Positions 1 to 64,000 of a stretch of 64,000 nucleotides of DNA are shown piece after piece. The position numbers were made by a program, and so were the translations under genes. The notes beneath the pieces were generated by a model that saw only the letters and a list, made by a program, of their open reading frames with translations, did no database searches and was not told where the DNA came from. Source of the DNA: Xanthocytophaga agilis (lineage in GTDB: Bacteria > Bacteroidota > Bacteroidia > Cytophagales > 172606-1); contig NZ_JASJOU010000026.1 of NCBI RefSeq assembly GCF_030068605.1, positions 1-64,000 on the forward strand, given 5' to 3'. The number at the start of each line of letters is the position of its first letter. The stretch's first letter is position 1.

Positions 1-152
1 TAGGCAGATCGGTAGGGTATCAGACTAGTTGGGATGCAGATGGCACAATGAAAGTAACCTTTAGTGAAAGACTGGCTGCCGGTACGTATGTGGCTATTCT
101 GGTAGCAAAAGATGGATCTTCTTCTTCACGATTTAAATTTGTAGTTCAGTAG
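1..152 (+). CDS. C-terminal end of a secreted protein with a type IX sorting-like tail (partial)
   Basis: An open frame runs from the window edge (codons from base 3) to the TAG at 150-152. The visible 49 residues end in AAGTYVAILVAKDG followed by a serine run and RFKFVVQ. This matches the shape of a type A C-terminal sorting domain of the Bacteroidota type IX secretion system: a beta strand of the GTY(V/L) type, a turn, and a last strand ending K-F-V-V-x. It could also be the last strand pair of an Ig-like domain. The protein body lies outside the window, so its activity is unknown. The frame and the end are clear; the sorting function is inferred from a short stretch. Confidence 0.55.
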   Translation, partial: GRSVGYQTSWDADGTMKVTFSERLAAGTYVAILVAKDGSSSSRFKFVVQ

Positions 153-179
153 TAAGTTAATTTTAACATAAAGTCTAAC

Positions 180-233
180 AAATCACCCGATTTGGTGTCA
201 CTATCTGGCATTGAGTCGGGCGATTTTGTTTTG
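180..233 (+). terminator. Intrinsic terminator of the truncated upstream gene
   Basis: An 11-base arm at 180-190 pairs with 216-226 with one mismatch (AAATCACCCGA against TCGGGCGATTT). It is followed by TGTTTTGT. It lies 28 bases after the stop of the partial gene. Confidence 0.6.
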
Positions 234-280
234 TCTCGACTAATCTATGATAGACAATTATTGATTTAAGAGAATCCATA

Positions 281-323
281 AAAAACACAACCCTTCTAGT
301 AAATATTCCAGAAAGGTTGTGTG
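281..323 (-). terminator. Intrinsic terminator of the DUF4097 operon
   Basis: Arms 286-297 and 310-321 pair with one mismatch. Read on the minus strand the hairpin is followed by TTTTTTA, as in a rho-independent terminator. It sits about 35 bases after the stop of the last minus-strand gene of the sigma-factor operon. Confidence 0.7.
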
Positions 324-356
324 ATGAGAGACAAACACAAAGCATCTATTTTGAGT

Positions 357-1226
357 TTACTTTGCCTTTCGGATATAAATGTTGCCATGCATGTTCTTGG
401 CCATGATTTCAGGCCCCCCTCCATTAATCTTCCCATATGTCCAGTCGTCTACACTGACACGATACATCCCATTCTGACTTGATTTGTCTACTTTGGGCTG
501 AGTTTTATCTACTGCAATATCAAAGTCACTATAAATTTCACCCTGATCTGATTTAAGTTTTACATTAGCTTTTACATTGGATGGTAGTGTTACATCTACT
601 TTACCATTCAATGTCGAAAATGCCATAGGTGTATTTGGGGTAATGTCTTTGAAAATGGCAATAAGTGCCCCATTAACTGTATTAGCAACTGCAGATCCTT
701 CAATATTGGTAAGTTCAATTTTTCCATTAACATTCGTAATTTCCAGCTCACCATTTACATTTTCAACCAGGATATCACCATTGTTAACTGTACTAAGTTT
801 TAGCGAGAATCGTTGCGGCACTTTAATTGTCAGGTCGATAGCTCTTATATGGCTGTTTGTATTTACAGAGATACGATTGCTACGCTCTTCTACTGTCAGT
901 TCCATACTGTTAGTTTTGGCGATTCGACGCATGCCATTAGCACTAACAGCATCATCTTCTTTGTGCTTTTTAGAACCACCAACTGCTCCTTCTATAATCA
1001 CTTCTTTATTACTATGAGAAGTTACACGGATAGAACCATTTACCAGGCCTACTTCCAGAAATCCAGGTTTATTGGGATCACTGAGAGGAATGACAAGTTG
1101 TTCTTTTACTTCATTTTGTGCTGACAATGGCAAGCTTACTGTCAGAAGAAGTAGAAATACAGGAAGAATATATTTTCTGAATAGACCGGATAGATTCATT
1201 TCTCGTTGGATTTGGGACGTTTTCAT
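357..1226 (-). CDS. DUF4097-type secreted beta-strand repeat protein (second of a pair)
   Basis: A 289-residue exported protein. Residues 1-36 have a basic start, a leucine-rich core and a cleavage site near LSAQ. The mature part is a series of short repeating strands (NGDILVENVNGELEIT, NVNGKIELTNIEG), the pattern of DUF4097 (putative adhesin, beta-helix-like). No enzyme motif is seen. Its start overlaps the stop of the preceding gene by one base (TGATG), so translation is probably coupled. Met11 would give a more typical signal peptide (start 1196). As last gene of the ECF sigma/anti-sigma operon it may be an envelope-stress effector or sensor; that role is inferred. Confidence 0.8.
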   Translation of the reverse strand: MKTSQIQREMNLSGLFRKYILPVFLLLLTVSLPLSAQNEVKEQLVIPLSDPNKPGFLEVGLVNGSIRVTSHSNKEVIIEGAVGGSKKHKEDDAVSANGMRRIAKTNSMELTVEERSNRISVNTNSHIRAIDLTIKVPQRFSLKLSTVNNGDILVENVNGELEITNVNGKIELTNIEGSAVANTVNGALIAIFKDITPNTPMAFSTLNGKVDVTLPSNVKANVKLKSDQGEIYSDFDIAVDKTQPKVDKSSQNGMYRVSVDDWTYGKINGGGPEIMAKNMHGNIYIRKAK

Positions 1227-2095
1227 CAGGATTGCTTTTTAATATATATGTTTCCGTTAAATGTTTCAAAAAAGAAAGTTTTACCTCCTTTTCCGACTTT
1301 CATAGAGGTGTTTTTAGTAAGTTTATAGATAGTGCTGTTAGCCTTTTTCTCTTCATTCTTAATAATATGAGCTGGTAGCACCTCCACATTTGGAAAGTCT
1401 GTGTAAAATTCTCCCTGAAAGCTTTTAAACTCCAGTAAGGCTGATAGTGAAGCTGGGTAAATGATACGAATATCGCCATTGAGTGTATAATAGGAGGATT
1501 GTTCAGGGGGGGCACTAATATAATTGATCTCTACATCGCCATTAATTGTACGTACATCTGTGGCTCCCTTTGCATTGGTTAATGTGATAGGTCCATTGAC
1601 ATTATAAGCATGTAGGCTACCTGTGACGTCTTTTATTGCTACATCTCCTTGGTTTACAGTCGATACATGCAGATTCATACTATACGGAACTTTAATCGTG
1701 AAGTCGAGTGCATAATGATAGCGAATAGATCGGTTATCACAGCAACAGCAATTACGATTGGGGCGTGAATCATAGGGAGCTGCAATATAGGCTACAATGC
1801 TATCCGCATTCTGATCAAACTGGAGCTTAAACTCTTTCTTACCTTGTTCCAGCGTTTGTGCATCCTTGGCTGATAGTTCCTGGTCTACCTCTATCTCGAC
1901 TTGGCTGCCTGCATAACCTTCTATTCGTATGAATCCGGTTATGTTATAGACTGCCAGTGTAGTTGCTTTGGCTTCTTTTGATAATGTAAATGTTTTGGTC
2001 ACACGTTCTTTCCATTGCTGGGTTTGGGCAAAGGCATCCCAGTGAGTCTGGCAGAGTAGTAACCCCGCCAGACAAAGCTTGGCAATAGTTTTCAT
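1226..2095 (-). CDS. DUF4097-type secreted beta-strand repeat protein with four consecutive cysteines
   Basis: A 289-residue exported protein with a signal peptide ending near AFAQ (residues 1-24). Like its downstream neighbour it shows repeating beta strands (NQGDVAIKDVTGSLHAYNVN, then NGPITLTNAKG), typical of DUF4097. The two are the same length and look like diverged duplicates. Unlike the partner it carries a CCCC run at residues 116-119 (NRNCCCCDN), after a proline-rich turn; this could bind metal or form disulfides. It follows the anti-sigma gene by 30 bases on the same strand. Function beyond the family is not known. Confidence 0.8.
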   Translation of the reverse strand: MKTIAKLCLAGLLLCQTHWDAFAQTQQWKERVTKTFTLSKEAKATTLAVYNITGFIRIEGYAGSQVEIEVDQELSAKDAQTLEQGKKEFKLQFDQNADSIVAYIAAPYDSRPNRNCCCCDNRSIRYHYALDFTIKVPYSMNLHVSTVNQGDVAIKDVTGSLHAYNVNGPITLTNAKGATDVRTINGDVEINYISAPPEQSSYYTLNGDIRIIYPASLSALLEFKSFQGEFYTDFPNVEVLPAHIIKNEEKKANSTIYKLTKNTSMKVGKGGKTFFFETFNGNIYIKKQS

Positions 2096-2125
2096 AATTT
2101 TAGTAAAAGTTAAAGGTGTGGAGGT

Positions 2126-2953
2126 TTATGAGAGTTCTTTGATTGTCTGCTGGATCTTACTTTTGACAGTGCCGTCTACATTTTCCTGTTTCAATAACTC
2201 ACGCAATAGTTCAATAGAGCGTTTCTCCTGTAGTTTGACCATTATATCTGCCAAGGCTACCTGTACCAGTGGTGAATCCTGATGGGCAAGCGACTGTACA
2301 AGTCCTTCACGTACCAAAGGATCATCAGCAAGTTCTGCCAATGCTTCCAGTGTAACCAGGCGCACATTGACATTGGAGTCATTGTTAAGTGTTGTCAGTA
2401 GTGCTTCAATGACTTTTGTGTCAACTCGCTTAATTTCCTGTGTAAGGCTTACTGCCCGTAGTCGTTCTGAGGCAGAAGGGTTTTCAAGTAATGACAACAA
2501 CATCATCTGGCGCATTTCCTGCATCTGTACGGATAACGTATCAATCTGATGCTGATACCGGGAAATCTGAGGATCATTGGGTTTGTGTAACCAATATCCG
2601 GCTCCCAGGCCAATACTAATAAGCAAAAGACTATATGCCAATCGTGGCATCCATGCGGCTTGCCAGAGCTTTTTTACAAGTTGTAACAGATGGCTAGGTG
2701 AGTACGTTTGCTGTTCTTCTACTGTTGTTGCATATGTTTCCAGCATTGTCTCAAATCGTATCTTCATGGTAGGCCCTGGTTTTGGAGCAGGTAGCTGTCC
2801 CATTTGCATCCATACCTGTTGCATGGCTTGCCATTCCTGCTGACAGGCGGGACATTGCTTCAAATGGCTTTCAACCTGTGCTTGTTCTTGTGGTAATAAT
2901 TGGTTTTCAAGCCAGTCAGCTAGTTTTTCCTCTATATCTTTACAATTAGTCAT
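2126..2953 (-). CDS. Anti-sigma factor, zf-HC2 with a membrane segment and HEAT-like repeats
   Basis: A 275-residue protein. The N-terminus is a zinc anti-sigma domain: Cys4, then His30-x3-Cys34-x2-Cys37 (HLKQCPACQ). One membrane helix lies at about 105-122. The C-terminal half starts with a coiled-coil-like stretch (about 133-160) and continues as short paired helices resembling HEAT repeats (NVRLVTLEALAELADDPLVR). The expected topology puts the zinc domain in the cytoplasm and the helical repeats in the periplasm, where they could sense a partner. The gene begins one base after the sigma gene stop, so both are made together. The cognate sigma factor is almost certainly the one encoded just upstream. 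Confidence 0.88.
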   Translation of the reverse strand: MTNCKDIEEKLADWLENQLLPQEQAQVESHLKQCPACQQEWQAMQQVWMQMGQLPAPKPGPTMKIRFETMLETYATTVEEQQTYSPSHLLQLVKKLWQAAWMPRLAYSLLLISIGLGAGYWLHKPNDPQISRYQHQIDTLSVQMQEMRQMMLLSLLENPSASERLRAVSLTQEIKRVDTKVIEALLTTLNNDSNVNVRLVTLEALAELADDPLVREGLVQSLAHQDSPLVQVALADIMVKLQEKRSIELLRELLKQENVDGTVKSKIQQTIKELS

Positions 2954-2954
2954 C

Positions 2955-3506
2955 TTACTGTTCCAGCTTTAAGTAAATATTTTTTAACTGATTCATTGCC
3001 CGATGTACTTTCACTTTCACTGCTCCTTCTGTTGTATTCAGGATTCGGGCTATTTCTTCATATTTAAGCTCCTGAAAGCGACTCAATACCAATATTTCAC
3101 GATATTCTTCCGAAAGTTTTCCCAGTGAATCGTACAAGGTTGTCAGTTCCTGCTCCTTATAAATAGAGTCATCTGCACCAGCTCCACTACTGATTCGGTC
3201 AGAATAGTTTTGTACATCTTCATGCAAAACCGATCGCTTGTTTTTCTGACTGTGATCAGCTAATACATTGCGAGCCAGATGGTACATCCATGTTTTAAAT
3301 TCTCCCTCACCTGTGAATGTATGACGATATTTCAGCATTCGAAAAAACACATTCTGCACCAGATCCTCACTTGCATCATCTTTGCCTGTCATATAATAAA
3401 GAAAGCTGAACAGTTTACGATGGTATCGTTCAAAGAGCAATCCCATCTTATTCAGATCGCCAGCTTTTACCTGGAGCATGAGTGAATTATCGGTTAGTGA
3501 GTTCAA
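2955..3506 (-). CDS. ECF-type RNA polymerase sigma factor
   Basis: 183 residues, normal for a sigma-70 family ECF factor. Region 2 spans roughly residues 25-95 (ASEDLVQNVFFRMLKYR for core binding and FKTWMYHLARNVLADH for the -10 recognition helix). Region 4 spans about 125-180, with the helix-turn-helix KYEEIARILNTTEGAVKVKV. It is first in a four-gene minus-strand operon with its anti-sigma factor and two DUF4097 proteins, which points to envelope or surface stress control. Such factors usually drive their own operon. I see no TAnnTTTG core upstream, which fits transcription by the ECF factor itself. Confidence 0.93.
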   Translation of the reverse strand: MNSLTDNSLMLQVKAGDLNKMGLLFERYHRKLFSFLYYMTGKDDASEDLVQNVFFRMLKYRHTFTGEGEFKTWMYHLARNVLADHSQKNKRSVLHEDVQNYSDRISSGAGADDSIYKEQELTTLYDSLGKLSEEYREILVLSRFQELKYEEIARILNTTEGAVKVKVHRAMNQLKNIYLKLEQ

Positions 3507-4084
3507 GTCTGATTCAATGGGTTTTGCGTCTGTTACAATGAGGGAAACTGACCGAACGAAAGAAGGTTACAGTAGAAAATGATTTTTTTATGAAATATTT
3601 TTGAGTCGGCTCTAGATCGGACAGTGATATATTTTCGGACATAATTCTTAGATTATTTCCACTAGAACACAAAAACGATTTACTTCAGTTTGATGTCTTT
3701 AATTGTTAGAAAAGGAGATTATTAGTTAATTATAGAAAATATTTTCTCAAAGAACTACTTACTCCTGTTTTTGGAACAATCTTTGATGATTGTTTTCAGT
3801 AACGATTTGTATATCAGTACATTCCTTCGGGTCAAAATAGATTAGACAGTTTATTATCTGAGAATCTGGATTGTTGTACTGCTAGTGATTAATAGTAAAC
3901 TGGCATGATAATTTATATTAGTTTTTTGGTGTATGGATTACACTCTTAGAATTTTAAGTACATATAAGGTCATCTGATTAATTAAAATCAATGTGTTTTA
4001 AAGTAGATTCTTAATGAGAATAAAACAGGTGATCAGGTAATTTTATCATTGAGAGTTTAATGGATAATATCAGCATAAGCATAG
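3507..4084. other. AT-rich divergent intergenic region (578 bases)
   Basis: This lies between the sigma factor gene (minus) and the membrane protein gene at 4085 (plus). It must hold the promoters of both. I find no convincing coding frame, RNA gene or exact TAnnTTTG core. It is long for this compact window. Confidence 0.5.
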
Positions 4085-4597
4085 ATGCTGAACAGCTTAT
4101 TTACATCTATGGAAACAATTACACTTGCAATTAATGCGACAGGAACATTTACAAGTATTGCTATAGTTCTGGGAGTACTTTCTCTTATCTATTTTGTAAT
4201 CTATTACCGTATCCGGCAACAGGTCAGTTCCAATAATAAAGCACGGGTTTGGGCTGGTATCTCTACTATTATTGGTACACCTCTTCTAACTATAATGATT
4301 GTAGGAACTACCATGGCCTATTATTATTATGAAGATGTTTTGTCCAGTAAGCCGATGAGTTATAGTTTGTATGATGTGACAGATGATATGATTCGGGAAA
4401 TGAATCTGGTTGGTAAAACCAAAAAGGAGGTAGTCAATCTCTTAGGGGTAACAGATACAACCCATTCTGAATTAATTTATGACTTTTCCAGAGAAGAAGA
4501 TCCGGGAGATCAGTCTGTTAAGCAGAAGTTGGGGAAATATATTCTGGTTGTTTCCTGCCAGGGAGATAGAGTGGTAAGTTACCATCGGAAGAAATAA
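4085..4597 (+). CDS. Small membrane protein with a BamE-like C-terminal domain
   Basis: 170 residues. Two membrane helices (about 22-40 and 55-78) are followed by a soluble tail beginning near residue 98: DVTDDMIREMNLVGKTKKEV, then VNLLG, TDTT and LIYDFS. The G-K-T-K-x-E-V-V-x-L-L-G pattern resembles the SmpA/OmlA/BamE fold. The whole protein is clearly related to the C-terminal half of the protein at 28166-28996, which has a duplicated membrane module. An internal start at Met9 (4109) is possible. The tail presumably lies on one face of the inner membrane; function unknown. Confidence 0.7.
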   Translation: MLNSLFTSMETITLAINATGTFTSIAIVLGVLSLIYFVIYYRIRQQVSSNNKARVWAGISTIIGTPLLTIMIVGTTMAYYYYEDVLSSKPMSYSLYDVTDDMIREMNLVGKTKKEVVNLLGVTDTTHSELIYDFSREEDPGDQSVKQKLGKYILVVSCQGDRVVSYHRKK

Positions 4598-4609
4598 ATG
4601 ACATACTTT

Positions 4610-4645
4610 ACTCTGAGACAGCCTAAAAGTAATCTGTCTCAGAGT
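4610..4645. terminator. Bidirectional terminator hairpin
   Basis: A perfect 12-base inverted repeat (ACTCTGAGACAG at 4610-4621, partner at 4634-4645) lies between two convergent genes and is followed by TTATT on the plus strand. Confidence 0.75.
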
Positions 4646-4667
4646 TTATTGAGTATTATGAATAGAG

Positions 4668-6056
4668 TCATGGAACTATACGCCACAGATACATGCCCTC
4701 ATTCGGACTAGTAAGTGTAGTATCACCAAAAGTGGCTGATTGAATAAAGAGACCTGTAATGTAAGGGTTATTATCCTCATCCAGTGCAATTCCCCTGCCG
4801 TGATCCATGTTGGCTCCTCCTGCATTTTTGGCCCACAGAATATTTCCCATAGGATTGTACTTTACTACAAAGATATCTGCAGACCCGTTGGAGGTTAGAT
4901 CCTTATTTCCAAAAGATATAGTGTTATAAAAATATCCGGTAGCATATACATTTCCAGATAGGTCAGTAGTGATAGCAAATGCATTCTCCTGACTGGCTGT
5001 TCCTGCACTAATTGCCCATTGTACCTGTCCTGAAGTAGCATACTTTACCAGAAACATGTCTGCCCATCCATTGGATGTTAGATTTCTATTGTCAAAAGTG
5101 ATAGTTTTATTAAAAGATCCGGAAATATATACTCCTGAAGATCCATCTAATGCAATGCTGTATCCATAGTCTTCTTCTGTGTTACCGGCACTTTTAGCCC
5201 ACTGAAACTCTCCGTCAGTTGTGAAACTGGCAATGAAAATATCTTCTTTACCTTTGGAGGTTAGTGTTGTTGATTCAAAGGTTAATGAATATTTGAATAT
5301 ACCGGTAATATACACATTGCCATTATTATCTACTGCAATATCTTTCCCATAAGAAGCGAGTTCATCACCTGCGGTTTTGGCCCATAGAAGTGCCCCTGAA
5401 GGAGTGTATTTGGCAATGAAAACAGTGTATCCTGTTGAGGTTAAGGTAATTGTACCAAATGTGGCATTAGTATGAAAGCTTCCGGTTATATAGATGTTTC
5501 CTGATTTGTCCAATGCAATACCTTCTGCAGATATACTGCCATCACCAGATGCTTTTTTTGCCCATTGCACATCCCCATCTGCATTGTACTTGGCCACATA
5601 CATAGCCAGACCTTTGTCGTGGGTTGTCATAGTTGTTGTGCCAAAAGTAATAGAACCAAAGAAGTAACCAGTTATATACGGATTACCAGATAGATCTATA
5701 GCTATATCCAATGCAGCCGCTTGACCCGTACATCCTGCAATTTTAGCCCATAACAATTGACCAGTTGAATCATACTTAGCTATAAATATGTCATTGTTTC
5801 CTGCTGAACTAAGAACTGTGGTTTGAAAAGTACCAGTTCCATACAAGCTACCAGCAACATATGTATTACCTGATTTATCAACAGCTATAGATTGAGAGTA
5901 AATTTCTCCAGTAGCTTTGCTTGCAAAAGATGTAATTGGGTTTACTGGTTCCTGTGGTTTGGGAATAGGAGATGTGGAATCTTTTTTACAGGAAAAGAAA
6001 AATAAAGAAATACTAATGAATAGGACATATGCTGCCCATAAATGCTTTTTTTTCAT
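4668..6056 (-). CDS. SBBP-repeat lipoprotein, probable seven-bladed propeller
   Basis: A 462-residue lipoprotein with a lipobox ending FFFSC (Cys23), then a short proline-rich linker and seven repeats of about 56 residues. Each repeat contains a variant of SIAVDKSGNTYVAGSL, a strand ending F.TT.L.S.G, then DIFIAKY and LLWAK. This is the SBBP (beta-propeller) repeat; seven copies suggest one complete propeller on the cell surface or periplasmic face. The last blade ends early (MYLWRIVP), so it may be closed by N-terminal residues. No catalytic motif is seen. It is monocistronic, with its own terminator at 4610-4645. Role probably binding or surface display (inferred). Confidence 0.85.
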   Translation of the reverse strand: MKKKHLWAAYVLFISISLFFFSCKKDSTSPIPKPQEPVNPITSFASKATGEIYSQSIAVDKSGNTYVAGSLYGTGTFQTTVLSSAGNNDIFIAKYDSTGQLLWAKIAGCTGQAAALDIAIDLSGNPYITGYFFGSITFGTTTMTTHDKGLAMYVAKYNADGDVQWAKKASGDGSISAEGIALDKSGNIYITGSFHTNATFGTITLTSTGYTVFIAKYTPSGALLWAKTAGDELASYGKDIAVDNNGNVYITGIFKYSLTFESTTLTSKGKEDIFIASFTTDGEFQWAKSAGNTEEDYGYSIALDGSSGVYISGSFNKTITFDNRNLTSNGWADMFLVKYATSGQVQWAISAGTASQENAFAITTDLSGNVYATGYFYNTISFGNKDLTSNGSADIFVVKYNPMGNILWAKNAGGANMDHGRGIALDEDNNPYITGLFIQSATFGDTTLTSPNEGMYLWRIVP

Positions 6057-6386
6057 AGCATGAGAGGTTATTACATGAAAAATGACAGTAACAGATACTG
6101 TTTTTTAGGAGGGAAAGAGTATGTAAGTACAAGGCTAGTACATTACTCTGCAGACACGCTAAATAGCAGAAAGGTTGTATGGATTGTGAATTTTTTGTTC
6201 TTATTATCTTAGCGGTTGAGATTTTGCTGATACTTCTTAAAAGGAGTTTAATCAAGCTAAACGTGAAAAATACGGTATAATTACCGTAAAAACACCCTCT
6301 GTTTTTATTTTTTTGGAATGCATATTACAGAAATCTATCACCGTCAGGTAGTCGTATGTATCCTCTATTTAGCGAAATGTTATTAT
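6057..6386. other. Divergent intergenic region with a palindrome at 6271-6288
   Basis: This lies between the SBBP lipoprotein (minus) and the unknown protein (plus). The main structure is TACGGTATAATTACCGTA at 6271-6288: perfect 7-base arms around TAAT, flanked by A-runs. Its position between divergent genes suggests a repressor operator rather than a terminator. A near-consensus minus-strand promoter core, TAGCCTTG, lies near 6130-6140. A minus-strand frame overlapping the lipoprotein start is not considered real. Confidence 0.45.
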
Positions 6387-6962
6387 ATGCCCAATCTTGA
6401 CATTATTACAGACAGTAAAGAATCTATTCAGCATTCATTTGACCGGATTGCAACAGATCTTATTCACAACTGGCACTTAAAAGTAAATGATACATTGTAC
6501 TCATTTACAGAAATTGAGTTTTACTTTTTTATGACAGATATCCACCAGGATACTGCTTCTCGTGAACATAATTATGATAAAGGCTTCTGGCGTTTTCATC
6601 AGAAAGGACTTGATATAACTTTTCAGTCACAAGATAATAGTGATGGCGGTATCCTAATCAGAGGGTTGAAAACTCGTACAGAATATATTAATGGACCTGT
6701 ATTGGTATTGGAGCATATTTTTCGCAAAATGGATTCTATAATTATGTTGAATAAAGAATTTGGGTTAGTGCTCAAACCAGAACCTAGTAATGAGCCTATT
6801 TACAAAACCCAGCGTCATGAATTGCCTGATAATCCGGAAAATGAGTTTAAGAAAGAGCTATATCGGTATTTTATCAATCTGGAACATTGGAATAAGCGAC
6901 ATATTAATCCATTAGAAAGAGCACGTATCAGGAAAAGCTCTGTATTAGTGAAAAGTCTATAG
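6387..6962 (+). CDS. Conserved-looking protein of unknown function
   Basis: 191 residues from the ATG at 6387; an upstream frame extends to 6318 but adds a poor N-terminus. The protein is soluble, without signal peptide or membrane helix. Notable residues are FTEIEFYFF, then a His/Asp-rich stretch DIHQD..REHNYDKG, a W-R-F-H-x-K-G-x-D-I-T-F strand and GGILIRG. This spacing of charged and aromatic residues looks like a conserved fold and possible active site, but I cannot assign a family. It stands alone, 151 bases before an MFS transporter. Expression may be controlled through the palindrome at 6271-6288. Confidence 0.6.
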   Translation: MPNLDIITDSKESIQHSFDRIATDLIHNWHLKVNDTLYSFTEIEFYFFMTDIHQDTASREHNYDKGFWRFHQKGLDITFQSQDNSDGGILIRGLKTRTEYINGPVLVLEHIFRKMDSIIMLNKEFGLVLKPEPSNEPIYKTQRHELPDNPENEFKKELYRYFINLEHWNKRHINPLERARIRKSSVLVKSL

Positions 6963-7113
6963 TAAACAGGAAGACCAGAAAGATGTAAAACAAATAGCTA
7001 CTTTTTTGATAGTAAGAGTCTTGTAAATGCATACATAACCTGTAATTTAGCTGTGCCATTTAGTCTGACTTACTTATAACAGACGAAATCAGCTTGTTAT
7101 TTAAGTATTCCGT

Positions 7114-8373
7114 ATGCTTTTAGATATTACACCGCTTAAACGTTTTAGGGATTATCGTCTGCTTTTTTTTGGTCAGTTGATCTCCTTTTTTGGATCAATG
7201 ATGACATTTGTTGTTGTACCTGTACAGATGTTTCAACTGACACATTCCAACCTATATGTAGGATTATTAGGGGTATCGGAATTTATACCTATGTTTTTAC
7301 TGGCATTCGTGGGTGGAGCATTAGCCGATGCTGTGGATCGCCGTAAAATGTTACGTATCACAGAAATCGGACAGACTATTACAATCGGGATTCTACTAGC
7401 AAACTCATTATTGCCTAATCCTCAAATCTGGATTTTATTTCTGGTAGTTGCTATTCAAGCCGGACTAGCCGGACTACAACGTCCTTCCTTCGAAGCACTG
7501 ATTCCTCGAATTGTGCCATCTGAGTATATGACGGCAGTTTCTGCTTTGAATTCACTGCGATTTAATATCGGCGCAATCATTAGTCCTATTGTGGGTGGAT
7601 TAATTGCTTCTCAGTTTAATGCTTCCTGGGCTTACGCGATTGATCTGGTTACATTTATGGCTTCATTACTGGCTGTATGGATGATCCAGTCTGTTCCACC
7701 TCCTGACAATGCTGACCAACCTAATCTTGAATCTATAAAAAAAGGTTTCCGATACGCTATAAGTCGGCAGGAATTGCTGGGTACATACCTGATTGATATC
7801 AATGCTATGTTATTTGGTATGCCTAAAGCTTTGTTTCCAGCATTGGCAGTGAGTTTTGGGGCTAATTCTATAGGATTTTTTTATTCTGCTATTGCGGGTG
7901 GTGCATTGGTTGCAACCCTGACTTCCGGATGGGCGAAGCATACACATAAACATGGACTATTCATTGTTATTGCAGCAGCCTTATGGGGTGTGGCTATCAT
8001 CTTTTTTGGTTTATCGTCTAATCTATACTATGCGTTGGTATTTTTAGGCGTAGCCGGATTTTTTGATATGATTAGTGGACTTTTTCGGGGAACTATCTGG
8101 AATCAGACAATTCCGGACCATCTGCGTGGACGGCTAGCGGGCATTGAAATGATCAGCTTTATGACAGGACCGATGCTGGGTGATGCAGAAGCCGGGTTAA
8201 TAGCTTATTGGTTTGATCTGAAGACATCTATTGTTTCCGGAGGAGTTATGACTGTAGTGGGTACGATTATACTGGCATTGCTTTTACCAAAGTTTGTGAC
8301 CTATGATGGACGAGAGGGATTGAAGCGAAAGATGGAAGAAGAAGAAATACGGCAAACAGAGTTGTCAGTATAA
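7114..8373 (+). CDS. MFS transporter (MFS_3 / EntS-like)
   Basis: 419 residues with about 11-12 membrane helices. The start FRDYRLLFFGQLISFFGSMM is typical of the MFS_3 family, which includes the enterobactin exporter EntS and other drug or siderophore exporters. The loop after helix 2 carries the MFS motif A-like GGALADAVDRRKMLR. The mid-protein sequence LAGLQRPSFEALIPRIVP also fits the family. It is probably a proton-driven exporter in the inner membrane. The substrate cannot be read from the sequence. The C-terminus is a short charged tail (KRKMEEEEIRQTE). Confidence 0.85.
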   Translation: MLLDITPLKRFRDYRLLFFGQLISFFGSMMTFVVVPVQMFQLTHSNLYVGLLGVSEFIPMFLLAFVGGALADAVDRRKMLRITEIGQTITIGILLANSLLPNPQIWILFLVVAIQAGLAGLQRPSFEALIPRIVPSEYMTAVSALNSLRFNIGAIISPIVGGLIASQFNASWAYAIDLVTFMASLLAVWMIQSVPPPDNADQPNLESIKKGFRYAISRQELLGTYLIDINAMLFGMPKALFPALAVSFGANSIGFFYSAIAGGALVATLTSGWAKHTHKHGLFIVIAAALWGVAIIFFGLSSNLYYALVFLGVAGFFDMISGLFRGTIWNQTIPDHLRGRLAGIEMISFMTGPMLGDAEAGLIAYWFDLKTSIVSGGVMTVVGTIILALLLPKFVTYDGREGLKRKMEEEEIRQTELSV

Positions 8374-8503
8374 GAAAATGTGATGATATAGAATGGTTTA
8401 TGGGTGTTGGGGATAGTAATAATTGTACATCTAACAATTCTTTTTTTTGAAGAAGATAATGGATAACTGCAAAAAACTGTTAGTCTATTGAATGGTAAGT
8501 ATG

Positions 8504-8511
8504 TAGATTTG
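8504..8511 (+). promoter_or_regulatory. Bacteroidota-type promoter core for the CPA2 antiporter gene
   Basis: TAGATTTG matches the TAnnTTTG -7 element. Transcription would start near 8518, which lies inside the longest frame opening at 8488 and supports the downstream start at 8575. No well-spaced TTG -33 element is seen. Confidence 0.45.
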
Positions 8512-8574
8512 GGGTCTGAACTTGTTTTCTGCCAAGGACTTTTTGCTCAGCCTCATCTCTATATTATTACGCTT

Positions 8575-10797
8575 ATGTCTCATGTACCTCAATTAATTAT
8601 AGACCTGGCTTTGATCTTAGGTGCTGCTGGTGTCACTACTCTCTTATTTAAAGTTCTCAAACAACCTCTGGTACTAGGATATATTCTGGCTGGTGTATTG
8701 GTAGGCCCTAACTTCTCACTATTTCCAACTATTACAGATATAGAGACCATTCGGATCTGGGCTGACATCGGAGTTATTTTTTTATTGTTTGGTCTGGGAC
8801 TGGAATTTAGTTTTAAGAAATTGGTTGAGGTAGGAGGAACTTCTTCCATAACTGGAATTTTTGAAGTAGGGGCTATGTTAATGCTTGGATATGGTACAGG
8901 GCAACTACTTGGTTGGTCCCGAATGGATAGTTTATTTTTAGGTGGAATTATTGCTATTTCTTCTACTACCATTATAATTCGTGCATTTGAAGAACTAAAT
9001 GTCAAAAGCCAGAAGTTTGCTGGACTAGTATTTGGTATTCTGGTAATTGAAGACTTGGTTGCTATTCTGTTATTAGTATTGTTAAGTACACTAGCTGTAA
9101 GTCAGCAATTTGCTGGGATGCAGTTGCTAACCTCCATATTGAAACTTGCCTTTTTTTTAACAGTATGGTTTCTTGCTGGTATCTATCTGATCCCCACGTT
9201 TTTGCGCAAGAGCCGTAAGCACCTGACTGATGAAACGCTGCTTATCATTTCCATTGCATTGTGTTTGCTGATGGTAGTATTAGTTACAGAAGCAGGTTTT
9301 TCAGCTGCATTAGGTGCTTTTGTTATGGGATCTATCTTGTCCGAAACTATCTTTGTCGAGAAGATCGAGCATATGATGCAGCCTGTGAAAAATTTGTTTG
9401 GCGCTGTATTCTTTGTATCTGTAGGTATGTTGATTGACTATCATATGTTGATTGAACATGCCGGTCCTATTATGCTTATTGCCGGAGTAGTCATATTGGG
9501 CAAATCCCTGAATGTAACACTGGGAGCACTGATATCCGGGCAACCCTTAAAACAGGCTATCCAGACAGGAATGAGTTTGACACAGATAGGAGAATTTTCA
9601 TTTATCATTGCAACTCTTGGATTGACTCTAAAAGTAACCAGTGATTTCTTATATCCTGTTGCTGTAGCTGTTTCTGCAGTCACTACTTTTACTACACCTT
9701 ATATGATCAGACTGGCAGAGCCAGTATGTAACCAGATTGACAAGTGGTTGCCAGCACGATGGAGAGCGTTTTTGAATAGTTATAGTTCTGGTACACAAAC
9801 AATAACTCATGTCAGTGACTGGCAGGGAGTATTAAAGAACTTTGCTCAGATCATTATCCTTAACACAGTAATCATCGTTGGTATTATTTTGTTGACTACA
9901 TATTTTCTTACCGATGTGATCAAAACAAAACTGGTCGCTAATTCTTGGGGAAATATAATAACAGCTTTCATTGCTCTAGCCCTGATGCTACCTTTCTTAT
10001 GGGCATTATCTGTACGTAAAATCCGTACTCATTCCTATAATGCACTCTGGTCAAACAGAATATTTAATCGTGGACCTTTAGTTGCACTGGAGGCTGGTCG
10101 TGTTATTCTTGGCATTGTACTGGTCGGTTTTTTACTGGATCAGCTTTTTTCTCCACTAATCGCCTTTGTTTCTGCAATATTGTTGATTGGAGTGGTGTTG
10201 CCTTTGTTTACGCAACGATTACAACAAACGTATGTCCGTATTGAAAAGCGTTTTCTTTATAATCTCACAGCAAAATCGCAGCCGGAAGAACCTACTCCTG
10301 TTAAGTCTCAATTGCTTCCCTGGGATGCTCACTTAACTCAGTTTGAAATTAGTCCTGACTCCCAGATTATTGGGCAAACTCTTACAGAACTTGCTTTTCG
10401 TGAAAGATATGGAGTGAATGTGGCGCAAATTGAACGTGGTAGCAGGGTTATTCTCGCTCCCAGAGGCAATGAGCATATTTATCCGGCTGATACCTTGACC
10501 GTTGTTGGAACGGATGCGCAATTGAAGCAATTCCGGACAGTTGTTGAGCCATTGCAAAATAATCAGACTGTAGTAGTTCCAGATGTCACATTAAAGCAAC
10601 TGGTAGTGGATAACAAATTTCCGTTTTTAGGTAAAAGTATAAGAGAATCCCTTATACGTGAAAAAACCAAAGGTATTGTGATTGGTATTGAACGAAATGG
10701 AAATCGTATCATTAATCCTGATCCATCTACTGTTTTTGAGAATGGTGATCTGATATGGCTGGCTGGAGAAAAACACGAGATTAAGAGCATTGAATAG
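8575..10797 (+). CDS. CPA2-family cation:proton antiporter with two C-terminal RCK_C domains
   Basis: 740 residues from ATG 8575 (MSHVPQLIIDLALILGAAG). Residues about 1-380 form the Na/H exchanger core of the KefB/KefC class, with FLLFGLGLEFSF, SSTTIIIRAFEEL and VIEDLVAILLL (the conserved acidic pair). A further hydrophobic section spans about 415-540. The C-terminus has two tandem TrkA-C (RCK_C) domains (FEISPDSQIIGQTLTEL and the repeat starting VVPDVTLKQL). No Rossmann-type RCK_N nucleotide-binding domain is visible, unlike true KefB/C, so gating probably depends on a ligand of the RCK_C domains. It most likely exchanges K+ or Na+ for protons. Confidence 0.88.
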   Translation: MSHVPQLIIDLALILGAAGVTTLLFKVLKQPLVLGYILAGVLVGPNFSLFPTITDIETIRIWADIGVIFLLFGLGLEFSFKKLVEVGGTSSITGIFEVGAMLMLGYGTGQLLGWSRMDSLFLGGIIAISSTTIIIRAFEELNVKSQKFAGLVFGILVIEDLVAILLLVLLSTLAVSQQFAGMQLLTSILKLAFFLTVWFLAGIYLIPTFLRKSRKHLTDETLLIISIALCLLMVVLVTEAGFSAALGAFVMGSILSETIFVEKIEHMMQPVKNLFGAVFFVSVGMLIDYHMLIEHAGPIMLIAGVVILGKSLNVTLGALISGQPLKQAIQTGMSLTQIGEFSFIIATLGLTLKVTSDFLYPVAVAVSAVTTFTTPYMIRLAEPVCNQIDKWLPARWRAFLNSYSSGTQTITHVSDWQGVLKNFAQIIILNTVIIVGIILLTTYFLTDVIKTKLVANSWGNIITAFIALALMLPFLWALSVRKIRTHSYNALWSNRIFNRGPLVALEAGRVILGIVLVGFLLDQLFSPLIAFVSAILLIGVVLPLFTQRLQQTYVRIEKRFLYNLTAKSQPEEPTPVKSQLLPWDAHLTQFEISPDSQIIGQTLTELAFRERYGVNVAQIERGSRVILAPRGNEHIYPADTLTVVGTDAQLKQFRTVVEPLQNNQTVVVPDVTLKQLVVDNKFPFLGKSIRESLIREKTKGIVIGIERNGNRIINPDPSTVFENGDLIWLAGEKHEIKSIE

Positions 10798-10845
10798 ATA
10801 AATCAATAATTTTAAGTATTAACCGGATAATACGAATTTATCCTT

Positions 10846-10894
10846 ATCGCCTGGACTGTTTTGGTATTTACCAGACCAGTGCAGGCGATTGGTT
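10846..10894 (+). terminator. Intrinsic terminator of the CPA2 gene
   Basis: Arms ATCGCCTG (10846-10853) and CAGGCGAT (10882-10889) enclose further pairing (ACTG/CAGT and GGT/ACC) and are followed by TGGTTTTT. Confidence 0.75.
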
Positions 10895-11064
10895 TTTAAA
10901 AGCAGATGATTAGCAATCTCTATTGTCTCTCAATATGTTCTAACAATTTCACTCTCTGAGGATTTTACTGTATTTATAGAGGTTTTTGAAAAAAGATGCA
11001 ACTATACCTGTTTGGTTGGTGTATATTTAGAAGGGAAGAAATAATACAATAAGAGTCTGCAGCT

Positions 11065-12288
11065 ATGAGCAAAAAACACTATTTTATCCTAATTATGATT
11101 CTGGGGTCATTGGCTACTATCAGTCCGTTTTCGATTGATATGTATCTCCCAGGATTTCCAGCTATTGCAGAAGATTTACATACTTCTATTGCCAATGTGC
11201 AGTTGTCATTGACTGCCTATCTGGTGGGTATTTCTGTTGGGCAACTGATATACGGTCCATTACTGGATCGGTTCGGACGTAAAAATCCTTTATATGTAGG
11301 ATTGAGTCTTTATACCCTGGCTTCACTGGGATGTGCTATGACTACATCTGTTGAAGCTCTGATTGTAATGCGTTTTTTACAGGCTTTGGGAGGTTGTGTA
11401 GGAATTGTGGCTTCACAGGCATTAGTTCGGGATATATTTCCAGTTGAGAAAATTGCTCAGGTACTTTCTACAATTATGTTGGTTATTGCAATTTCACCTA
11501 TGATTGCACCAACTGTAGGAGGATATCTAACATCTGTATTGAGTTGGCATTGGGTGTTCGTGATTCTGGCTGCCATTACAGCTATTATGTTGTTAGGCAT
11601 CCGATATAAATTGCCTAGTGGTAGCCCTCCAGATACTTCCTTGTCACTTCGTCCAAAATCGGTAATTAATAACTTTCTTAGTGTAATCAAACAGCCTACT
11701 TTTTTGATTTATGCGTTGGTAGGTGGGATTGCCACTTCTGCACCCTTTGCGTACATTGCCGGATCAGCAGATGTGTTTATGAACCTGTATAAGGTAAGTG
11801 AACAGGAATATGGATGGATATTTGCTTTTCTGGCATTCGCTATGATTGGACCGACTCAGTTAAATCATATTTTACTAAGACGCTTTAAAAGCGAACAACT
11901 AATTGCTACAGCTCTCATCGGACAAGTGATTATCGGAGCAATTATGATTACAGGTGTTAGCTATAATCTGTTTGGAAAGTATGAATTGATAGGATTACTG
12001 TTTCTGTTTTTAACCGGACAGGGAATTATCAACCCTAATACATCTGCTCTCTCACTGGCACCTTTTGCCCGTCAGGCAGGTACCGCCGCTGCATTGATGG
12101 GTAGTTTTCGTATGGCTATGGGAGGACTAGTTTCTGCCGGAGTAAGTGTGATGCACAATAATACTGCCTTTCCTATGGTATTAATGATGGCTTTGTGTGC
12201 TTTCTGTGGTTTAGGTATTTTGTTATCAGGCACTCGTATGTTGTTACATGCTGATCAAAACAGCTCAGAGTCCTCAATGGCAGCATAG
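11065..12288 (+). CDS. Bcr/CflA-family multidrug efflux MFS transporter
   Basis: 407 residues, about 12 membrane helices, the usual length for the family. Diagnostic stretches are DMYLPGFPAIAEDLHTS in the first loop, the motif A variant GPLLDRFGRKNPLYVG, and RFLQALGGCVGIVASQALVR (motif C region, helix 5). Members are proton-coupled exporters of drugs such as bicyclomycin, chloramphenicol, or small metabolites. The gene stands alone, with an upstream terminator of the antiporter gene and its own terminator at 12313-12343. Substrate not determinable. An upstream ATG is not available close by, so the start at 11065 is well supported. Confidence 0.9.
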   Translation: MSKKHYFILIMILGSLATISPFSIDMYLPGFPAIAEDLHTSIANVQLSLTAYLVGISVGQLIYGPLLDRFGRKNPLYVGLSLYTLASLGCAMTTSVEALIVMRFLQALGGCVGIVASQALVRDIFPVEKIAQVLSTIMLVIAISPMIAPTVGGYLTSVLSWHWVFVILAAITAIMLLGIRYKLPSGSPPDTSLSLRPKSVINNFLSVIKQPTFLIYALVGGIATSAPFAYIAGSADVFMNLYKVSEQEYGWIFAFLAFAMIGPTQLNHILLRRFKSEQLIATALIGQVIIGAIMITGVSYNLFGKYELIGLLFLFLTGQGIINPNTSALSLAPFARQAGTAAALMGSFRMAMGGLVSAGVSVMHNNTAFPMVLMMALCAFCGLGILLSGTRMLLHADQNSSESSMAA

Positions 12289-12312
12289 GAGATACATTAC
12301 AGTAAATACATG

Positions 12313-12343
12313 AAAGTCTGGCTATTTTAGTCAGACTTTTTTG
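12313..12343 (+). terminator. Intrinsic terminator of the Bcr/CflA gene
   Basis: AAAGTCTGGCT (12313-12323) pairs with AGTCAGACTTT (one wobble) and is followed by TTTTG. A textbook rho-independent terminator. Confidence 0.85.
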
Positions 12344-12455
12344 TTTGTGGATAGTTTGCTACTAAAGTTATATAGCTCTGGTATAAACTAATGAACAATA
12401 GTTGTCTGATTCAAATTCTATTTGCAACCTTTGTAGAAATACAGTCTTAACCTAT

Positions 12456-13145
12456 ATGAATATTTTAGTTGTTGAAGATGATGAAAGAGTGGCGGAGCTG
12501 ATTAAAAGAGGATTGGAAGAACAGGGTTATTCTGTGACTCTCGCCTATGATGGGCAAACTGGCAAGAGATTGATACAGCAACAAGAATTTACGCTGGTAA
12601 TTCTAGATATCATCTTACCAAAGATAAATGGATTGGAATTGTGCCAGCAGATTCGTAAGATCAGGTCCTCTCTTCCTATTATTATGCTTACTGCACTAGG
12701 TACTACAGATGATAAAGTGGAGGGATTTGATGCTGGTGCAGATGATTACCTGGTTAAGCCATTTGACTTGCGTGAGTTGTATGTACGCATACGTGCACGT
12801 TTGAATAGAAGTTCCTTGGATGCACAAAGTCTGGGATTTTTATTGAAGTATGCAGATCTGGAAGTGAATGTGGATACAAAAACTGTAACACGGAGTGGAA
12901 AATCCATCCAGCTTACGCCCAAGGAATATAAGTTATTGGAATATATGATGCGTAATGCAGGCCGTTTATTAACCCGGACAGAAATTGCTGAGAAGGTATG
13001 GGATACATTTTTTGATACAGGAACTAACTTTATTGATGTATACATCAATTATCTTCGAAAAAAAATTGATAAAGACTTTGATGTAAAACTCATTCATACC
13101 AAGACAGGGATGGGATTTATTTTCAGAGAAGAACCCCTGACATGA
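12456..13145 (+). CDS. OmpR/PhoB-type response regulator, probably metal-responsive
   Basis: 229 residues from ATG 12456 (MNILVVEDD); a longer TTG start at 12402 adds a non-homologous stretch and is rejected. The receiver domain (1-120) has the acidic pair Asp8/Asp9, phosphoacceptor Asp51 (LVILDIILP), Thr79 and Lys101 (LVKPF). The C-terminal winged helix (about 135-225) includes LTPKEYKLLEYMMRNAGRLL and the recognition part TNFIDVYINYLRKK. The kinase gene overlaps its end by four bases. Its position before an RND metal efflux operon resembles CusR/CzcR systems, so it probably activates the promoter near 14654. Confidence 0.92.
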   Translation: MNILVVEDDERVAELIKRGLEEQGYSVTLAYDGQTGKRLIQQQEFTLVILDIILPKINGLELCQQIRKIRSSLPIIMLTALGTTDDKVEGFDAGADDYLVKPFDLRELYVRIRARLNRSSLDAQSLGFLLKYADLEVNVDTKTVTRSGKSIQLTPKEYKLLEYMMRNAGRLLTRTEIAEKVWDTFFDTGTNFIDVYINYLRKKIDKDFDVKLIHTKTGMGFIFREEPLT

Positions 13146-14509
13146 AAATTCGTACCCGGCTCACCTTGCTGTTTACAGCTGTGATAGCTATGTTATTAGT
13201 GGCGTTTGCTCTGGTGATTTATCTGGCGTATTCAGATAATCGAGAAGAGGAATTTTTTAAACGTATCAGACAACAGGCTATCACCAGAGCTGATTTACTA
13301 TTGAATGCCCGAGTGTCGCCTAAAACTTTGCAGATCATTTATGATAATACGCCCAATGCTCTTTCCCGTGAAGAAGTAGCCATTTTCGACTCAACACATA
13401 CCTTGTTGTATCACGATGCGGTAGAAAGTGATCTAATTAAAGAAACTCCTGAAATGATGCAGAAGATCGAGCAGAAAAAGCAGATACACTTTTATGAGCA
13501 GGGAAAGCAGGCAATTGGATTTATTTATTATCATAACCGAAAACCTTATCTGATTACTGCGGCTGCATATGATGCTTATGGGTTTGCCAAGTTACACAGA
13601 TTGGGGATTATACTACTGATAACGTGTCTGGTTAGTACTGTATTTATATTTCTTGCGGCTCAGTTTCTAGCCTGGCAAGCATTACAGCCTGTATCTCAAT
13701 TAGTGCAGGAGGTAGAACATATTTCGGCAACCAAGTTGAATCTACGTGTACAGGAGGGTAACCGGAAAGACGAAATTGCAGAACTGGGGATTACGTTTAA
13801 CCGGATGCTGGATCGTCTGGAGCAGTCGTTTAATGCTCAGAAAGCATTTGTTTCTCATATTTCGCATGAATTACGAACCCCTCTTGCTGCTATTGTTGCA
13901 GAGTTAGGCTTGGCATCTTCTAGAGATCGTTCACTGGCAGAATATCAACAGGTGGTGCAGCGTACACAGGATGATGCTCAGAAACTAGTGCGGTTGTCTA
14001 ATGATTTGCTAGATTTTGCCAAAGCAAGTTATGACGAAACCGAAATTGCATTTAAGCCCCTTCGTCTGGATGAGTTGCTACTAGATGCCCAACAAAAAGT
14101 ACTCAAACAACAACCTGATTATAAAGCCAGCTTTGAGTTTCATAATGAACCAGAACAAGATGAATGGATTTCTGTAAATGGTAACTGGTACCTATTGGAG
14201 GTTGCTTTTGCTAATCTTATTGAAAATGGATGCAAATTCTCTGCTGATCAACATGTGACAGTAGGAATCAGCTACTCGCAGCAGTTTACTGTACTGGAAT
14301 TTAAAGATCATGGTATTGGGATTTCTCCAGAAGATCTACCATACATATTTCAACCCTTCTATAGAGGAAAAGATCATCCCACTATTACAGGGAATGGAAT
14401 TGGATTGTCATTGGTTCAAAAGATTATTTCTCTTCATCACGGAATCGTTCTCGTCTCTTCGCAACCTGGTTCCGGTACAACATTTATCGTAAAGATACCT
14501 CATCTATAG
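13142..14509 (+). CDS. Membrane sensor histidine kinase, CusS/CzcS-like by context
   Basis: 455 residues. Helix 1 is at about 8-29 and helix 2 at about 154-176, enclosing a periplasmic sensor region of some 120 residues. A HAMP domain follows (about 177-230), then HisKA with phospho-accepting His242 (SHISHELRTPLAAI). The ATP-binding domain has NLIENGCKFS (N box), KDHGIGIS (G1) and GNGIGLSLVQKI (G2). Translation starts in the ATGA overlap with the regulator gene, the usual coupling. The sensor loop shows no obvious His/Met/Cys cluster. Metal sensing is therefore inferred from the efflux operon downstream. Confidence 0.92.
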   Translation: MKIRTRLTLLFTAVIAMLLVAFALVIYLAYSDNREEEFFKRIRQQAITRADLLLNARVSPKTLQIIYDNTPNALSREEVAIFDSTHTLLYHDAVESDLIKETPEMMQKIEQKKQIHFYEQGKQAIGFIYYHNRKPYLITAAAYDAYGFAKLHRLGIILLITCLVSTVFIFLAAQFLAWQALQPVSQLVQEVEHISATKLNLRVQEGNRKDEIAELGITFNRMLDRLEQSFNAQKAFVSHISHELRTPLAAIVAELGLASSRDRSLAEYQQVVQRTQDDAQKLVRLSNDLLDFAKASYDETEIAFKPLRLDELLLDAQQKVLKQQPDYKASFEFHNEPEQDEWISVNGNWYLLEVAFANLIENGCKFSADQHVTVGISYSQQFTVLEFKDHGIGISPEDLPYIFQPFYRGKDHPTITGNGIGLSLVQKIISLHHGIVLVSSQPGSGTTFIVKIPHL

Positions 14510-14653
14510 TATACATCTGTCTTTTATGAGATTAAAGATCGCTCTCTCTAAAAGCTCTATCTAATGTCACTCCTAAGGAATATAAACCTGAATCTTAATT
14601 ACATTTTAATAGTATTCTAACAACTTTCTAATCCCGGCAGTAGAGTCTTACTG

Positions 14654-14661
14654 TACATTTG
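14654..14661 (+). promoter_or_regulatory. Promoter core of the RND efflux operon
   Basis: TACATTTG fits the Bacteroidota -7 element TAnnTTTG. A start near 14668 gives a leader of about 140 bases before the TolC-like gene, room for regulator binding just upstream. No clear -33 TTG, as expected of an activator-dependent promoter. Confidence 0.5.
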
Positions 14662-14805
14662 CCTGTGTTGATGAATCAGCTCAGAACTATCCTTTTTTGT
14701 CAAATGTGCAGATGTTGAAGATATCAGCCAACAGAGTTGAATGAGCTGATAAGATTTATTTTGAGCAAGGCTGAAAATGTTTTACCTGTAGCTTTTGTAG
14801 TGTAT

Positions 14806-16053
14806 ATGAAGCCTCTTTTTTCTTATGTCATTGCTTTTCTATTGCTGTGCAGCCGGGTATGGGGACAGAGTGTTCTCTCAATGGCTGAGGCTGTACAGCA
14901 GGCCCGTAGCAATAATCCTACACTGAAGGTAGCTGGTTATAATCTAGGTATTGCTCAGAGTGATCAAATCACAGCTACACTGCGACCCAATCTGAGTTTG
15001 AATAACCAGTCTTTGTTTCTGCTCAGACAAAGTTTGTATCCGGAAGGGACTTCTATCTGGAATCGCCATAACCAGCAGATTTGGTGGCAGCTTACCAAAA
15101 CTATCCAGTGGCCGGGGCAGCGACAAAATAAAATAGAGTTAAGTACGCAGAATTATACATACAGCCAGAAGGTATTGGCTGATCAGGAACGGAATGTTAG
15201 TCTGGATGTGGCTCAGAAGTGGTTGGATGTATGGTTATTAAGGGTGAATAAAGAATTGATTAATCAGGCAAAGACCAATGCAGATAGTCTGGTACGAATT
15301 AATACCAATCGTCTGAAAAATCAGGTTATAACACTAAACGATCTGACCCGAACGGAATTGCTGGCTGAGCAATATGCCTTACAGTTAAGTACCTCACAGC
15401 AAGAATATGTGAATGAACTGTCGCAGTTAAAATTTATGCTTGGTACAACAGACAGTCTGGACATTGCCTTCTCTGTACCGATAGAGAGTATACCTATTAC
15501 TCTTTCGTTTGACAGTTTGCTTAATCAGACACTCTCCAGACGTACAGATATGGCTGTAGCTCAGGCTGGCATTAATGCTTCTGAAGTAAATATCCGGTTG
15601 CAGAAGTCTCTGGCAATACCTCAGCCGCAAATAGGTATAATCTGGAACCCTCAGAATTCAGTTCCCTATCTGGGCTTCTTTGGCACTATAGACCTGCCGT
15701 TTTTTAACCGGAATCAAGGGGAAATACAGAAGTCGAAAATAGTGCGTGAACAGGCTATCCAGAACCAGAAAGCTGTAACTATCCAGATACAAACCGAGCT
15801 ACGGGCGGCCTATGATAATTACCAGGTTCAGCGAAAGAACGTAGATCGTTTTCAGACTATCCTTAATCAGTCAGATAAGGTGTTGAACACAGTTCGGTAT
15901 GCTTACCTGCGTGGAGGAACCAGCATTATTGATTTTCTGGAAGCGCAGCGGTCCTGGGTTGATACCAGACAACTGTACTATAATACCGTACTCGGTTATC
16001 GTCAGAGTTATTTGCAATTGTTGTCTGTGTCAGGGCTGATCAGTCAACTGTAA
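14806..16053 (+). CDS. TolC-family outer membrane efflux protein
   Basis: 415 residues from ATG 14806 (MKPLFSYVIAFLLLC); the longer TTG start at 14737 is unlikely because it would bury the signal peptide. Cleavage is expected near VWGQS. The mature protein has the alternating long helices of the OEP fold: LSMAEAVQQARSNNPTLKVA at the first repeat, then NRLKNQVITLNDLTRTELLA, and RYAYLRGGTSIIDFLEAQR near the end of the second. It forms the outer-membrane duct of the tripartite pump encoded by the next genes, five bases or more downstream on the same strand. Probably CusC/CzcC type. Confidence 0.9.
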   Translation: MKPLFSYVIAFLLLCSRVWGQSVLSMAEAVQQARSNNPTLKVAGYNLGIAQSDQITATLRPNLSLNNQSLFLLRQSLYPEGTSIWNRHNQQIWWQLTKTIQWPGQRQNKIELSTQNYTYSQKVLADQERNVSLDVAQKWLDVWLLRVNKELINQAKTNADSLVRINTNRLKNQVITLNDLTRTELLAEQYALQLSTSQQEYVNELSQLKFMLGTTDSLDIAFSVPIESIPITLSFDSLLNQTLSRRTDMAVAQAGINASEVNIRLQKSLAIPQPQIGIIWNPQNSVPYLGFFGTIDLPFFNRNQGEIQKSKIVREQAIQNQKAVTIQIQTELRAAYDNYQVQRKNVDRFQTILNQSDKVLNTVRYAYLRGGTSIIDFLEAQRSWVDTRQLYYNTVLGYRQSYLQLLSVSGLISQL

Positions 16054-16082
16054 TTTGTATGACTTCTTTTAGTGACTATTTT

Positions 16083-17096
16083 ATGAAACTCCAACATTTA
16101 ATACTTATAGTGGTCGGTTGTCTATGGATTACGGCCTGCAGTAAAAAAAGTGAAAAAGCACCTGTACAGCAAGTTAGCCGTCCACAGGTGAAAGATGGAG
16201 GGCAGACTATTGTCTTTTCTAATGAAAAAGAGTCCGACTTCTTTAAGGGAAAAGTTATCGAGAGTTCCAGCCAGCGGGCTGATCTCAAGGCTCCTGCCCG
16301 CGTAGTGGCTACAGTGGTTCGTTCCGATAAAAATGCAGGTCAAAATCTGGTACTGTTTGATAATTCAGATTTGACTGCCAACTATACCCAATTGCTTCAA
16401 CATACAATCAATATTCAGCGAATCCGTAATGTGAATATCCGTCAAAAACGTATTGAACTGGAAAGAGCGAAAGACTTACAAGCCAATGGCGCTGCATCTG
16501 GTAAAGAGGTGTTGGAGGCTCAAACTGCTCTGGCGATGGAAGAAACCAATCTGGCTAATGAAAAGGCTGCAGAGATTGAACATGAAGCGATGCTTCGATT
16601 GGCAGGCTTTCAACCTGAAATGCTGCTTAATGCAAAAAATGGTACAGTCTGGATGATATGTGAAATGCCGGAAAATCAGTCTGGAAAAGTAAAAGAGGGA
16701 GATCTATGTGTAGTTGTATTCACGTCACTTCCTAACCAACCTTACAAAGGAAAAGTAGAGAGCATTGGCAATGTAGTAGACAATGTAACCCGGATGGTAA
16801 AAATGCGCATCAGCATTGTAAATCCTGACGCACAACTACGTGCAGGCATGTTTGCTACAGTTCAGTTTGATGTATCCGAGGGAAATTATATCTCTGTTCC
16901 CAAAGAGGCTTTAGTGACTGTACAGGGCAAGGATTATGTGTTTGTGCAAAAAGATAAACACACCTTTGAACGAAGACCTGTGATGACAGGGCAACAACTG
17001 GGCTCTTCTATTATTATATACAATGGACTAGCTGCTAACGATAAGGTAGTAACTGAAGGTGCTATGCAACTGAAAGGTCTATCATTCGGCTATTAA
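16083..17096 (+). CDS. RND efflux periplasmic adaptor lipoprotein (CusB/CzcB-like)
   Basis: 337 residues from ATG 16083 (MKLQHLILIVVG); the ATG at 16059 is upstream of the signal peptide. The lipobox is ITACSKK, so it is probably anchored as a lipoprotein. Residues about 100-175 form a helical hairpin (RAKDLQANGAASGKEVLEAQ), followed by a barrel segment (VWMICEMPENQSGKVKEGD) and the membrane-proximal domain ending in VPKEALVTVQGKDYVFV. The protein links the inner-membrane pump and the TolC-like duct. The lipoyl-like half before the hairpin is very short compared with CusB. No methionine- or histidine-rich metal site is obvious. Confidence 0.87.
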   Translation: MKLQHLILIVVGCLWITACSKKSEKAPVQQVSRPQVKDGGQTIVFSNEKESDFFKGKVIESSSQRADLKAPARVVATVVRSDKNAGQNLVLFDNSDLTANYTQLLQHTINIQRIRNVNIRQKRIELERAKDLQANGAASGKEVLEAQTALAMEETNLANEKAAEIEHEAMLRLAGFQPEMLLNAKNGTVWMICEMPENQSGKVKEGDLCVVVFTSLPNQPYKGKVESIGNVVDNVTRMVKMRISIVNPDAQLRAGMFATVQFDVSEGNYISVPKEALVTVQGKDYVFVQKDKHTFERRPVMTGQQLGSSIIIYNGLAANDKVVTEGAMQLKGLSFGY

Positions 17097-17147
17097 TAGT
17101 ATTATCATTCGAATTTCAGTACTTCATCTTACTAAAAGTTGGTTAGT

Positions 17148-17447
17148 ATGTTACAGGCTCAGATTTTCATTGATAAAGGTGAGCGAAAAGACTCCCGTTT
17201 ATTATTTCGATATATACTTGAATTCCTGATCATCCATAAGATAGAAGGGGCGACAGTATTTGAGGGAATTGCCGGATTTGGCCCGAACCAACATATCACA
17301 GATCCTCATTCACTGTTTTCATTTGATGAGCCACCTGTTCTAATCACCTTTATCGATCAGGATGAGAAAGTTCGTCAGGTGCTGACCCTCTTGCGTCGTG
17401 AAATGTCTCATGGCCTGATTATTACTCACCAGGTGGAAATCTGGTAA
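17148..17447 (+). CDS. DUF190 family protein (PII-like fold) in the efflux operon
   Basis: 99 residues from ATG 17148 (MLQAQIFIDKGERKDSRLLF); an in-frame TTG at 17139 is less likely. The sequence shows the DUF190 features: YILEFLIIHKIEGATVFEGI, GFG, then DEPPVLITFID and a terminal helix and strand (HGLIITHQVEIW). DUF190 belongs to the GlnB-like fold group, small cytosolic trimer-forming regulators. The gene is wedged between the adaptor (51 bases before) and the pump (24 bases after), so it is part of the operon. It may sense a ligand and control the pump; this is inference. No metal ligand cluster is visible. Confidence 0.88.
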   Translation: MLQAQIFIDKGERKDSRLLFRYILEFLIIHKIEGATVFEGIAGFGPNQHITDPHSLFSFDEPPVLITFIDQDEKVRQVLTLLRREMSHGLIITHQVEIW

Positions 17448-17471
17448 CGAACATTCTAAGACTTACCCTTT

Positions 17472-20400
17472 ATGATTCGTAATACACTTGTTTTTGCCCT
17501 CACCAACCGATGGGTAGTAATTGCTATCAGCCTGGTGCTGATGGGTGTCGGATACTGGTGCTTTACCATGCTCAAGATTGAAGCCTATCCGGATATTGCA
17601 GATACCAATGTGATTGTGATTGCTACCTATCCAGGCCGGGCAGCAGAAGAAGTAGAACAACAGGTGACTATTCCTATTGAACGCGCCCTTAATAATGTGC
17701 CTCGTGTGCTGGATCGCAGGTCTCGTACTATCTTTGGACTTTCTGTTGTGCAGCTTACATTTCAGGATGGCACAGATGACTATTTTGCACGCCAGCAAGT
17801 CAATGAACGACTGGCAACTGCCGAACTTCCGGATGGTGTGAATCCTGAACTGGCTCCACTTACCACTGCTGTTGGTGAGATTTATCGGTATGTAGTGGAA
17901 GCTCCGCCTACTTATACTCCTATGCAGTTACGGGATTTGCAGGATTGGATAATCCGCCCCTACTTACTCCAGGTGCCAGGTATTGCAGATATAACAACCT
18001 TTGGCGGACCCATGAAGCAATTTCATGTTCTAACATCTCCAGATAAGTTACATAAGTATAATCTCACACTGCCAGATGTGATAGATGCTATTGAGAAGAA
18101 CAACCAGAATACAGGAGGCAATGTGATTGAAAGAGGAGGACAGGGATTTGCTATTCGTGGATTAGGGGCTATCAAGACAGAGAACGATATAGAAAATATT
18201 GTACTTACTGCTGTAAGTGGTGTCCCTGTATTCGTGCGGGATGTAGCTTCTGTTGAGGTTGCTCCACCACCACCTTCTGGTATTATGGGCTATGCAGTGC
18301 CTTCTGAGGGACTAGACGTGGGTAGCGCTACAGAAGGTATTATTTTGCTAAGAAGAGGAGAAAACCCCAGTGAAGTATTAGGAAAGCTGAAAAAGCAAAT
18401 TGAGACGTTGGAGACGCAACAGCTACCTGAAGGAGTAAAACTACGTGTACTCTATGACCGAAGCTTTCTGATCAATCACTCATTAGAGACTGTAGGGCAT
18501 ACCCTGTTTGAGGGAGTGTCTATTGTGATTATTTTACTGATTTTGTTTCTGGGAAGCTGGAGGGCAGCTCTGGTAGTGACCATCACTATTCCATTCTCTT
18601 TGTTATTTGCCTTCATTCTGATGAAGATCAGTGGGATTCCTGCAAACCTGCTGTCACTGGGTGCTATTGACTTCGGGATTATTGTAGACGGAGCCTGCGT
18701 TATGGCGGAACATCTAATCCGTAAATACCGGACAGCAACTGATGCAGAGAAACGAGAGGGTATTATTCGCATTACCATGTCCGCCGCTCAGGAAGTAGGA
18801 CGTGAGATATTTTTCTCTGTCACAATTATTATCCTGGCCTATATGCCTATTCTGTTAATGACTCGGGTAGAGGGAAAACTATTTTCACCAATGGCTTTGA
18901 CACTAGCTTTTGCCGTGATTGGCTCTATGGTTTGTGCTATGACATTGATTCCGGTACTGATTTCATTTGCCTATAAGAAATCGTTGACTTCTACTACCAA
19001 ACCATTAAAAGAACATAAAAATCTGGTACTGGACTTTTTGGATAAAATGTATCATAAGACACTAGTATCTTTCCTAAAGAAACCCCGTGCAATTGTATTA
19101 GGTGGATTTGGTGTAGTGATACTATTAATTCTGGTAGGAGGGAGCCTGGGAACAGAGTTCCTGCCAGAGTTGGACGAAGGATCTATATTCGTGCGTTCGT
19201 TTATGCCTGCTGGAGTAACTATCCAGGAAAACGCGAAACTTGCTCCCGAAATACGCAAAATTGTCTCTGAATATAAACCCGTGTCGTATGTCATAACCCA
19301 GACGGGACGCAATGATGATGGTACAGATCCTTTTCCAACTAACCGTACAGAGATACTGATTGGATTGAAGGACTATAGTTTATGGGCAGACAGTGTTTCC
19401 AAAAAAGAACTTCTTCAGGAAATGCAGACGCGTTTGCAGAACCGTTTTCCAGGAGCTTTTTTCTCATCCGGACAGCCCATTATTGATCAGGTAATGGAGA
19501 TAGTAACCGGAAGTGCTGCGGATCTGGCAATCTCTATAGTGGGTGAAGATCTGGAACTAATGCGTCCTAAAGCGGATAGCATTGCGGCAATTGTACGTAG
19601 CACTGCTGGAGCCGCTTCTGTGAATATTGAACAGGAAGGTACTCAGGATCAGTTGGCAATTGCAATAAATAGAGAGAATGCTGCTCGGTTTGGGATCAAT
19701 GTATCAGACATCGAACGTATGATTGAAGCAGCAATTGGAGGTAAGACTATTTCTACGTTGTATGATGGTACCAAGCGGTATGATGTTGTAATCCGATATC
19801 TGCCTGAAAACAGAGGAAGCATCAATGATATTCAAAAGATACAGGTTCCTTCTGCTACAGGTGCATTAATCCCAATGCAACAACTGGCCGATATCCGTTT
19901 TGTAGCTGGGCAAACTAATATTTATCGTCTCAATAGCAAACGTATGGTGACTGTTCGGACGAATATTCGGGGACGAGACCAGGGCGGATTTGTGGCAGAA
20001 GTAAGCCAGAAAATCAATCAGACTATACATGTTCCCAAAGGGTATGAGGTCATCTATGGCGGACAATACGAAAACTTGGGACGTGCAGGCAAACAGTTGA
20101 TTGTCACTATTCCACTGACGATTATTGTAGTGTTTGTGTTTCTGTTTATGCTTTTCAAGCAATTTAGCCATACCTTGGTTACAATGGCTTGTATCACCTT
20201 TGCATTGGCAGGGGGCATTGTAGCGCTCTGGCTGCGTGATTATCACTTTAATGTATCTGCTGGGGTAGGGTTTGTATCTATCTTTGGTATTTCTGTAATG
20301 GCCGGAGTGTTACTGGTATCGGCAATTAACAGGGAAGTAGGGTATGGACATATAGATCTGGATGATCGAATCATTCATGCCTCTGTTCATCAGCTTCGGG

Positions 20401-20645
20401 CTATTTTATCCATTCTGGTGGTAGCAATTATTGGATTGGTACCAGCTGCGACATCTAAAGGAATCGGTTCAGATGTCCAGCGGCCATTGGCTACCGTAAT
20501 CATTGGAGGATTAACATCTACTTTATTGTTTGCTCCTGTTCTGATTCCTCCACTATACTATTGGGTAGTACGTAAAAAAGTACAGCCTGAACCACCCTCA
20601 GATGCAGAAGAAGGATCAAAAGATCTAGAGACTGTGCCTGTATAG
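17472..20645 (+). CDS. Heavy-metal-type RND efflux pump, CzcA/CusA family
   Basis: 1057 residues, the usual length. It begins with the first transmembrane helix after residue 10 (NRWVVIAISLVLMGVGYWCF) and repeats the RND half-structure, with large periplasmic domains at about 35-340 and 565-865. The helix-4 signature DFGIIVDGACVMAEH retains the two aspartates and the glutamate of the HME proton relay. Other family marks are YPDIADTNVIV and GTEFLPELDEGS. It couples proton entry to export of divalent or monovalent metal ions via the adaptor and TolC-like partner. Which metal cannot be decided. The C-terminus is an acidic tail. Confidence 0.93.
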   Translation: MIRNTLVFALTNRWVVIAISLVLMGVGYWCFTMLKIEAYPDIADTNVIVIATYPGRAAEEVEQQVTIPIERALNNVPRVLDRRSRTIFGLSVVQLTFQDGTDDYFARQQVNERLATAELPDGVNPELAPLTTAVGEIYRYVVEAPPTYTPMQLRDLQDWIIRPYLLQVPGIADITTFGGPMKQFHVLTSPDKLHKYNLTLPDVIDAIEKNNQNTGGNVIERGGQGFAIRGLGAIKTENDIENIVLTAVSGVPVFVRDVASVEVAPPPPSGIMGYAVPSEGLDVGSATEGIILLRRGENPSEVLGKLKKQIETLETQQLPEGVKLRVLYDRSFLINHSLETVGHTLFEGVSIVIILLILFLGSWRAALVVTITIPFSLLFAFILMKISGIPANLLSLGAIDFGIIVDGACVMAEHLIRKYRTATDAEKREGIIRITMSAAQEVGREIFFSVTIIILAYMPILLMTRVEGKLFSPMALTLAFAVIGSMVCAMTLIPVLISFAYKKSLTSTTKPLKEHKNLVLDFLDKMYHKTLVSFLKKPRAIVLGGFGVVILLILVGGSLGTEFLPELDEGSIFVRSFMPAGVTIQENAKLAPEIRKIVSEYKPVSYVITQTGRNDDGTDPFPTNRTEILIGLKDYSLWADSVSKKELLQEMQTRLQNRFPGAFFSSGQPIIDQVMEIVTGSAADLAISIVGEDLELMRPKADSIAAIVRSTAGAASVNIEQEGTQDQLAIAINRENAARFGINVSDIERMIEAAIGGKTISTLYDGTKRYDVVIRYLPENRGSINDIQKIQVPSATGALIPMQQLADIRFVAGQTNIYRLNSKRMVTVRTNIRGRDQGGFVAEVSQKINQTIHVPKGYEVIYGGQYENLGRAGKQLIVTIPLTIIVVFVFLFMLFKQFSHTLVTMACITFALAGGIVALWLRDYHFNVSAGVGFVSIFGISVMAGVLLVSAINREVGYGHIDLDDRIIHASVHQLRAILSILVVAIIGLVPAATSKGIGSDVQRPLATVIIGGLTSTLLFAPVLIPPLYYWVVRKKVQPEPPSDAEEGSKDLETVPV

Positions 20646-20700
20646 GTTATGAAGGGTGTGGAAATTTGTGAGATTATGTTTTATGCTGTATCATTGAGAT

Positions 20701-21663
20701 ATGATTCGCTGTCTATTAGATAATCATTGTACAGAAAAAAGCGACCTGGATGTAGTTGCTTTATCTGGTTTTCGCTGGATGGACATTACTCAGCCAGACC
20801 CTGAGGAAATCCAGGAGATTGCAAATGAGTTTGGATTACCTCATTATGCAATCAAAGACTGTCTGGAACCTGATCACCTTCCTAAATATGAAAATACAGG
20901 GGCCTATAAGTTTATCATTGTACGTTTTTATAGTCCACGCAATGGTGGGGCAAAAAATGGTGAGGCTGGCAAGCATGATATACATACGGTGCAGGAACTC
21001 TCCTCCAAAATAGGATTTTTTTATAACAACGGGTTTCTGCTCACGATTCATCGCCGTCAGATCCCCTTTATAGATGAGATTAAAGAGAAATATGTAGATA
21101 CAGGCTATGTAACTTCTCCTGAAGAGGCTGTTGTGAAAGTAGTATGGAATGTGTTGCATACATATGAACAAGAAGCCGAAGCTTTGGTGAGTCAGGTAGA
21201 TACACTGGAACGACGAGTGTTTTTAAAAGAACGCATTCCGGATCTGCAACAACGACTCTATGTATTGAAACGAAAAGCTAGTATCTGTCAGCGCATCCTA
21301 TTTGTGACCCGTGATGTATTAGCTAAAATTACTACTACTCCCAGAGATACCGCCGCCCTGCAAGATGTCAGGGATTTGCATACCAAGCTGGAAGTAGCCT
21401 ACGCCCAGTTACTGGATGATATCAGTAACTTGTTGAATGTATACATTTCTCTATCTGCCCAGCGTACCAATGACATTGTAAAAGTCCTCACAATTTTTTC
21501 GGTATTTTTTATGCCTCTTACCTTTATTGCAGGTATTTACGGGATGAATTTCGATTATATGCCAGAACTAAGGCACAAGTGGGGATATCCAATATCACTA
21601 GGCGCCATGGTAGCTATTTCGTTGGGCATTTATATCTGGTTTAAGCGAAAACGTTGGTTATGA
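20701..21663 (+). CDS. corA: CorA-type magnesium/divalent cation transporter
   Basis: 320 residues. The large N-terminal cytoplasmic domain includes LSGFRWMDITQPDPEEIQEI and a long helix with charged repeats. The two C-terminal membrane helices (about 258-280 and 293-313) enclose the signature YGMNFDYMPE, the GMN selectivity loop of CorA, and the protein ends with basic residues KRKRW. It acts as a pentameric Mg2+ (or Co2+/Ni2+) channel. It lies 55 bases after the RND pump on the same strand, with no terminator between them, so read-through and a role in metal balance are possible. An efflux role (as for ZntB) cannot be excluded. Confidence 0.92.
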   Translation: MIRCLLDNHCTEKSDLDVVALSGFRWMDITQPDPEEIQEIANEFGLPHYAIKDCLEPDHLPKYENTGAYKFIIVRFYSPRNGGAKNGEAGKHDIHTVQELSSKIGFFYNNGFLLTIHRRQIPFIDEIKEKYVDTGYVTSPEEAVVKVVWNVLHTYEQEAEALVSQVDTLERRVFLKERIPDLQQRLYVLKRKASICQRILFVTRDVLAKITTTPRDTAALQDVRDLHTKLEVAYAQLLDDISNLLNVYISLSAQRTNDIVKVLTIFSVFFMPLTFIAGIYGMNFDYMPELRHKWGYPISLGAMVAISLGIYIWFKRKRWL

Positions 21664-21706
21664 TAAACTTCGCTATTGTGCTAGATAATCTAGCTTCCAG
21701 CTCAGT

Positions 21707-23206
21707 ATGTCAATAAAATCTGTTATGAATATAATGCTCTTAGAAGAAGTAACTGAGCTGTATACACAATATACCCAAACTATACTTGCAAAAGATAATG
21801 CTCAAATGCTAGCATTTATCTATCCAAAGTTATTTGATTATATTTCGAAAGATCTGCTTCTTAAAAGCTTGAATGCTAGTCAGAAAGATAAATCATTAGA
21901 GATATCGTTTGATAATTTTGAGATAATATCAATAGATAAACAATATGTCATAAATGAAGTTGTCTATGTCTTGTTTCAAACGACAAATACAACTGTATGG
22001 AAGTTTACTGAGCATGACATAGCTCGTAATCGAAAGCAACGGCACAAGCAAAAGAAAAATGCCGATTTTGAGAAATTTATCTATATAGGATTTAAGGAAA
22101 GATATGGAGAGTCTAATGTTTCTTACAATGAAGAAAATAGCTCCATATTTGCGAAAGTTGCCAATAAGTTATTAGCGATTAAAGAAGAGAATAAATGGTA
22201 TTTACTGGAGATAAAAAGTCATTTGTTAGAACTATATCAAAAATTTCTACCTCAAGACCTTGTATCTGAATGTAAATCATACTTACCTCTTGAAATAGAA
22301 AGCGAGCCTTTGGAGACCAGCCAGCAAGACATTATTAAACAAGACGTTCTATCTGCGGATAATCTGGATAGGGTTTACCTGGCAGGTTGGGAGATAAGCT
22401 TTAATGATAAGCAACAATTTGAAAATTTTGTGATTACTCAGGCTACAGACAAAGAGACAATTTTGGCTATTTATTCTGGAACTGAACTTGTTTTTGAAGA
22501 CAAGAAACTCATTCAGGCATATGAGTACACTGACGGAGAAAGAAAAGAACTAGCCTTACAGAAGCATGAATTAGGTTTACCTTTGCCTGCCTTTGAACCT
22601 CATCGAATAGTGCAATTGGTTGAAGCATCTGAGGGATTACACCAGCTTGGAGGAGAAGTACCTGCCAATTTTGTACTGCCAGAGGCCAATTGTATAGTTC
22701 CTTTCCAATATCTGGGATATATAAATAATGAAGATGTCAACTTTCAATGGTTGCCTTTCCAATTACATTTGACATGTCCTATTTATTTGAACATCCAAAA
22801 TGTATTTCTTGATTACTCAGATCCTTTACATCCTGTATTACTAAATCAAGACGAGGTGGAAAGTGCGGATACATCATATGATGAGCTGGATCAAAACACA
22901 GAAATTGTCTTTCATGAGATGGCATTTGATTTTGTGGAAAGCTTTGATCCTTTTGGAGATGGATATGCTGGAATACCCAATTGGGTTCAATATCCTGAGT
23001 ACCCGATTTGTCCAAAGTCTGGAAAGTTGATGAGGTTTTTATGCCAGCTTGATGGAGGCATAAAAACAAAACGAACTAATGTTACACCTGAAAAAGAATG
23101 GGATAGAAAATATTATGAAACTCTAAACTTCTGGGGAGATGGAACGTTATATGTATTTTTTGAGCCAACTTCGAGAGTTGCCTGTTATTTTATTCAGAAT
23201 ACATAA
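21707..23206 (+). CDS. Large protein of unknown function with a YwqG/DUF1963-like C-terminal part
   Basis: 499 residues without signal peptide or membrane helix. Residues about 10-170 look like an alpha/beta domain (TELYTQYTQTILAKDNAQML, then NKWYLLEIK), reminiscent of NTF2-like folds but not assignable. The C-terminal part (about 300-499) has the order of elements seen in DUF1963/YwqG: LHQLGGEVPANF, a proline-rich P-N-W-V-Q-Y-P, CPKSGKLMRFLCQL, and the end WGDGTLYVFFEP. It is unusually acidic and AT-rich compared with the efflux genes. Starts at Met7 or Met10 are possible. Function unknown; the fusion is the notable feature. Confidence 0.65.
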   Translation: MSIKSVMNIMLLEEVTELYTQYTQTILAKDNAQMLAFIYPKLFDYISKDLLLKSLNASQKDKSLEISFDNFEIISIDKQYVINEVVYVLFQTTNTTVWKFTEHDIARNRKQRHKQKKNADFEKFIYIGFKERYGESNVSYNEENSSIFAKVANKLLAIKEENKWYLLEIKSHLLELYQKFLPQDLVSECKSYLPLEIESEPLETSQQDIIKQDVLSADNLDRVYLAGWEISFNDKQQFENFVITQATDKETILAIYSGTELVFEDKKLIQAYEYTDGERKELALQKHELGLPLPAFEPHRIVQLVEASEGLHQLGGEVPANFVLPEANCIVPFQYLGYINNEDVNFQWLPFQLHLTCPIYLNIQNVFLDYSDPLHPVLLNQDEVESADTSYDELDQNTEIVFHEMAFDFVESFDPFGDGYAGIPNWVQYPEYPICPKSGKLMRFLCQLDGGIKTKRTNVTPEKEWDRKYYETLNFWGDGTLYVFFEPTSRVACYFIQNT

Positions 23207-23220
23207 TGGAATTTTTTGAT

Positions 23221-23242
23221 AAGAGGCCCACTATGGCCTTTT
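23221..23242 (+). terminator. Terminator-like hairpin just before the next start codon
   Basis: AAGAGGCC (23221-23228) pairs with GGCCTTTT (23235-23242, one wobble) around a six-base loop. The next ATG is only seven bases after it. Confidence 0.5.
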
Positions 23243-23249
23243 ACATTTT

Positions 23250-24047
23250 ATGAAATATTTGCTTATCATTGGCTTATTGCTATCAGTAAGTTGCCAACAG
23301 CGGACCCAACACACTATGTATACTGAACAAGATATTCTTCATGAGCTGGATGAAACAGAGAATAAATTTTTTCTTGATCTGGAGCACGGGTATTTTCATA
23401 CAGCAGGTAGTCGGACTACTCTTTTTGCGGATAAATCTCGTTGGGCAATTGTAATGGAAAAGACAGGATATGGCAATAGAAGCTTGAGTATGGAAATAGA
23501 CATATGCTATTATTCCAACTGCCTAGCTATGGAAGAGGACACATTAGGTTTCAATAATACAGGTGTTGAATTGTTTTCCGAAATGGACTTCAAAAATATC
23601 TGCAAGGGTTTTGAATTAGTTGACCCTAGTACAAAATTTATAACTATAAGGGGAAAACAACTCCCTATCGAACAGGATAAGAATAAGTACAAAGCGAAAG
23701 GCATTGAGATTCGTGATTACGACAATCCTGATCACCAGATTGATTTCGTAGCATTAACCCGCTATCTGGATGAGCAACACCCAAAACTGTTTCGGGCTTC
23801 TGAATCAGAAATACGTAAATATTTACCCAATGCTCTGCCTAAACTGATGACAATTGATAAATGGCACCATAAAACCTACTGGGAAATATATGATTCTAAT
23901 CCGTATGGTGAAGATACCCGCCCCAGCACTTATGAAACGTTTCAGATGATAGCAAAGATATTGGTTACGAAAGATACCACTTTATGGAAACCCACACTTC
24001 CACCCAATAATGACTGGCGAAACTGGCCAGAGGCAGGCAGTTTATAA
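23250..24047 (+). CDS. Lipoprotein of unknown function (DUF7003-like)
   Basis: 265 residues. The signal is short and ends in a lipobox (LLSVSC, Cys16). The mature protein has EQDILHELDETENKFFLDLE, HGYFHTAGSRTTLFAD and WAIVMEKTGYGNRS, a set I associate, with limited certainty, with the uncharacterised DUF7003 family. A later part contains FRASESEIRKYLPNALPKL and a tryptophan-rich end (WKPTLPPNNDWRNWPEAGSL). The protein should sit in the periplasm or outer membrane. It follows the preceding gene after a hairpin and may be co-transcribed by read-through. No activity can be assigned. Confidence 0.7.
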   Translation: MKYLLIIGLLLSVSCQQRTQHTMYTEQDILHELDETENKFFLDLEHGYFHTAGSRTTLFADKSRWAIVMEKTGYGNRSLSMEIDICYYSNCLAMEEDTLGFNNTGVELFSEMDFKNICKGFELVDPSTKFITIRGKQLPIEQDKNKYKAKGIEIRDYDNPDHQIDFVALTRYLDEQHPKLFRASESEIRKYLPNALPKLMTIDKWHHKTYWEIYDSNPYGEDTRPSTYETFQMIAKILVTKDTTLWKPTLPPNNDWRNWPEAGSL

Positions 24048-24067
24048 CCTACTGACTACTAATAGAT

Positions 24068-24520
24068 ATGGAACAGTCATTCCCTAGTATTCTCATTCTT
24101 GTTTTTCCTGTTTTCTTTGTGTCAATATTTGTGGGAGTTATCTTCCTTATTTCGCAGTTCGGATGGGCACGACTTGCTTCTAGTTATCGAAATGATTCCC
24201 CATTTGAGGGAAAGCACATTGGCATTATCACCGCCAGAATTAATAGAGTAAATTACAAAAATTGTCTTTCTCTCAAGTGCAATGAAGAAGGACTGTACAT
24301 GCGACCTATATTGTTTTTCAGACTGTTTCATCCTCCTGTTCTTATTCCCTGGAAAGACATTGTAGATGTTAAAGAGAAAAAGATTCTGTTTTTTACTACT
24401 AAAAAGCTTACTGTCGGTGAGCCTTCTGTTTCATCCATTGAAATTTCCAGATTTACTTATAGCCAGTTAGAACCTTATTATCTAAATGCTTCTGCTAACC
24501 AGAAGTCCAGATATAACTGA
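24068..24520 (+). CDS. Small membrane-anchored protein of unknown function
   Basis: 150 residues. One strong membrane helix spans about 8-31 (ILILVFPVFFVSIFVGVIFL). The remaining domain is basic and beta-rich (GIITARINRVNYKNCLSLKC, PPVLIPWKDIVDVKEKK). The pattern suggests a PH-like or small barrel domain on the cytoplasmic side. It starts 20 bases after the lipoprotein gene and is probably in the same operon. No cysteine or histidine cluster stands out. I do not recognise a family. Confidence 0.65.
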   Translation: MEQSFPSILILVFPVFFVSIFVGVIFLISQFGWARLASSYRNDSPFEGKHIGIITARINRVNYKNCLSLKCNEEGLYMRPILFFRLFHPPVLIPWKDIVDVKEKKILFFTTKKLTVGEPSVSSIEISRFTYSQLEPYYLNASANQKSRYN

Positions 24521-24646
24521 GCTAATAATAGAGTAGTAAACTCCATAGATTTGTCATGTTTGATTATTCCTAAAACAGAATCTGGATCAGATTGAGAGTT
24601 GGACTTCTTTAGTGATCGTAGGTTTTTGGTAATGAATAGAAATAGT

Positions 24647-24686
24647 CAAGGATTTGCAAGAAGCTTATGAAGCTTGCAAATCCTTG
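24647..24686. terminator. Strong hairpin between convergent genes
   Basis: A perfect 14-base inverted repeat (CAAGGATTTGCAAG, partner at 24673-24686) encloses a 12-base loop that itself begins with AAGCTT. It lies between the membrane protein (plus) and the deacetylase (minus) and probably ends transcription from both sides, although the flanking T-runs are weak. Confidence 0.65.
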
Positions 24687-24711
24687 GATATAAATTCTCT
24701 ATTTCTCTGTT

Positions 24712-25665
24712 TTATTGATTTCTTAGTGTGTGTTTATCCTGTAATGCAAAACGAGCAATCTCATCCTTTCGCTTAAACCGGACACCTTTCTGCTTTTTGA
24801 CAAAACTGATAAACTCATGCATTACCTGAGTCATAGCAGGAGTGCCTCCAATACGATCATGTAAACTCACTGACATCATACGGCGTTTGGTGGCTGACTC
24901 GGCATATAGCCAGGTGAACTCATCTTTAAGCTGGTCAGCAAAATGACGGCTGGAAAAATGGCGCCCTTCCATTAGCAGAATATCATTGCAACGGAGGGTA
25001 TAGGGAACTGTCACAAAGTCTTTTTCATTGACAGTTGAAATAAATGGTTCGTCACTACTTACATCATCAATATGATACAGAAAGCCAAGTTCCTGCAATA
25101 CATTTAGTGTATTGACACTTCTACGCAGCCAGTTACAATTGTAACCAACAGGTGTTTGTCCGGTGACCTCTTTGATCACATCCATACCTGCTGCAACAAA
25201 AGCTTTTTCTTCACTGGCTGACATTGTGACCTGTGGTGTCCAGGACATACCATGTGCTGCCCCTTCATGTCCACGGTCTACGATTTCTTTTGCTAAAGCT
25301 GGATGATTTAACACGGCCTGGCCAACCATATGAGAAGTAACTTTAATCTGGTGCTTATCCCATAGATCAAGCATTCTGGGAATGCCTTCTTTGTAGCCAT
25401 AGGCAAACCATGTACGAGCAGGCAGATCAGGTACGCCAGCTGGAAGAGAATTGCCTGAAAATGGGCTATCCGCTCCAAAGTCAGGTTCTCCGCCTGCTTC
25501 AAACTGCATCGAAAGTGAAATCACTAGTCGGGTATTATCTGGCCAGAAAGACGCTGAGTCCGAAGATGGAGCAACTAGATCTAGATAAGACAATGGAGAG
25601 CCAGATAACATAGTAAGTGCTCCTGCCATAGAAGTTTTAGATAAAAAATGTCTGCGAGTTTCCAT
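24712..25665 (-). CDS. Polysaccharide deacetylase-like (CE4/PuuE) protein, Tat-exported
   Basis: 317 residues. The N-terminus has a twin-arginine motif (TRRHFLSK) and a hydrophobic stretch, so export in folded form is likely. The body matches the NodB-like branch with PuuE/allantoinase: FEAGGEPDFG, GHEGAAHGMSW (metal-binding histidine region), IDDVSSDEPF and SLHDRIGGTPA (catalytic end region). Members remove acetyl groups or open amide bonds with a divalent metal. The usual NodB Asp-Asp start is altered to QFEAGGE. The gene follows the DoxX-like gene by 16 bases, forming a two-gene operon opposite an AraC regulator. Confidence 0.8.
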   Translation of the reverse strand: METRRHFLSKTSMAGALTMLSGSPLSYLDLVAPSSDSASFWPDNTRLVISLSMQFEAGGEPDFGADSPFSGNSLPAGVPDLPARTWFAYGYKEGIPRMLDLWDKHQIKVTSHMVGQAVLNHPALAKEIVDRGHEGAAHGMSWTPQVTMSASEEKAFVAAGMDVIKEVTGQTPVGYNCNWLRRSVNTLNVLQELGFLYHIDDVSSDEPFISTVNEKDFVTVPYTLRCNDILLMEGRHFSSRHFADQLKDEFTWLYAESATKRRMMSVSLHDRIGGTPAMTQVMHEFISFVKKQKGVRFKRKDEIARFALQDKHTLRNQ

Positions 25666-25681
25666 AAACCTTTATGTATCT

Positions 25682-26092
25682 CTATCTAATAGAAAAAAGT
25701 TTATCCAATGAATAACGATTGAATTGGAGATTCCAGATTAGAATGAAGAAAAAGATCACATAGATCATCTGAATTCCTACTGTATGCCAGTCCTGCTTGA
25801 TACACAAACCTGAAATAAGACAGATCATCAACAGGAATCCCGTTGTGAGAGATAGACGTGTAAGCAGGCCTGTCAGTAACAAAAGTCCTAGCAGGGCTTC
25901 CAGATAGGGCAGAATAGAGGCAAATGGTGATACAAGTCCTGATGTAAGCAATGTGCCTTCAAAGTTTTTAATCATCCACTCTTTGAATCCGGATACACCA
26001 TTGTAAATGCGTATAAAGCCATGTAAAAAGAAATTTACTCCTAAAGTAGCTCTTAGCAGTAAATAGGCAAGTTCGTGATTGTTGGTTTCCAT
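25682..26092 (-). CDS. DoxX-family membrane protein
   Basis: 136 residues from Met at 26092 (METNNHELAYLLLRATLGVN). The four membrane helices and early FFLHGFIRIYNG motif are those of the DoxX family, small inner-membrane proteins linked to quinone or thiol oxidation in some organisms. A longer frame opens at 26164, but the probable promoter core at 26118-26125 lies inside that extension, so the shorter start is preferred. The gene precedes the exported deacetylase in one operon. The role relative to the deacetylase is unknown. Confidence 0.82.
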   Translation of the reverse strand: METNNHELAYLLLRATLGVNFFLHGFIRIYNGVSGFKEWMIKNFEGTLLTSGLVSPFASILPYLEALLGLLLLTGLLTRLSLTTGFLLMICLISGLCIKQDWHTVGIQMIYVIFFFILIWNLQFNRYSLDKLFSIR

Positions 26093-26117
26093 AAAGTTTG
26101 TTTTGATTGTGATAGTA

Positions 26118-26125
26118 CAAAGGTA
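26118..26125 (-). promoter_or_regulatory. Promoter core of the DoxX/deacetylase operon
   Basis: On the minus strand this reads TACCTTTG, an exact TAnnTTTG. Transcription would begin near 26111, leaving about 20 bases before the ATG at 26092. Confidence 0.6.
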
Positions 26126-26171
26126 GAGCCTGGCAGATTGAGGCTTCTGGTAAAAATCCATCATAAATTGG

Positions 26172-26179
26172 TATCTTTG
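26172..26179 (+). promoter_or_regulatory. Promoter core of the AraC-family regulator gene
   Basis: TATCTTTG is an exact TAnnTTTG. It gives a leader of only about 13 bases before the ATG at 26199. Together with the minus-strand core at 26118 it forms a tight divergent promoter pair 46 bases apart. Confidence 0.6.
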
Positions 26180-26198
26180 TTCGCGATCTTTAGGTTGT

Positions 26199-27047
26199 AT
26201 GAAGACTTACAAACAATACGAACTATTTAAGATTTCCCGGTTTGAAACAACAGAATGGAAACATCCTTTGCATAATCATACCTACTTTGAGATTATTTTT
26301 ATTCAAAATGGCAATGGATGGCATACAATAAATGACAATCGCTTTCCATACAAAGAAGGAAATGTGTTTTTATTGACACCAGGTGACTATCATACATTTG
26401 AAATAGAAACAACTACCCGGTTTTGTTATTTGAAATTTACTGAGCTATATCTGAAAAGTAATGGATTTTTACCAGAGCAGGATGAGTGGTTTCGACAGCT
26501 TGAATTTATACTGCATACACATAATCTGCTTCCGGGTGATGTACTCAGAAACGAACAGGACAGAATACTAGTAACACAACTGCTGGAAGTGCTTTTACAT
26601 GAGTCAGATACTAGGAAAATGTACTCAGAAAGCATTGTACAAAACTGTCTTAAAAGCATGCTGGATATCATAGCCCGAAATATTATAGTAAAGAAAGAAG
26701 CAGTAAAACAACCCGATCGTGATTTGCTGACCGAATTAACTACGTATGTAAGACGGTATATATATGAACCGGAGAAGCTTCGTATTCAACACCTAGCAGA
26801 ACAGTTTAATCTTTCTTCCAACTACATTGGAATTTATTTTAAACGGAAAATGGGTGAATCTCTGCAACAGTACATTCTTCAATACAAACTGAAACTGATT
26901 GAAACCCGCTTGTTGTACAGTGACCGCACTATTTCAGAGATAGGCTATGAATTAGGATTTACTGATGAGAGTCATCTCAATAAAATTTTCCGAAAGTATA
27001 AAGGCATGAGTCCTAAAGCCTTTCGTTTACAAAAGAGATCGGTCTGA
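26199..27047 (+). CDS. AraC-family transcriptional regulator with cupin sensor domain
   Basis: 282 residues. The N-terminal half is a cupin-type sensor (HNHTYFEIIFIQNGNGWHTI, LTPGDYHTFEI), typical of carbohydrate-responsive members. The C-terminal 100 residues hold two helix-turn-helices: IQHLAEQFNLSSNYIGIYFK and ISEIGYELGFTDESHLNKIF, followed by KYKGMSPKAFR. It is divergent from the DoxX/deacetylase operon and lies before a sugar isomerase-like gene, so either may be its target. Regulation of a local sugar-related set is an inference from layout. Confidence 0.9.
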   Translation: MKTYKQYELFKISRFETTEWKHPLHNHTYFEIIFIQNGNGWHTINDNRFPYKEGNVFLLTPGDYHTFEIETTTRFCYLKFTELYLKSNGFLPEQDEWFRQLEFILHTHNLLPGDVLRNEQDRILVTQLLEVLLHESDTRKMYSESIVQNCLKSMLDIIARNIIVKKEAVKQPDRDLLTELTTYVRRYIYEPEKLRIQHLAEQFNLSSNYIGIYFKRKMGESLQQYILQYKLKLIETRLLYSDRTISEIGYELGFTDESHLNKIFRKYKGMSPKAFRLQKRSV

Positions 27048-27148
27048 AATAATTTATACAAAGACGGCTGCGAAAAGTATTAAATAAGTTATACTAAAAC
27101 CGGAAAAAGTAGTAATCTTGTTTATATAATCTGACACCTGTAGTAATT

Positions 27149-28084
27149 ATGTCCTCACCTCAGACGAACCGTCGCACACACCTCAAGCAGCTAAGTGCAG
27201 TAATGGGTCTTTCTGCACTGCCTGACTTGCAACCCATCGAAGCTACCGCAAAGCCCAACTTTATATACAGCCTGAATATGAGTACTATTCGGGGACAAAA
27301 CCTCGGATTTGTCAAAGAATTGGAAGTGGCTTCCAAGGCAGGCTTTCGTTCAGTCGAAATCTGGATGGACTCTCTGCAAACTTATCTTGATAAAGGTGGG
27401 TCATTGTCAGATGCCCGAAAACGCATCTCTGATCTGGGACTGACAATTGAAAACGCCATCGGATTTGCTCAGTGGATTGTCGATGATGAGACTACACGGC
27501 AAAAGGGTGTAGAGCAGCTTAAACGCGAAATGGATAGGCTTGCTCAACTGGGATGCCATCGTACTGCAGCACCACCAATGGGAGCAACACAAGTACCCGG
27601 CCTGGATCTGAAACGTGCAGCAGAACGTTACCGAACTATTGTGGAACTAGGCGTCAAGATGACTGTAATACCTCAATTAGAACTATGGGGCTTTTCACAG
27701 AACCTGAGTCGTTTAAGTGAAGTATCCTATGTTGCTGTTGAAAGCGGACACCCTTCTGCCCGTATGTTACTGGATGTGTATCATTTGTTCAAAGGAGGTT
27801 CCAGCCTAGATAGTTTGCCATTAATTGGCAAAACGGGCATTGAAGTTTTTCATGTCAATGATTATGCTGCCTCTGCCAATCCTTCTACCATTACCGATGG
27901 CGACCGTGTTTACACAGGCGATGGCGTAGCTCCGATTGGTCGTATTTTACAAGCTCTGGCCCCAACTGATCGTCCATTGGTTATCTCACTGGAAGTATTC
28001 AATAAGAATTACTATGCTCAGGATGCTTTGCTGGTTGCACAGAATGCGCTAGCCAAAATGAAACAGGTAACAAAAAGTTTGTAG
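27149..28084 (+). CDS. Sugar phosphate isomerase/epimerase-like TIM-barrel protein
   Basis: 311 residues. The start has a twin-arginine-like region (NRRTHLKQLSAVMG), so export is possible although the hydrophobic stretch is short. The rest is the xylose isomerase-like TIM barrel (AP_endonuc_2 family): AGFRSVEIWMDSL on strand 1-2, then ISDLGLTIENAIGF and MLLDVYHLFKGGSSLDS, and the late IEVFHVNDYAAS with metal-ligand-type acidic and histidine residues. Family members isomerise or epimerise sugars, inositols or keto-acids with a metal. Substrate unknown. A perfect terminator follows at 28111-28155. Confidence 0.85.
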   Translation: MSSPQTNRRTHLKQLSAVMGLSALPDLQPIEATAKPNFIYSLNMSTIRGQNLGFVKELEVASKAGFRSVEIWMDSLQTYLDKGGSLSDARKRISDLGLTIENAIGFAQWIVDDETTRQKGVEQLKREMDRLAQLGCHRTAAPPMGATQVPGLDLKRAAERYRTIVELGVKMTVIPQLELWGFSQNLSRLSEVSYVAVESGHPSARMLLDVYHLFKGGSSLDSLPLIGKTGIEVFHVNDYAASANPSTITDGDRVYTGDGVAPIGRILQALAPTDRPLVISLEVFNKNYYAQDALLVAQNALAKMKQVTKSL

Positions 28085-28110
28085 TAAGTCTGTTAATGTC
28101 TCTGAAGATC

Positions 28111-28155
28111 CAGTAAAACTTTTGATAGATTTACAGCTAATCAAAAGTTTTACTG
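28111..28155 (+). terminator. Perfect 16-base terminator hairpin, 10 bases before the next ATG
   Basis: CAGTAAAACTTTTGAT (28111-28126) pairs exactly with 28140-28155. AGTTTGTTAT follows and the next start is at 28166. Confidence 0.7.
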
Positions 28156-28165
28156 AGTTTGTTAT

Positions 28166-28996
28166 ATGTTTTCGGAGATATCCATGCCTACTCTTATTCC
28201 TCTTGGATTTGAGTCCTCTCTTACTCTAAAAGAGATGATTATCCTTCTTATAATTTTACTGTTAATCGGATGGGCTATATACAAGGGTTGTGTTTATGTA
28301 ATCCGCAAATGGACAGGCCTAACCAACATTCGTAAAATTCGTTTTCGTGCACTTGTTGCTACCTTTATTCTTACTCCACTGTTGATTTTGCTAGTCATAG
28401 TGGGACTGGTTTTGTATACTATTTTGAAGGAGTTTAAGAGTGATAGTAGCCAACAATCACCAGGTAGTGATATCATTAGCATTAGCATACAAGGTATTTC
28501 GCCTGAAGGTATACTGCTACTCATCACAATTCTATTGGCAACAGGTTTCCTTGCCTACCAGATGAGTTATTACGTGATCCGTCGGGGGATGAAATTATCT
28601 AATGCGCAAAAGATTCGAATTGGAGCATTTGTTACCAGCTTGATACTTACCCCATTACTGATATTTCTGCTGGTAATGGGATTTATCTGGTATAGCATTT
28701 CAAATGAGTTAGAAGGACACAGCAACCTTAGTCAGCAATTGAATGAATCTATTTATGATATGACTCGTGATAGTATAGACCAGATGCATTTGCAGGGTAA
28801 AACCAAATCCGAAGTAGTTGATTTACTAGGCGAAACAGACACAACTGGCAACGAATTAATTTATGATCTATCTATGAATAAAGAACCTTTAGAGAATGAT
28901 TTAAACTATACACCGGAAGCACTCTTCCTAGTAGTTACGATTAAGAATGGAAAAGTGATACGTTATCAGCTTGAAAGAGAGAATAAAGGAAATTGA
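28166..28996 (+). CDS. Membrane protein with duplicated 2-TM module and BamE-like tail
   Basis: 276 residues. The membrane module occurs twice: about 18-92 (LKEMIILLIILLLIGWAIYK, then IRKIRFRALVATFILTPLLI) and about 114-190 (GILLLITILLATGFLAYQ, then AQKIRIGAFVTSLILTPLLI). The I-R/K-x-R-x-A/G-A/F...ILTPLLI part is the most conserved. The tail (about 200-276) has MTRDSIDQMHLQGKTKSEVV, DLLG, TDTT and LIYDLS, as in the protein at 4085-4597. The second module plus tail corresponds to that whole protein. Internal start Met7 (28184) is possible, given the terminator immediately upstream. Function unknown. Confidence 0.72.
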   Translation: MFSEISMPTLIPLGFESSLTLKEMIILLIILLLIGWAIYKGCVYVIRKWTGLTNIRKIRFRALVATFILTPLLILLVIVGLVLYTILKEFKSDSSQQSPGSDIISISIQGISPEGILLLITILLATGFLAYQMSYYVIRRGMKLSNAQKIRIGAFVTSLILTPLLIFLLVMGFIWYSISNELEGHSNLSQQLNESIYDMTRDSIDQMHLQGKTKSEVVDLLGETDTTGNELIYDLSMNKEPLENDLNYTPEALFLVVTIKNGKVIRYQLERENKGN

Positions 28997-29062
28997 GCAT
29001 ATTTCCTAAAATGAGATTTCTAAAATATTGTAAAAGAGATACTTGTTATAGCGAGAACTATA

Positions 29063-29089
29063 TTGTTATGAGAGAATGTTATATATTTG
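29063..29089 (+). promoter_or_regulatory. Promoter of the DEAD-box helicase gene
   Basis: TATATTTG at 29082-29089 matches TAnnTTTG, with TTG at 29063-29065 sixteen bases upstream as a -33 element. The leader would be about 100 bases long. Confidence 0.5.
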
Positions 29090-29196
29090 TCAAATACCAG
29101 CCATAACTGGTTGTTTTAATCTTTCGAGCAGTAGGGTATTTGAATCATACAAAAACAACAAGTGTATAATCTCTTAAGTATAAAATAAACTCAGCA

Positions 29197-30447
29197 TTGA
29201 CTTTTCAGGATTTTAATTTCGATACAAGACTGGCAGAGGGGTTGACCGCAATGGGCTTTACTCAGCCAACTCCCATACAAGAACAAAGCATTCCTCTTAT
29301 CTTAGAAAACAAGGATTTAATAGCTTGTGCCCAGACAGGTACAGGAAAAACAGCTGCCTATTTGCTGCCTATCCTTGATAAAATTGTGAGAGCCCCCGAA
29401 GATAAGCGGCATTTGAATACGCTCATTCTGGCGCCTACCCGTGAACTGGCAACTCAGATTGATCAGCAGGTAGAAGGATTAGGATATTTTACGGGTGTTA
29501 GCTCGATCTCTGTATATGGAGGTGGGGATGGTGCTGCCTGGAGCCAGCAGCAGAAGGCGTTATTGGAAGGCAGTGATGTTGTGATAGCCACTCCTGGCCG
29601 CCTGATTGCTTTATTACAGATGAAAGCGATTGACTTCTCCCGATTACAGCATTTGATTCTGGACGAAGCTGACCGGATGTTGGATATGGGATTTTATGAT
29701 GATATTATCCGGATTATCAGTTATCTGCCCAGAAAACGTCAGACGTTGTTGTTTTCTGCTACTATGCCGCCCAAAATTCGGACACTGGCAAATACGATTC
29801 TGATAAAGCCTGAACAGATTAATATCTCTATCTCCAAACCAGCAGAAGGTATTCGTCAGGAAGCTTATCTGGCATTTGATCATCAGAAAGTAGAACTAAT
29901 CCGACATATTTTTTCGGGTGATAGCTATGCCAGTGCTGTTATATTTGCTTCTACCAAAGAAGATGTACGAAACCTTGCAGGTGAACTGCGTAAGATTGGC
30001 CTTCAGGTGAAGGCGTTTCACTCTGATTTGTTGCAAAAAGAGCGTGATGAGATATTGCGGGAGTTTAAGAATAAAACGCTGCCCGTTTTGATTGGGACAG
30101 ATATTCTGTCGCGAGGTATAGATGTAGAGGGTATTAGCTTAGTGGTAAACTTTAACGTGCCTCATGAACCAGAGGATTATATACACCGAATCGGTCGTAC
30201 TGCCAGAGCTGCCACAACGGGAACAGCCATTACATTGATTAATGAGAAAGATCAGCATAAGTTTGCCTCTATTGAACGGTTGATTGGCCGGGAAATTGAT
30301 AAAGTACCACTTCCTGCCGAATTAGGCGAGGGACCCGTATATCACCCTCCTATATCTGTAAAAAAGAAGTTTCACAAAAAACGGCCATATGGGAAATCAG
30401 GCAATAAATCAGGAAAGAAATCTGTACAAAACAATAAGCCGAACTAG
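29197..30447 (+). CDS. DEAD-box RNA helicase, RhlE-like
   Basis: 416 residues. The Q motif is at the start (GFTQPTPIQEQSIP), followed by motif I AQTGTGKTAAY, motif II LDEADRML, motif III FSATMPP, and motif VI HRIGRTARA. The C-terminus is a short basic tail rich in Lys, Gly and Asn, which binds RNA. It unwinds structured RNA in ribosome assembly or decay, in the cytoplasm. Translation most likely starts at TTG 29197 (MTFQDFNFD), since no in-frame ATG lies between the upstream stop at 29167 and the Q-motif region. The 3' end overlaps its terminator. Confidence 0.93.
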   Translation: MTFQDFNFDTRLAEGLTAMGFTQPTPIQEQSIPLILENKDLIACAQTGTGKTAAYLLPILDKIVRAPEDKRHLNTLILAPTRELATQIDQQVEGLGYFTGVSSISVYGGGDGAAWSQQQKALLEGSDVVIATPGRLIALLQMKAIDFSRLQHLILDEADRMLDMGFYDDIIRIISYLPRKRQTLLFSATMPPKIRTLANTILIKPEQINISISKPAEGIRQEAYLAFDHQKVELIRHIFSGDSYASAVIFASTKEDVRNLAGELRKIGLQVKAFHSDLLQKERDEILREFKNKTLPVLIGTDILSRGIDVEGISLVVNFNVPHEPEDYIHRIGRTARAATTGTAITLINEKDQHKFASIERLIGREIDKVPLPAELGEGPVYHPPISVKKKFHKKRPYGKSGNKSGKKSVQNNKPN

Positions 30448-30470
30448 TGAAGTTCGGCTTATTGTTTTTG
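30431..30470 (+). terminator. Terminator overlapping the helicase stop codon
   Basis: A perfect 15-base stem (30431-30445 with 30451-30465) has a five-base loop, followed by TTTTTG. The left arm is part of the coding end, and the TAG at 30445-30447 begins on the last base of that arm and runs into the loop. Confidence 0.85.
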
Positions 30471-30487
30471 GGTAAATCACAGAATTA

Positions 30488-32359
30488 CTATTTGATAACT
30501 GTCACTTTGATATGGGAGGGATATTGCTGACTGTGATAAAGTCTATGGGTCGCTTTCTGAAAATCTGCTTCCTGAGCCTCCCAGATGTGTTCTACATACT
30601 TCTGAGGATTGCGGTCTACCAATGGGAACCAACTGCTTTGTATCTGAATCATGATCCGGTGCCCTTTGGGAAAAGTATGTGCTACATCTGGTAATTCATA
30701 CATTACCTGCGACACCTGGCCAGACACAAATGCTTCTGGTTTTTCAAAGCTGTTTCGGAATCGTCCCCGCATCACCTCTGCCCGTACCAGTCGTTGATAG
30801 CCGGCCATCTGAATACCTTTGGGATTTGGAGCAGGATTAGGTGTATTGTCAGGCAGTACATCAATCAGTTTCACAACAAAGTCTGCATCAGTCCCTGTCG
30901 TAGATACAAACAAATCCGCTATTAGTTTGCCTGTGAGGGTAATGTCTTCAGTAAGCACCTCTGTCTGATAAACCAGCACATCCGGACGGCGTGACGCAAA
31001 TCGCTGATCATCTGTCATATATTCATTATTGCGTCTGGAATAAGTGCCATCTACATAGGGTACAGGTTTCGATGGATCACTGATGTATTCCTCAAACGAG
31101 GTTTGTTCTGAGCTTTTTTCAAATGATAAATTGCCTCCAGGTAAGAAGTACAACTCTTTTACTGTTCCTTTTTTAGGAGGAAATGCCTCATACTGTTTCC
31201 ATTGATTTGTACCAGTTTCAAAAACAGTTGCTTCGGGAAGAGTAAAGGTTCCTTTGTCTTTCAGAAAGAAATTGAAAAACGGTGTTTCAATCTGTTCGCG
31301 GTAATACTTAGCTGTATTTTGGCCAAAATCGTGTGTACCATATCGTGTCCAGTCTTCCCGTGACCAGGAACCATGGGTCCAAGGACCCATCACCAGGTAA
31401 TTTTTATTGTTTGGAGACTGGCTTTCAATTGCTTCATAGGTGCGAAGTGCGCCGAACAAATCCTCTGCATCAAACCATCCACCTACTACCAGTGTGGCGG
31501 GGTTTATATTTTTAAGGTGAGTACGAATGTTACGGACTTTCCAGTATTCATTATAGGTGTCATTTTGCAGATACTCATTCCAGATTTTACCCTTTCCCTT
31601 AAAGTATTGCTGATTTATATTTTTGAGTGGCCCCAGATTGAGATAGAACTCATAAGCATCTTTAATTTCTACTTGAGATAGTTGTTCATACTCTTTAACA
31701 GTTCCTTTCCGAGGTGAATCAAAGTAGTTCATAAACGAAAAGTTATCCATCAGAAAAAAGGCTCCTTTGTGGTATGCATCATCACCAATAAATTCATCTG
31801 TCACAGGTGCCTGAGGTGAAACAGCCTTTATAGCTGGATGAGCATTCGGTAACGAAGCAGTTGCATAAAACCCTGGATAGGAAATTCCCCAAAGACCAAC
31901 ACGTGCATTATTGCCGGGAACGTTCTTTATCAGCCATTCAACCGTATCATAGGTGTCTGTACTTTCGTCCGTTTCTTTTTTTGACTTTTTAACTGCCTTA
32001 TGAGGTGTCATTTCTTCAAAATTACCTTCACTCATATAGCGTCCGCGTACATCCTGGTATACAAAAATATATTTCTCTCTCATAAGGAGTGAGTTAGCTC
32101 CCAGACGACGAGGATATTTGTCTTCTCCATAAGGCCCTACCGAATAAGGAGTCCGCATCATCAGAAACGGATATTTCTGAGCTTTATCTTTGGGTACATA
32201 GATAGCTGTAAAGAGTTTGATTCCATCCCGCATGGTAATTTGCCTTTCCAGTTTGGTGTAGTTATCTCTGACAAAGGCAGAGTCTTCTTTGCTAGCTTGT
32301 CCAAATACAGGAATAATCAGAATAAATAAGAAAAATACAGTCAGTATGTTTTTGAGCAT
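30488..32359 (-). CDS. CocE/NonD-family (X-Pro dipeptidyl-peptidase S15) hydrolase
   Basis: 623 residues with a signal peptide ending near VFGQ. The alpha/beta hydrolase part carries the nucleophile motif GLWGISYPGFYA (Ser in G-x-S-x-x-G) and an early strand with DGIKLFTAIYVPKD. A jelly-roll C-terminal domain (about 400-620, KLIADLFVSTTGTDADFVVK) is the PepX_C domain. Related enzymes cleave acyl groups (cocaine esterase, glutaryl-7-ACA acylase) or X-Pro peptides. The protein acts in the periplasm. A near-consensus promoter core, TATCTTCG, lies on the minus strand at 32391-32398. Exact substrate unknown. Confidence 0.9.
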   Translation of the reverse strand: MLKNILTVFFLFILIIPVFGQASKEDSAFVRDNYTKLERQITMRDGIKLFTAIYVPKDKAQKYPFLMMRTPYSVGPYGEDKYPRRLGANSLLMREKYIFVYQDVRGRYMSEGNFEEMTPHKAVKKSKKETDESTDTYDTVEWLIKNVPGNNARVGLWGISYPGFYATASLPNAHPAIKAVSPQAPVTDEFIGDDAYHKGAFFLMDNFSFMNYFDSPRKGTVKEYEQLSQVEIKDAYEFYLNLGPLKNINQQYFKGKGKIWNEYLQNDTYNEYWKVRNIRTHLKNINPATLVVGGWFDAEDLFGALRTYEAIESQSPNNKNYLVMGPWTHGSWSREDWTRYGTHDFGQNTAKYYREQIETPFFNFFLKDKGTFTLPEATVFETGTNQWKQYEAFPPKKGTVKELYFLPGGNLSFEKSSEQTSFEEYISDPSKPVPYVDGTYSRRNNEYMTDDQRFASRRPDVLVYQTEVLTEDITLTGKLIADLFVSTTGTDADFVVKLIDVLPDNTPNPAPNPKGIQMAGYQRLVRAEVMRGRFRNSFEKPEAFVSGQVSQVMYELPDVAHTFPKGHRIMIQIQSSWFPLVDRNPQKYVEHIWEAQEADFQKATHRLYHSQQYPSHIKVTVIK

Positions 32360-32455
32360 AGGTTTAGTGGTAAAATGGTTTTTAGTTTTGCGAAGATAGA
32401 ATTTTGAAAAGATATGGGAATCTAATAAGTTAAGAAAAGAATTATACAGGAGATC

Positions 32456-32914
32456 ATGATTTCAGGCAAACGCTACCATACAGGATTTATTTCTGTCTAT
32501 GATTTCATCAATCATATCTACATTCTATGCCCTAAATGTAGTAATCGTGCAGAAGTTCTTTCTGATGCAAACGATAGAGTACATACCCGAATGACATGTA
32601 TACATTGTGGTATGAACCAACAATGGATGACCGATGAGGAACCCAAAGCAATATTGGTTGGTAAACCGATAGATTGCTACTTCCGCTATCCGGTATGGTT
32701 ACAATGTGTTGTAGGAGAAGAAATTTTGTTTGCCTATAACTATAAACATCTAACATTCCTAGAGCAGTTTATAACTGCCAGACTCAGAGAACGCAGTAAA
32801 GATCAGTATGGTTGGCACAACAACAGTCTGCAAAGTCGACTACCTGCCTGGATGTTGAGTGCTAAGAATCGAATTAGGTTACTAAAGGCAATTGATAAAC
32901 TAAAGAAGAAGTAG
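32456..32914 (+). CDS. Zinc-ribbon protein of unknown function
   Basis: 152 residues, soluble. The N-terminal part has two Cys pairs (LCPKCSNRAE and CIHCGMNQQW), a zinc ribbon. The rest has conserved-looking blocks: YFRYPVWLQ, ILFAYNYKHLTFLEQFITAR and LQSRLPAWMLSAKNRIRLLK. These blocks suggest a real family of uncharacterised zinc-ribbon proteins. A Shine-Dalgarno-like AGGAG stands six bases before the ATG, uncommon in this window. Nucleic acid binding is plausible but not shown. It is divergent from the CocE-like gene and separate from the metallopeptidase downstream on the other strand. Confidence 0.75.
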   Translation: MISGKRYHTGFISVYDFINHIYILCPKCSNRAEVLSDANDRVHTRMTCIHCGMNQQWMTDEEPKAILVGKPIDCYFRYPVWLQCVVGEEILFAYNYKHLTFLEQFITARLRERSKDQYGWHNNSLQSRLPAWMLSAKNRIRLLKAIDKLKKK

Positions 32915-33037
32915 TATTTAGCAAAGTCTGGATAGATGATATGCTGATTAGAATAAGTTGGTCAAAGAAGTGAGGGTAGAATACTCATAAAGTAAGCTAC
33001 CCTGCTATTCATACACCCTTTACAAACAATTTATCTT

Positions 33038-34123
33038 TCAGGCTCCTACTGTTTGCTGGGCAGGCATACGAAGCAACATACTGGACTTTTTTACAAGCCA
33101 GTGAATAAATTGCATCTTTCTGACTACACCTGCTGTAAATACTTCTGGTACCAGATCCAGTAGACCCATAGTGCGGTTCATTTCGTTGATTTTAATCCCC
33201 AATAATTCATAACGTTGTAGCATATTTAACAACTCATTTCCTGAGTTCTCAATAGGTTCATTGATAGTTAGTGCAACGTGCTCAGCCGTATCCAGAACTG
33301 CTACCATATCCAGATAAGCGCCAAAAGTCTCAGCAAAATCCTCCCAAGGGTGCATAGTAGCATAAGCACTAATATAATCTGTTTGCCAGTTTGGCTTAGG
33401 ACCATTCTGATAATAGCTATTCATCGCATCTGTATAAGACGGATTTTCATGATCTCCAAACACCTGTTTAAAGGAATCTTCACATTTGCCCAGTACCAGC
33501 AATTGCCAGTAATAATGGGCAATCTCATGTCGGAAGTGGCCGATAAGGGTTCTATGTGGTTCGCCAAAGTCGACCCGAAGTTTTTCCCGTTCTACAGGAT
33601 CTGCTTCAGCAATGTTGATAGTGATCTTACCATCTGCATGACCTGTATATACTTTTTCCTCAATTGTTCCTGATCCTGAAGGGTCTGAAACAACTATATC
33701 TTCTTTAAAATCAAAGGAAAGAGGTAGTTCGAAACCTTCAGCTGCAGTACCATAAGGCAGCTTAAGAATATCCAGGTTATACAATAATCTTCGTTTGGCA
33801 ACCTCTATCAGATACCAACGTTCTTTATTTTTAGGATTGCTGATATCTGGAATGACATCATTGAACTTGCAATAATCGCAAAATTCATGTGTGTGTTCAC
33901 CTTCGTCATGAACACAACGATTACAAACCTGATGCACAGCATAGTTAGTACATTTACGTAATTGTGTGTTACAGTTCAGGCAGGTGTATGATGTACCATC
34001 TATTGGCTCCAGAGCTCTTATTCCCTGACATTCAGGACACCAGCCTACCTCTCTTAAACAAGAGACACATTGAGAATTTTCAAAGTGAAGAGTATTGTTA
34101 CATTTACAAGTATAAGTGTTCAT
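33038..34123 (-). CDS. Zinc-ribbon metallopeptidase (Peptidase_Mx-like)
   Basis: 361 residues from Met at 34123 (MNTYTCKCNNTLHF); the frame opens at 34165 but the N-terminal zinc ribbon fits the shorter start. The ribbon has several Cys pairs (CKC, CVSC, CPEC, CLNC, CNRC). The catalytic part has HFRHEIAHYYW, the HExxH zinc site, and later HPWEDFAETFGAYLD, which would supply the third ligand. The family is described as putative zinc-binding peptidases of unknown substrate; cytoplasmic, no signal. The gene lies 63 bases after the GT2 gene on the same strand and may be the last member of the glycan operon. Confidence 0.85.
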   Translation of the reverse strand: MNTYTCKCNNTLHFENSQCVSCLREVGWCPECQGIRALEPIDGTSYTCLNCNTQLRKCTNYAVHQVCNRCVHDEGEHTHEFCDYCKFNDVIPDISNPKNKERWYLIEVAKRRLLYNLDILKLPYGTAAEGFELPLSFDFKEDIVVSDPSGSGTIEEKVYTGHADGKITINIAEADPVEREKLRVDFGEPHRTLIGHFRHEIAHYYWQLLVLGKCEDSFKQVFGDHENPSYTDAMNSYYQNGPKPNWQTDYISAYATMHPWEDFAETFGAYLDMVAVLDTAEHVALTINEPIENSGNELLNMLQRYELLGIKINEMNRTMGLLDLVPEVFTAGVVRKMQFIHWLVKKSSMLLRMPAQQTVGA

Positions 34124-34186
34124 ATTCGCTACAATGGATATATCGTATAACCCATTGTATATCAATAAAATTCTGTTCCCATATTT

Positions 34187-35179
34187 TTATCTTGTTCTGG
34201 TAGTAAGCAACTTTCTGAGGTTCATATACCCAAAGAATAAAAAGCCTGTACGAATTCTCATTCGAGCCAATGCCGTAATCGATTGGGAAATTATATCAGG
34301 GCGATGCATTGTTTGTAATAGGTCCATGTATTCCTTTACCAAGCCAAAGTTTTCTGTAAAGAAGCATTGACGTAACAGATAACGTACTCTGTGCGCCAGC
34401 GCTTCGTTTTCTGCTTCAGAAATATTTTGTTCATATGCTTTTCTACAAACAGCTAAGGTAGATTTTAGGTGTGGATTATGATTTTTTCGATACCATTTTT
34501 GAGAATCAGAGTGGGGGGATTGTCTATATGATGTCAGCAACTCATTCAGATACCAGTATTTATATTTTCGGGCAGACCGGATAAAAAAGTCAAAATCTTC
34601 ATATACCAGCGTTTCATCATAACCTTGCAGGTCATTATATACCTGTCGACGACTCATGATAGTTGGCGCACAAACGCAGTACCTATGAAGCATATCCATA
34701 TAAATATCTCCGAAAGGTACATTCTCTTGCAGAATACCTTCTGGATTACGTTTGTAGAATGTACCTATAACTTTAGAGTTTTCGTCTGTCAACCAGGCAT
34801 CTGAGAAGACTACTCCGTAAGAAGAATCCAGTTGCTGAAAAGTATGTACTTGTTTTTCAATACGTTCAGGATGCAGTACATCATCTCCCGCTAGATCAAC
34901 AATAAATTCACCTTCTGCTAGTACAAGGCCTTTGTTAAATGCCTTGGTCATACCTATATTCTGACTAAGCCGCAGAAAAGTGACAGAAGGGTAGGGTGAT
35001 AGAAAATTTGCTATAACAGATGCGCTATTGTCTGTACTACCGTCGTCAATTACAATTAATTGAATCTGGGAGTATGTCTGATTCATAACCGATTGAAGAG
35101 CTTCTATAACAAATCGTTCCTGATTGTAACAAAGACATATAATGGTAACAAGCGGATCCGAATCTTTGAGAAAAGACAT
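34187..35179 (-). CDS. Glycosyltransferase family 2
   Basis: 330 residues. The GT-A fold is clear: PLVTIICLCYNQERFVIEAL at the start, VIDDGSTDNSASVI for nucleotide binding, then LAGDDVLHPERIEKQ (the DxD-like site) and a later YEDFDFFIRSARK stretch. It would transfer a sugar from a nucleotide donor to a growing glycan at the inner membrane face. It lies 39 bases after the dioxygenase gene and shares its operon. The C-terminal 60 residues are poorly conserved and basic. Donor and acceptor unknown. Confidence 0.9.
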   Translation of the reverse strand: MSFLKDSDPLVTIICLCYNQERFVIEALQSVMNQTYSQIQLIVIDDGSTDNSASVIANFLSPYPSVTFLRLSQNIGMTKAFNKGLVLAEGEFIVDLAGDDVLHPERIEKQVHTFQQLDSSYGVVFSDAWLTDENSKVIGTFYKRNPEGILQENVPFGDIYMDMLHRYCVCAPTIMSRRQVYNDLQGYDETLVYEDFDFFIRSARKYKYWYLNELLTSYRQSPHSDSQKWYRKNHNPHLKSTLAVCRKAYEQNISEAENEALAHRVRYLLRQCFFTENFGLVKEYMDLLQTMHRPDIISQSITALARMRIRTGFLFFGYMNLRKLLTTRTR

Positions 35180-35218
35180 AATTTGTAATGTGGGGTGAGG
35201 CCATCGTAATGCAAAAGA

Positions 35219-36043
35219 TTATTTCTTTCGCTGATCAGATAAACGAAGTTCTAACGAAAACCGTGTCTGATTCAAATTAAGATTTAGGGCAGAGCCATGA
35301 ATTAGGTATGGTGTAAATACCAATGCTTCGCCTGGCTGTGGATTAGGGCGTATCATATCCAAGGGATAGTTAGCTTTCACAATACCGGGCACATGATAAG
35401 TAAGTCCGTTAATGGATGCTCCTTTATTGCCAGTACGTAAAATATCTTTTTCATTCCACAAATGGCTACCAGGTAGTACAGGCAGAGAAGAATGTTCATT
35501 ACAACCTGCTATGGGTAGCCATAAGTTGATTACATTTTCCCATAAGTCCAGATATCCGTCCCGATGCAGAGGATTGATATCAAGCGATCTAGGCCGACTG
35601 ATTCTGAGAATAATAATTTCATCTTTTAATAATGGATTGTTAAAATTCACAGGTTGTTGTAAAAAATCGCTGGCTTTCTGACAGAGTGCATTCCAGTCTA
35701 TCTGAAAATCAGATCGGGTTAGCCAGCGTGTTTTTTGTATTACCTTTTGATGAAGTTCCTGTGTATCAATATACTGATGATAATCTTCAATTTTAAAAGT
35801 AACAGGGAGTTCAATTTCTAGTTCAGCAAAGATAGATTGTATGATTCGTTTGACTTCATGTTGTAATGTCTTTCCCAGGGATATATCCATAAAAGAAAGA
35901 ATTTCATATCCTCTATCTTTCCATGTGGACTTTTCAATTAAATTTCCTTCCTCACGAAATAAGATGCTATCCTTCCCCCAGAAGAAATCTCCTTCAAGAT
36001 CATAGCTATAAGGTGTTCCATCAATAGAAAAGGCAAACTTCAT
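35219..36043 (-). CDS. Fe(II)/2-oxoglutarate dioxygenase, PhyH-like
   Basis: 274 residues. The iron site is recognisable as NPLHRDGYLDLWENV (His-x-Asp) and FTPYLIHGSALNLN (distal His), with the 2-oxoglutarate-binding Arg in QTRFSLELRL. This is the phytanoyl-CoA dioxygenase layout of double-stranded beta-helix enzymes. The N-terminal 90 residues are less typical and contain a KRIIQSIFAELEI helix. It lies between a GT-C membrane transferase and a GT2, and presumably hydroxylates a sugar, lipid or amino acid in the same glycan pathway. That function is inferred from position only. Confidence 0.8.
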   Translation of the reverse strand: MKFAFSIDGTPYSYDLEGDFFWGKDSILFREEGNLIEKSTWKDRGYEILSFMDISLGKTLQHEVKRIIQSIFAELEIELPVTFKIEDYHQYIDTQELHQKVIQKTRWLTRSDFQIDWNALCQKASDFLQQPVNFNNPLLKDEIIILRISRPRSLDINPLHRDGYLDLWENVINLWLPIAGCNEHSSLPVLPGSHLWNEKDILRTGNKGASINGLTYHVPGIVKANYPLDMIRPNPQPGEALVFTPYLIHGSALNLNLNQTRFSLELRLSDQRKK

Positions 36044-36067
36044 GATTATATCTTTTAGGTGAGAGGG

Positions 36068-37618
36068 TTAGAAGGCAAGGTCGTTATGCATAGGATGTAA
36101 GGCGCGTAAATGTTCTGCCCGAATATACAATAATGTGCCTGTGATAAGTAATAGAGTGACAACCCCTATTATCATAGAAAGGTGTTTGATTCTTGGTATC
36201 CAGTGTATGGCAACAAGTACAAACGAAATATGCAAATGCCAGATAAAAAACGAAAATACTCTATACTCAGGCATGATACGTGTTATCAGAGAAAATATAA
36301 TAAATACTACTATGATAACAATAATAAAATATAGCCAGATACGTATAGATTGGTCTAATCTCTTTTGAAAAAGAGTGATAAGTATACTAATGCCAATTGG
36401 AATGGCTACCAGAAATGCATGTTTGAATAACAAAAAGATTCCCAATACATATTCTGTCCATTCTGCTATAAAAACCGGATATAATCGTTGAAACATATCT
36501 GGTGCCATAGGGTGTGCAGGGCCAGTATGAATCAGACTTTCAAGACCAGAAACACCTATGACAGGTAAATAACAGATGAGTGTTCCTGCACAAATCCAGA
36601 TACCAGCTTGTACAAGGTTCATAAATAGTACTTTATCTTTATACGAAATCGCATAACCTACTCCAAAAACATACAAAGCAAATAGATGTAACACATAAGT
36701 AGGTACAGTATATAATCCGAGTATACAACTAAGAATAAATAAAGGAAAATAGACCTTTTTAGAGTTTACAAGCTCACCAGACAGCAGAATAAATGTACTT
36801 ATCAAACTAAACGATACAATTAATAAATGACCTCGTCCCTGAAACAGATAACGACTGCTTTCGTAAAAACTAGCTATCCATATTACACTTATCAGGGCAG
36901 TTTCATGGTTCCATCGTCGGGAAAGTTCACAAAAAAGCCATAGTAGAGTGGCTGTACCTATTACTATATTGGGAATAGTCATATCCCAAAGAGATTGTCC
37001 CGGAAGGAGCCAGGAAAACGGTAGGCACAAAAGATTATAAAATATATGATTGTTTGTATCTGGATAGTATGTAAGTATCACCCAGAATCCTTGGTCTACA
37101 AATCCCCAAAAAGACCAGGATGCATCATGATTTTCAGGAGTTGTGAGAAAAAAAAAGAATTTGATACTATAGAGCCAAATACCAGAAAATGCTAATATCC
37201 ATTTATATACTACGGGAATTGTGTTCCATATCGTTTTATATCGTTGAAATATATGAATCAATTCTTGTTTCCACTGGGAAATACGTTTTATAGTATTTGT
37301 TCTGCACATAACACACACACTCACAATCCATATAGGTAATAAAGACCAGATAATGATACGAAGTAAGGGCATTCGTTGGCTATGGAAGTATTTAGAAGAA
37401 TACTCCTGCTTTTCGATAGAAGTATCAAAATAATGTGGCTTTAGCAGACTTATAAGTTCTTCATAACTTGAGTTTTCTACAATGTAGATTAAATATATAG
37501 GTACAAGAAAACTTAGAATGAAACAAAGTTTGTAGAAACAGGCTTTGTGTGGCATAAATATATTTGTACGGTTCGGCCCGGATCTTTGAGGATGTTGTAA
37601 AAATGAGATAACCATCAT
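36068..37618 (-). CDS. GT-C type membrane glycosyltransferase (ArnT/PMT-like)
   Basis: 516 residues with about 11 membrane helices. An aspartate in the first external loop (ENHDASWSFWGFVDQGFW) and the following YPDTNNHIFYNLLCLPFSW resemble the catalytic and acceptor-loop regions of GT-C enzymes that use polyprenyl-phosphate sugars. The N-terminus contains an extra hydrophobic segment and a loop rich in His and Ser. It is the first gene of the group with the dioxygenase (24 bases downstream) and GT2. Met1, Met2 or Met22 may be the start. Family assignment is moderate, based on topology and a few residues. Confidence 0.7.
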   Translation of the reverse strand: MMVISFLQHPQRSGPNRTNIFMPHKACFYKLCFILSFLVPIYLIYIVENSSYEELISLLKPHYFDTSIEKQEYSSKYFHSQRMPLLRIIIWSLLPIWIVSVCVMCRTNTIKRISQWKQELIHIFQRYKTIWNTIPVVYKWILAFSGIWLYSIKFFFFLTTPENHDASWSFWGFVDQGFWVILTYYPDTNNHIFYNLLCLPFSWLLPGQSLWDMTIPNIVIGTATLLWLFCELSRRWNHETALISVIWIASFYESSRYLFQGRGHLLIVSFSLISTFILLSGELVNSKKVYFPLFILSCILGLYTVPTYVLHLFALYVFGVGYAISYKDKVLFMNLVQAGIWICAGTLICYLPVIGVSGLESLIHTGPAHPMAPDMFQRLYPVFIAEWTEYVLGIFLLFKHAFLVAIPIGISILITLFQKRLDQSIRIWLYFIIVIIVVFIIFSLITRIMPEYRVFSFFIWHLHISFVLVAIHWIPRIKHLSMIIGVVTLLLITGTLLYIRAEHLRALHPMHNDLAF

Positions 37619-37735
37619 GTTCTTATAACTACAGCCTGAACAGATGGTTAGTAGGCCTCTGACTTATATCATACACTATTGAAATATCAGATTTTTAAAG
37701 CATACCTCGTTTAAAGAGTAGTGCAGTATAATAGT

Positions 37736-37829
37736 AGGAAGTTGTATAAGCTATTTATTAAAGGTTGAAAATGCGTCCATCGTTTGTGCTACAACTTTGG
37801 TTCTTTAAAACAATATTCTACAACTTCCT
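37736..37829. repeat. Long-range inverted repeat upstream of the glycan operon
   Basis: AGGAAGTTGTA (37736-37746) and TACAACTTCCT (37819-37829) are exact inverted copies 72 bases apart. A third partial copy, CTACAACTT, is at about 37789-37797 between them. They lie between the thioredoxin-like gene and the GT-C gene, both on the minus strand. Possibly paired regulator sites or a looped RNA. No exact promoter core was found. Confidence 0.45.
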
Positions 37830-37855
37830 GTGTCAAAAAGTTTAGATATGAGTAA

Positions 37856-38356
37856 TTAATTGGCTTTCTTCTGATAATGCTTAGGATCGAGAGATGCTTT
37901 TGTCCATTGACTCAGAAAATCAAATACCTTCTCTTTATCATATCCATCTCCTTTTTCCAGATAAGCAGAGTTCTGTGTGTGTATCCTGTCTCCTTTGTCA
38001 TTCAGAATCACAAATACCGGAAACCCAAAACGTTGAGGATAGCTCAATTTCTCCAAAACAGGGAGATTCTGATTCTCTTTGCTGTAATTTACATGAACAA
38101 TAACATAAGACGCCTTGAATAAAGAATCTAACTGTGTATCAGTAGTACTGAATTTATTGAATTTTAAACACCATGAACACCAGTTTCCTCCGATTTGTAA
38201 AAATACGTGTTTGCCTTCTGCTTGAGCTTTTTTTACCGCAGTCTGTATTTCTGTCTGCGCATTAGCTTCTGGATTATATAATTTTGGTTTTTCCTGAGCA
38301 TATGTTTGTGTAGAGACTGCTAGTATTGCAAAAAAAGTAAGAAGAACAGATTTCAT
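37856..38356 (-). CDS. Exported thioredoxin-like protein with WCxxC site
   Basis: 166 residues with a signal peptide (cleavage near TYAQ). The active site is GGNWCSWCLKFNKF, a W-C-x-x-C of the thioredoxin fold, followed by the PVFVILNDKGDRIHT strand with the cis-proline region GFPVFV. It likely reduces or isomerises disulfides of envelope proteins or serves as a periplasmic thiol donor. It lies alone on the minus strand, after the UPF0126 gene with 101 bases between. The substrate is unknown. Confidence 0.88.
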   Translation of the reverse strand: MKSVLLTFFAILAVSTQTYAQEKPKLYNPEANAQTEIQTAVKKAQAEGKHVFLQIGGNWCSWCLKFNKFSTTDTQLDSLFKASYVIVHVNYSKENQNLPVLEKLSYPQRFGFPVFVILNDKGDRIHTQNSAYLEKGDGYDKEKVFDFLSQWTKASLDPKHYQKKAN

Positions 38357-38457
38357 AGAGTTGTTGGTTTAGATTGTTAATAAGATTTGGGTAAATATAG
38401 AAAATAAATGGATTGTTCTGCTATGAGAGGTGATTTGTAGATTTATGAAGAAGGAGG

Positions 38458-39060
38458 TTATATTTCTGGCAGATATAGTTTTTTTCGTTTGGCAAGAATC
38501 CGGATGCTTACAACAAGTACAACACATACCAACAGATTTGTGCTGTCATTTATACCATTATGTTTCAGACTAATGAACACAATTCCTCCAAGCAGAGAAG
38601 CTGTAGCATAAAGTTCGCCTTTTCGTAATAAGGCTGGTATCTCATTACATAAAATATCTGCTAGTAGTCCACCAAAAGTAGAGCTGATTACTCCCATTAT
38701 AATTGCATAAGTAGGTGTGATACCATTTTGCAGACTTATCTTAATTCCAGACGCTGTAAATAATCCCAGTCCAATAGCATCTGTGAAAAAGATGATCCGA
38801 TTAAAATGCTTCAGATTTTCTTTGAATAGGAATACACTGATAAGAGCACTAATAACCAAACCTAGTGCAATGTTGTCATTCACCCAATTAACCGGCTTAA
38901 CCCCTAAGAGAATATCTCGTAGGGTGCCTCCTCCATAGGCAGTTACAAATGCCAATACAGCTCCTCCAAAAATATCCATTAAGTGTGTACGAGCTTTCAA
39001 GGCTCCTGTAACTGCAAATATGAAAGTACCTGCATATGTAATAATTTGTAACCATTCCAT
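38458..39060 (-). CDS. UPF0126/trimeric intracellular cation channel family protein
   Basis: 200 residues, about six or seven membrane helices. The two halves repeat the same pattern (FAVTGALKARTHLMDIFGGA and GLFTASGIKISLQNGITPT), each followed by a glycine-rich helix break: VTAYGGGTLRDILLG and ISSTFGGLLADILCN. This is the YicG/YadS (Gly_transporter, PF03458) architecture. Prokaryotic TRIC-type proteins conduct K+; others have been linked to glycine. Which applies here cannot be told. It stands alone with no visible partner. Confidence 0.9.
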   Translation of the reverse strand: MEWLQIITYAGTFIFAVTGALKARTHLMDIFGGAVLAFVTAYGGGTLRDILLGVKPVNWVNDNIALGLVISALISVFLFKENLKHFNRIIFFTDAIGLGLFTASGIKISLQNGITPTYAIIMGVISSTFGGLLADILCNEIPALLRKGELYATASLLGGIVFISLKHNGINDSTNLLVCVVLVVSIRILAKRKKLYLPEI

Positions 39061-39439
39061 TCCTCTGACAATTATACTAGAATAAGCTTGGGCTAATATA
39101 ATAAAGAATGAAGTTACTCCTACTGAACAACTGGAGTGAAGAAGTAAGGGTTAGGAGGTGTAGTAGATGGTTTGACCAGAAAATCTGTAAAAGCATTGGT
39201 TTCCTTTATAAAAATTATTTCCTTTGCATACCTGAACGCCAGATAAGCAGAAAGTTGCTAAAAAACACCAGAGAAACCGTTTTTGTAAACCTCTTTTCAT
39301 TCGTCTACAGTTACAGTCTTTTCCATTTATTTATTATTTGGTATACATCTGGTATAGTATTTTGTTTTATATTCTTAAAGACTTTTCTCATATATTCATA
39401 AAAGAATATCTGTTTTATTAAACCTAAATCAATTATTTC
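39061..39439. other. Divergent intergenic region (379 bases)
   Basis: This region lies between the UPF0126 gene and the SlyD gene. It is AT-rich, and its only frame of any size (39108-39401, plus) has no homology I can see and poor codon use. Near the SlyD start, TATTTTG (around 39357) differs from TAnnTTTG by one missing base. No RNA gene or clear hairpin. Confidence 0.5.
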
Positions 39440-39955
39440 ATGAAAGTAGAACCTAGAACAGTAGTGTCATTGACATATGAACTGCATGTAACCGATACAG
39501 ATGGTAGTGAGCCTGAATTAGTAGAAAGAGTAGAAGCAGATCAGCCACTAGTGTTTCTCTACGGTATTGGCAATATGCTGGAGAAGTTTGAGAAAAATCT
39601 GGAAGGCTTAACACAGGGAGATACGTTCGATTTTTCACTTCAGCCTACTGAAGGATATGGAGAAGTGGATGAAGAAGCCGTTGTGCGTCTGCCTATTCAT
39701 ATTTTCGAGGTAGATGGTAAAGTAGATACTGAAATGGTAAAAGAAGGAAATACACTTCCTATGATGGATCAGGATGGCAATCAGATGCAGGGACGTGTAC
39801 TGGAAGTTGCTGATGACTCTGTACTTATGGACTTCAATCATCCATTAGCTGGTTTGAATATGCATTTTACTGGAAAAGTAATCAATATTCGTGAGGCTAC
39901 TCTGGAAGAACTAAGCCACCGCCATGTGCATGGCCCAGGCGGACATCATCATTAA
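39440..39955 (+). CDS. slyD: FKBP-type peptidyl-prolyl isomerase, SlyD-like
   Basis: 171 residues. The SlyD order is intact: first FKBP strand VVSLTYELHVTDTDGSE, catalytic loop FLYGIGNMLEKFEKNLEGL, then GDTFDFSLQPTEGYGEVDEE and the chaperone (IF) insert around 75-125, and the return strand NHPLAGLNMHFTGKVINI. The C-terminus is histidine-rich (HRHVHGPGGHHH), a possible Ni/Zn-binding tail. The enzyme helps folding of proline-containing and metalloproteins in the cytosol. The gene ends with a strong shared terminator opposite FabH. Confidence 0.93.
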   Translation: MKVEPRTVVSLTYELHVTDTDGSEPELVERVEADQPLVFLYGIGNMLEKFEKNLEGLTQGDTFDFSLQPTEGYGEVDEEAVVRLPIHIFEVDGKVDTEMVKEGNTLPMMDQDGNQMQGRVLEVADDSVLMDFNHPLAGLNMHFTGKVINIREATLEELSHRHVHGPGGHHH

Positions 39956-39974
39956 TCATTTTTCTTGATTGAAC

Positions 39975-40039
39975 AAAATTCCTGTTTCAGTGTGAAGTAC
40001 TTCTATTGAAGAACGTAATTTTTCTGAAACAGGAATTTT
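39975..40039. terminator. Bidirectional terminator between slyD and fabH
   Basis: A perfect 16-base stem (AAAATTCCTGTTTCAG at 39975-39990, partner 40024-40039), with A-rich and T-rich flanks on both strands. The 33-base loop contains GAAGTACTTC. Confidence 0.85.
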
Positions 40040-40052
40040 TGTTTTAGAAAAA

Positions 40053-41054
40053 CTACCAGCGAATAAGTGCAGACCCCCAGGTAAATCCACTACCAAATGC
40101 TGCCATACAAACCAGATTGCCAGATTGAATACGACCTGCTTCCCATGCTTCACTTAAGGCAATTGGAATAGATGCGGCTGTTGTATTACCATATTTCTCA
40201 ATATTACTGACAATCTTTTCCTCAGGCAATCCCAGTTGTTCACCTACATATTTGGTAATCCGCAAATTGGCCTGATGAGGAATTAATACATCTATATCTG
40301 AGGTCTGTAATCCATTGGTATCTAGTGCTTCCTTAATGACTTCCGGAAAGCGAACTACTGCGTGTTTGAACACATTTTGCCCATTCATATAAACAGTTGT
40401 TCCGCCCTGATCTATCATCTCATGTGAAATCCAGCGTCCTTGGCGACTACCACCGGGATCTTTTACAATAAGTTCCTCTGCGAACCGACCATCTGCGTGT
40501 AGGTGGGTGGATAAAATCTTATGATCAGGATTGTCTGTTGCTTTAAGTACTACAGCACCTGCTCCATCTCCAAAAATAACAGCTATTCCTCGTCCTTCTG
40601 TGCTCATTTCCAGAAAAGAAGATTGTATTTCAGAGCCTACAACAAGGATATTTTTATAGGTACCGGCTTTGATGAACTGATCAGCTACAGATAATGCATA
40701 AATAAACCCCGAACATTGATTTCGGATATCCAATGCGCCAATTCCAGGAATATTTAGCTCTCTTTGTAATAATACTCCGCAACCTGGAAAGTAATAATCG
40801 GCTGTAATGGTTGCAAAGACGATAAAATCAATGTCGGAAGGCTGCATGCCTGCTCGTTCCAATGCTATCAGTGAGGCTTGAGTTGCCATACTGGTTACTG
40901 TATCCTTGCCAGGGGTAAAAAAGCGACGTTCTTTAATGCCAGTACGTTCCTGAATCCATGCATCGCTGGTATCCATCAGTTTTTCCAGATCATGGTTGGT
41001 AACCACATTGTCCGGAACATAATGTCCCACGCCAACTATTTGAGAATAAGGCAT
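40053..41054 (-). CDS. fabH: Beta-ketoacyl-ACP synthase III
   Basis: 333 residues, normal for FabH. The nucleophile is Cys114 (RNQCSGFIYA), followed by the His (LIPHQANLRI, about 258) and Asn (YGNTTAASIP, about 288) of the catalytic triad. GFGSGFTWGSALIRW at the end fits the family (AFGSGFTWGSALIRW here). The enzyme condenses acetyl- or branched-acyl-CoA with malonyl-ACP to start fatty acid chains in the cytosol. It stands alone rather than in a fab cluster, with its own promoter at 41087-41118; a second copy elsewhere is possible. The next gene upstream is an ArnT-like transferase with a terminator. Confidence 0.95.
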   Translation of the reverse strand: MPYSQIVGVGHYVPDNVVTNHDLEKLMDTSDAWIQERTGIKERRFFTPGKDTVTSMATQASLIALERAGMQPSDIDFIVFATITADYYFPGCGVLLQRELNIPGIGALDIRNQCSGFIYALSVADQFIKAGTYKNILVVGSEIQSSFLEMSTEGRGIAVIFGDGAGAVVLKATDNPDHKILSTHLHADGRFAEELIVKDPGGSRQGRWISHEMIDQGGTTVYMNGQNVFKHAVVRFPEVIKEALDTNGLQTSDIDVLIPHQANLRITKYVGEQLGLPEEKIVSNIEKYGNTTAASIPIALSEAWEAGRIQSGNLVCMAAFGSGFTWGSALIRW

Positions 41055-41086
41055 ATGCTAAAATATAAAGTTGAAATAAAAGTCGG

Positions 41087-41118
41087 CAAAAGTACAAAAA
41101 AAGGATTGACCATACCAA
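41087..41118 (-). promoter_or_regulatory. Promoter of fabH
   Basis: On the minus strand, TACTTTTG (41087-41094) follows TTG (41116-41118) after 21 bases, an exact Bacteroidota -33/-7 layout. The -33 lies inside the terminator loop of the upstream gene. Confidence 0.7.
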
Positions 41119-41129
41119 TGAACAATCCT
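41096..41129 (-). terminator. Terminator of the ArnT-like gene
   Basis: On the minus strand, AGGATTG (41129-41123) pairs with CAATCCT (41108-41102) and is followed by seven T. It ends transcription of the gene at 41158-42852. Confidence 0.8.
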
Positions 41130-41157
41130 ATGCAATGAAAGTAAATATATCGAAATG

Positions 41158-42852
41158 TTAATGAGATATAAGTACTAAAACAGAAGTCTCAAGTGATTGT
41201 AAACGTGTTTCATGATTGATAAACTCACCTGTAAGTGTAGTTACATGCACACCTTTAAACTCTTTTATTAACCGATAAGGAATATTCGCATTTTTCAGTT
41301 CCTGTAGCTTTGCCACCGTTGTATAAACAATCATTGGTCTGGTATAATGTATTTGTTTGAATTCATCCAAAGTGAAATACCATTTTACATGTTGGCGAGC
41401 ATAAAAGTCAAAGCTAAGGGTACGCAAGTCTCCAAAAACAGCTGTAGGGGTATTGGGATAATGCGTGTTAGTATAAAATGCAGCTTCACTAGATGCCTGA
41501 TATTGAAGAACATCTGGGTAGAAAATCAGATTTAGATAAAAGGTAAAAAACAGACAGGATAAGCACGTATAATAAAATACTTTTAACCAGTAATGGATTG
41601 TGGACTTAATCAAATATACAAAAATGCCAATAAGAAATAGCGCAGCCAAAACAAACCAGAGAGATATCGTTTCTGGCCTGAAAAAATAATGGAGTATTAT
41701 TGGAGCAAGTAGTAAAACTACTATGGTGAAGTATTGAGCAGATTTATAAAATAACTCTCCTTTCTTGCTAGTGCCAATAACGACTATTTCTTTAGCTGTA
41801 AATATAGCTAGGAATGGAAAAATAATGTTTGTATAATGCGGTAGCTGAAATTGTGATAATGAAAACAGTAAGATAGTAATTGTAGCACCGCCTATTGTAT
41901 AAAACTCCTGATGAGCCTTTTGTATACTTTCCTTTATCTGTTTGATTAAAGCATAGTACATAAGCAGTGCCCAAGGCAAAAAGGCCCATAGAAGTGTATG
42001 AAGAAAGAAAAATTTATCTCCTTGTCCTTTGATGGGACCTGTATTAAAGAAACGACCAAACTGGCTATCCCAAAAGAAAAAACGAATACCTGAAACATGT
42101 GTTTCACCAAAAATTTCTTTCTCTGGATGCATATCAAACTGATGGTACAAACTATATAACTCAGGTGCTGTAAATAACAACGTAATTATACCAACAAGTA
42201 GCCATTTCCAGTGAAATATATCTTTCCATTGTCTTTTGGTCAGCAATTCGATAAAGATGGCTCCACCAATAGGAACAATCGTAAATATGCCTTTGGTCAT
42301 AATGGCACAAGCTGCGTAAAATGCCCCTGCTACCAAATGCTTCCATGTAAATTTATGCTGTAATCGGTAGAAATGATAGGTTGATGCAATGACAAGGCCT
42401 GTCAGATAGGGTTCTGCCCGTACATCACTATTGGACATAATCAGATGAAGGGCAGTAAGCAGAATCAGTACAGCTAGGCGTGCCACTTTTGTTGAATACA
42501 ATTCTTTAGCAAAACGATAGGTATAGTAAGCCGCTAACAGGATAAATAGTAAAGCAGGTAGTTTGTAGGCTATCGTATTGATACCAAAAAGAAGGAAGCT
42601 AAATGCTGTAATCCAGAAGGGAAAGTGAGGTTTATCAAGCCAGTCTTTATCATATAGATACAAGTCCCAGTAATTGCCACTTTGCACCATCTTTTTAGAC
42701 AAAATTGCATACACAGCTGCATCTGGTTCCATCAAGTATATAGGCAATCCTGCTACATATAATAGTCCTATAAGACTACAAAGTGCAATAAATATAAACT
42801 GGTTGGAAATACTATCGGCTGAAAGTGGGGGAGTAGAGGTTTGGTTACCCAT
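41158..42852 (-). CDS. ArnT-like glycosyltransferase (GT39/83 type)
   Basis: 564 residues from Met at 42852 (MGNQTSTPPLSADSI); the frame opens at 42897, but that ATG is in a terminator stem. Some 11 membrane helices. Loop 1 has the acidic site (MEPDAAVYAILSKKMVQSG) followed by DKPHFPFW, the D-K-P-P/H-x-x-W pattern of ArnT/PMT enzymes, which transfer a sugar from a polyprenyl phosphate to lipid A or another periplasmic acceptor. The C-terminal soluble part contains VFGDLRTLSFDFYARQ. No lipid A gene is nearby. Substrate unknown. Confidence 0.85.
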   Translation of the reverse strand: MGNQTSTPPLSADSISNQFIFIALCSLIGLLYVAGLPIYLMEPDAAVYAILSKKMVQSGNYWDLYLYDKDWLDKPHFPFWITAFSFLLFGINTIAYKLPALLFILLAAYYTYRFAKELYSTKVARLAVLILLTALHLIMSNSDVRAEPYLTGLVIASTYHFYRLQHKFTWKHLVAGAFYAACAIMTKGIFTIVPIGGAIFIELLTKRQWKDIFHWKWLLVGIITLLFTAPELYSLYHQFDMHPEKEIFGETHVSGIRFFFWDSQFGRFFNTGPIKGQGDKFFFLHTLLWAFLPWALLMYYALIKQIKESIQKAHQEFYTIGGATITILLFSLSQFQLPHYTNIIFPFLAIFTAKEIVVIGTSKKGELFYKSAQYFTIVVLLLAPIILHYFFRPETISLWFVLAALFLIGIFVYLIKSTIHYWLKVFYYTCLSCLFFTFYLNLIFYPDVLQYQASSEAAFYTNTHYPNTPTAVFGDLRTLSFDFYARQHVKWYFTLDEFKQIHYTRPMIVYTTVAKLQELKNANIPYRLIKEFKGVHVTTLTGEFINHETRLQSLETSVLVLISH

Positions 42853-42888
42853 ATAGAAATTAGGTAAATAGTCTGAACTATGGTATAA

Positions 42889-42930
42889 AAAAGGCATTGT
42901 TCAAGACTCATTTTTTGAACAATGCCTTTT
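42889..42930 (-). terminator. Terminator between the GT9 and ArnT-like genes
   Basis: A perfect 16-base stem (42889-42904 with 42915-42930), followed on the minus strand by T-rich TTATACC. It separates the two minus-strand genes into two transcripts and contains the misleading ATG at 42897. Confidence 0.85.
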
Positions 42931-42936
42931 CTATAC

Positions 42937-44175
42937 TTAGAAGGCTTTGATAGATACTGGAAATGCGGATTGAACAAAAGAATCAATCTTTTGTTGTACC
43001 ATAGCTGTACTGATGCCTGTTATACAAGGTCTTGTTACACAAGTAGTTTTTCGGTGATTGGCTGCACTTACACATGGCGAACAGGGGAGACCCAGATAAA
43101 TAGGTTCGGCATTACCACCTAGTGGAAGATACAGATTAGGTGTTTCTGGACCAAAAATAACAAATGTTTTTAGGTTGGTTACAGATGCAAAGTGTGCTGG
43201 ACCTGAATCGTTTGTTAGCATTAATGATGAAATACTGTAAAGAGGAACCAACTCTTCAAATTTAAATACTCCAGATGTATTGATACACCGTGAGTCGTTA
43301 ATCATATCAACTACGTTCTTCACATACTCATATTCATTGGGAGCTCCGGTGGCAAGAATAATCCAGTCTGGATTGTTTTCCAGAAAATTCCGACCTATCT
43401 CTGCAAAACGTTCAGGTAACCATTTCCGTTGAGGAAGAAGGTCAGATGCATTGACATTGAGAAGAAAAATCTTCTCCTGACCAAGATCCGGATACAGATT
43501 CTTTATTTTTTGTAACACCTCTTGCTGATCTTTAGAGTCAATAACTGCTTTTTCCAGTTTTATACTTTGAAAGTCAACAGCATGTGTAGGATAAGGAGTG
43601 TCGTGAAAACCTAAAGCCGTATTAATAAGAGAAATAAAGTTAACAGAGATATGGACGTGAGCATTATAGCGAACCGGATGGGTAATAATTTTGCCACGGT
43701 AAAGACCTTCATCGTGTACACTTCCAAACCCAATGCGGGTACTGGCTCCACTCAAGGCTGTTAGCAGGGCTGTGAATCTTGAAAATAATTCAAGATCTAT
43801 TACTGTGTTGATTTTTTTGCTTCGACACCAGAATATAAATTTAATGACATCAGCAGTTAGAACCCAGATGTTCTCTGATCGCATACCAAAGATATTTTCA
43901 CTTGGAATCGTTTTTAGCAGATCAAGACTTTTTTTATTGGATTTAAAAATCGCAAAGTATAGTTCAGCCTGGCCTTCTGCTTTCAATTTACGCATAGCTG
44001 GGTCTGCAATAATTGCACTTCCCATTTCTGAAAGCTCAATGAATAATGTGTGATGAAGATTAGGTTTTGCAGAACGCTTTCGGAAAATAGAAGTGAAAAA
44101 TAAAACTATCGAAAACAGAAATGTGAGAGGAATACCTGCCCATCTGTCGATAGTTCGCATGGAATCTGGTTTCAT
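42937..44175 (-). CDS. Glycosyltransferase family 9 (heptosyltransferase-like)
   Basis: 412 residues. After an N-terminal hydrophobic anchor (about 13-29), the GT-B fold of GT9 is seen: HHTLFIELSEMGSAIIADPA, the sugar-nucleotide half with EKIFLLNVNASDLLPQRKW, VPLYSISSLMLTNDSGPAHF (the D-S-G-P conserved motif) and FVIFGPETPNLYLPLG. The end has a Cys-rich stretch (CSPCVSAANHRKTTC), common in this family. It would add a heptose or hexose to lipopolysaccharide core or similar. Family level is secure, the sugar is not. Confidence 0.88.
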   Translation of the reverse strand: MKPDSMRTIDRWAGIPLTFLFSIVLFFTSIFRKRSAKPNLHHTLFIELSEMGSAIIADPAMRKLKAEGQAELYFAIFKSNKKSLDLLKTIPSENIFGMRSENIWVLTADVIKFIFWCRSKKINTVIDLELFSRFTALLTALSGASTRIGFGSVHDEGLYRGKIITHPVRYNAHVHISVNFISLINTALGFHDTPYPTHAVDFQSIKLEKAVIDSKDQQEVLQKIKNLYPDLGQEKIFLLNVNASDLLPQRKWLPERFAEIGRNFLENNPDWIILATGAPNEYEYVKNVVDMINDSRCINTSGVFKFEELVPLYSISSLMLTNDSGPAHFASVTNLKTFVIFGPETPNLYLPLGGNAEPIYLGLPCSPCVSAANHRKTTCVTRPCITGISTAMVQQKIDSFVQSAFPVSIKAF

Positions 44176-44272
44176 AAGAAAGGAAATTTCTACTCGGAAA
44201 TAAGAATGGATGAATTACAGCTACAACAAAAGATTAGTGATAAACGTTGATTACTGGTCCATTTTTTTAGTG

Positions 44273-44280
44273 CAAAGCTA
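44273..44280 (-). promoter_or_regulatory. Promoter core of the GT9 gene
   Basis: TAGCTTTG on the minus strand is an exact TAnnTTTG. A start near 44266 would give a 90-base leader. No well-placed -33 TTG is seen. Confidence 0.45.
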
Positions 44281-44357
44281 CTAATAAGTACTAATAATGT
44301 AGCTGAATGAGGAGTAAATTTAACAAGACATCTTAAGATGTTTTACAACTTGTAGCT

Positions 44358-44400
44358 GATAGGAAGTCGATAATCAATAGTCTTATGTTGACTTCCTATC
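44358..44400 (-). terminator. Hairpin after the orphan histidine kinase gene
   Basis: Perfect 11-base arms GATAGGAAGTC (44358-44368) and GACTTCCTATC (44390-44400). T-runs are poor, so termination is plausible but weak. Confidence 0.45.
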
Positions 44401-44409
44401 TAAATAGTA

Positions 44410-45522
44410 TCATGCAATAGCGGATGAAGTAGTAGTACCTGTAGAGGACAAAACGATCGTTTTTGCTTCCATTGGTGGCAATACAATGTGTACACAAGTC
44501 CACTGATTCTCTTCACTTTCTACTTGGATCTGGCCATTAAGTTTTTCAATAGCCTTTTGTACTACATATAATCCCAAACCGTTCCCTTTAGAGACTTCAG
44601 AACCACGATAGAACAAATGGAAGATTTCAGGAAGCATGCTTTTGGAAATCCCAATTCCATTATCATATAGTTCGATAGCAATAGAATCCTGTATTTGTTT
44701 AATAGTTAATCTAACTACTGGCTGACGATTGGTGCGACAGTGAAAAATAACAGAATTTGCTATCAGATTTTTTAAGATGAATGTGATAAGCCGAGGTTCA
44801 GAGATGAGCCTGATATTTTTTTCTATATCTATGTCAAACTGGATTTTGGATGCATAAGCACTGATGATAGAAGAATGCTGTACCTGGCAGACCAAGTCTT
44901 CAAAATCAATTTCTCCACATTCGTATTCGTCATGATTGATAGTATTGATCATTGAAAATTTCTCCAGCATACTATCCATATTGATAGCTGTATCGTTGAT
45001 TTTTTCAAAAAGCATTCTACCCGAGGCTTCATCAAAACCAAGCTTTGATACTTCAACCAATCCCATCAGGGTTGTGATTGGGCGGCGCAAATCATGTGAG
45101 GCACGGTATAGGAACATGTCAAGTTCCCGATTGACCTTACTTAGTTTAAGTGTTCTTTCTTCTACAATAGCTTCCAGATTAGTATTGATAACTCGTAACT
45201 CTTCATTTGCCTGTTGAACTTGATTCTGAATATCAAATAACTCCTGCCTTTTTTTCTCTATTTCCAGATGCATATTGCCTTGCATATTTTTTCTGCTCCA
45301 CACTACAAGAACAACAAGGATAGTCAATATGATGCTTATAATAATCAGCAATGTAATATACATTCTTTGAATCTGGTTCTCTGCCTGGAGTGTTTCCACT
45401 CTTTGCTGCATTTGATCTGCAGATAATTTTGAATAAGACATCCCCTCTGTACTAACAGCCACTGCAAATGCACAAAGCAAAGATGACCTGAAAAAAGCTG
45501 GGTATAAATATTTCATAGGCAA
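44410..45522 (-). CDS. Orphan membrane histidine kinase with coiled coil
   Basis: 370 residues. Signal-like N-terminus, a membrane helix at about 54-73 (ITLLIIISIILTILVVLVVW) and a coiled coil at about 80-135 (EIEKKRQELFDIQNQVQQAN), then HisKA with SHDLRRPITTL and the ATP domain (FILKNLIANSVIF, LYDNGIGISK, NGLGLYVVQKA). No sensory domain is visible outside the membrane, so the input may come via the membrane or a partner. No response regulator is adjacent. A start at Met3 (45516) is possible. Target unknown. Confidence 0.88.
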   Translation of the reverse strand: MPMKYLYPAFFRSSLLCAFAVAVSTEGMSYSKLSADQMQQRVETLQAENQIQRMYITLLIIISIILTILVVLVVWSRKNMQGNMHLEIEKKRQELFDIQNQVQQANEELRVINTNLEAIVEERTLKLSKVNRELDMFLYRASHDLRRPITTLMGLVEVSKLGFDEASGRMLFEKINDTAINMDSMLEKFSMINTINHDEYECGEIDFEDLVCQVQHSSIISAYASKIQFDIDIEKNIRLISEPRLITFILKNLIANSVIFHCRTNRQPVVRLTIKQIQDSIAIELYDNGIGISKSMLPEIFHLFYRGSEVSKGNGLGLYVVQKAIEKLNGQIQVESEENQWTCVHIVLPPMEAKTIVLSSTGTTTSSAIA

Positions 45523-46056
45523 TGCTTTAACAGGAACTTCTATCGATTGGAAGATAAAGATGCAGCAATTATCTGTGAGAAAGAAATGTATCTCTTATAG
45601 ATGATGTATGTTTAACATTTATTTGGAGGTAAACCGACATTACTTTTTACAAAAGATGTTTTTTTTTGAGAAAAACTCACACCTGAATTACCTGCAACTG
45701 TTTACTTTTGATCCATCTGCCGATACAAGGAAAATTTACTTCTTTTACTTTTTTCTTGTTTTTTTGATTTTCAGGCACTTAGTAACTATCATTGATTTTT
45801 TCTATCACATAATATCATTGTTTTCTTTTGATAATCAGTATATTATATAGGGGTCATATAAAAGTTATAGATGGTATTCTCACATCTGCGTTTGTATTTT
45901 TCTTATTCAAATTTTACTTATCAAGATTTTATCTGATTTGTCTTTTCTATGATTTACTACTTTTCATTACGTCTTAAACTTTTTTGAATCTATGTACTCG
46001 GAAAAAGTAGGAAATTCCGGATACCATACTGATTACCAATTTGTCTGAAAAATGAC
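45523..46056. other. Long AT-rich intergenic region (534 bases)
   Basis: It lies between the orphan kinase and the ald terminator. Frames here are T-rich and unconvincing. One TACTTTTG (45713-45720, plus) has the -7 form but no -33 and no gene in range, so it is probably chance. No RNA gene was identified. Confidence 0.5.
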
Positions 46057-46115
46057 ATATATAAAAACAAAGAACCCTATAAATTTAATTTACAGGGTTC
46101 TTTGTTTTTATATAT
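46057..46115. terminator. Very strong terminator after ald
   Basis: A perfect 22-base stem (46057-46078 with 46094-46115) and a 15-base AT loop; the arm itself holds A5 and T5 runs, so it works on either strand. Confidence 0.9.
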
Positions 46116-46123
46116 AGACTTTT

Positions 46124-47254
46124 CTAATGTACTGTTTCCAGTTCCAGGTAATTATTAACATCGACTAATGGTAAATTCCATGCTTCTGCTACACCATTAT
46201 ATACTACGTCACCATTAATAACATTTAGTCCAAGCTGTAATTCGTGATTTTCACGACATGCTTTCTTCCAACCTTTGTTAGCTAATTGAAGTGCATATGG
46301 AAGAGTTGAATTTGTTAGTGCCAGGGTAGAAGTATACGGTACTGCTCCAGGCATGTTTGCTACACAATAATGTACTACATCATCTATGATATAAACAGGA
46401 TCAGCATGAGTAGTCGGCTTGCTGGTTTCAAAACAACCACCCTGATCAATGGCTACATCTACCATCACAGTACCCGGTTTCATAGTTGAAAGCATATCAC
46501 GTGTGATAAGACGAGGTGCTTTGGCTCCAGGAATCAGTACACCACCTATGATAAGATCAGCACTTTGTACCATCTCACGAATATTATATTCATTGGAAAC
46601 CAATGTATCTACATTAGTAGGCATAATATCTTCCAGATAACGCAAACGAGCCAGACTGATATCCATAATCGTTACATTTGCTCCAAGACCAGCAGCCATC
46701 TTTGCTGCTTGAGTTCCTACAATTCCTCCACCTAATACTAGTACATTAGCTGGTTTTACACCTGCTACACCTCCCAAAAGAATACCACGCCCTTTATGAG
46801 TCTTTTCAAGATATTTAGCACCTGCCTGAATAGACATTCGTCCTGCAACCTCTGACATAGGAACCAACAAAGGAAGACTTCTATCTGATTTTTCTACTGT
46901 TTCATAAGCCAGACATATTGCCTTGCTCTTGATCATAGCGTGAGTCAGTTCTTCAGAAGATGCAAAGTGGAAGTAAGTGAATACAAGCTGATTTTCTTTG
47001 ATAAGCCCATACTCACTGGCAATAGGCTCTTTTACCTTTATTATCATCTCCGCAATACCGTATGTTGCTTCAATGGTTGGGAGAATTTCTGCACCAGCCT
47101 GAATATACGTTTTATCGGCAAACCCACTGCCTTCTCCTGCGCCAGCCTGAACATATACCTGATGCCCGTGTTTTTTTAGTTCAGCTACACCTGCAGGGGT
47201 AACTGCTACACGGTTTTCATTGGTTTTAATTTCCTTAGGAACACCAATAATCAT
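46124..47254 (-). CDS. ald: Alanine dehydrogenase
   Basis: 376 residues, family length. MIIGVPKEIKTNENRVAVTP holds substrate-binding Arg15; Lys75 (IKVKEP) and catalytic His96 (FTYFHFAS) are present. The NAD domain starts near ANVLVLGGGIVGTQAAKMA. VDVAIDQGGCFETSKPT is the expected later motif. The enzyme converts L-alanine to pyruvate and ammonia with NAD+ in the cytosol, used in alanine catabolism or reductive alanine synthesis. The gene is divergent from an Lrp/AsnC regulator, the usual arrangement, and has an unusually long predicted leader with hairpins (see 47358-47564). Confidence 0.96.
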   Translation of the reverse strand: MIIGVPKEIKTNENRVAVTPAGVAELKKHGHQVYVQAGAGEGSGFADKTYIQAGAEILPTIEATYGIAEMIIKVKEPIASEYGLIKENQLVFTYFHFASSEELTHAMIKSKAICLAYETVEKSDRSLPLLVPMSEVAGRMSIQAGAKYLEKTHKGRGILLGGVAGVKPANVLVLGGGIVGTQAAKMAAGLGANVTIMDISLARLRYLEDIMPTNVDTLVSNEYNIREMVQSADLIIGGVLIPGAKAPRLITRDMLSTMKPGTVMVDVAIDQGGCFETSKPTTHADPVYIIDDVVHYCVANMPGAVPYTSTLALTNSTLPYALQLANKGWKKACRENHELQLGLNVINGDVVYNGVAEAWNLPLVDVNNYLELETVH

Positions 47255-47357
47255 AATTAAAGAGGAATTTTAATTTGTTGATGAAGTATTTTCTATTTAT
47301 CTGTATCAATACTATTGATTAATCATCTACTTTCTTTTTAAAAATTGTAATTGATTG

Positions 47358-47395
47358 TTTAGACCATTGTATATTTGAAGAAAAAATGGTCTAAA
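47358..47395 (-). promoter_or_regulatory. Hairpin in the ald leader
   Basis: Perfect 10-base arms TTTAGACCAT (47358-47367) and ATGGTCTAAA (47386-47395) around an 18-base loop. It lies about 105 bases before the ald start, inside the predicted leader. It may be part of a regulatory RNA fold. Confidence 0.5.
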
Positions 47396-47442
47396 GCTTC
47401 TTTTACAAAATATTTTTTTACGAAAAGTGTGATATTAAAAAT

Positions 47443-47474
47443 AATACTTCGGAGATTGTAGCCTCCGAAGTATT
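47443..47474 (-). terminator. Terminator-like hairpin in the ald leader (possible attenuator)
   Basis: AATACTTCGGAG (47443-47454) pairs exactly with CTCCGAAGTATT (47463-47474), loop 8. On the minus strand it is followed by ATTTTTAATA, as in a terminator. It lies 53 bases after the predicted minus-strand start near 47527 and about 190 bases before ald. It could end a short RNA of about 85 bases or act as an attenuator. On the plus strand the T-run is weaker. Confidence 0.6.
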
Positions 47475-47533
47475 TCATTTTAGTTTGTTGATACGAGAAT
47501 ATTTGTTGATGAAGTACTGGTCTTTTATTATGA

Positions 47534-47564
47534 CAAAGCTAAATAATGTAGCAATTATTTCCAA
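47534..47564 (-). promoter_or_regulatory. Promoter of ald (or of a small RNA)
   Basis: On the minus strand TTG (47562-47564), 20 bases, then TAGCTTTG (47534-47541): an exact Bacteroidota -33/-7 promoter. Start expected near 47527, 273 bases before the ald start codon. Confidence 0.65.
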
Positions 47565-47670
47565 TAGTGTTTTAATGTTTGGTAAATAAAACTTATTTTT
47601 ATTGTTAATGTAGTAATATTTTATTTTCGGGGTAACTTATAAACTGTTTTTTTAGAAAAATTTTCTTTTT

Positions 47671-48132
47671 ATGGAGGAATTAGATGACCTTGATGTTACA
47701 ATCCTGCGACTGCTTCAGGAAAACGCCCATTATACCAATAAGGAAATTGCTGCCCGATTAGGTATGACTATTACTCCTGTATATGAGCGGATCAAGCGTT
47801 TGGAAAATCAGGGATATATCAAGAAATACATTACTTTACTGGATAAAGAGAAAATCGGTAAAACATTGACATCTTTCTGTAGTGTCTCTTTGCGCCATCA
47901 TACAAAAGATAATGTAGAACAATTTGAAAAAGAGATTCAACAGTTCAATGAGGTACAGGAATGCTATCATGTAGCAGGAGCTACAGATTTCCTACTCAAG
48001 GTGACTGTCAAGAATATGAGTGAATATCACGATTTTGTTCGCAATAAATTATCCACTATTGAAAATATTGGTAATCTAAACAGCTCCTTTGTACTGAATG
48101 AAATAAAATATACTCTTGCTTACGATATTTAG
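47671..48132 (+). CDS. Lrp/AsnC-family transcriptional regulator
   Basis: 153 residues. The N-terminal helix-turn-helix is ILRLLQENAHYTNKEIAARL followed by TPVYERIKRLENQGYIKKY; the C-terminal ligand-binding RAM domain spans about 65-150 (VQECYHVAGATDFLLKVTVK). Members bind amino acids and act as octamers on DNA. Being divergent from ald, it most likely responds to alanine or another amino acid and controls ald; this is inference from layout. The end of the gene is embedded in a perfect terminator hairpin (48131-48179). Confidence 0.93.
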   Translation: MEELDDLDVTILRLLQENAHYTNKEIAARLGMTITPVYERIKRLENQGYIKKYITLLDKEKIGKTLTSFCSVSLRHHTKDNVEQFEKEIQQFNEVQECYHVAGATDFLLKVTVKNMSEYHDFVRNKLSTIENIGNLNSSFVLNEIKYTLAYDI

Positions 48133-48179
48133 TTCCCAATAAGGTAAGTTGATTTAATCAACTTACCTTATTGGGAACT
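48131..48179. terminator. Perfect bidirectional terminator containing the stops of two convergent genes
   Basis: A 22-base exact stem (48131-48152 with 48158-48179) and a five-base loop. The stop codons of the Lrp gene (48130-48132) and of the minus-strand gene (48163-48165) lie in or at its arms. Confidence 0.9.
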
Positions 48180-51100
48180 CATAAGAAACAACGGCATTAT
48201 TGTTCACACCTGCTAGCAGGATTTTTTTACCTGTCGAGGGTGAAAGTGTTTGCAGGCATCGTATATCTCCTTTTAGGTATAAACCTACCTGAGATGGTGG
48301 AACAGAAGTGAAATATCCTTTGCCATCTCCTAAGAGAAGTAATCCGTATGACGCATCATACTTTCCGAATTTTACACGAGTAGTAGACAAATTTCCTGCA
48401 AGGATAAGATCAGGTTTGGAGTCTTGGTTCACATCCTCAGATAAAATTGCGTAGATAGGGGCATATTGTGCTTCAATGGGTAAAGGTTTTAAGATAAGCT
48501 TACTGCCTGTATTTTCAATATAAACAGATTCAGCTCTCTCTGCTTTATGTACCTGGGTGGTTTTTAATAGATCTTCCGTGAAAAAATTTGTTATCTGTGC
48601 TGTAGAGTAGGTAGCATAATTGGTAAATTTTTTTCTGAGGACAGGTATCTGTTCTAACATGTCATCGCGTGAAGCCATCGGATAACTGACATCCCCTACA
48701 TAATAACATAAGATAGGATCAAGAGTCCCATTATCATCAAAGTCTCTATAATATATGGAGGCAGGTTTGTTTACAGATACTTTAATCTGAGAATTTAACC
48801 CTAGATTACCTGCTACAAAATCCAAATCACCATCTTTGTCAAAGTCAGTTGCATGGATTTTATTCCAGAAGCCGGACGAAGGTTCTGAGATCCATTGGGC
48901 TGACTGATCTGTCAGCTTATTTTGTTGTTGAATAAAAACTTTGATAGGCATCCACTCTCCACACACTATCAGATCAGGAGCCTGATCTTTATTCAGGTCT
49001 ACCCAAGTGGCATCCGTAATCATTCCTGCATTTTGTAGTGTAGGAGATATGTTTTGTATTTGGTTACTGAAATGACCTTGGCCATCATTGATAAGTAAAA
49101 AGCTTTGAGGGGACATCGGATATTTTCCTGGTATGAGCCTGCTTCCTACAAACAAGTCTATATCTCCATCTCTATCATAGTCTGACGCTTTGACACAGGA
49201 GCCACTTTCATATTCAACAGGAAGTGCCTGAAGTGTTTTCTGAAAATTACCCTTGCCATCATTGATATACAGCCGATCCTGTAACAATGGATCATTTTTA
49301 TTAAATTCATTGCCTCCACTCACTACATATAGATCCAGATCTTTATCGCCATCACAATCAAAAAATAGCGCATCTGTATCTTCCGATAGACTATCTTGCA
49401 GGAATGTTCTCTGGGGCTTTACTGTAAATTTTCCTGCAGGATACTGAATGAATAGTTTTCCGGATGAACCTTTGGTTCCTGCAATATAAACATCCTCCAA
49501 TCCATCTCTATTTACATCTGCTTTGGCAATACATGGCCCTGATCGGGAAAGCATTTGTGGAATCAAAAGCTGACTCTTGAAGTCGTTAAAGTTGTTTTCT
49601 GTATGGGTATAGGTAATGATATCTTTTCTTTCTGTAAAATATGTTTTGGTAGCCGGAGTGGTGTAATGATACATTGCCTGAGCATCAGATTCTTTTAATG
49701 TAATTGTTTGGTTGGCTTGTAGCCGAGTTATCTTCTGTGTATGATCTGATGGCCAGATAATAATCAATGAGTCAATTGTAGATTCCTGTCCAATACCAAA
49801 ATGTACATTCTGATCTACTGATGATTCATATCCACGAACAGGCATCTGTTCCTGATACTGACATTTGCCTTTTGTATAAATTTTAATTTTTGCGCCGATC
49901 CCAGTGTGATTAAGTTTGGTACCAGTAAGCTTTACTGACAGATAGGTATTTTGTTGCAGGTTTGTACTATTGTTTTCATATATCGAGGCAAATTCATTAA
50001 TGTTATTAACGACCAAATCCAGATCGCCATCATTGTCCAGATCTGCGTAGGCTGCGCCACTCGATACATTCTTTCCTCCAAGTCCCCATTCATCTGTTTT
50101 CTTCGTAAAAGTAAGATCACCATTGTTATGATATATATAGTTTTCGACCTCTGATGAAGGCATTTTTTCAATGATCTGGTTAATAGTGAGCTTTTCTCCT
50201 TTTAGTTGAGTATCAGTAGAGTATTTGAGAAAATCCATGTCAGTATAGTCCCGAACATAGCCATTGGTTACAAACAAATCTTTATATCCATCATTGTCAT
50301 AATCACCAAACAACGCAGCCCAGCTCCAGTCTGTATTGGAAACACCTGCCAGTTGGCCTATCTCGCTGAACGTACCATTGCCATTATTCAGATGCAACAT
50401 ATTTCGCATGTACTGGTAGTGGAAACCTAAGTCTGTGAGCAACTGTACTTTATCATAGTTTTCTGCGCCTGAGGTCATCTTTTGTCTTTTGTTATCTTCT
50501 GGCAACATATCCAGTGTCATAATATCCGGATAACTATCATTGTTATAATCAGCTATATCGGACCCCATCGAGAAAAGAGATGTATGTCCAATCTGCTCTT
50601 TCAGTTTTTCAGAAAATGTGCCATTTTGGTTATTGATATACAGATAGTCCTGTTCATTAAAATCATTGGATATATATATGTCAGGCCAACCATCCATATT
50701 GATATCTGAAACGGCAAGTCCAAGACCAAAACTGAGCACATTGGATATAATTCCTGCTTGTTCGCTTATATCTACAAAATGGCCATTGTCATTTCTATAC
50801 AACTTGTTTCCATAGGCAGGGTTCTTCTGTGTTTTTAGCTCAGCCAAAACTTTTCCAAATCCCGCATATTCACGGGTAGAGTGATTCAAAACAAAAACAT
50901 CCAGATCTCCATCTTTGTCATAGTCGAAAAAACTGGCATGAGTTGAGTAACTATCATCTGCCAGACCATATTCTGCTGCTTTTTCAGTAAAGGTGTTATC
51001 ATGATTATTAATAAAAAGTAGATTTTTTCGTTTTTCAGGATCTATATCTGCAGAGCGACATACATAGATATCCAGCCAACCATCCGCATTGATATCTGCC

Positions 51101-51468
51101 ATTGTAGCTCCTGTACACCAACCCTGTTTCTCTGCTACCTGTGATTGTTGGGTAATATCTTCAAATTCAAGATTTCCCTTATTCAGATATAATCGATTTT
51201 TAACCATGTTGCCGCTAAAGAATATATCCTGAAGCCCATCATTATTAACATCTCCTACGGCTACTCCACCTCCATTGTAAAAGTAGGAGTAACGCATGAT
51301 GTTCATATCCTCTGATTCCTGAATCAGGTTTCTGAAATTTATATTGGTCTGATTTTCTGAGAGCCTTGTGAATAAGGTAGAATGATCAGAGTGATGACAG
51401 GAATAGAATAGAATAAAACAGCTAAGAAAGAAATAGTGTAACCGCTTGTATAGAATAGATACGATCAT
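48163..51468 (-). CDS. CRTAC1-like lipoprotein with FG-GAP/VCBS repeats and an ASPIC/UnbV domain
   Basis: 1101 residues. The lipobox is ILFYSC (Cys24). The chain is a run of calcium-binding-type FG-GAP/VCBS repeats of the form VAVGDVNNDGLQDIFFSGN, spaced 40-60 residues, predicting one or two large beta-propellers. In the middle (about 515-580) is an ASPIC/UnbV domain (NHTGIGAKIKIYTKGKCQYQ, QNVHFGIGQESTIDSLIIIW). Such proteins are on the cell surface and may bind polysaccharides. It overlaps the YdcF-like gene by four bases (ATGA). No T9SS tail is seen. Function unknown beyond binding. Confidence 0.88.
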   Translation of the reverse strand: MIVSILYKRLHYFFLSCFILFYSCHHSDHSTLFTRLSENQTNINFRNLIQESEDMNIMRYSYFYNGGGVAVGDVNNDGLQDIFFSGNMVKNRLYLNKGNLEFEDITQQSQVAEKQGWCTGATMADINADGWLDIYVCRSADIDPEKRKNLLFINNHDNTFTEKAAEYGLADDSYSTHASFFDYDKDGDLDVFVLNHSTREYAGFGKVLAELKTQKNPAYGNKLYRNDNGHFVDISEQAGIISNVLSFGLGLAVSDINMDGWPDIYISNDFNEQDYLYINNQNGTFSEKLKEQIGHTSLFSMGSDIADYNNDSYPDIMTLDMLPEDNKRQKMTSGAENYDKVQLLTDLGFHYQYMRNMLHLNNGNGTFSEIGQLAGVSNTDWSWAALFGDYDNDGYKDLFVTNGYVRDYTDMDFLKYSTDTQLKGEKLTINQIIEKMPSSEVENYIYHNNGDLTFTKKTDEWGLGGKNVSSGAAYADLDNDGDLDLVVNNINEFASIYENNSTNLQQNTYLSVKLTGTKLNHTGIGAKIKIYTKGKCQYQEQMPVRGYESSVDQNVHFGIGQESTIDSLIIIWPSDHTQKITRLQANQTITLKESDAQAMYHYTTPATKTYFTERKDIITYTHTENNFNDFKSQLLIPQMLSRSGPCIAKADVNRDGLEDVYIAGTKGSSGKLFIQYPAGKFTVKPQRTFLQDSLSEDTDALFFDCDGDKDLDLYVVSGGNEFNKNDPLLQDRLYINDGKGNFQKTLQALPVEYESGSCVKASDYDRDGDIDLFVGSRLIPGKYPMSPQSFLLINDGQGHFSNQIQNISPTLQNAGMITDATWVDLNKDQAPDLIVCGEWMPIKVFIQQQNKLTDQSAQWISEPSSGFWNKIHATDFDKDGDLDFVAGNLGLNSQIKVSVNKPASIYYRDFDDNGTLDPILCYYVGDVSYPMASRDDMLEQIPVLRKKFTNYATYSTAQITNFFTEDLLKTTQVHKAERAESVYIENTGSKLILKPLPIEAQYAPIYAILSEDVNQDSKPDLILAGNLSTTRVKFGKYDASYGLLLLGDGKGYFTSVPPSQVGLYLKGDIRCLQTLSPSTGKKILLAGVNNNAVVSYEFPIR

Positions 51469-52001
51469 GAATCAGTGGTCGGGTGGTTAGACTTTGTGAA
51501 AATATTATTTTCAGAAGGGTACATAGACTTAATTCGTACTAAAGCTTGTTCTTCATGACTGGTTAGTTGTTGAAGATATTCCTTTGAAAGTGCCGATGTT
51601 GCAGAGATAAAAGTAATAGGCTGACTGGGCTGAAAATAGGTGAAAAGGTATTTTACACGAGGCATATGGAAATCAGATGAAACAACGATAACCATTTGTA
51701 GTTTATACTGCTCTAACACTGATCTGGATAAACTGGCATCTTCAACAGTATTCTTACTTAATACAGGATTCAGGATAAGGCTGGCATCAATTCCTTGTTC
51801 AACCAGATATTGTTGAGCATACATGGCATGAGGATATTGGGTAGTATTAAAATGTTCTCCGAAACCACCCGTGCATACAATTGCAAAGGTTGAGTGTTGT
51901 TGATGAACAGTTATGCCCATTTGTAAACGATCCTGGGCAATGGTACTAAGTATTCCTTCCATGGAATTGGTGTGGCCTAAGATTAGAATAATTCCTTCCA
52001 T
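51465..52001 (-). CDS. YdcF/DUF218-like protein
   Basis: 178 residues. The DUF218 pattern is present: GIILILGHTNSMEG at the start, AIVCTGGFGEHFNTTQYP, LVEQGIDASLILNPVLSKNT followed by VEDASLSRSVLEQ, then VIVVSSDFHMPRVKYLF. The S-x-N-T-x-E-x and S-S-D-F-H-M-P-R motifs are those of YdcF-type proteins. No membrane helix, unlike ElyC. It is co-translated with the ASPIC/UnbV lipoprotein through an ATGA overlap. DUF218 members are tied to envelope or nucleotide metabolism, but the reaction is not established. Confidence 0.85.
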   Translation of the reverse strand: MEGIILILGHTNSMEGILSTIAQDRLQMGITVHQQHSTFAIVCTGGFGEHFNTTQYPHAMYAQQYLVEQGIDASLILNPVLSKNTVEDASLSRSVLEQYKLQMVIVVSSDFHMPRVKYLFTYFQPSQPITFISATSALSKEYLQQLTSHEEQALVRIKSMYPSENNIFTKSNHPTTDS

Positions 52002-52023
52002 ATTTTATACCTGTGAATTAAAA

Positions 52024-52054
52024 TAAACCCTGAAACTATCAGTTTCAGGGTTTA
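52024..52054 (-). terminator. Terminator of the SusC/SusD operon
   Basis: A perfect 14-base stem (52024-52037 with 52041-52054), loop 3, followed on the minus strand by TTTTAATTC. Confidence 0.85.
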
Positions 52055-52073
52055 AAATTGTCAATCACCTTCA

Positions 52074-53633
52074 TTAATTTTTATCCCACCAGAGAGGTGT
52101 GGTTACTTTATCCTCACCACCCAATAGTGTTTTTGCTTTTTCTACTTCTGTACCATTGGTCTGTTTTTCTACATCAAGGAATGGAATACGACGAAGAACT
52201 CCTCCGGCTGGAATATCCGGATTATCGGAATTGGGTACCGGATATAATTTAGGATAACGTGTTCTGCGGTATTCTGCCCAGCCTTCAAAACCATCTGGAA
52301 ATATTGCCAGCCATTTCTGAGTAGCTATCTGCTCTCTTTGTACTTCAGTATCTGTGGTATTAAATTTAACCGGAATACTTGATAAGGCTGTAGAGTTCAA
52401 ATAATCTCCAGGTGCAATAGGAGTTTTCGTGCTATTGGTGTAGGTCGCAATAGCTGCAGCATCAGTGATACCCCATTGTTTCATGGAATTTTCAATGCCT
52501 TTTTCATAAAAGTCTTTGGCTGTACCTCCCATTGACCATCCGTTTAATGCTCCTTCTGCCAACAAGAAGTAAGCTTCAGCTGTACACATTACATTCTGGG
52601 ATGTCTCAAGGCCTGCACTGGCGTTCCATCTTTCTCCAACATGAGAAGTATAATCTGCTGTATTGACTAATTCGGTTAACTGAGTCGTTTTAAGACCATT
52701 ACGAAGACCTTCATAGGTTCCTGTTTTCACTGTAGGCATAAAGTATTCACCAATACGTGGATCTTCATATCCTTTAAGAACTGATTCCATGGAAGCACTC
52801 ATTCTAAATTCATTCCAGTCAGACATAATAGACAGTCCGTTATAATCTTGTCCTTTGGTACTTCGTTGAATAAGTGCATCATCTGTTGGACTTATTTGAA
52901 AAACGCCATTTGATACAGCTGCTTCTGCTTCACTTTTAGCACGTGTTGGATCTACTTTGGAAATGCGCAACGCTAAACGAAGCCGGAGAGTATTGGCAAA
53001 CTTAATCCATTTACTTACATCACCTCCATAGATAAGATCAAAGCTTTCATAAGGTTTTGTCCCTGTTTTTGTTTTTAGAATAACAACTGATACATCTAGT
53101 TGCTTAAAGAAGTCGTCATAGATTTTGTCCTGTGCATCATAGGCAACTGAAATGGCAGGTTCTCCGGCTTTGAAATAAGGAATTGGGCCAACATAATCAG
53201 TCCACCGATGAAACGACCATACCCACCATATCCTTGCAATTGCATTCTCAGCAGAAGTAGAATCTGTATTGGCTAAGATGGATTTTAACTGAGGTACAAC
53301 CTCTGTATATTGTGATGACCATGGAGATGCAAGCCAATCCATTCGGATTACAAAACGATCAGATGGAAAATAGGTCGCTACACAGGCAAAATATTGTGCA
53401 TATTGGTCTGCAAAGAGATTTTGCCCAACCTGATAATACCAATAAGGAAGTGTTGCTGACGATTGCGCTTTAGCAAATAAGTATGAGATTTCCGTTGGTC
53501 CCAGGGTAGATACTTTGGTTTTGTCTGTATTGATTTCATCAAAGTTACTTGTACAGGAAATTGTTCCTAGTAAGATTCCTGTAAGCATGGCAACAATGAC
53601 AAGTCTGAATATTATATAGTATGATGTTTTCAT
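52074..53633 (-). CDS. SusD-like outer membrane lipoprotein (SusD/RagB type 2)
   Basis: 519 residues. The lipobox is GTISC (Cys27) and the mature start SNFDEINTDKTKVSTLGP is that of the SusD-like_2 family (FDEINTDP). The helical core is recognisable as SSATLPYWYYQVGQNLF and RIWWVWSFHRWTDYVGPIPY (TPR-like), and the terminal WAEYRRTRYPKLYPVPN is conserved in the family. It binds oligosaccharides or peptides at the cell surface and closes over SusC. It lies 35 bases after SusC in one operon. The ligand is unknown; an amino-sugar glycan would fit the neighbours, but this is inference. Confidence 0.93.
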   Translation of the reverse strand: MKTSYYIIFRLVIVAMLTGILLGTISCTSNFDEINTDKTKVSTLGPTEISYLFAKAQSSATLPYWYYQVGQNLFADQYAQYFACVATYFPSDRFVIRMDWLASPWSSQYTEVVPQLKSILANTDSTSAENAIARIWWVWSFHRWTDYVGPIPYFKAGEPAISVAYDAQDKIYDDFFKQLDVSVVILKTKTGTKPYESFDLIYGGDVSKWIKFANTLRLRLALRISKVDPTRAKSEAEAAVSNGVFQISPTDDALIQRSTKGQDYNGLSIMSDWNEFRMSASMESVLKGYEDPRIGEYFMPTVKTGTYEGLRNGLKTTQLTELVNTADYTSHVGERWNASAGLETSQNVMCTAEAYFLLAEGALNGWSMGGTAKDFYEKGIENSMKQWGITDAAAIATYTNSTKTPIAPGDYLNSTALSSIPVKFNTTDTEVQREQIATQKWLAIFPDGFEGWAEYRRTRYPKLYPVPNSDNPDIPAGGVLRRIPFLDVEKQTNGTEVEKAKTLLGGEDKVTTPLWWDKN

Positions 53634-53668
53634 AAAGTCTGTAATTAATAATGTAGGTAATGAATTGC

Positions 53669-56600
53669 TTAGAAGGAAAGCTTTAGGTTTAAGCCAAGGC
53701 TTCGGGTAGATGGGAGTGTTCCATATTCTACTCCTTGAAAATTACCATTTCCTAAATTCATATCAGGATCAAACCACATGGTTCTTTTGCCAATACCAGG
53801 AATATCAAGTAGGGATTTACCTCTGTATAACCAGAATAAGTTACGGGCTACGAAGGAAAGTCGCGCAGATTTGATAAAGAGATTAGATGGCAGATTGAAG
53901 CTATAACCTGCTGAAATCTCTCTCACGCGGAAGTTTGTTGCATCATAGGCAAAAAATTCTCCCCATCCATATCTTTTTCCTGAAACAGTAGTCCAGAATG
54001 TTTGAGCATCTATAGCGTTGTCGTTAATTTCACCTGTACTAGTTACACCTGGAAGTATCCAGCCTCCTTCACGTTTTTGAGCGGTAGCTTCCGTTATACC
54101 ACTGAATGCAAGATTCATTTCTGTACCAGAAACTGCAATACCACCTACTCTTCCATCAATTAGGACTCTTACAGAAAACCCTTTATAAGTAAATGTATTA
54201 CTTAGACCTAACATTAACTTTGGATTAAAATTGCCTATGATTTCTTGGTCTGTAGTAGCGACAGGCAGTCCACCTCCATTCCCTTCTGCATTCGGAGCGG
54301 TTACGACATACCGACCTTGTTCATCTTTTTTCCAGCGATAAGAGATTAAATCACCAAACGATTCTCCTTCGCGAACAATAGGTGTTGCTGATCGGGCATA
54401 ACTTCCTCCAAGAGTAGTCTCTTTGATATTAGGATCCAGAGATACAATTTTGTTACGGTTTCTTCCAAGGTTTAAGGTTACATCCCATGTAAAGTTGTTG
54501 GATTTAACTGGTGTCCCATTTAGAACAATCTCAATTCCTTGATTCTGGATGTTTCCTGCATTTATATATTGTTGTGAAAATCCTGAAGCAGGGGCTAGGC
54601 CTAGTTTTAATAGCTGATTTGTTGAGTTTGTTTTATAATAGGTTGCGGTTATTCCAATTCGATTTTGCAGAAAACGGATATCTGTTCCAAACTCCAGACT
54701 TTTAGTGATCTCAGGTTTTAAATTACTAATAGATTGTATCCCATCTCTTAGAATAAATCCATAACCAGATCCTTGTTTATAAGTATATAACGTTTTTAAC
54801 AGATAAGGTTCTGCTCCGTTACCTACTTGTGCATAAGAAGCATTTAATTTAAAAAATGAGATAGCCTCCGGCAAATGGGCTAGCTCTGAAATGATTCCTG
54901 ATAATCCAACAGAAGGGTATTGAAAGGAATAAGGTTTGGGAAGTGTAGATGACCAGTCATTACGAATACTAGCATCTAAAAATATAGCCTCCTTATAGGA
55001 GATAGTCCCTTGTCCAAATATGGATTGAGTTTGTGTATGTGCAAAATCATCACTATTGGATAAGGTAGTCCCAAATTCTAAATTGAACTTATTAGTAATA
55101 TTTAATCCATCTGCATAAGAACCTGTAGACTGAAATTTGTTATCTAATAATATAGCTCCCGCTCGATAATCTATTTTAAAAAGCTCATTTATCTTATTTT
55201 GGCCAGACAAGATAATGTCAAACCATTTCTGTGTATTAATGGTATTTTGCCTGGAAAAATAACCACCAGCTTGTGTTGCCCAAAGAATTGTCCCTTGTGA
55301 ATAACTTTCTTCATTTTTATCAAAATACTTATCTAAATTAGCCCTTGCTTGTATATTTAACCATGGGGTAATTTCATACTTAGCAGTTAAGAATCCTATT
55401 ACCCGATCTCTGGTTTGATTCAATGCTGTTTGGTTAATCATCCAATAGGGATTCTGATAAATAGAAGACAAGGTAGAAGGCCATGGTGTAGGTTCAGATA
55501 TGCCTACATTATTTATTACAGAATATTGTTTTGCATCAGCCAGACTAACATTTCTTGGTATTTGATAAATATCTATTACAGGGGCATTTTCTTCCCCTGT
55601 TCGAGGTTTATTTTTTATATCCTGACTGATATATGTTATTTTGGCATCTGTTGAGAATCGTTTGCTGATCTGATTGGACAAACGTAAATTGATAGTATGC
55701 CTCATCAGGTCATTCTTAGGTACTACTCCTTGCAGAGAATTATTTGTATAGGAGAGATAAGTCTGCATCTTTTCAGATCCCCCTGAAATACCTAGAGAGT
55801 TATTAAAGCTGGTTGCAGTACGAAAAAAATCCTTAATATTATTAGGCTGAGGTGAATAGGCACTTGTGTTTCCCAGATGATTAGTGTAGCTCTGACCTGT
55901 CATTTCCGCTCCCCAACTTTCTCCTTTTTCCACATTGAGTAAACCGCCTACACCTTGTCCATATTTATTTTGGACTTTAGGTAAAGCAAATGCATTCTCA
56001 ATGGATACTCCTGAATTTAAATCAACAGTAATTTTGCCTGCTTTTCCTTTTTTTGTAGTGATAACGATGACTCCATTTGCTGCCTGACTTCCATATAGGG
56101 CAGCAGCAGATGCCCCACGTAGGATTGTCATGGATTCAATATCATCCGGGTTAATGTTTGAAGCTCCATCACTACCTGCAACAGCTCCAAAATCACTGGA
56201 TGGAACCTGATTAGTACTATTGTTAATTGGTACACCATCAACTACAAAAAGAGCATTGTTGCTTTGTTGGATAGATCGGTTTCCTCGCAGTACGATACGG
56301 GAGCCGCTACCTGCACCACCAGAACCCTGAGTGATATAAGACCCAGCAATTTTCCCTTGTAGAGTGTTGATCACATTCCCATCCCGAACTTCATTGATCT
56401 GTGCAGGCTTAAGGGTTTGTGTGGCATAGGTAAGGGTTTTTTCTTCACGCTGAATACCTAAGGCTGTAACGACTACTTCGCTTAATGCGTTGATGTCCGG
56501 CATTAAGGTGACATTGATTTCAGTTTGATTTCCTACTGTAACTGTTTCTGTTGTATACCCAATAAAACTAAATGTTAACTGAGCCGTGGCAGACGGAACA

Positions 56601-56830
56601 TTGATGCTGTATTTGCCTGAAGCATCTGTAGTTGTTCCAGTAGTTGTTCCTTTTAGTGAGACGGATACACCTGGTAGGGGCTGACTTTCTTCAGAAAGCA
56701 CTTTGCCCATAATAGTACGCGACTGTGCATACACAGCATAATGGCAACTTAGCCATAGGATACCTAATACAAAATATCTTTTCAGATAATGCAATCCAAA
56801 AAGAACGTTGGATGAGTAATTTTTCATCAT
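53669..56830 (-). CDS. SusC/RagA-like TonB-dependent outer membrane transporter
   Basis: 1053 residues from Met at 56830. A signal peptide ends near VYAQ. A carboxypeptidase-like beta domain follows (GKVLSEESQPLPGVSVSLKG, about residues 45-125), then the plug (GKIAGSYITQGSGGAGSGSR, RGNRSIQQSNNALFVVDGVP, with INPDDIESMTILRGASAAAL) and a 22-stranded barrel ending in the terminal Phe of NLKLSF. It imports a ligand delivered by SusD using TonB energy. The frame opens at 56899, but those first codons are not a signal peptide. No anti-sigma interaction domain (STN) is visible. Confidence 0.94.
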   Translation of the reverse strand: MMKNYSSNVLFGLHYLKRYFVLGILWLSCHYAVYAQSRTIMGKVLSEESQPLPGVSVSLKGTTTGTTTDASGKYSINVPSATAQLTFSFIGYTTETVTVGNQTEINVTLMPDINALSEVVVTALGIQREEKTLTYATQTLKPAQINEVRDGNVINTLQGKIAGSYITQGSGGAGSGSRIVLRGNRSIQQSNNALFVVDGVPINNSTNQVPSSDFGAVAGSDGASNINPDDIESMTILRGASAAALYGSQAANGVIVITTKKGKAGKITVDLNSGVSIENAFALPKVQNKYGQGVGGLLNVEKGESWGAEMTGQSYTNHLGNTSAYSPQPNNIKDFFRTATSFNNSLGISGGSEKMQTYLSYTNNSLQGVVPKNDLMRHTINLRLSNQISKRFSTDAKITYISQDIKNKPRTGEENAPVIDIYQIPRNVSLADAKQYSVINNVGISEPTPWPSTLSSIYQNPYWMINQTALNQTRDRVIGFLTAKYEITPWLNIQARANLDKYFDKNEESYSQGTILWATQAGGYFSRQNTINTQKWFDIILSGQNKINELFKIDYRAGAILLDNKFQSTGSYADGLNITNKFNLEFGTTLSNSDDFAHTQTQSIFGQGTISYKEAIFLDASIRNDWSSTLPKPYSFQYPSVGLSGIISELAHLPEAISFFKLNASYAQVGNGAEPYLLKTLYTYKQGSGYGFILRDGIQSISNLKPEITKSLEFGTDIRFLQNRIGITATYYKTNSTNQLLKLGLAPASGFSQQYINAGNIQNQGIEIVLNGTPVKSNNFTWDVTLNLGRNRNKIVSLDPNIKETTLGGSYARSATPIVREGESFGDLISYRWKKDEQGRYVVTAPNAEGNGGGLPVATTDQEIIGNFNPKLMLGLSNTFTYKGFSVRVLIDGRVGGIAVSGTEMNLAFSGITEATAQKREGGWILPGVTSTGEINDNAIDAQTFWTTVSGKRYGWGEFFAYDATNFRVREISAGYSFNLPSNLFIKSARLSFVARNLFWLYRGKSLLDIPGIGKRTMWFDPDMNLGNGNFQGVEYGTLPSTRSLGLNLKLSF

Positions 56831-57161
56831 GTGTTGGTTAGTTAATAATAAAGGAAAGGGGATATAAGTATAGATATTATACAATATCTGTACTTTCAAA
56901 GTAAAATAAGATTTGTATTTGCAAAATACAAGTATGGTAATCCTTATTATTTAGTCTGTTTAGTATTATATAGGAAATACTAAGCTTAATTTAAAGCTGG
57001 TTGTTTGAAAAGTTCAATATGGTAATGTGTACTTTTCCCTAGTATCTGTATACCTTGATAGGTAGTTATACTTTAAATTGTGCAATATTGATAGTTGCGG
57101 CTTTATCAATATCACAGATATTCGTTTACTAACCGAAATCCTGCTTTAAGGAGAGGAATAA
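56831..57161 (-). other. Leader region between nagB and susC (about 330 bases)
   Basis: The region is AT-rich and contains the SusC promoter. No exact TAnnTTTG core was found on the minus strand; GTATTTTG and TTACTTTG near 56900-56930 differ by one position each. No RNA gene or coding frame. Confidence 0.45.
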
Positions 57162-57197
57162 CCCCGATAAGGAGCAATTGTGCTACGCTTATCGGGG
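57162..57197 (-). terminator. Terminator after the NagB/PIG-L gene
   Basis: Exact 10-base stem CCCCGATAAG (57162-57171) with CTTATCGGGG (57188-57197); the minus strand then has TTATTCC. It separates nagB from susC. Confidence 0.75.
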
Positions 57198-57221
57198 GCA
57201 ATAATTATATCTAGAATTTAC

Positions 57222-59159
57222 TTAAAATTTCCAGCGAACAAAAGCTTCCATTGCTTCATACTCTGCTAGACCAAGTTGATTATACAAATCAGCCGTTCCT
57301 CGGTTTCTTTCTTCAGCTCTTTGCCAGAATTCGCGATCATCAGATCCCTGGAACACTACACCATCTTTTTGTGACTGGTGTTTAAAGATACCAAACCGTT
57401 TTTTCATAACCTGATCCGGACTCATTGGTACTGCCATCTCGATTTCATGGATATCCCACTCAGCCCAGGCTCCACGATACAACCATACCCAACAATCTTT
57501 CATGAAATCTTCGCTTTTCAATCTGTTTACTGCTTCTATAATAGCATCCAGGCAAACTTTGTGTGTCCCATGTGGATCGGCAAGGTCTCCGGCTGCGTAA
57601 ATCTGATGAGGCTGTACCTGACGGATGATATCCATTACAATCTGAATATCAGCTTCTCCTAATGGGTTTTTTTGTACAAGTCCTGTTTCATAAAAAGGTA
57701 GATCCAGGAAATGTGCGTTTTCTGGAGGAATACCTACAAACCGGCATGTTGCTTTTGCTTCACCTCTTCTGATCAAACCTTTTACATGGCGAAGTGCAGC
57801 TGTATCCATTTCATGTGCCTGTTGCAGGAATGTATCTGTTTCCTTTAGCATATCTGATGCCTGATCAGACTGAATAGCAAATGCTTTGTTGAAGTCAACT
57901 ACAAACTCCATGAAACGACGAGCCTCATCATCTGCCACAGCAATATTACCAGATGTCTGATAAGCTACATGTACATCGTGTCCCTGATCTACAAGACGCT
58001 GGAAAGTACCACCCATAGAGATAATATCATCATCAGGGTGTGGACTGAATATCAGAACCCGTTTGCGAACAGGATTGGCTCTTTCCGGACGGTTTGTATC
58101 ATCTACATTCGGTTTTCCACCTGGCCATCCTGTAATCGTACGCTGAAGTTTATTGAAAACTTTTATGTTTATATCATATGCACTACCATACTGCACCAGC
58201 AAATCACTCAACCCATTGTCATTATAATCCCGGTTGGTTAATTTCAGAATAGGTTTTTCCAGTTTCAGCGCAAGATGTGTAACTGCTTTTTTAGTCATGG
58301 AATCATTCCATGTCACATCATCTACTAACCATGGAGTTTTGATACGGGTAAGTTCAGCCGCAGCTCTTTCATCAATCACAAAACGAGTGTTTGGATGTGC
58401 TTGTAGATAAGAAGCCGGATTTTGCTCACTGACTACTCCTTCTACTGCCTGCTGAATCACAGGTGCTTTACGCTCTCCCCAAGCCAGCAGTACAATTTGG
58501 CGAGCATTCATAATAGTTGAAACGCCCATTGTAATTGCTTTCTTTGGTACTAAATGAATACCCCCAAACTCAGTTGCAGCAGCTGCACGTGTAGATTGGT
58601 CAAGGGTGATTAAACGTGTGCGGGAAGATTGTAATGATCCTGGTTCGTTAAAGGCAACGTGTCCATTTCCTCCAATTCCCAACAATTGAAAATCTATACC
58701 GCCTGCCTCAATGATTCGTTGTTCATATTCTTTGCAATAGTTAGATAGCATAGCTAATGGGATTGTGCCATCTGGAATATGAAAATTTCCTGGCAGAATA
58801 TCCACATGGTCAAACAGGTTTTCCCGCATGAAGCGATGATAACTGTGAATTGAATCTGGAGTCATTGGATAATACTCATCCAGATTGAAAGTGATTACAT
58901 GTTTAAAGCTAAGCCCTTCGTTTTTGTGCAAACGTATTAGTTCCGCATATACTGTTTTTGGAGATGAGCCTGTGGCTAAACCCAAGACACAGGTTTCTCC
59001 TTTCTTACCCTTTTCGTTGATCACTTTTGCCATTTCCCTCGCTACCCAGGCAGAGGCTTTCTTCGAGTCTGCATAGATATTGGTAGGAATTTTTTCAAAG
59101 CTGATACTTTGATCTATAGTTTCCTGAATGATTGAAAAGGAGGGGGTTTCTGTTAACAT
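57222..59159 (-). CDS. nagB: Fused glucosamine-6-phosphate deaminase and PIG-L/LmbE deacetylase
   Basis: 645 residues, over twice the length of usual NagB. Residues about 20-290 are NagB: VLGLATGSSPKTVYAELIRL (phosphate loop), NLDEYYPM with Asp94, and GIGGNGHVAFNEPG with His167 and Glu172. Residues about 365-600 are a PIG-L/LmbE zinc deacetylase: SPHPDDDIISMGG (His374, Asp376, Asp377) and later DPHGTHKVC. Both sites look intact. NagB makes fructose-6-phosphate and ammonia from glucosamine-6-phosphate; the PIG-L half could supply the preceding deacetylation, which is inferred. It is divergent from an ROK regulator and upstream of SusC. Confidence 0.93.
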   Translation of the reverse strand: MLTETPSFSIIQETIDQSISFEKIPTNIYADSKKASAWVAREMAKVINEKGKKGETCVLGLATGSSPKTVYAELIRLHKNEGLSFKHVITFNLDEYYPMTPDSIHSYHRFMRENLFDHVDILPGNFHIPDGTIPLAMLSNYCKEYEQRIIEAGGIDFQLLGIGGNGHVAFNEPGSLQSSRTRLITLDQSTRAAAATEFGGIHLVPKKAITMGVSTIMNARQIVLLAWGERKAPVIQQAVEGVVSEQNPASYLQAHPNTRFVIDERAAAELTRIKTPWLVDDVTWNDSMTKKAVTHLALKLEKPILKLTNRDYNDNGLSDLLVQYGSAYDINIKVFNKLQRTITGWPGGKPNVDDTNRPERANPVRKRVLIFSPHPDDDIISMGGTFQRLVDQGHDVHVAYQTSGNIAVADDEARRFMEFVVDFNKAFAIQSDQASDMLKETDTFLQQAHEMDTAALRHVKGLIRRGEAKATCRFVGIPPENAHFLDLPFYETGLVQKNPLGEADIQIVMDIIRQVQPHQIYAAGDLADPHGTHKVCLDAIIEAVNRLKSEDFMKDCWVWLYRGAWAEWDIHEIEMAVPMSPDQVMKKRFGIFKHQSQKDGVVFQGSDDREFWQRAEERNRGTADLYNQLGLAEYEAMEAFVRWKF

Positions 59160-59308
59160 GGAGATGTTATGTTTTTTAAAATAATCAGATAAAGCTCGAT
59201 TCTATAACTCAAGTACAAGTATAAAAATTAATTTTCATTGTTTTATCTAATTAATAAAAAATTTTTTTAATTAAGTAAACCTACTAAACCTATATATTCT
59301 GTAATAGA

Positions 59309-59333
59309 AAGTATTCAAATACTTATATATTTG
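59309..59333 (+). promoter_or_regulatory. Operator-like palindrome joined to the ROK gene promoter
   Basis: AAGTATTCAAATACTT (59309-59324) has exact 7-base arms around CA. Two bases later is TATATTTG (59326-59333), an exact TAnnTTTG core; start expected near 59340. A repressor on the palindrome would cover the promoter, compatible with ROK autoregulation. Confidence 0.6.
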
Positions 59334-59355
59334 TTGAAAAAAAATATTTTTCAAT

Positions 59356-60561
59356 ATGTTAGAGATCAAAGAGTCGGTTGTTGAAATAAAAAAGAGCCGA
59401 TTGAAACATTTATTGTTGAAGGAACTCTATATAAGTGGTCCCAGTACCGTTATTAAAATTAGTAAAATCGTTCATTCCAGTCCTCCTTCCATTGCTATGT
59501 TACTCAACGAGTTAGCTGAAGAGGGATGGGTTATGGAAGTAGGCGTAGGATCTTCTAAATCAGGACGTAAGCCTGTACTATATGGTTTAAATTCTTCCCA
59601 TGGTTTTGTTGTTACCTGGAGCATCAGCAAAGTAAAAGGTCGGTTGGTTTTGTATAATCTTAATCATGATGTGTATGCAGAAAAGGATTACAACTTCAAA
59701 CTGGAAAACAACAATTCCTATGCTGCCTTTATTGCAGAGAAGACCCGCGAGTTTCTAAAAGAAGAAAAAATTGATATTAGTCGTATCATTGGAGTTGGCA
59801 TATGCATGCCAGGTTTGATCGATAAGAATACAGGGTACAATTACACGCACAAAAATAAGGAAGACAAACCCTTAAATGCTCTTATTGAGAAATATCTTGA
59901 TGTACCTGCCTTTACATTGAATGATGCGAAAGCCATTGCTTTTGGCGAAAAGCGGTTTGGATTAGCTAAGGATTACAATGATGTATTGGCTATTAATATA
60001 GACTGGGGTGTTGGATTAGGTATTTTATTAAAGGGAGAAGTTTTCAATGGAACGGCAGGATTTGCAGGGGAGTTGGGTCATATTCAGGTACGACCAATGG
60101 GAGAACTCTGCTCGTGTGGCAAAACAGGTTGTTTGGAAACAGTTACTACTACAGAAGTATTGATTCGCAGAGTGAAGGAAGAAATTGCCAAAGGAAGAGT
60201 TTCTAAAATTCTTCAGCTTTCCAATGGAGAAAAAGATACTATCACAGAAGATTTGATTATTGCTGCTACTCACCAGGGCGATGAACTTTGTATAGATCTT
60301 TTTCAGGAGATAGGTACAGAGTTGGGAAAGGCTCTATCTATCGCAGTGCATTTATTCAATCCGGAACTTATCATTGTGGATGGTTTGCTGGCCAGAGCTG
60401 GAAAATTCATTACGATTCCTATTGAGCAGGCTATTAATAAATATTGTTTGGCAGAATTCCGGGACCACCTGAAAATAAAGACTTCTCAATTACGTGAATC
60501 GGCAGCATCTTTTGGAATGTATGCCTATGTAATGGAGCATATTTTTGAATCTGGCGTGTAA
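59356..60561 (+). CDS. ROK-family regulator, NagC-like
   Basis: 401 residues. The N-terminal winged helix (about 10-75: IKISKIVHSSPPSIAMLLNE) is followed by the ROK sugar-kinase-like fold with IIGVGICMPGLIDKNTG, NDAKAIAFGEKRFG, INIDWGVGLGILLKGE and the zinc motif CSCGKTGCLETV. The fold binds sugar or sugar phosphate and controls the DNA-binding domain. It is divergent from the NagB/PIG-L gene, so GlcNAc-6-phosphate or GlcN-6-phosphate is the likely effector (inference). NagC-type repressor is the best guess. A candidate operator lies at 59309-59324. Confidence 0.92.
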   Translation: MLEIKESVVEIKKSRLKHLLLKELYISGPSTVIKISKIVHSSPPSIAMLLNELAEEGWVMEVGVGSSKSGRKPVLYGLNSSHGFVVTWSISKVKGRLVLYNLNHDVYAEKDYNFKLENNNSYAAFIAEKTREFLKEEKIDISRIIGVGICMPGLIDKNTGYNYTHKNKEDKPLNALIEKYLDVPAFTLNDAKAIAFGEKRFGLAKDYNDVLAINIDWGVGLGILLKGEVFNGTAGFAGELGHIQVRPMGELCSCGKTGCLETVTTTEVLIRRVKEEIAKGRVSKILQLSNGEKDTITEDLIIAATHQGDELCIDLFQEIGTELGKALSIAVHLFNPELIIVDGLLARAGKFITIPIEQAINKYCLAEFRDHLKIKTSQLRESAASFGMYAYVMEHIFESGV

Positions 60562-60821
60562 ATCTTTTGTGGGAGTCCAAAGTCTAAGGATTACTAGGTA
60601 TACTCTGGACTTCTATCATTTTTAGTGAAAATTATCTTGCACAATAACATCCCACTCTCTTTATTGGTTAAGGTTGATTTTCTGAATAAACCTACAGTCA
60701 TGCTTTAAAAATTACTGTAAAAGAATACATTATAACCTACCTGTTTTTCAGAAAAGACTACTATTTTTGAGCAAGTTCACAGCTATCTGTATTGATAACA
60801 AACCCATAGTATATTACCTCT

Positions 60822-62195
60822 ATGCAATATTATAATTCTATTGTGGATACTATTGGAGATACTCCATTGGTAAAATTGAATAAAGTGACCAAAGGGATTA
60901 AAGGAACCATTTTGGCAAAAGTAGAATATTTCAACCCGGGTAATTCTGTCAAAGACCGGATTGGGATCAAGATGATTGAAGATGCAGAAAAAGCAGGTAT
61001 CCTGAGGTCAGGTGGAACTATCATAGAAGGTACTTCTGGTAATACCGGAATGGGATTAGCTCTTACTGCCATTGCCAAAGGATATAAGTGTATTTTCACA
61101 GTTTCTGATAAGCAATCACAGGAAAAGATCAATATTCTTCGTGCTGTAGGGGCTGAAGTAATTGTTTGTCCCACCAACGTGGCACCAGAAGATCCTCGTA
61201 GTTATTATTCAGTAGCACGTCGTTTGAACCAGGAAATCCCTAATTCTTTTTATCCGAATCAGTACGATAATTTATCCAATGCTGCTGCTCATTATGAAAC
61301 CACAGGTCCGGAGATTTGGGCACAGACAGAAGGAAAGGTAACTCATTATGCCTGTGGCGTAGGAACAGGTGGTACTATTTGTGGGGCAGGTAAATATCTG
61401 AAAGAACAGAATGCAAATGTGGTAACTGTCGGAATAGATACATATGGTTCTGTTTTTAAAAAATACAAAGAGACAGGGGTTTTTGATGAGAATGAAATTT
61501 ATCCTTACTTAACGGAAGGTATTGGAGAAGACATTCTTCCAAAAAATGTTGATTTTTCACTTATTGATCATTTCATCAAGGTTACTGACAAAGATGCTGC
61601 TGTCATGACTCGTCGGCTGGCACGGGAAGAGGGTATGTTTGTAGGATGGTCATGCGGATCTGCTGTGTATGGGGCTTTGGAATATGCTCGTGAGCATATG
61701 AAAGAGGGAGATGTAATGGTGATTATATTACCAGATCATGGAACACGTTATCTGAATAAGATATATAATGATACCTGGATGAAAGATCATGGGTTTTTGG
61801 AAGCACGTGATTTTGCAACCGCCCGTGATATTGTTCATTCCCGAAATATTTCTGATCGACTGCTAACAGTAGATACTGTTATGAAAGTAAATGATGCGGT
61901 TCGTTTACTAACCAAGGAAGGTATTTCCCAGATTCCTGTTACAGATGGAGAACAGATTGTTGGAAGTTTGACAGACTCAAAAATATTGGGCCAGCTTATC
62001 GAAAGACCTGAGATTCGGGATTCTCCAGTAAGTGAATTAATGGATCCTCCTTTTAAATTTGTAGGGTTGGACAATACATTGGATGTACTGTCGTCATTGA
62101 TTGATAAAGAAAATAAAGCCTTGCTGGTACGCGATGAATTGAATCGTGTTCACATTATTACTCAGGCAGATTTGTTGTCTGCAATGGCAGGATAA
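60822..62195 (+). CDS. Cystathionine beta-synthase
   Basis: 457 residues. The PLP domain has NPGNSVKDRIG with the PLP lysine (Lys44), EGTSGNTGMGLAL and the phosphate loop GVGTGGTICG; the substrate region is SCGSAVYGALEYA. The C-terminus has two CBS domains (about 345-400 VDTVMKVNDAVRLLTKEG and 408-457 VSELMDPPFKFVGLDNTL), the Bateman module that regulates such enzymes. There is no N-terminal heme domain. It makes cystathionine from homocysteine and serine, or acts as a cysteine synthase. No cystathionine lyase is adjacent. The cytosolic enzyme ends with a strong terminator. Confidence 0.93.
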   Translation: MQYYNSIVDTIGDTPLVKLNKVTKGIKGTILAKVEYFNPGNSVKDRIGIKMIEDAEKAGILRSGGTIIEGTSGNTGMGLALTAIAKGYKCIFTVSDKQSQEKINILRAVGAEVIVCPTNVAPEDPRSYYSVARRLNQEIPNSFYPNQYDNLSNAAAHYETTGPEIWAQTEGKVTHYACGVGTGGTICGAGKYLKEQNANVVTVGIDTYGSVFKKYKETGVFDENEIYPYLTEGIGEDILPKNVDFSLIDHFIKVTDKDAAVMTRRLAREEGMFVGWSCGSAVYGALEYAREHMKEGDVMVIILPDHGTRYLNKIYNDTWMKDHGFLEARDFATARDIVHSRNISDRLLTVDTVMKVNDAVRLLTKEGISQIPVTDGEQIVGSLTDSKILGQLIERPEIRDSPVSELMDPPFKFVGLDNTLDVLSSLIDKENKALLVRDELNRVHIITQADLLSAMAG

Positions 62196-62213
62196 TATCT
62201 TTAATTGTATTTT

Positions 62214-62272
62214 CAGAGGTACGATTGTTGATTTGATAGTGCTTTCAGATCAGCAATCGTACTTCTGTTTTT
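62214..62272 (+). terminator. Terminator of the CBS gene, close to the next start codon
   Basis: A 19-base arm (62214-62232) pairs with 62249-62267 with one G-U and a mismatch, followed by TTTTT. The next gene starts at 62286. TACTTCTG (62260-62267) in the right arm is one base from a -7 core. Confidence 0.8.
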
Positions 62273-62285
62273 ATCTCAATATTTT

Positions 62286-63008
62286 ATGCGAATTGTTAAC
62301 GCCTTTCTTATTTTCCTTTTTTTATCAGCTTGTGCTTCCAAAGAGCAGAAAAGCAGTGAATCAACCACTGATATTTTGTCTGATACTGCCCAAACTTCTG
62401 AAGGGAATAATACCAATGTAGATAAAGAATCAGAGCTCCAAACAGAAACTTCTGTGAATAGAAGTACTAACCAATTGGAAAACTTTTCTGGGATTACCAA
62501 TTTTCAACCAGCAAAACCTATAAAAGATCTTTCAATTCGGAATTTTGTCACCAGATTAGACCAACCTGACTCTACTTTTGCAGACTCAGACTCTTTGTGC
62601 CCTGTCGGACAGTTACATTTCTGGAATCTGAAGGGGCAAAATTGCCGCATTTTTGCTTTAGGAGATGATTATAGTCAGAAGATAAATCTACGTGCATCTT
62701 GTCGGGTATATGGAGTACAGTTAGTAGAAGGTGCAGAAAGTGCTGATTATGTAGGTTTTTTAGGCATTAAGCTTGGCGATGAGTCAAAGGAAGTGGAGAA
62801 TAAATTAGAAGAGTTCGTAAAAAGTAATCCTGCTTATCGGTATGAGAAATTGAAAGGAGAATCTATTTTAGAAAGATTCCTTGCTAAAAAACAAAAATCG
62901 GTATTTGTTTTAACTGATGGAAAACGATACATGCATTTTGCAATAGGAAAGAAACAAAAACTAAATTATATACTTTTTGCTAACATGGAAGTTCGCAGTG
63001 CATGTTAA
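62286..63008 (+). CDS. Lipoprotein of unknown function
   Basis: 240 residues. The signal MRIVNAFLIFLFLSAC has a lipobox (LSAC, Cys16). A Ser/Thr/Asn/Glu-rich linker (about 17-70) leads to a globular part with SLCPVGQLHFWNLKGQNCR, VGFLGIKLGDESKEVENK and a basic region. The Cys pairs at about 105-120 could be disulfide-bonded. It is probably attached to the outer or inner membrane. Unlike its neighbours it has no obvious domain that I recognise. The start lies 19 bases after the CBS terminator, so its promoter must be close by or overlap that hairpin. Confidence 0.7.
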   Translation: MRIVNAFLIFLFLSACASKEQKSSESTTDILSDTAQTSEGNNTNVDKESELQTETSVNRSTNQLENFSGITNFQPAKPIKDLSIRNFVTRLDQPDSTFADSDSLCPVGQLHFWNLKGQNCRIFALGDDYSQKINLRASCRVYGVQLVEGAESADYVGFLGIKLGDESKEVENKLEEFVKSNPAYRYEKLKGESILERFLAKKQKSVFVLTDGKRYMHFAIGKKQKLNYILFANMEVRSAC

Positions 63009-63142
63009 AATGGTAGTAGTATAATTGATTGGTTGTGAATGGGATACTATTTTGCGGTTAGTGTTGTAACTCATGTATACTTTTTGACAGCGAGTGCATT
63101 AATAGCTATAAAAGCCGCTTATTTACTCACATACTATTTCTT

Positions 63143-63928
63143 ATGCGATCCTTTTCATTTTATTTCCTTACTGTTCTATCAATTATATTTTATCTGAGTA
63201 GTTGTAAGCAGTCAGTTTCTGATCAAACGACTTCTCTTGGGGATTCTACCAATCATGTATCTGAATTGTTTAGTGGACACTGGATTATTAAAGACTATAT
63301 GGATCAGTTGTTACAGTCTCATTCTATATCTGGAATTCAAGAAGGTTTGGAAGAAATATATATTAAGCCGGAAACTGATTCGATTTATTTTACCAATGGA
63401 TTTGAAGAAGTAGGCTTTGGCTTTAAAAAATTAAATGATACAACATTACAAGTGGAGAAGTTTAACCAGGATTCTCTAACTAATTTTGTTCTTTCTACTC
63501 AAGGACATGTACTAAGTTATAATGATATCAGTGCACAAAAAACAGTCGTTTTCAGTAAGATTGATGCTTCTAAGGGAATGTCTGAATCTGTATTCCTGTA
63601 TCAGCCTATTACCAACCAGCATATTGTAGCTGGAAATTATACATTGACAGAACCTGAGGAAGCTACTGTGGTATTTGAAAAAGATGGCAAGATTATAGGA
63701 TGGAAAGATTATCAGCACTATGAGCTTTGTATTGCCGGTGATTGCCGGAATTTTTTTGATAAACAAGACTTGATCACTTTATCAACCTCTGAAAAAACAG
63801 AAGATTTTCTTTTAGTGCAAGAGAAAGATTCCTATGCTCTATATCAGGTTGTGAATGTAAATAGACCTGATGAAATGCCTTTTTATGAAAAAGGCAAACG
63901 AGTATATCTTTTCCAGAAGAAAGGGTAG
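63143..63928 (+). CDS. Lipoprotein of unknown function
   Basis: 261 residues. The signal has a lipobox (IFYLSSC, Cys21). A Ser/Thr-rich linker is followed by a beta-rich body with ELFSGHWIIKDYMDQLLQ, GLEEIYIKPETDSIYFTNGF and DKQDLITLSTSEKTEDFLLV. The repeated short strands suggest a lipocalin- or barrel-like fold, but no family is certain. It follows the previous lipoprotein by 134 bases. A carboxy-terminal lysine-rich tail (GKRVYLFQKKG) ends the chain. Function unknown; it may share a regulator with its neighbour. Confidence 0.7.
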   Translation: MRSFSFYFLTVLSIIFYLSSCKQSVSDQTTSLGDSTNHVSELFSGHWIIKDYMDQLLQSHSISGIQEGLEEIYIKPETDSIYFTNGFEEVGFGFKKLNDTTLQVEKFNQDSLTNFVLSTQGHVLSYNDISAQKTVVFSKIDASKGMSESVFLYQPITNQHIVAGNYTLTEPEEATVVFEKDGKIIGWKDYQHYELCIAGDCRNFFDKQDLITLSTSEKTEDFLLVQEKDSYALYQVVNVNRPDEMPFYEKGKRVYLFQKKG

Positions 63929-64000
63929 GGAAGTAGAGCGAGTTTAGATTTTTATGTTGTACTTCGTTATTTTACAACTAGTTATCCTATAAATATTATC

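Follow-up and report, generated by a model that had tools for sequence, protein, structure and literature searches.

The window analyzed here is the whole 64,000-nucleotide stretch at positions 1 to 64,000 of contig NZ_JASJOU010000026.1 of Xanthocytophaga agilis (assembly GCF_030068605.1). It carries ald, encoding a 376-aa alanine dehydrogenase (Pfam AlaDh_PNT_N and AlaDh_PNT_C), and, divergent from it, an Lrp/AsnC regulator gene (Pfam AsnC_trans_reg and HTH_24). A divergent Lrp gene 176 to 354 nt from ald recurs in Spirosomataceae and Flavobacterium. Features of the 273-nt ald leader and its surroundings are listed in Table 1. In what follows, G, L, g and f numbers are our labels for genomes, loci, genera and families, respectively; the genome under study is G000, and its sister genome is G001.

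Table 1. Features of the ald upstream region and its surroundings (window coordinates) and of the candidate sRNA locus on another contig (C9)
Feature	Position	Strand	Description
ald	46124..47254	-	alanine dehydrogenase, 376 aa; predicted target gene
ald promoter	47534..47564	-	TTG (47564-47562), 20-nt spacer, TAGCTTTG (47541-47534); predicted start near 47527
predicted sRNA site A	47501..47516	-	TACTTCATCAACAAAT, at the 5' end of the leader; predicted duplex with own sRNA tail -23.7 kcal/mol; mean unpaired probability 0.69 against 0.45 for the leader
predicted sRNA site B (partial)	47478..47492	-	ATCAACAAACTAAAA; 15 nt exactly complementary to the 5' part of the sRNA tail; predicted duplex -18.4 kcal/mol; less accessible (0.38)
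hairpin 1 with tail	47433..47474	-	12-bp hairpin 47474-47443, then ATTTTTAATA; terminator/attenuator-like
hairpin 2	47358..47395	-	stem 47395-47385/47368-47358; not supported by conservation
predicted sRNA site C	47268..47292	-	AAAATACTTCATCAACAAATTAAAA, ending 13 nt before the ald start codon; contains the second copy of TACTTCATCAACAAAT (47288-47273); pairs along its length with the sRNA tail, one G-U; predicted duplex -28.3 kcal/mol
39-aa ORF	47478-47362		inside the leader; start overlaps the end of site B
probable ald terminator	46107-46065		strong hairpin with T-run after ald
divergent Lrp/AsnC gene	47671..48132	+	regulator gene
inverted repeat	48116-48191		long, near-perfect; between lrp and the gene at 48163-51468; probably a two-way terminator
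candidate sRNA gene	G000:C9 about 280070-280370	-	locus L123; tail at 280070-280160; antisense match to ACTTCATCAACAAA at 280117

The first-pass annotation had described an exact promoter, a perfect 12-base hairpin with a T-rich tail and a second stem upstream of ald, and this observation is confirmed: all three are present where it placed them. The same promoter is found in G001, whose ald is 98% identical and which is the one close relative with a comparable leader, and TAnnTTTG boxes stand at the matching place in front of ald in many relatives. In contrast, the upstream region of G002, whose ald has 88% identity, is unrelated. Hairpin 1 has 12 perfect pairs (13 as counted by the software), and a search for terminator-like sites in positions 46000 to 48600 found 4 against 1.4 expected. 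The hairpin palindrome is unique in the 9.77-Mb genome, which excludes a genome repeat. The leader RNA folds better than all 200 shuffled sequences (z -4.85); its folding was analyzed by minimum energy and by pair probabilities, and in the latter sites A and C are more accessible than average. Hairpin 1 and its T-rich tail are kept in G001, where the hairpin is identical and lies in the longest unchanged run of the 416-nt intergenic alignment (47494-47423, 72 nt). The permutation p value is 0.08 for that run alone and 0.013 for that run together with the second run, 47311-47260, an unchanged 52-nt stretch that contains site C. The second stem, however, has one broken pair and one G-U pair in G001 and is not supported.

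The main feature of the leader had been missed. It holds an exact 16-nt direct repeat, TACTTCATCAACAAAT, with one copy just after the predicted transcription start and one 33 nt before the ald start codon, plus a third, partial copy. In the 9.77-Mb genome the 14-mer ACTTCATCAACAAA occurs only three times: at these two places, and as the antisense of the tail of an intergenic RNA gene on another contig. G001 shows the same three places. Read on its own strand, this gene has a TAnnTTTG promoter box, a tRNA-like body (acceptor CTGTAGG/CCTACAG, D-like and anticodon-like arms, a large variable region, T arm GGAGGTTCGACCCCTTC), a single-stranded tail, TTGGTTTTTAGTTTGTTGATGAAGTATTAAA, and a terminator. 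About 260 nt of it are identical in G001, while the flanks differ. ARAGORN finds no tRNA in the upstream RNA, and a search of Rfam gave no gathering-level match for the sRNA loci; none of the weak matches to L123 reaches its threshold.

Homologues in Emticicia and Flectobacillus were found because they carry the same antisense tail. The core 18-mer of the tRNA-like RNA, CCTCCTGTCTCGGGGGTG, allowing at most 1 mismatch, is present in 231 of 390 Cytophagales genomes (79 of 129 genera), against 1 of 390 for the reversed control, and in 100 of 111 genomes of one family, f10, which includes Emticicia. Seventy-four distinct cores share a consensus fold with 100% pairing in the acceptor, anticodon-like and T stems and with compensatory changes in the variable-region helices, but the anticodon position varies. 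In 95 loci the tail core, AGTTTGTTGATGAAGT, is an invariant 16-nt sequence, while sequence some 6 nt further 3' varies freely, and a terminator hairpin follows. In genera g122 (Flectobacillus-like, based on near-identical leaders), g146 and g53, a TTG-N20-TAnnTTTA promoter stands between the tRNA-like body and the tail, and in several genera a T-run stands in this gap (a terminator hairpin in Emticicia). Judged from sequence alone, the tail can therefore be a separate short sRNA, whereas in this genome and others it is fused to the tRNA-like RNA. In family f19 genomes (L154 to L175), there are two tRNA-like RNA copies about 550 nt apart, one of which carries a different conserved 36-nt tail, AGGTTATTTTGGGTTTATTGTTAATTGACTAAAACC, before its terminator. 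This could be a second seed with its own targets, although it showed no pairing with the two f19 ald leaders tested (z about 0).

In order to determine whether sites matching the tail are a general feature of ald leaders, we examined 99 of them. The motif ACTTCATCA occurs in 22 in sense, in 1 in antisense and in none reversed or complemented, while shuffles give a mean of 0.13. Genera with sites include this one, Emticicia-like g117, Flectobacillus-like g122, g146, g93 and g56. The common layout is transcription start, site, hairpin, sometimes a second site, and start codon. Predicted pairing of each genome's own tail with its own ald leader gives z below -3 in 32 of 88 genomes, with -5.7 in G000 and a best value of -11.9. 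In many genomes with the same tail (Spirosoma-like, Dyadobacter-like, G004 and G006), ald has no clear site, so ald is a lineage-specific target, gained or lost by lineage. The tail is so constant that matched changes between tail and leader hardly discriminate: in G000 the own tail pairs no better than tails of other genera, and only Emticicia-like leaders gain from their own flank.

The hairpin sequences differ completely between genera. In four Emticicia-like genomes, 6 of 12 pairs show changes on both sides, and 95.8% of cells pair, against 85.5% in shuffles and at most 67% when slid. Compensatory changes had been named beforehand as support for both stems; they were found for the first stem but not for the second. 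The first-pass annotation's interpretation, that this could be an attenuator, an alanine-responsive RNA or a small RNA upstream of ald, is partly supported. A long structured leader with a hairpin is real, but T-runs follow the equivalent hairpin only in some lineages (this genus, G191, G324 and G221), so termination is not the shared function. It remains possible that the leader is mainly a cis attenuator, in which hairpin 1 is an intrinsic terminator, ald expression is set by readthrough under the control of translation, a metabolite or a protein, and the repeats are secondary. We consider this unlikely. The hairpin is followed by ATTTTTAATA here, but most related leaders keep the hairpin without a T-run. 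No alanine-responsive RNA family matches, and a search of known RNA families with the leader gave only sub-threshold matches, with no riboswitch or leader family at threshold; the weak microRNA matches came from the inverted repeat at 48116-48191. The 39-aa ORF in the leader is also not a convincing leader peptide: it has one Ala codon, its only homologue is in G001, where the stop is lost, and the differences are mostly amino acid changing. The strongest conserved feature is a pair of sites antisense to the predicted trans-encoded small RNA. There is a small RNA in the story, but the evidence puts it elsewhere in the genome; a short terminated leader transcript would be an additional possibility.

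To look for further targets, we scanned 71 genomes with the pattern TAYACTTCATCAA, written to exclude the sRNA genes themselves, which gave 111 hits against 44 for the reversed pattern; about 44 of the 111 are thus expected by chance. Of 69 inspected sites, 24 have the ATG of an ORF of at least 150 aa within 60 nt downstream on the same strand and 7 on the other strand, most of which lie inside or antisense to coding sequence. The same-strand genes are mostly catabolic or gluconeogenic: ald, pckA (4 genomes), L-threonine dehydrogenase (5 genomes, 4 genera; identity from PDB 2YY7 and others), malate synthase A (2 genera), Glu-type dehydrogenase (2), 4-hydroxyphenylpyruvate dioxygenase (hpd), urocanate hydratase (hutU) and acyl-CoA dehydrogenase. 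Thirty of the 69 sites were chosen automatically and 39 by hand, so these proportions are not unbiased; among the 30 chosen automatically, six of nine same-strand hits are such genes. A homogentisate dioxygenase-like gene (named from its sequence by eye, with no NCBIfam match) lies 90 nt from a site, and type I asparaginase in Emticicia has a related site. Within G000 itself, a 3-mismatch search gave 6 hits against 4 in the reversed control, of which only ald is convincing as a strong target; a ccoG-like gene with 2 to 3 mismatches is at most a possible one.

Some sites matching the tail stand just upstream of terminators or in 3' regions (L450, L414, L451, L189, L200, L196/L197 and L432), including 3' of ald in G410, and are possible sponges. 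One alternative is therefore that the ald leader, or a short leader transcript ending at hairpin 1, is a decoy that soaks up the sRNA so that inducing ald frees the other targets, or that pairing activates rather than represses ald. The presence of two equivalent sites, one of them upstream of the hairpin and away from the start codon, and the sites before terminators in L450, L414, L189 and L200 are consistent with this. However, site C lies at the usual place for translational repression, and single sites 10 to 30 nt before the ATG are the rule in the other targets, so we regard the decoy and activation readings as improbable.

The tRNA-like RNA gene lies next to an Lrp/AsnC gene in the 37 loci with a hit (Cytophagaceae-like f1, f10 and Flectobacillus; L123, L128, L135, L132, L149, L150, L146 and L206 to L235). 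The Lrp/AsnC gene is well conserved (66 to 100% identity) and divergent where the layout was checked; the f19 loci searched gave none. Since divergent Lrp/AsnC genes stand next to both ald and the sRNA gene, the shared sequence could in principle be a DNA operator for these regulators. This is very unlikely, since the sites lie downstream of the promoter, mostly next to the start codon and in one orientation only, the sequence in the sRNA gene is at the 3' end before the terminator, and it is not palindromic.

Based on the sites, their complementarity, their conservation and the recurring targets, all of which are shown by sequence, our best explanation (probability roughly 0.74) is that the ald leader is a post-transcriptional control region and that ald mRNA is a direct base-pairing target of a conserved trans-encoded sRNA. 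That these RNAs are made, that they pair in cells and thereby change target expression, that the effect is repression, and what the signal is are all inferred. In this view, the sRNA, consisting of the conserved tail GGTTTTTAGTTTGTTGATGAAGT plus its terminator hairpin and transcribed downstream of or fused to the tRNA-like RNA, pairs with two complete sites and one partial site in the leader. Site C overlaps the ribosome-loading region of ald, so pairing most likely would block translation and speed mRNA decay. Site A would add a second anchor, and the hairpin would keep the sites apart and single stranded; in lineages with a T-run, including this genus, it may also end some transcripts early. 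Repression is inferred from site position and from cases such as GibS (PMC7366714). The sRNA would belong to a wider regulon of amino acid catabolic and gluconeogenic genes and so probably acts like a catabolite-repression sRNA, and the Lrp neighbors at both loci suggest, again by inference, amino acid signals. A more speculative reading, which is not excluded but which we consider unlikely, is that the tRNA-like RNA senses amino acid supply (for example, through charging or tRNA-processing enzymes) and sets the release or level of its 3' tail sRNA, which then switches off amino acid catabolism and gluconeogenesis genes including ald, in an Hfq-free, Lrp-linked catabolite-control RNA circuit spread through Cytophagales.

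Little is known of how Bacteroidota without Hfq use sRNAs or control carbon-source choice. An sRNA whose 16-nt core does not change across dozens of genera, tied to a tRNA-like RNA and an Lrp gene, with predicted targets in alanine, threonine, glutamate, histidine and tyrosine catabolism, the glyoxylate shunt and gluconeogenesis, would give this group a core metabolic RNA regulator that can be tested directly in cultivable species. Seed-pairing sRNAs are already known; what is new is this RNA family, its tie to a tRNA-like RNA, its depth of conservation in Cytophagales, and the leader with paired sites and a hairpin. We found no description of this RNA in a search of open-access papers, which does not prove that none exists.

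Compared with the His and Trp biosynthesis attenuators, the ald leader likewise has a hairpin with a T-rich tail upstream of an amino acid gene, but it has no codon-rich leader peptide, the hairpin is kept without a T-run in most relatives, and the His_leader match is below threshold (23.9 bits against 49). Spot 42 (Spf) and similar catabolite-repression sRNAs of enterobacteria are also trans-encoded sRNAs with a conserved unpaired pairing region and several catabolic targets. We saw no sequence relation to them, however, and here the pairing region lies in the tail of, or just after, a tRNA-like RNA, in a phylum without obvious Hfq (stated for Bacteroides, which also lacks obvious ProQ, in PMC7366714). 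GibS of Bacteroides thetaiotaomicron (PMC7366714) is a Bacteroidota sRNA that pairs around the start codons of metabolic genes and has a proposed link to catabolite repression, but it is conserved within Bacteroides only, its pairing region is at its 5' end, its targets are different, and it has no tRNA-like domain. In 3'ETS-leuZ of E. coli, a pairing RNA also lies 3' of a tRNA-like structure. There, the trailer soaks up sRNAs, while in the present case the upstream RNA is not recognized as a tRNA by ARAGORN, the tail has its own promoter in some genera, and its predicted partners are mRNA leaders.
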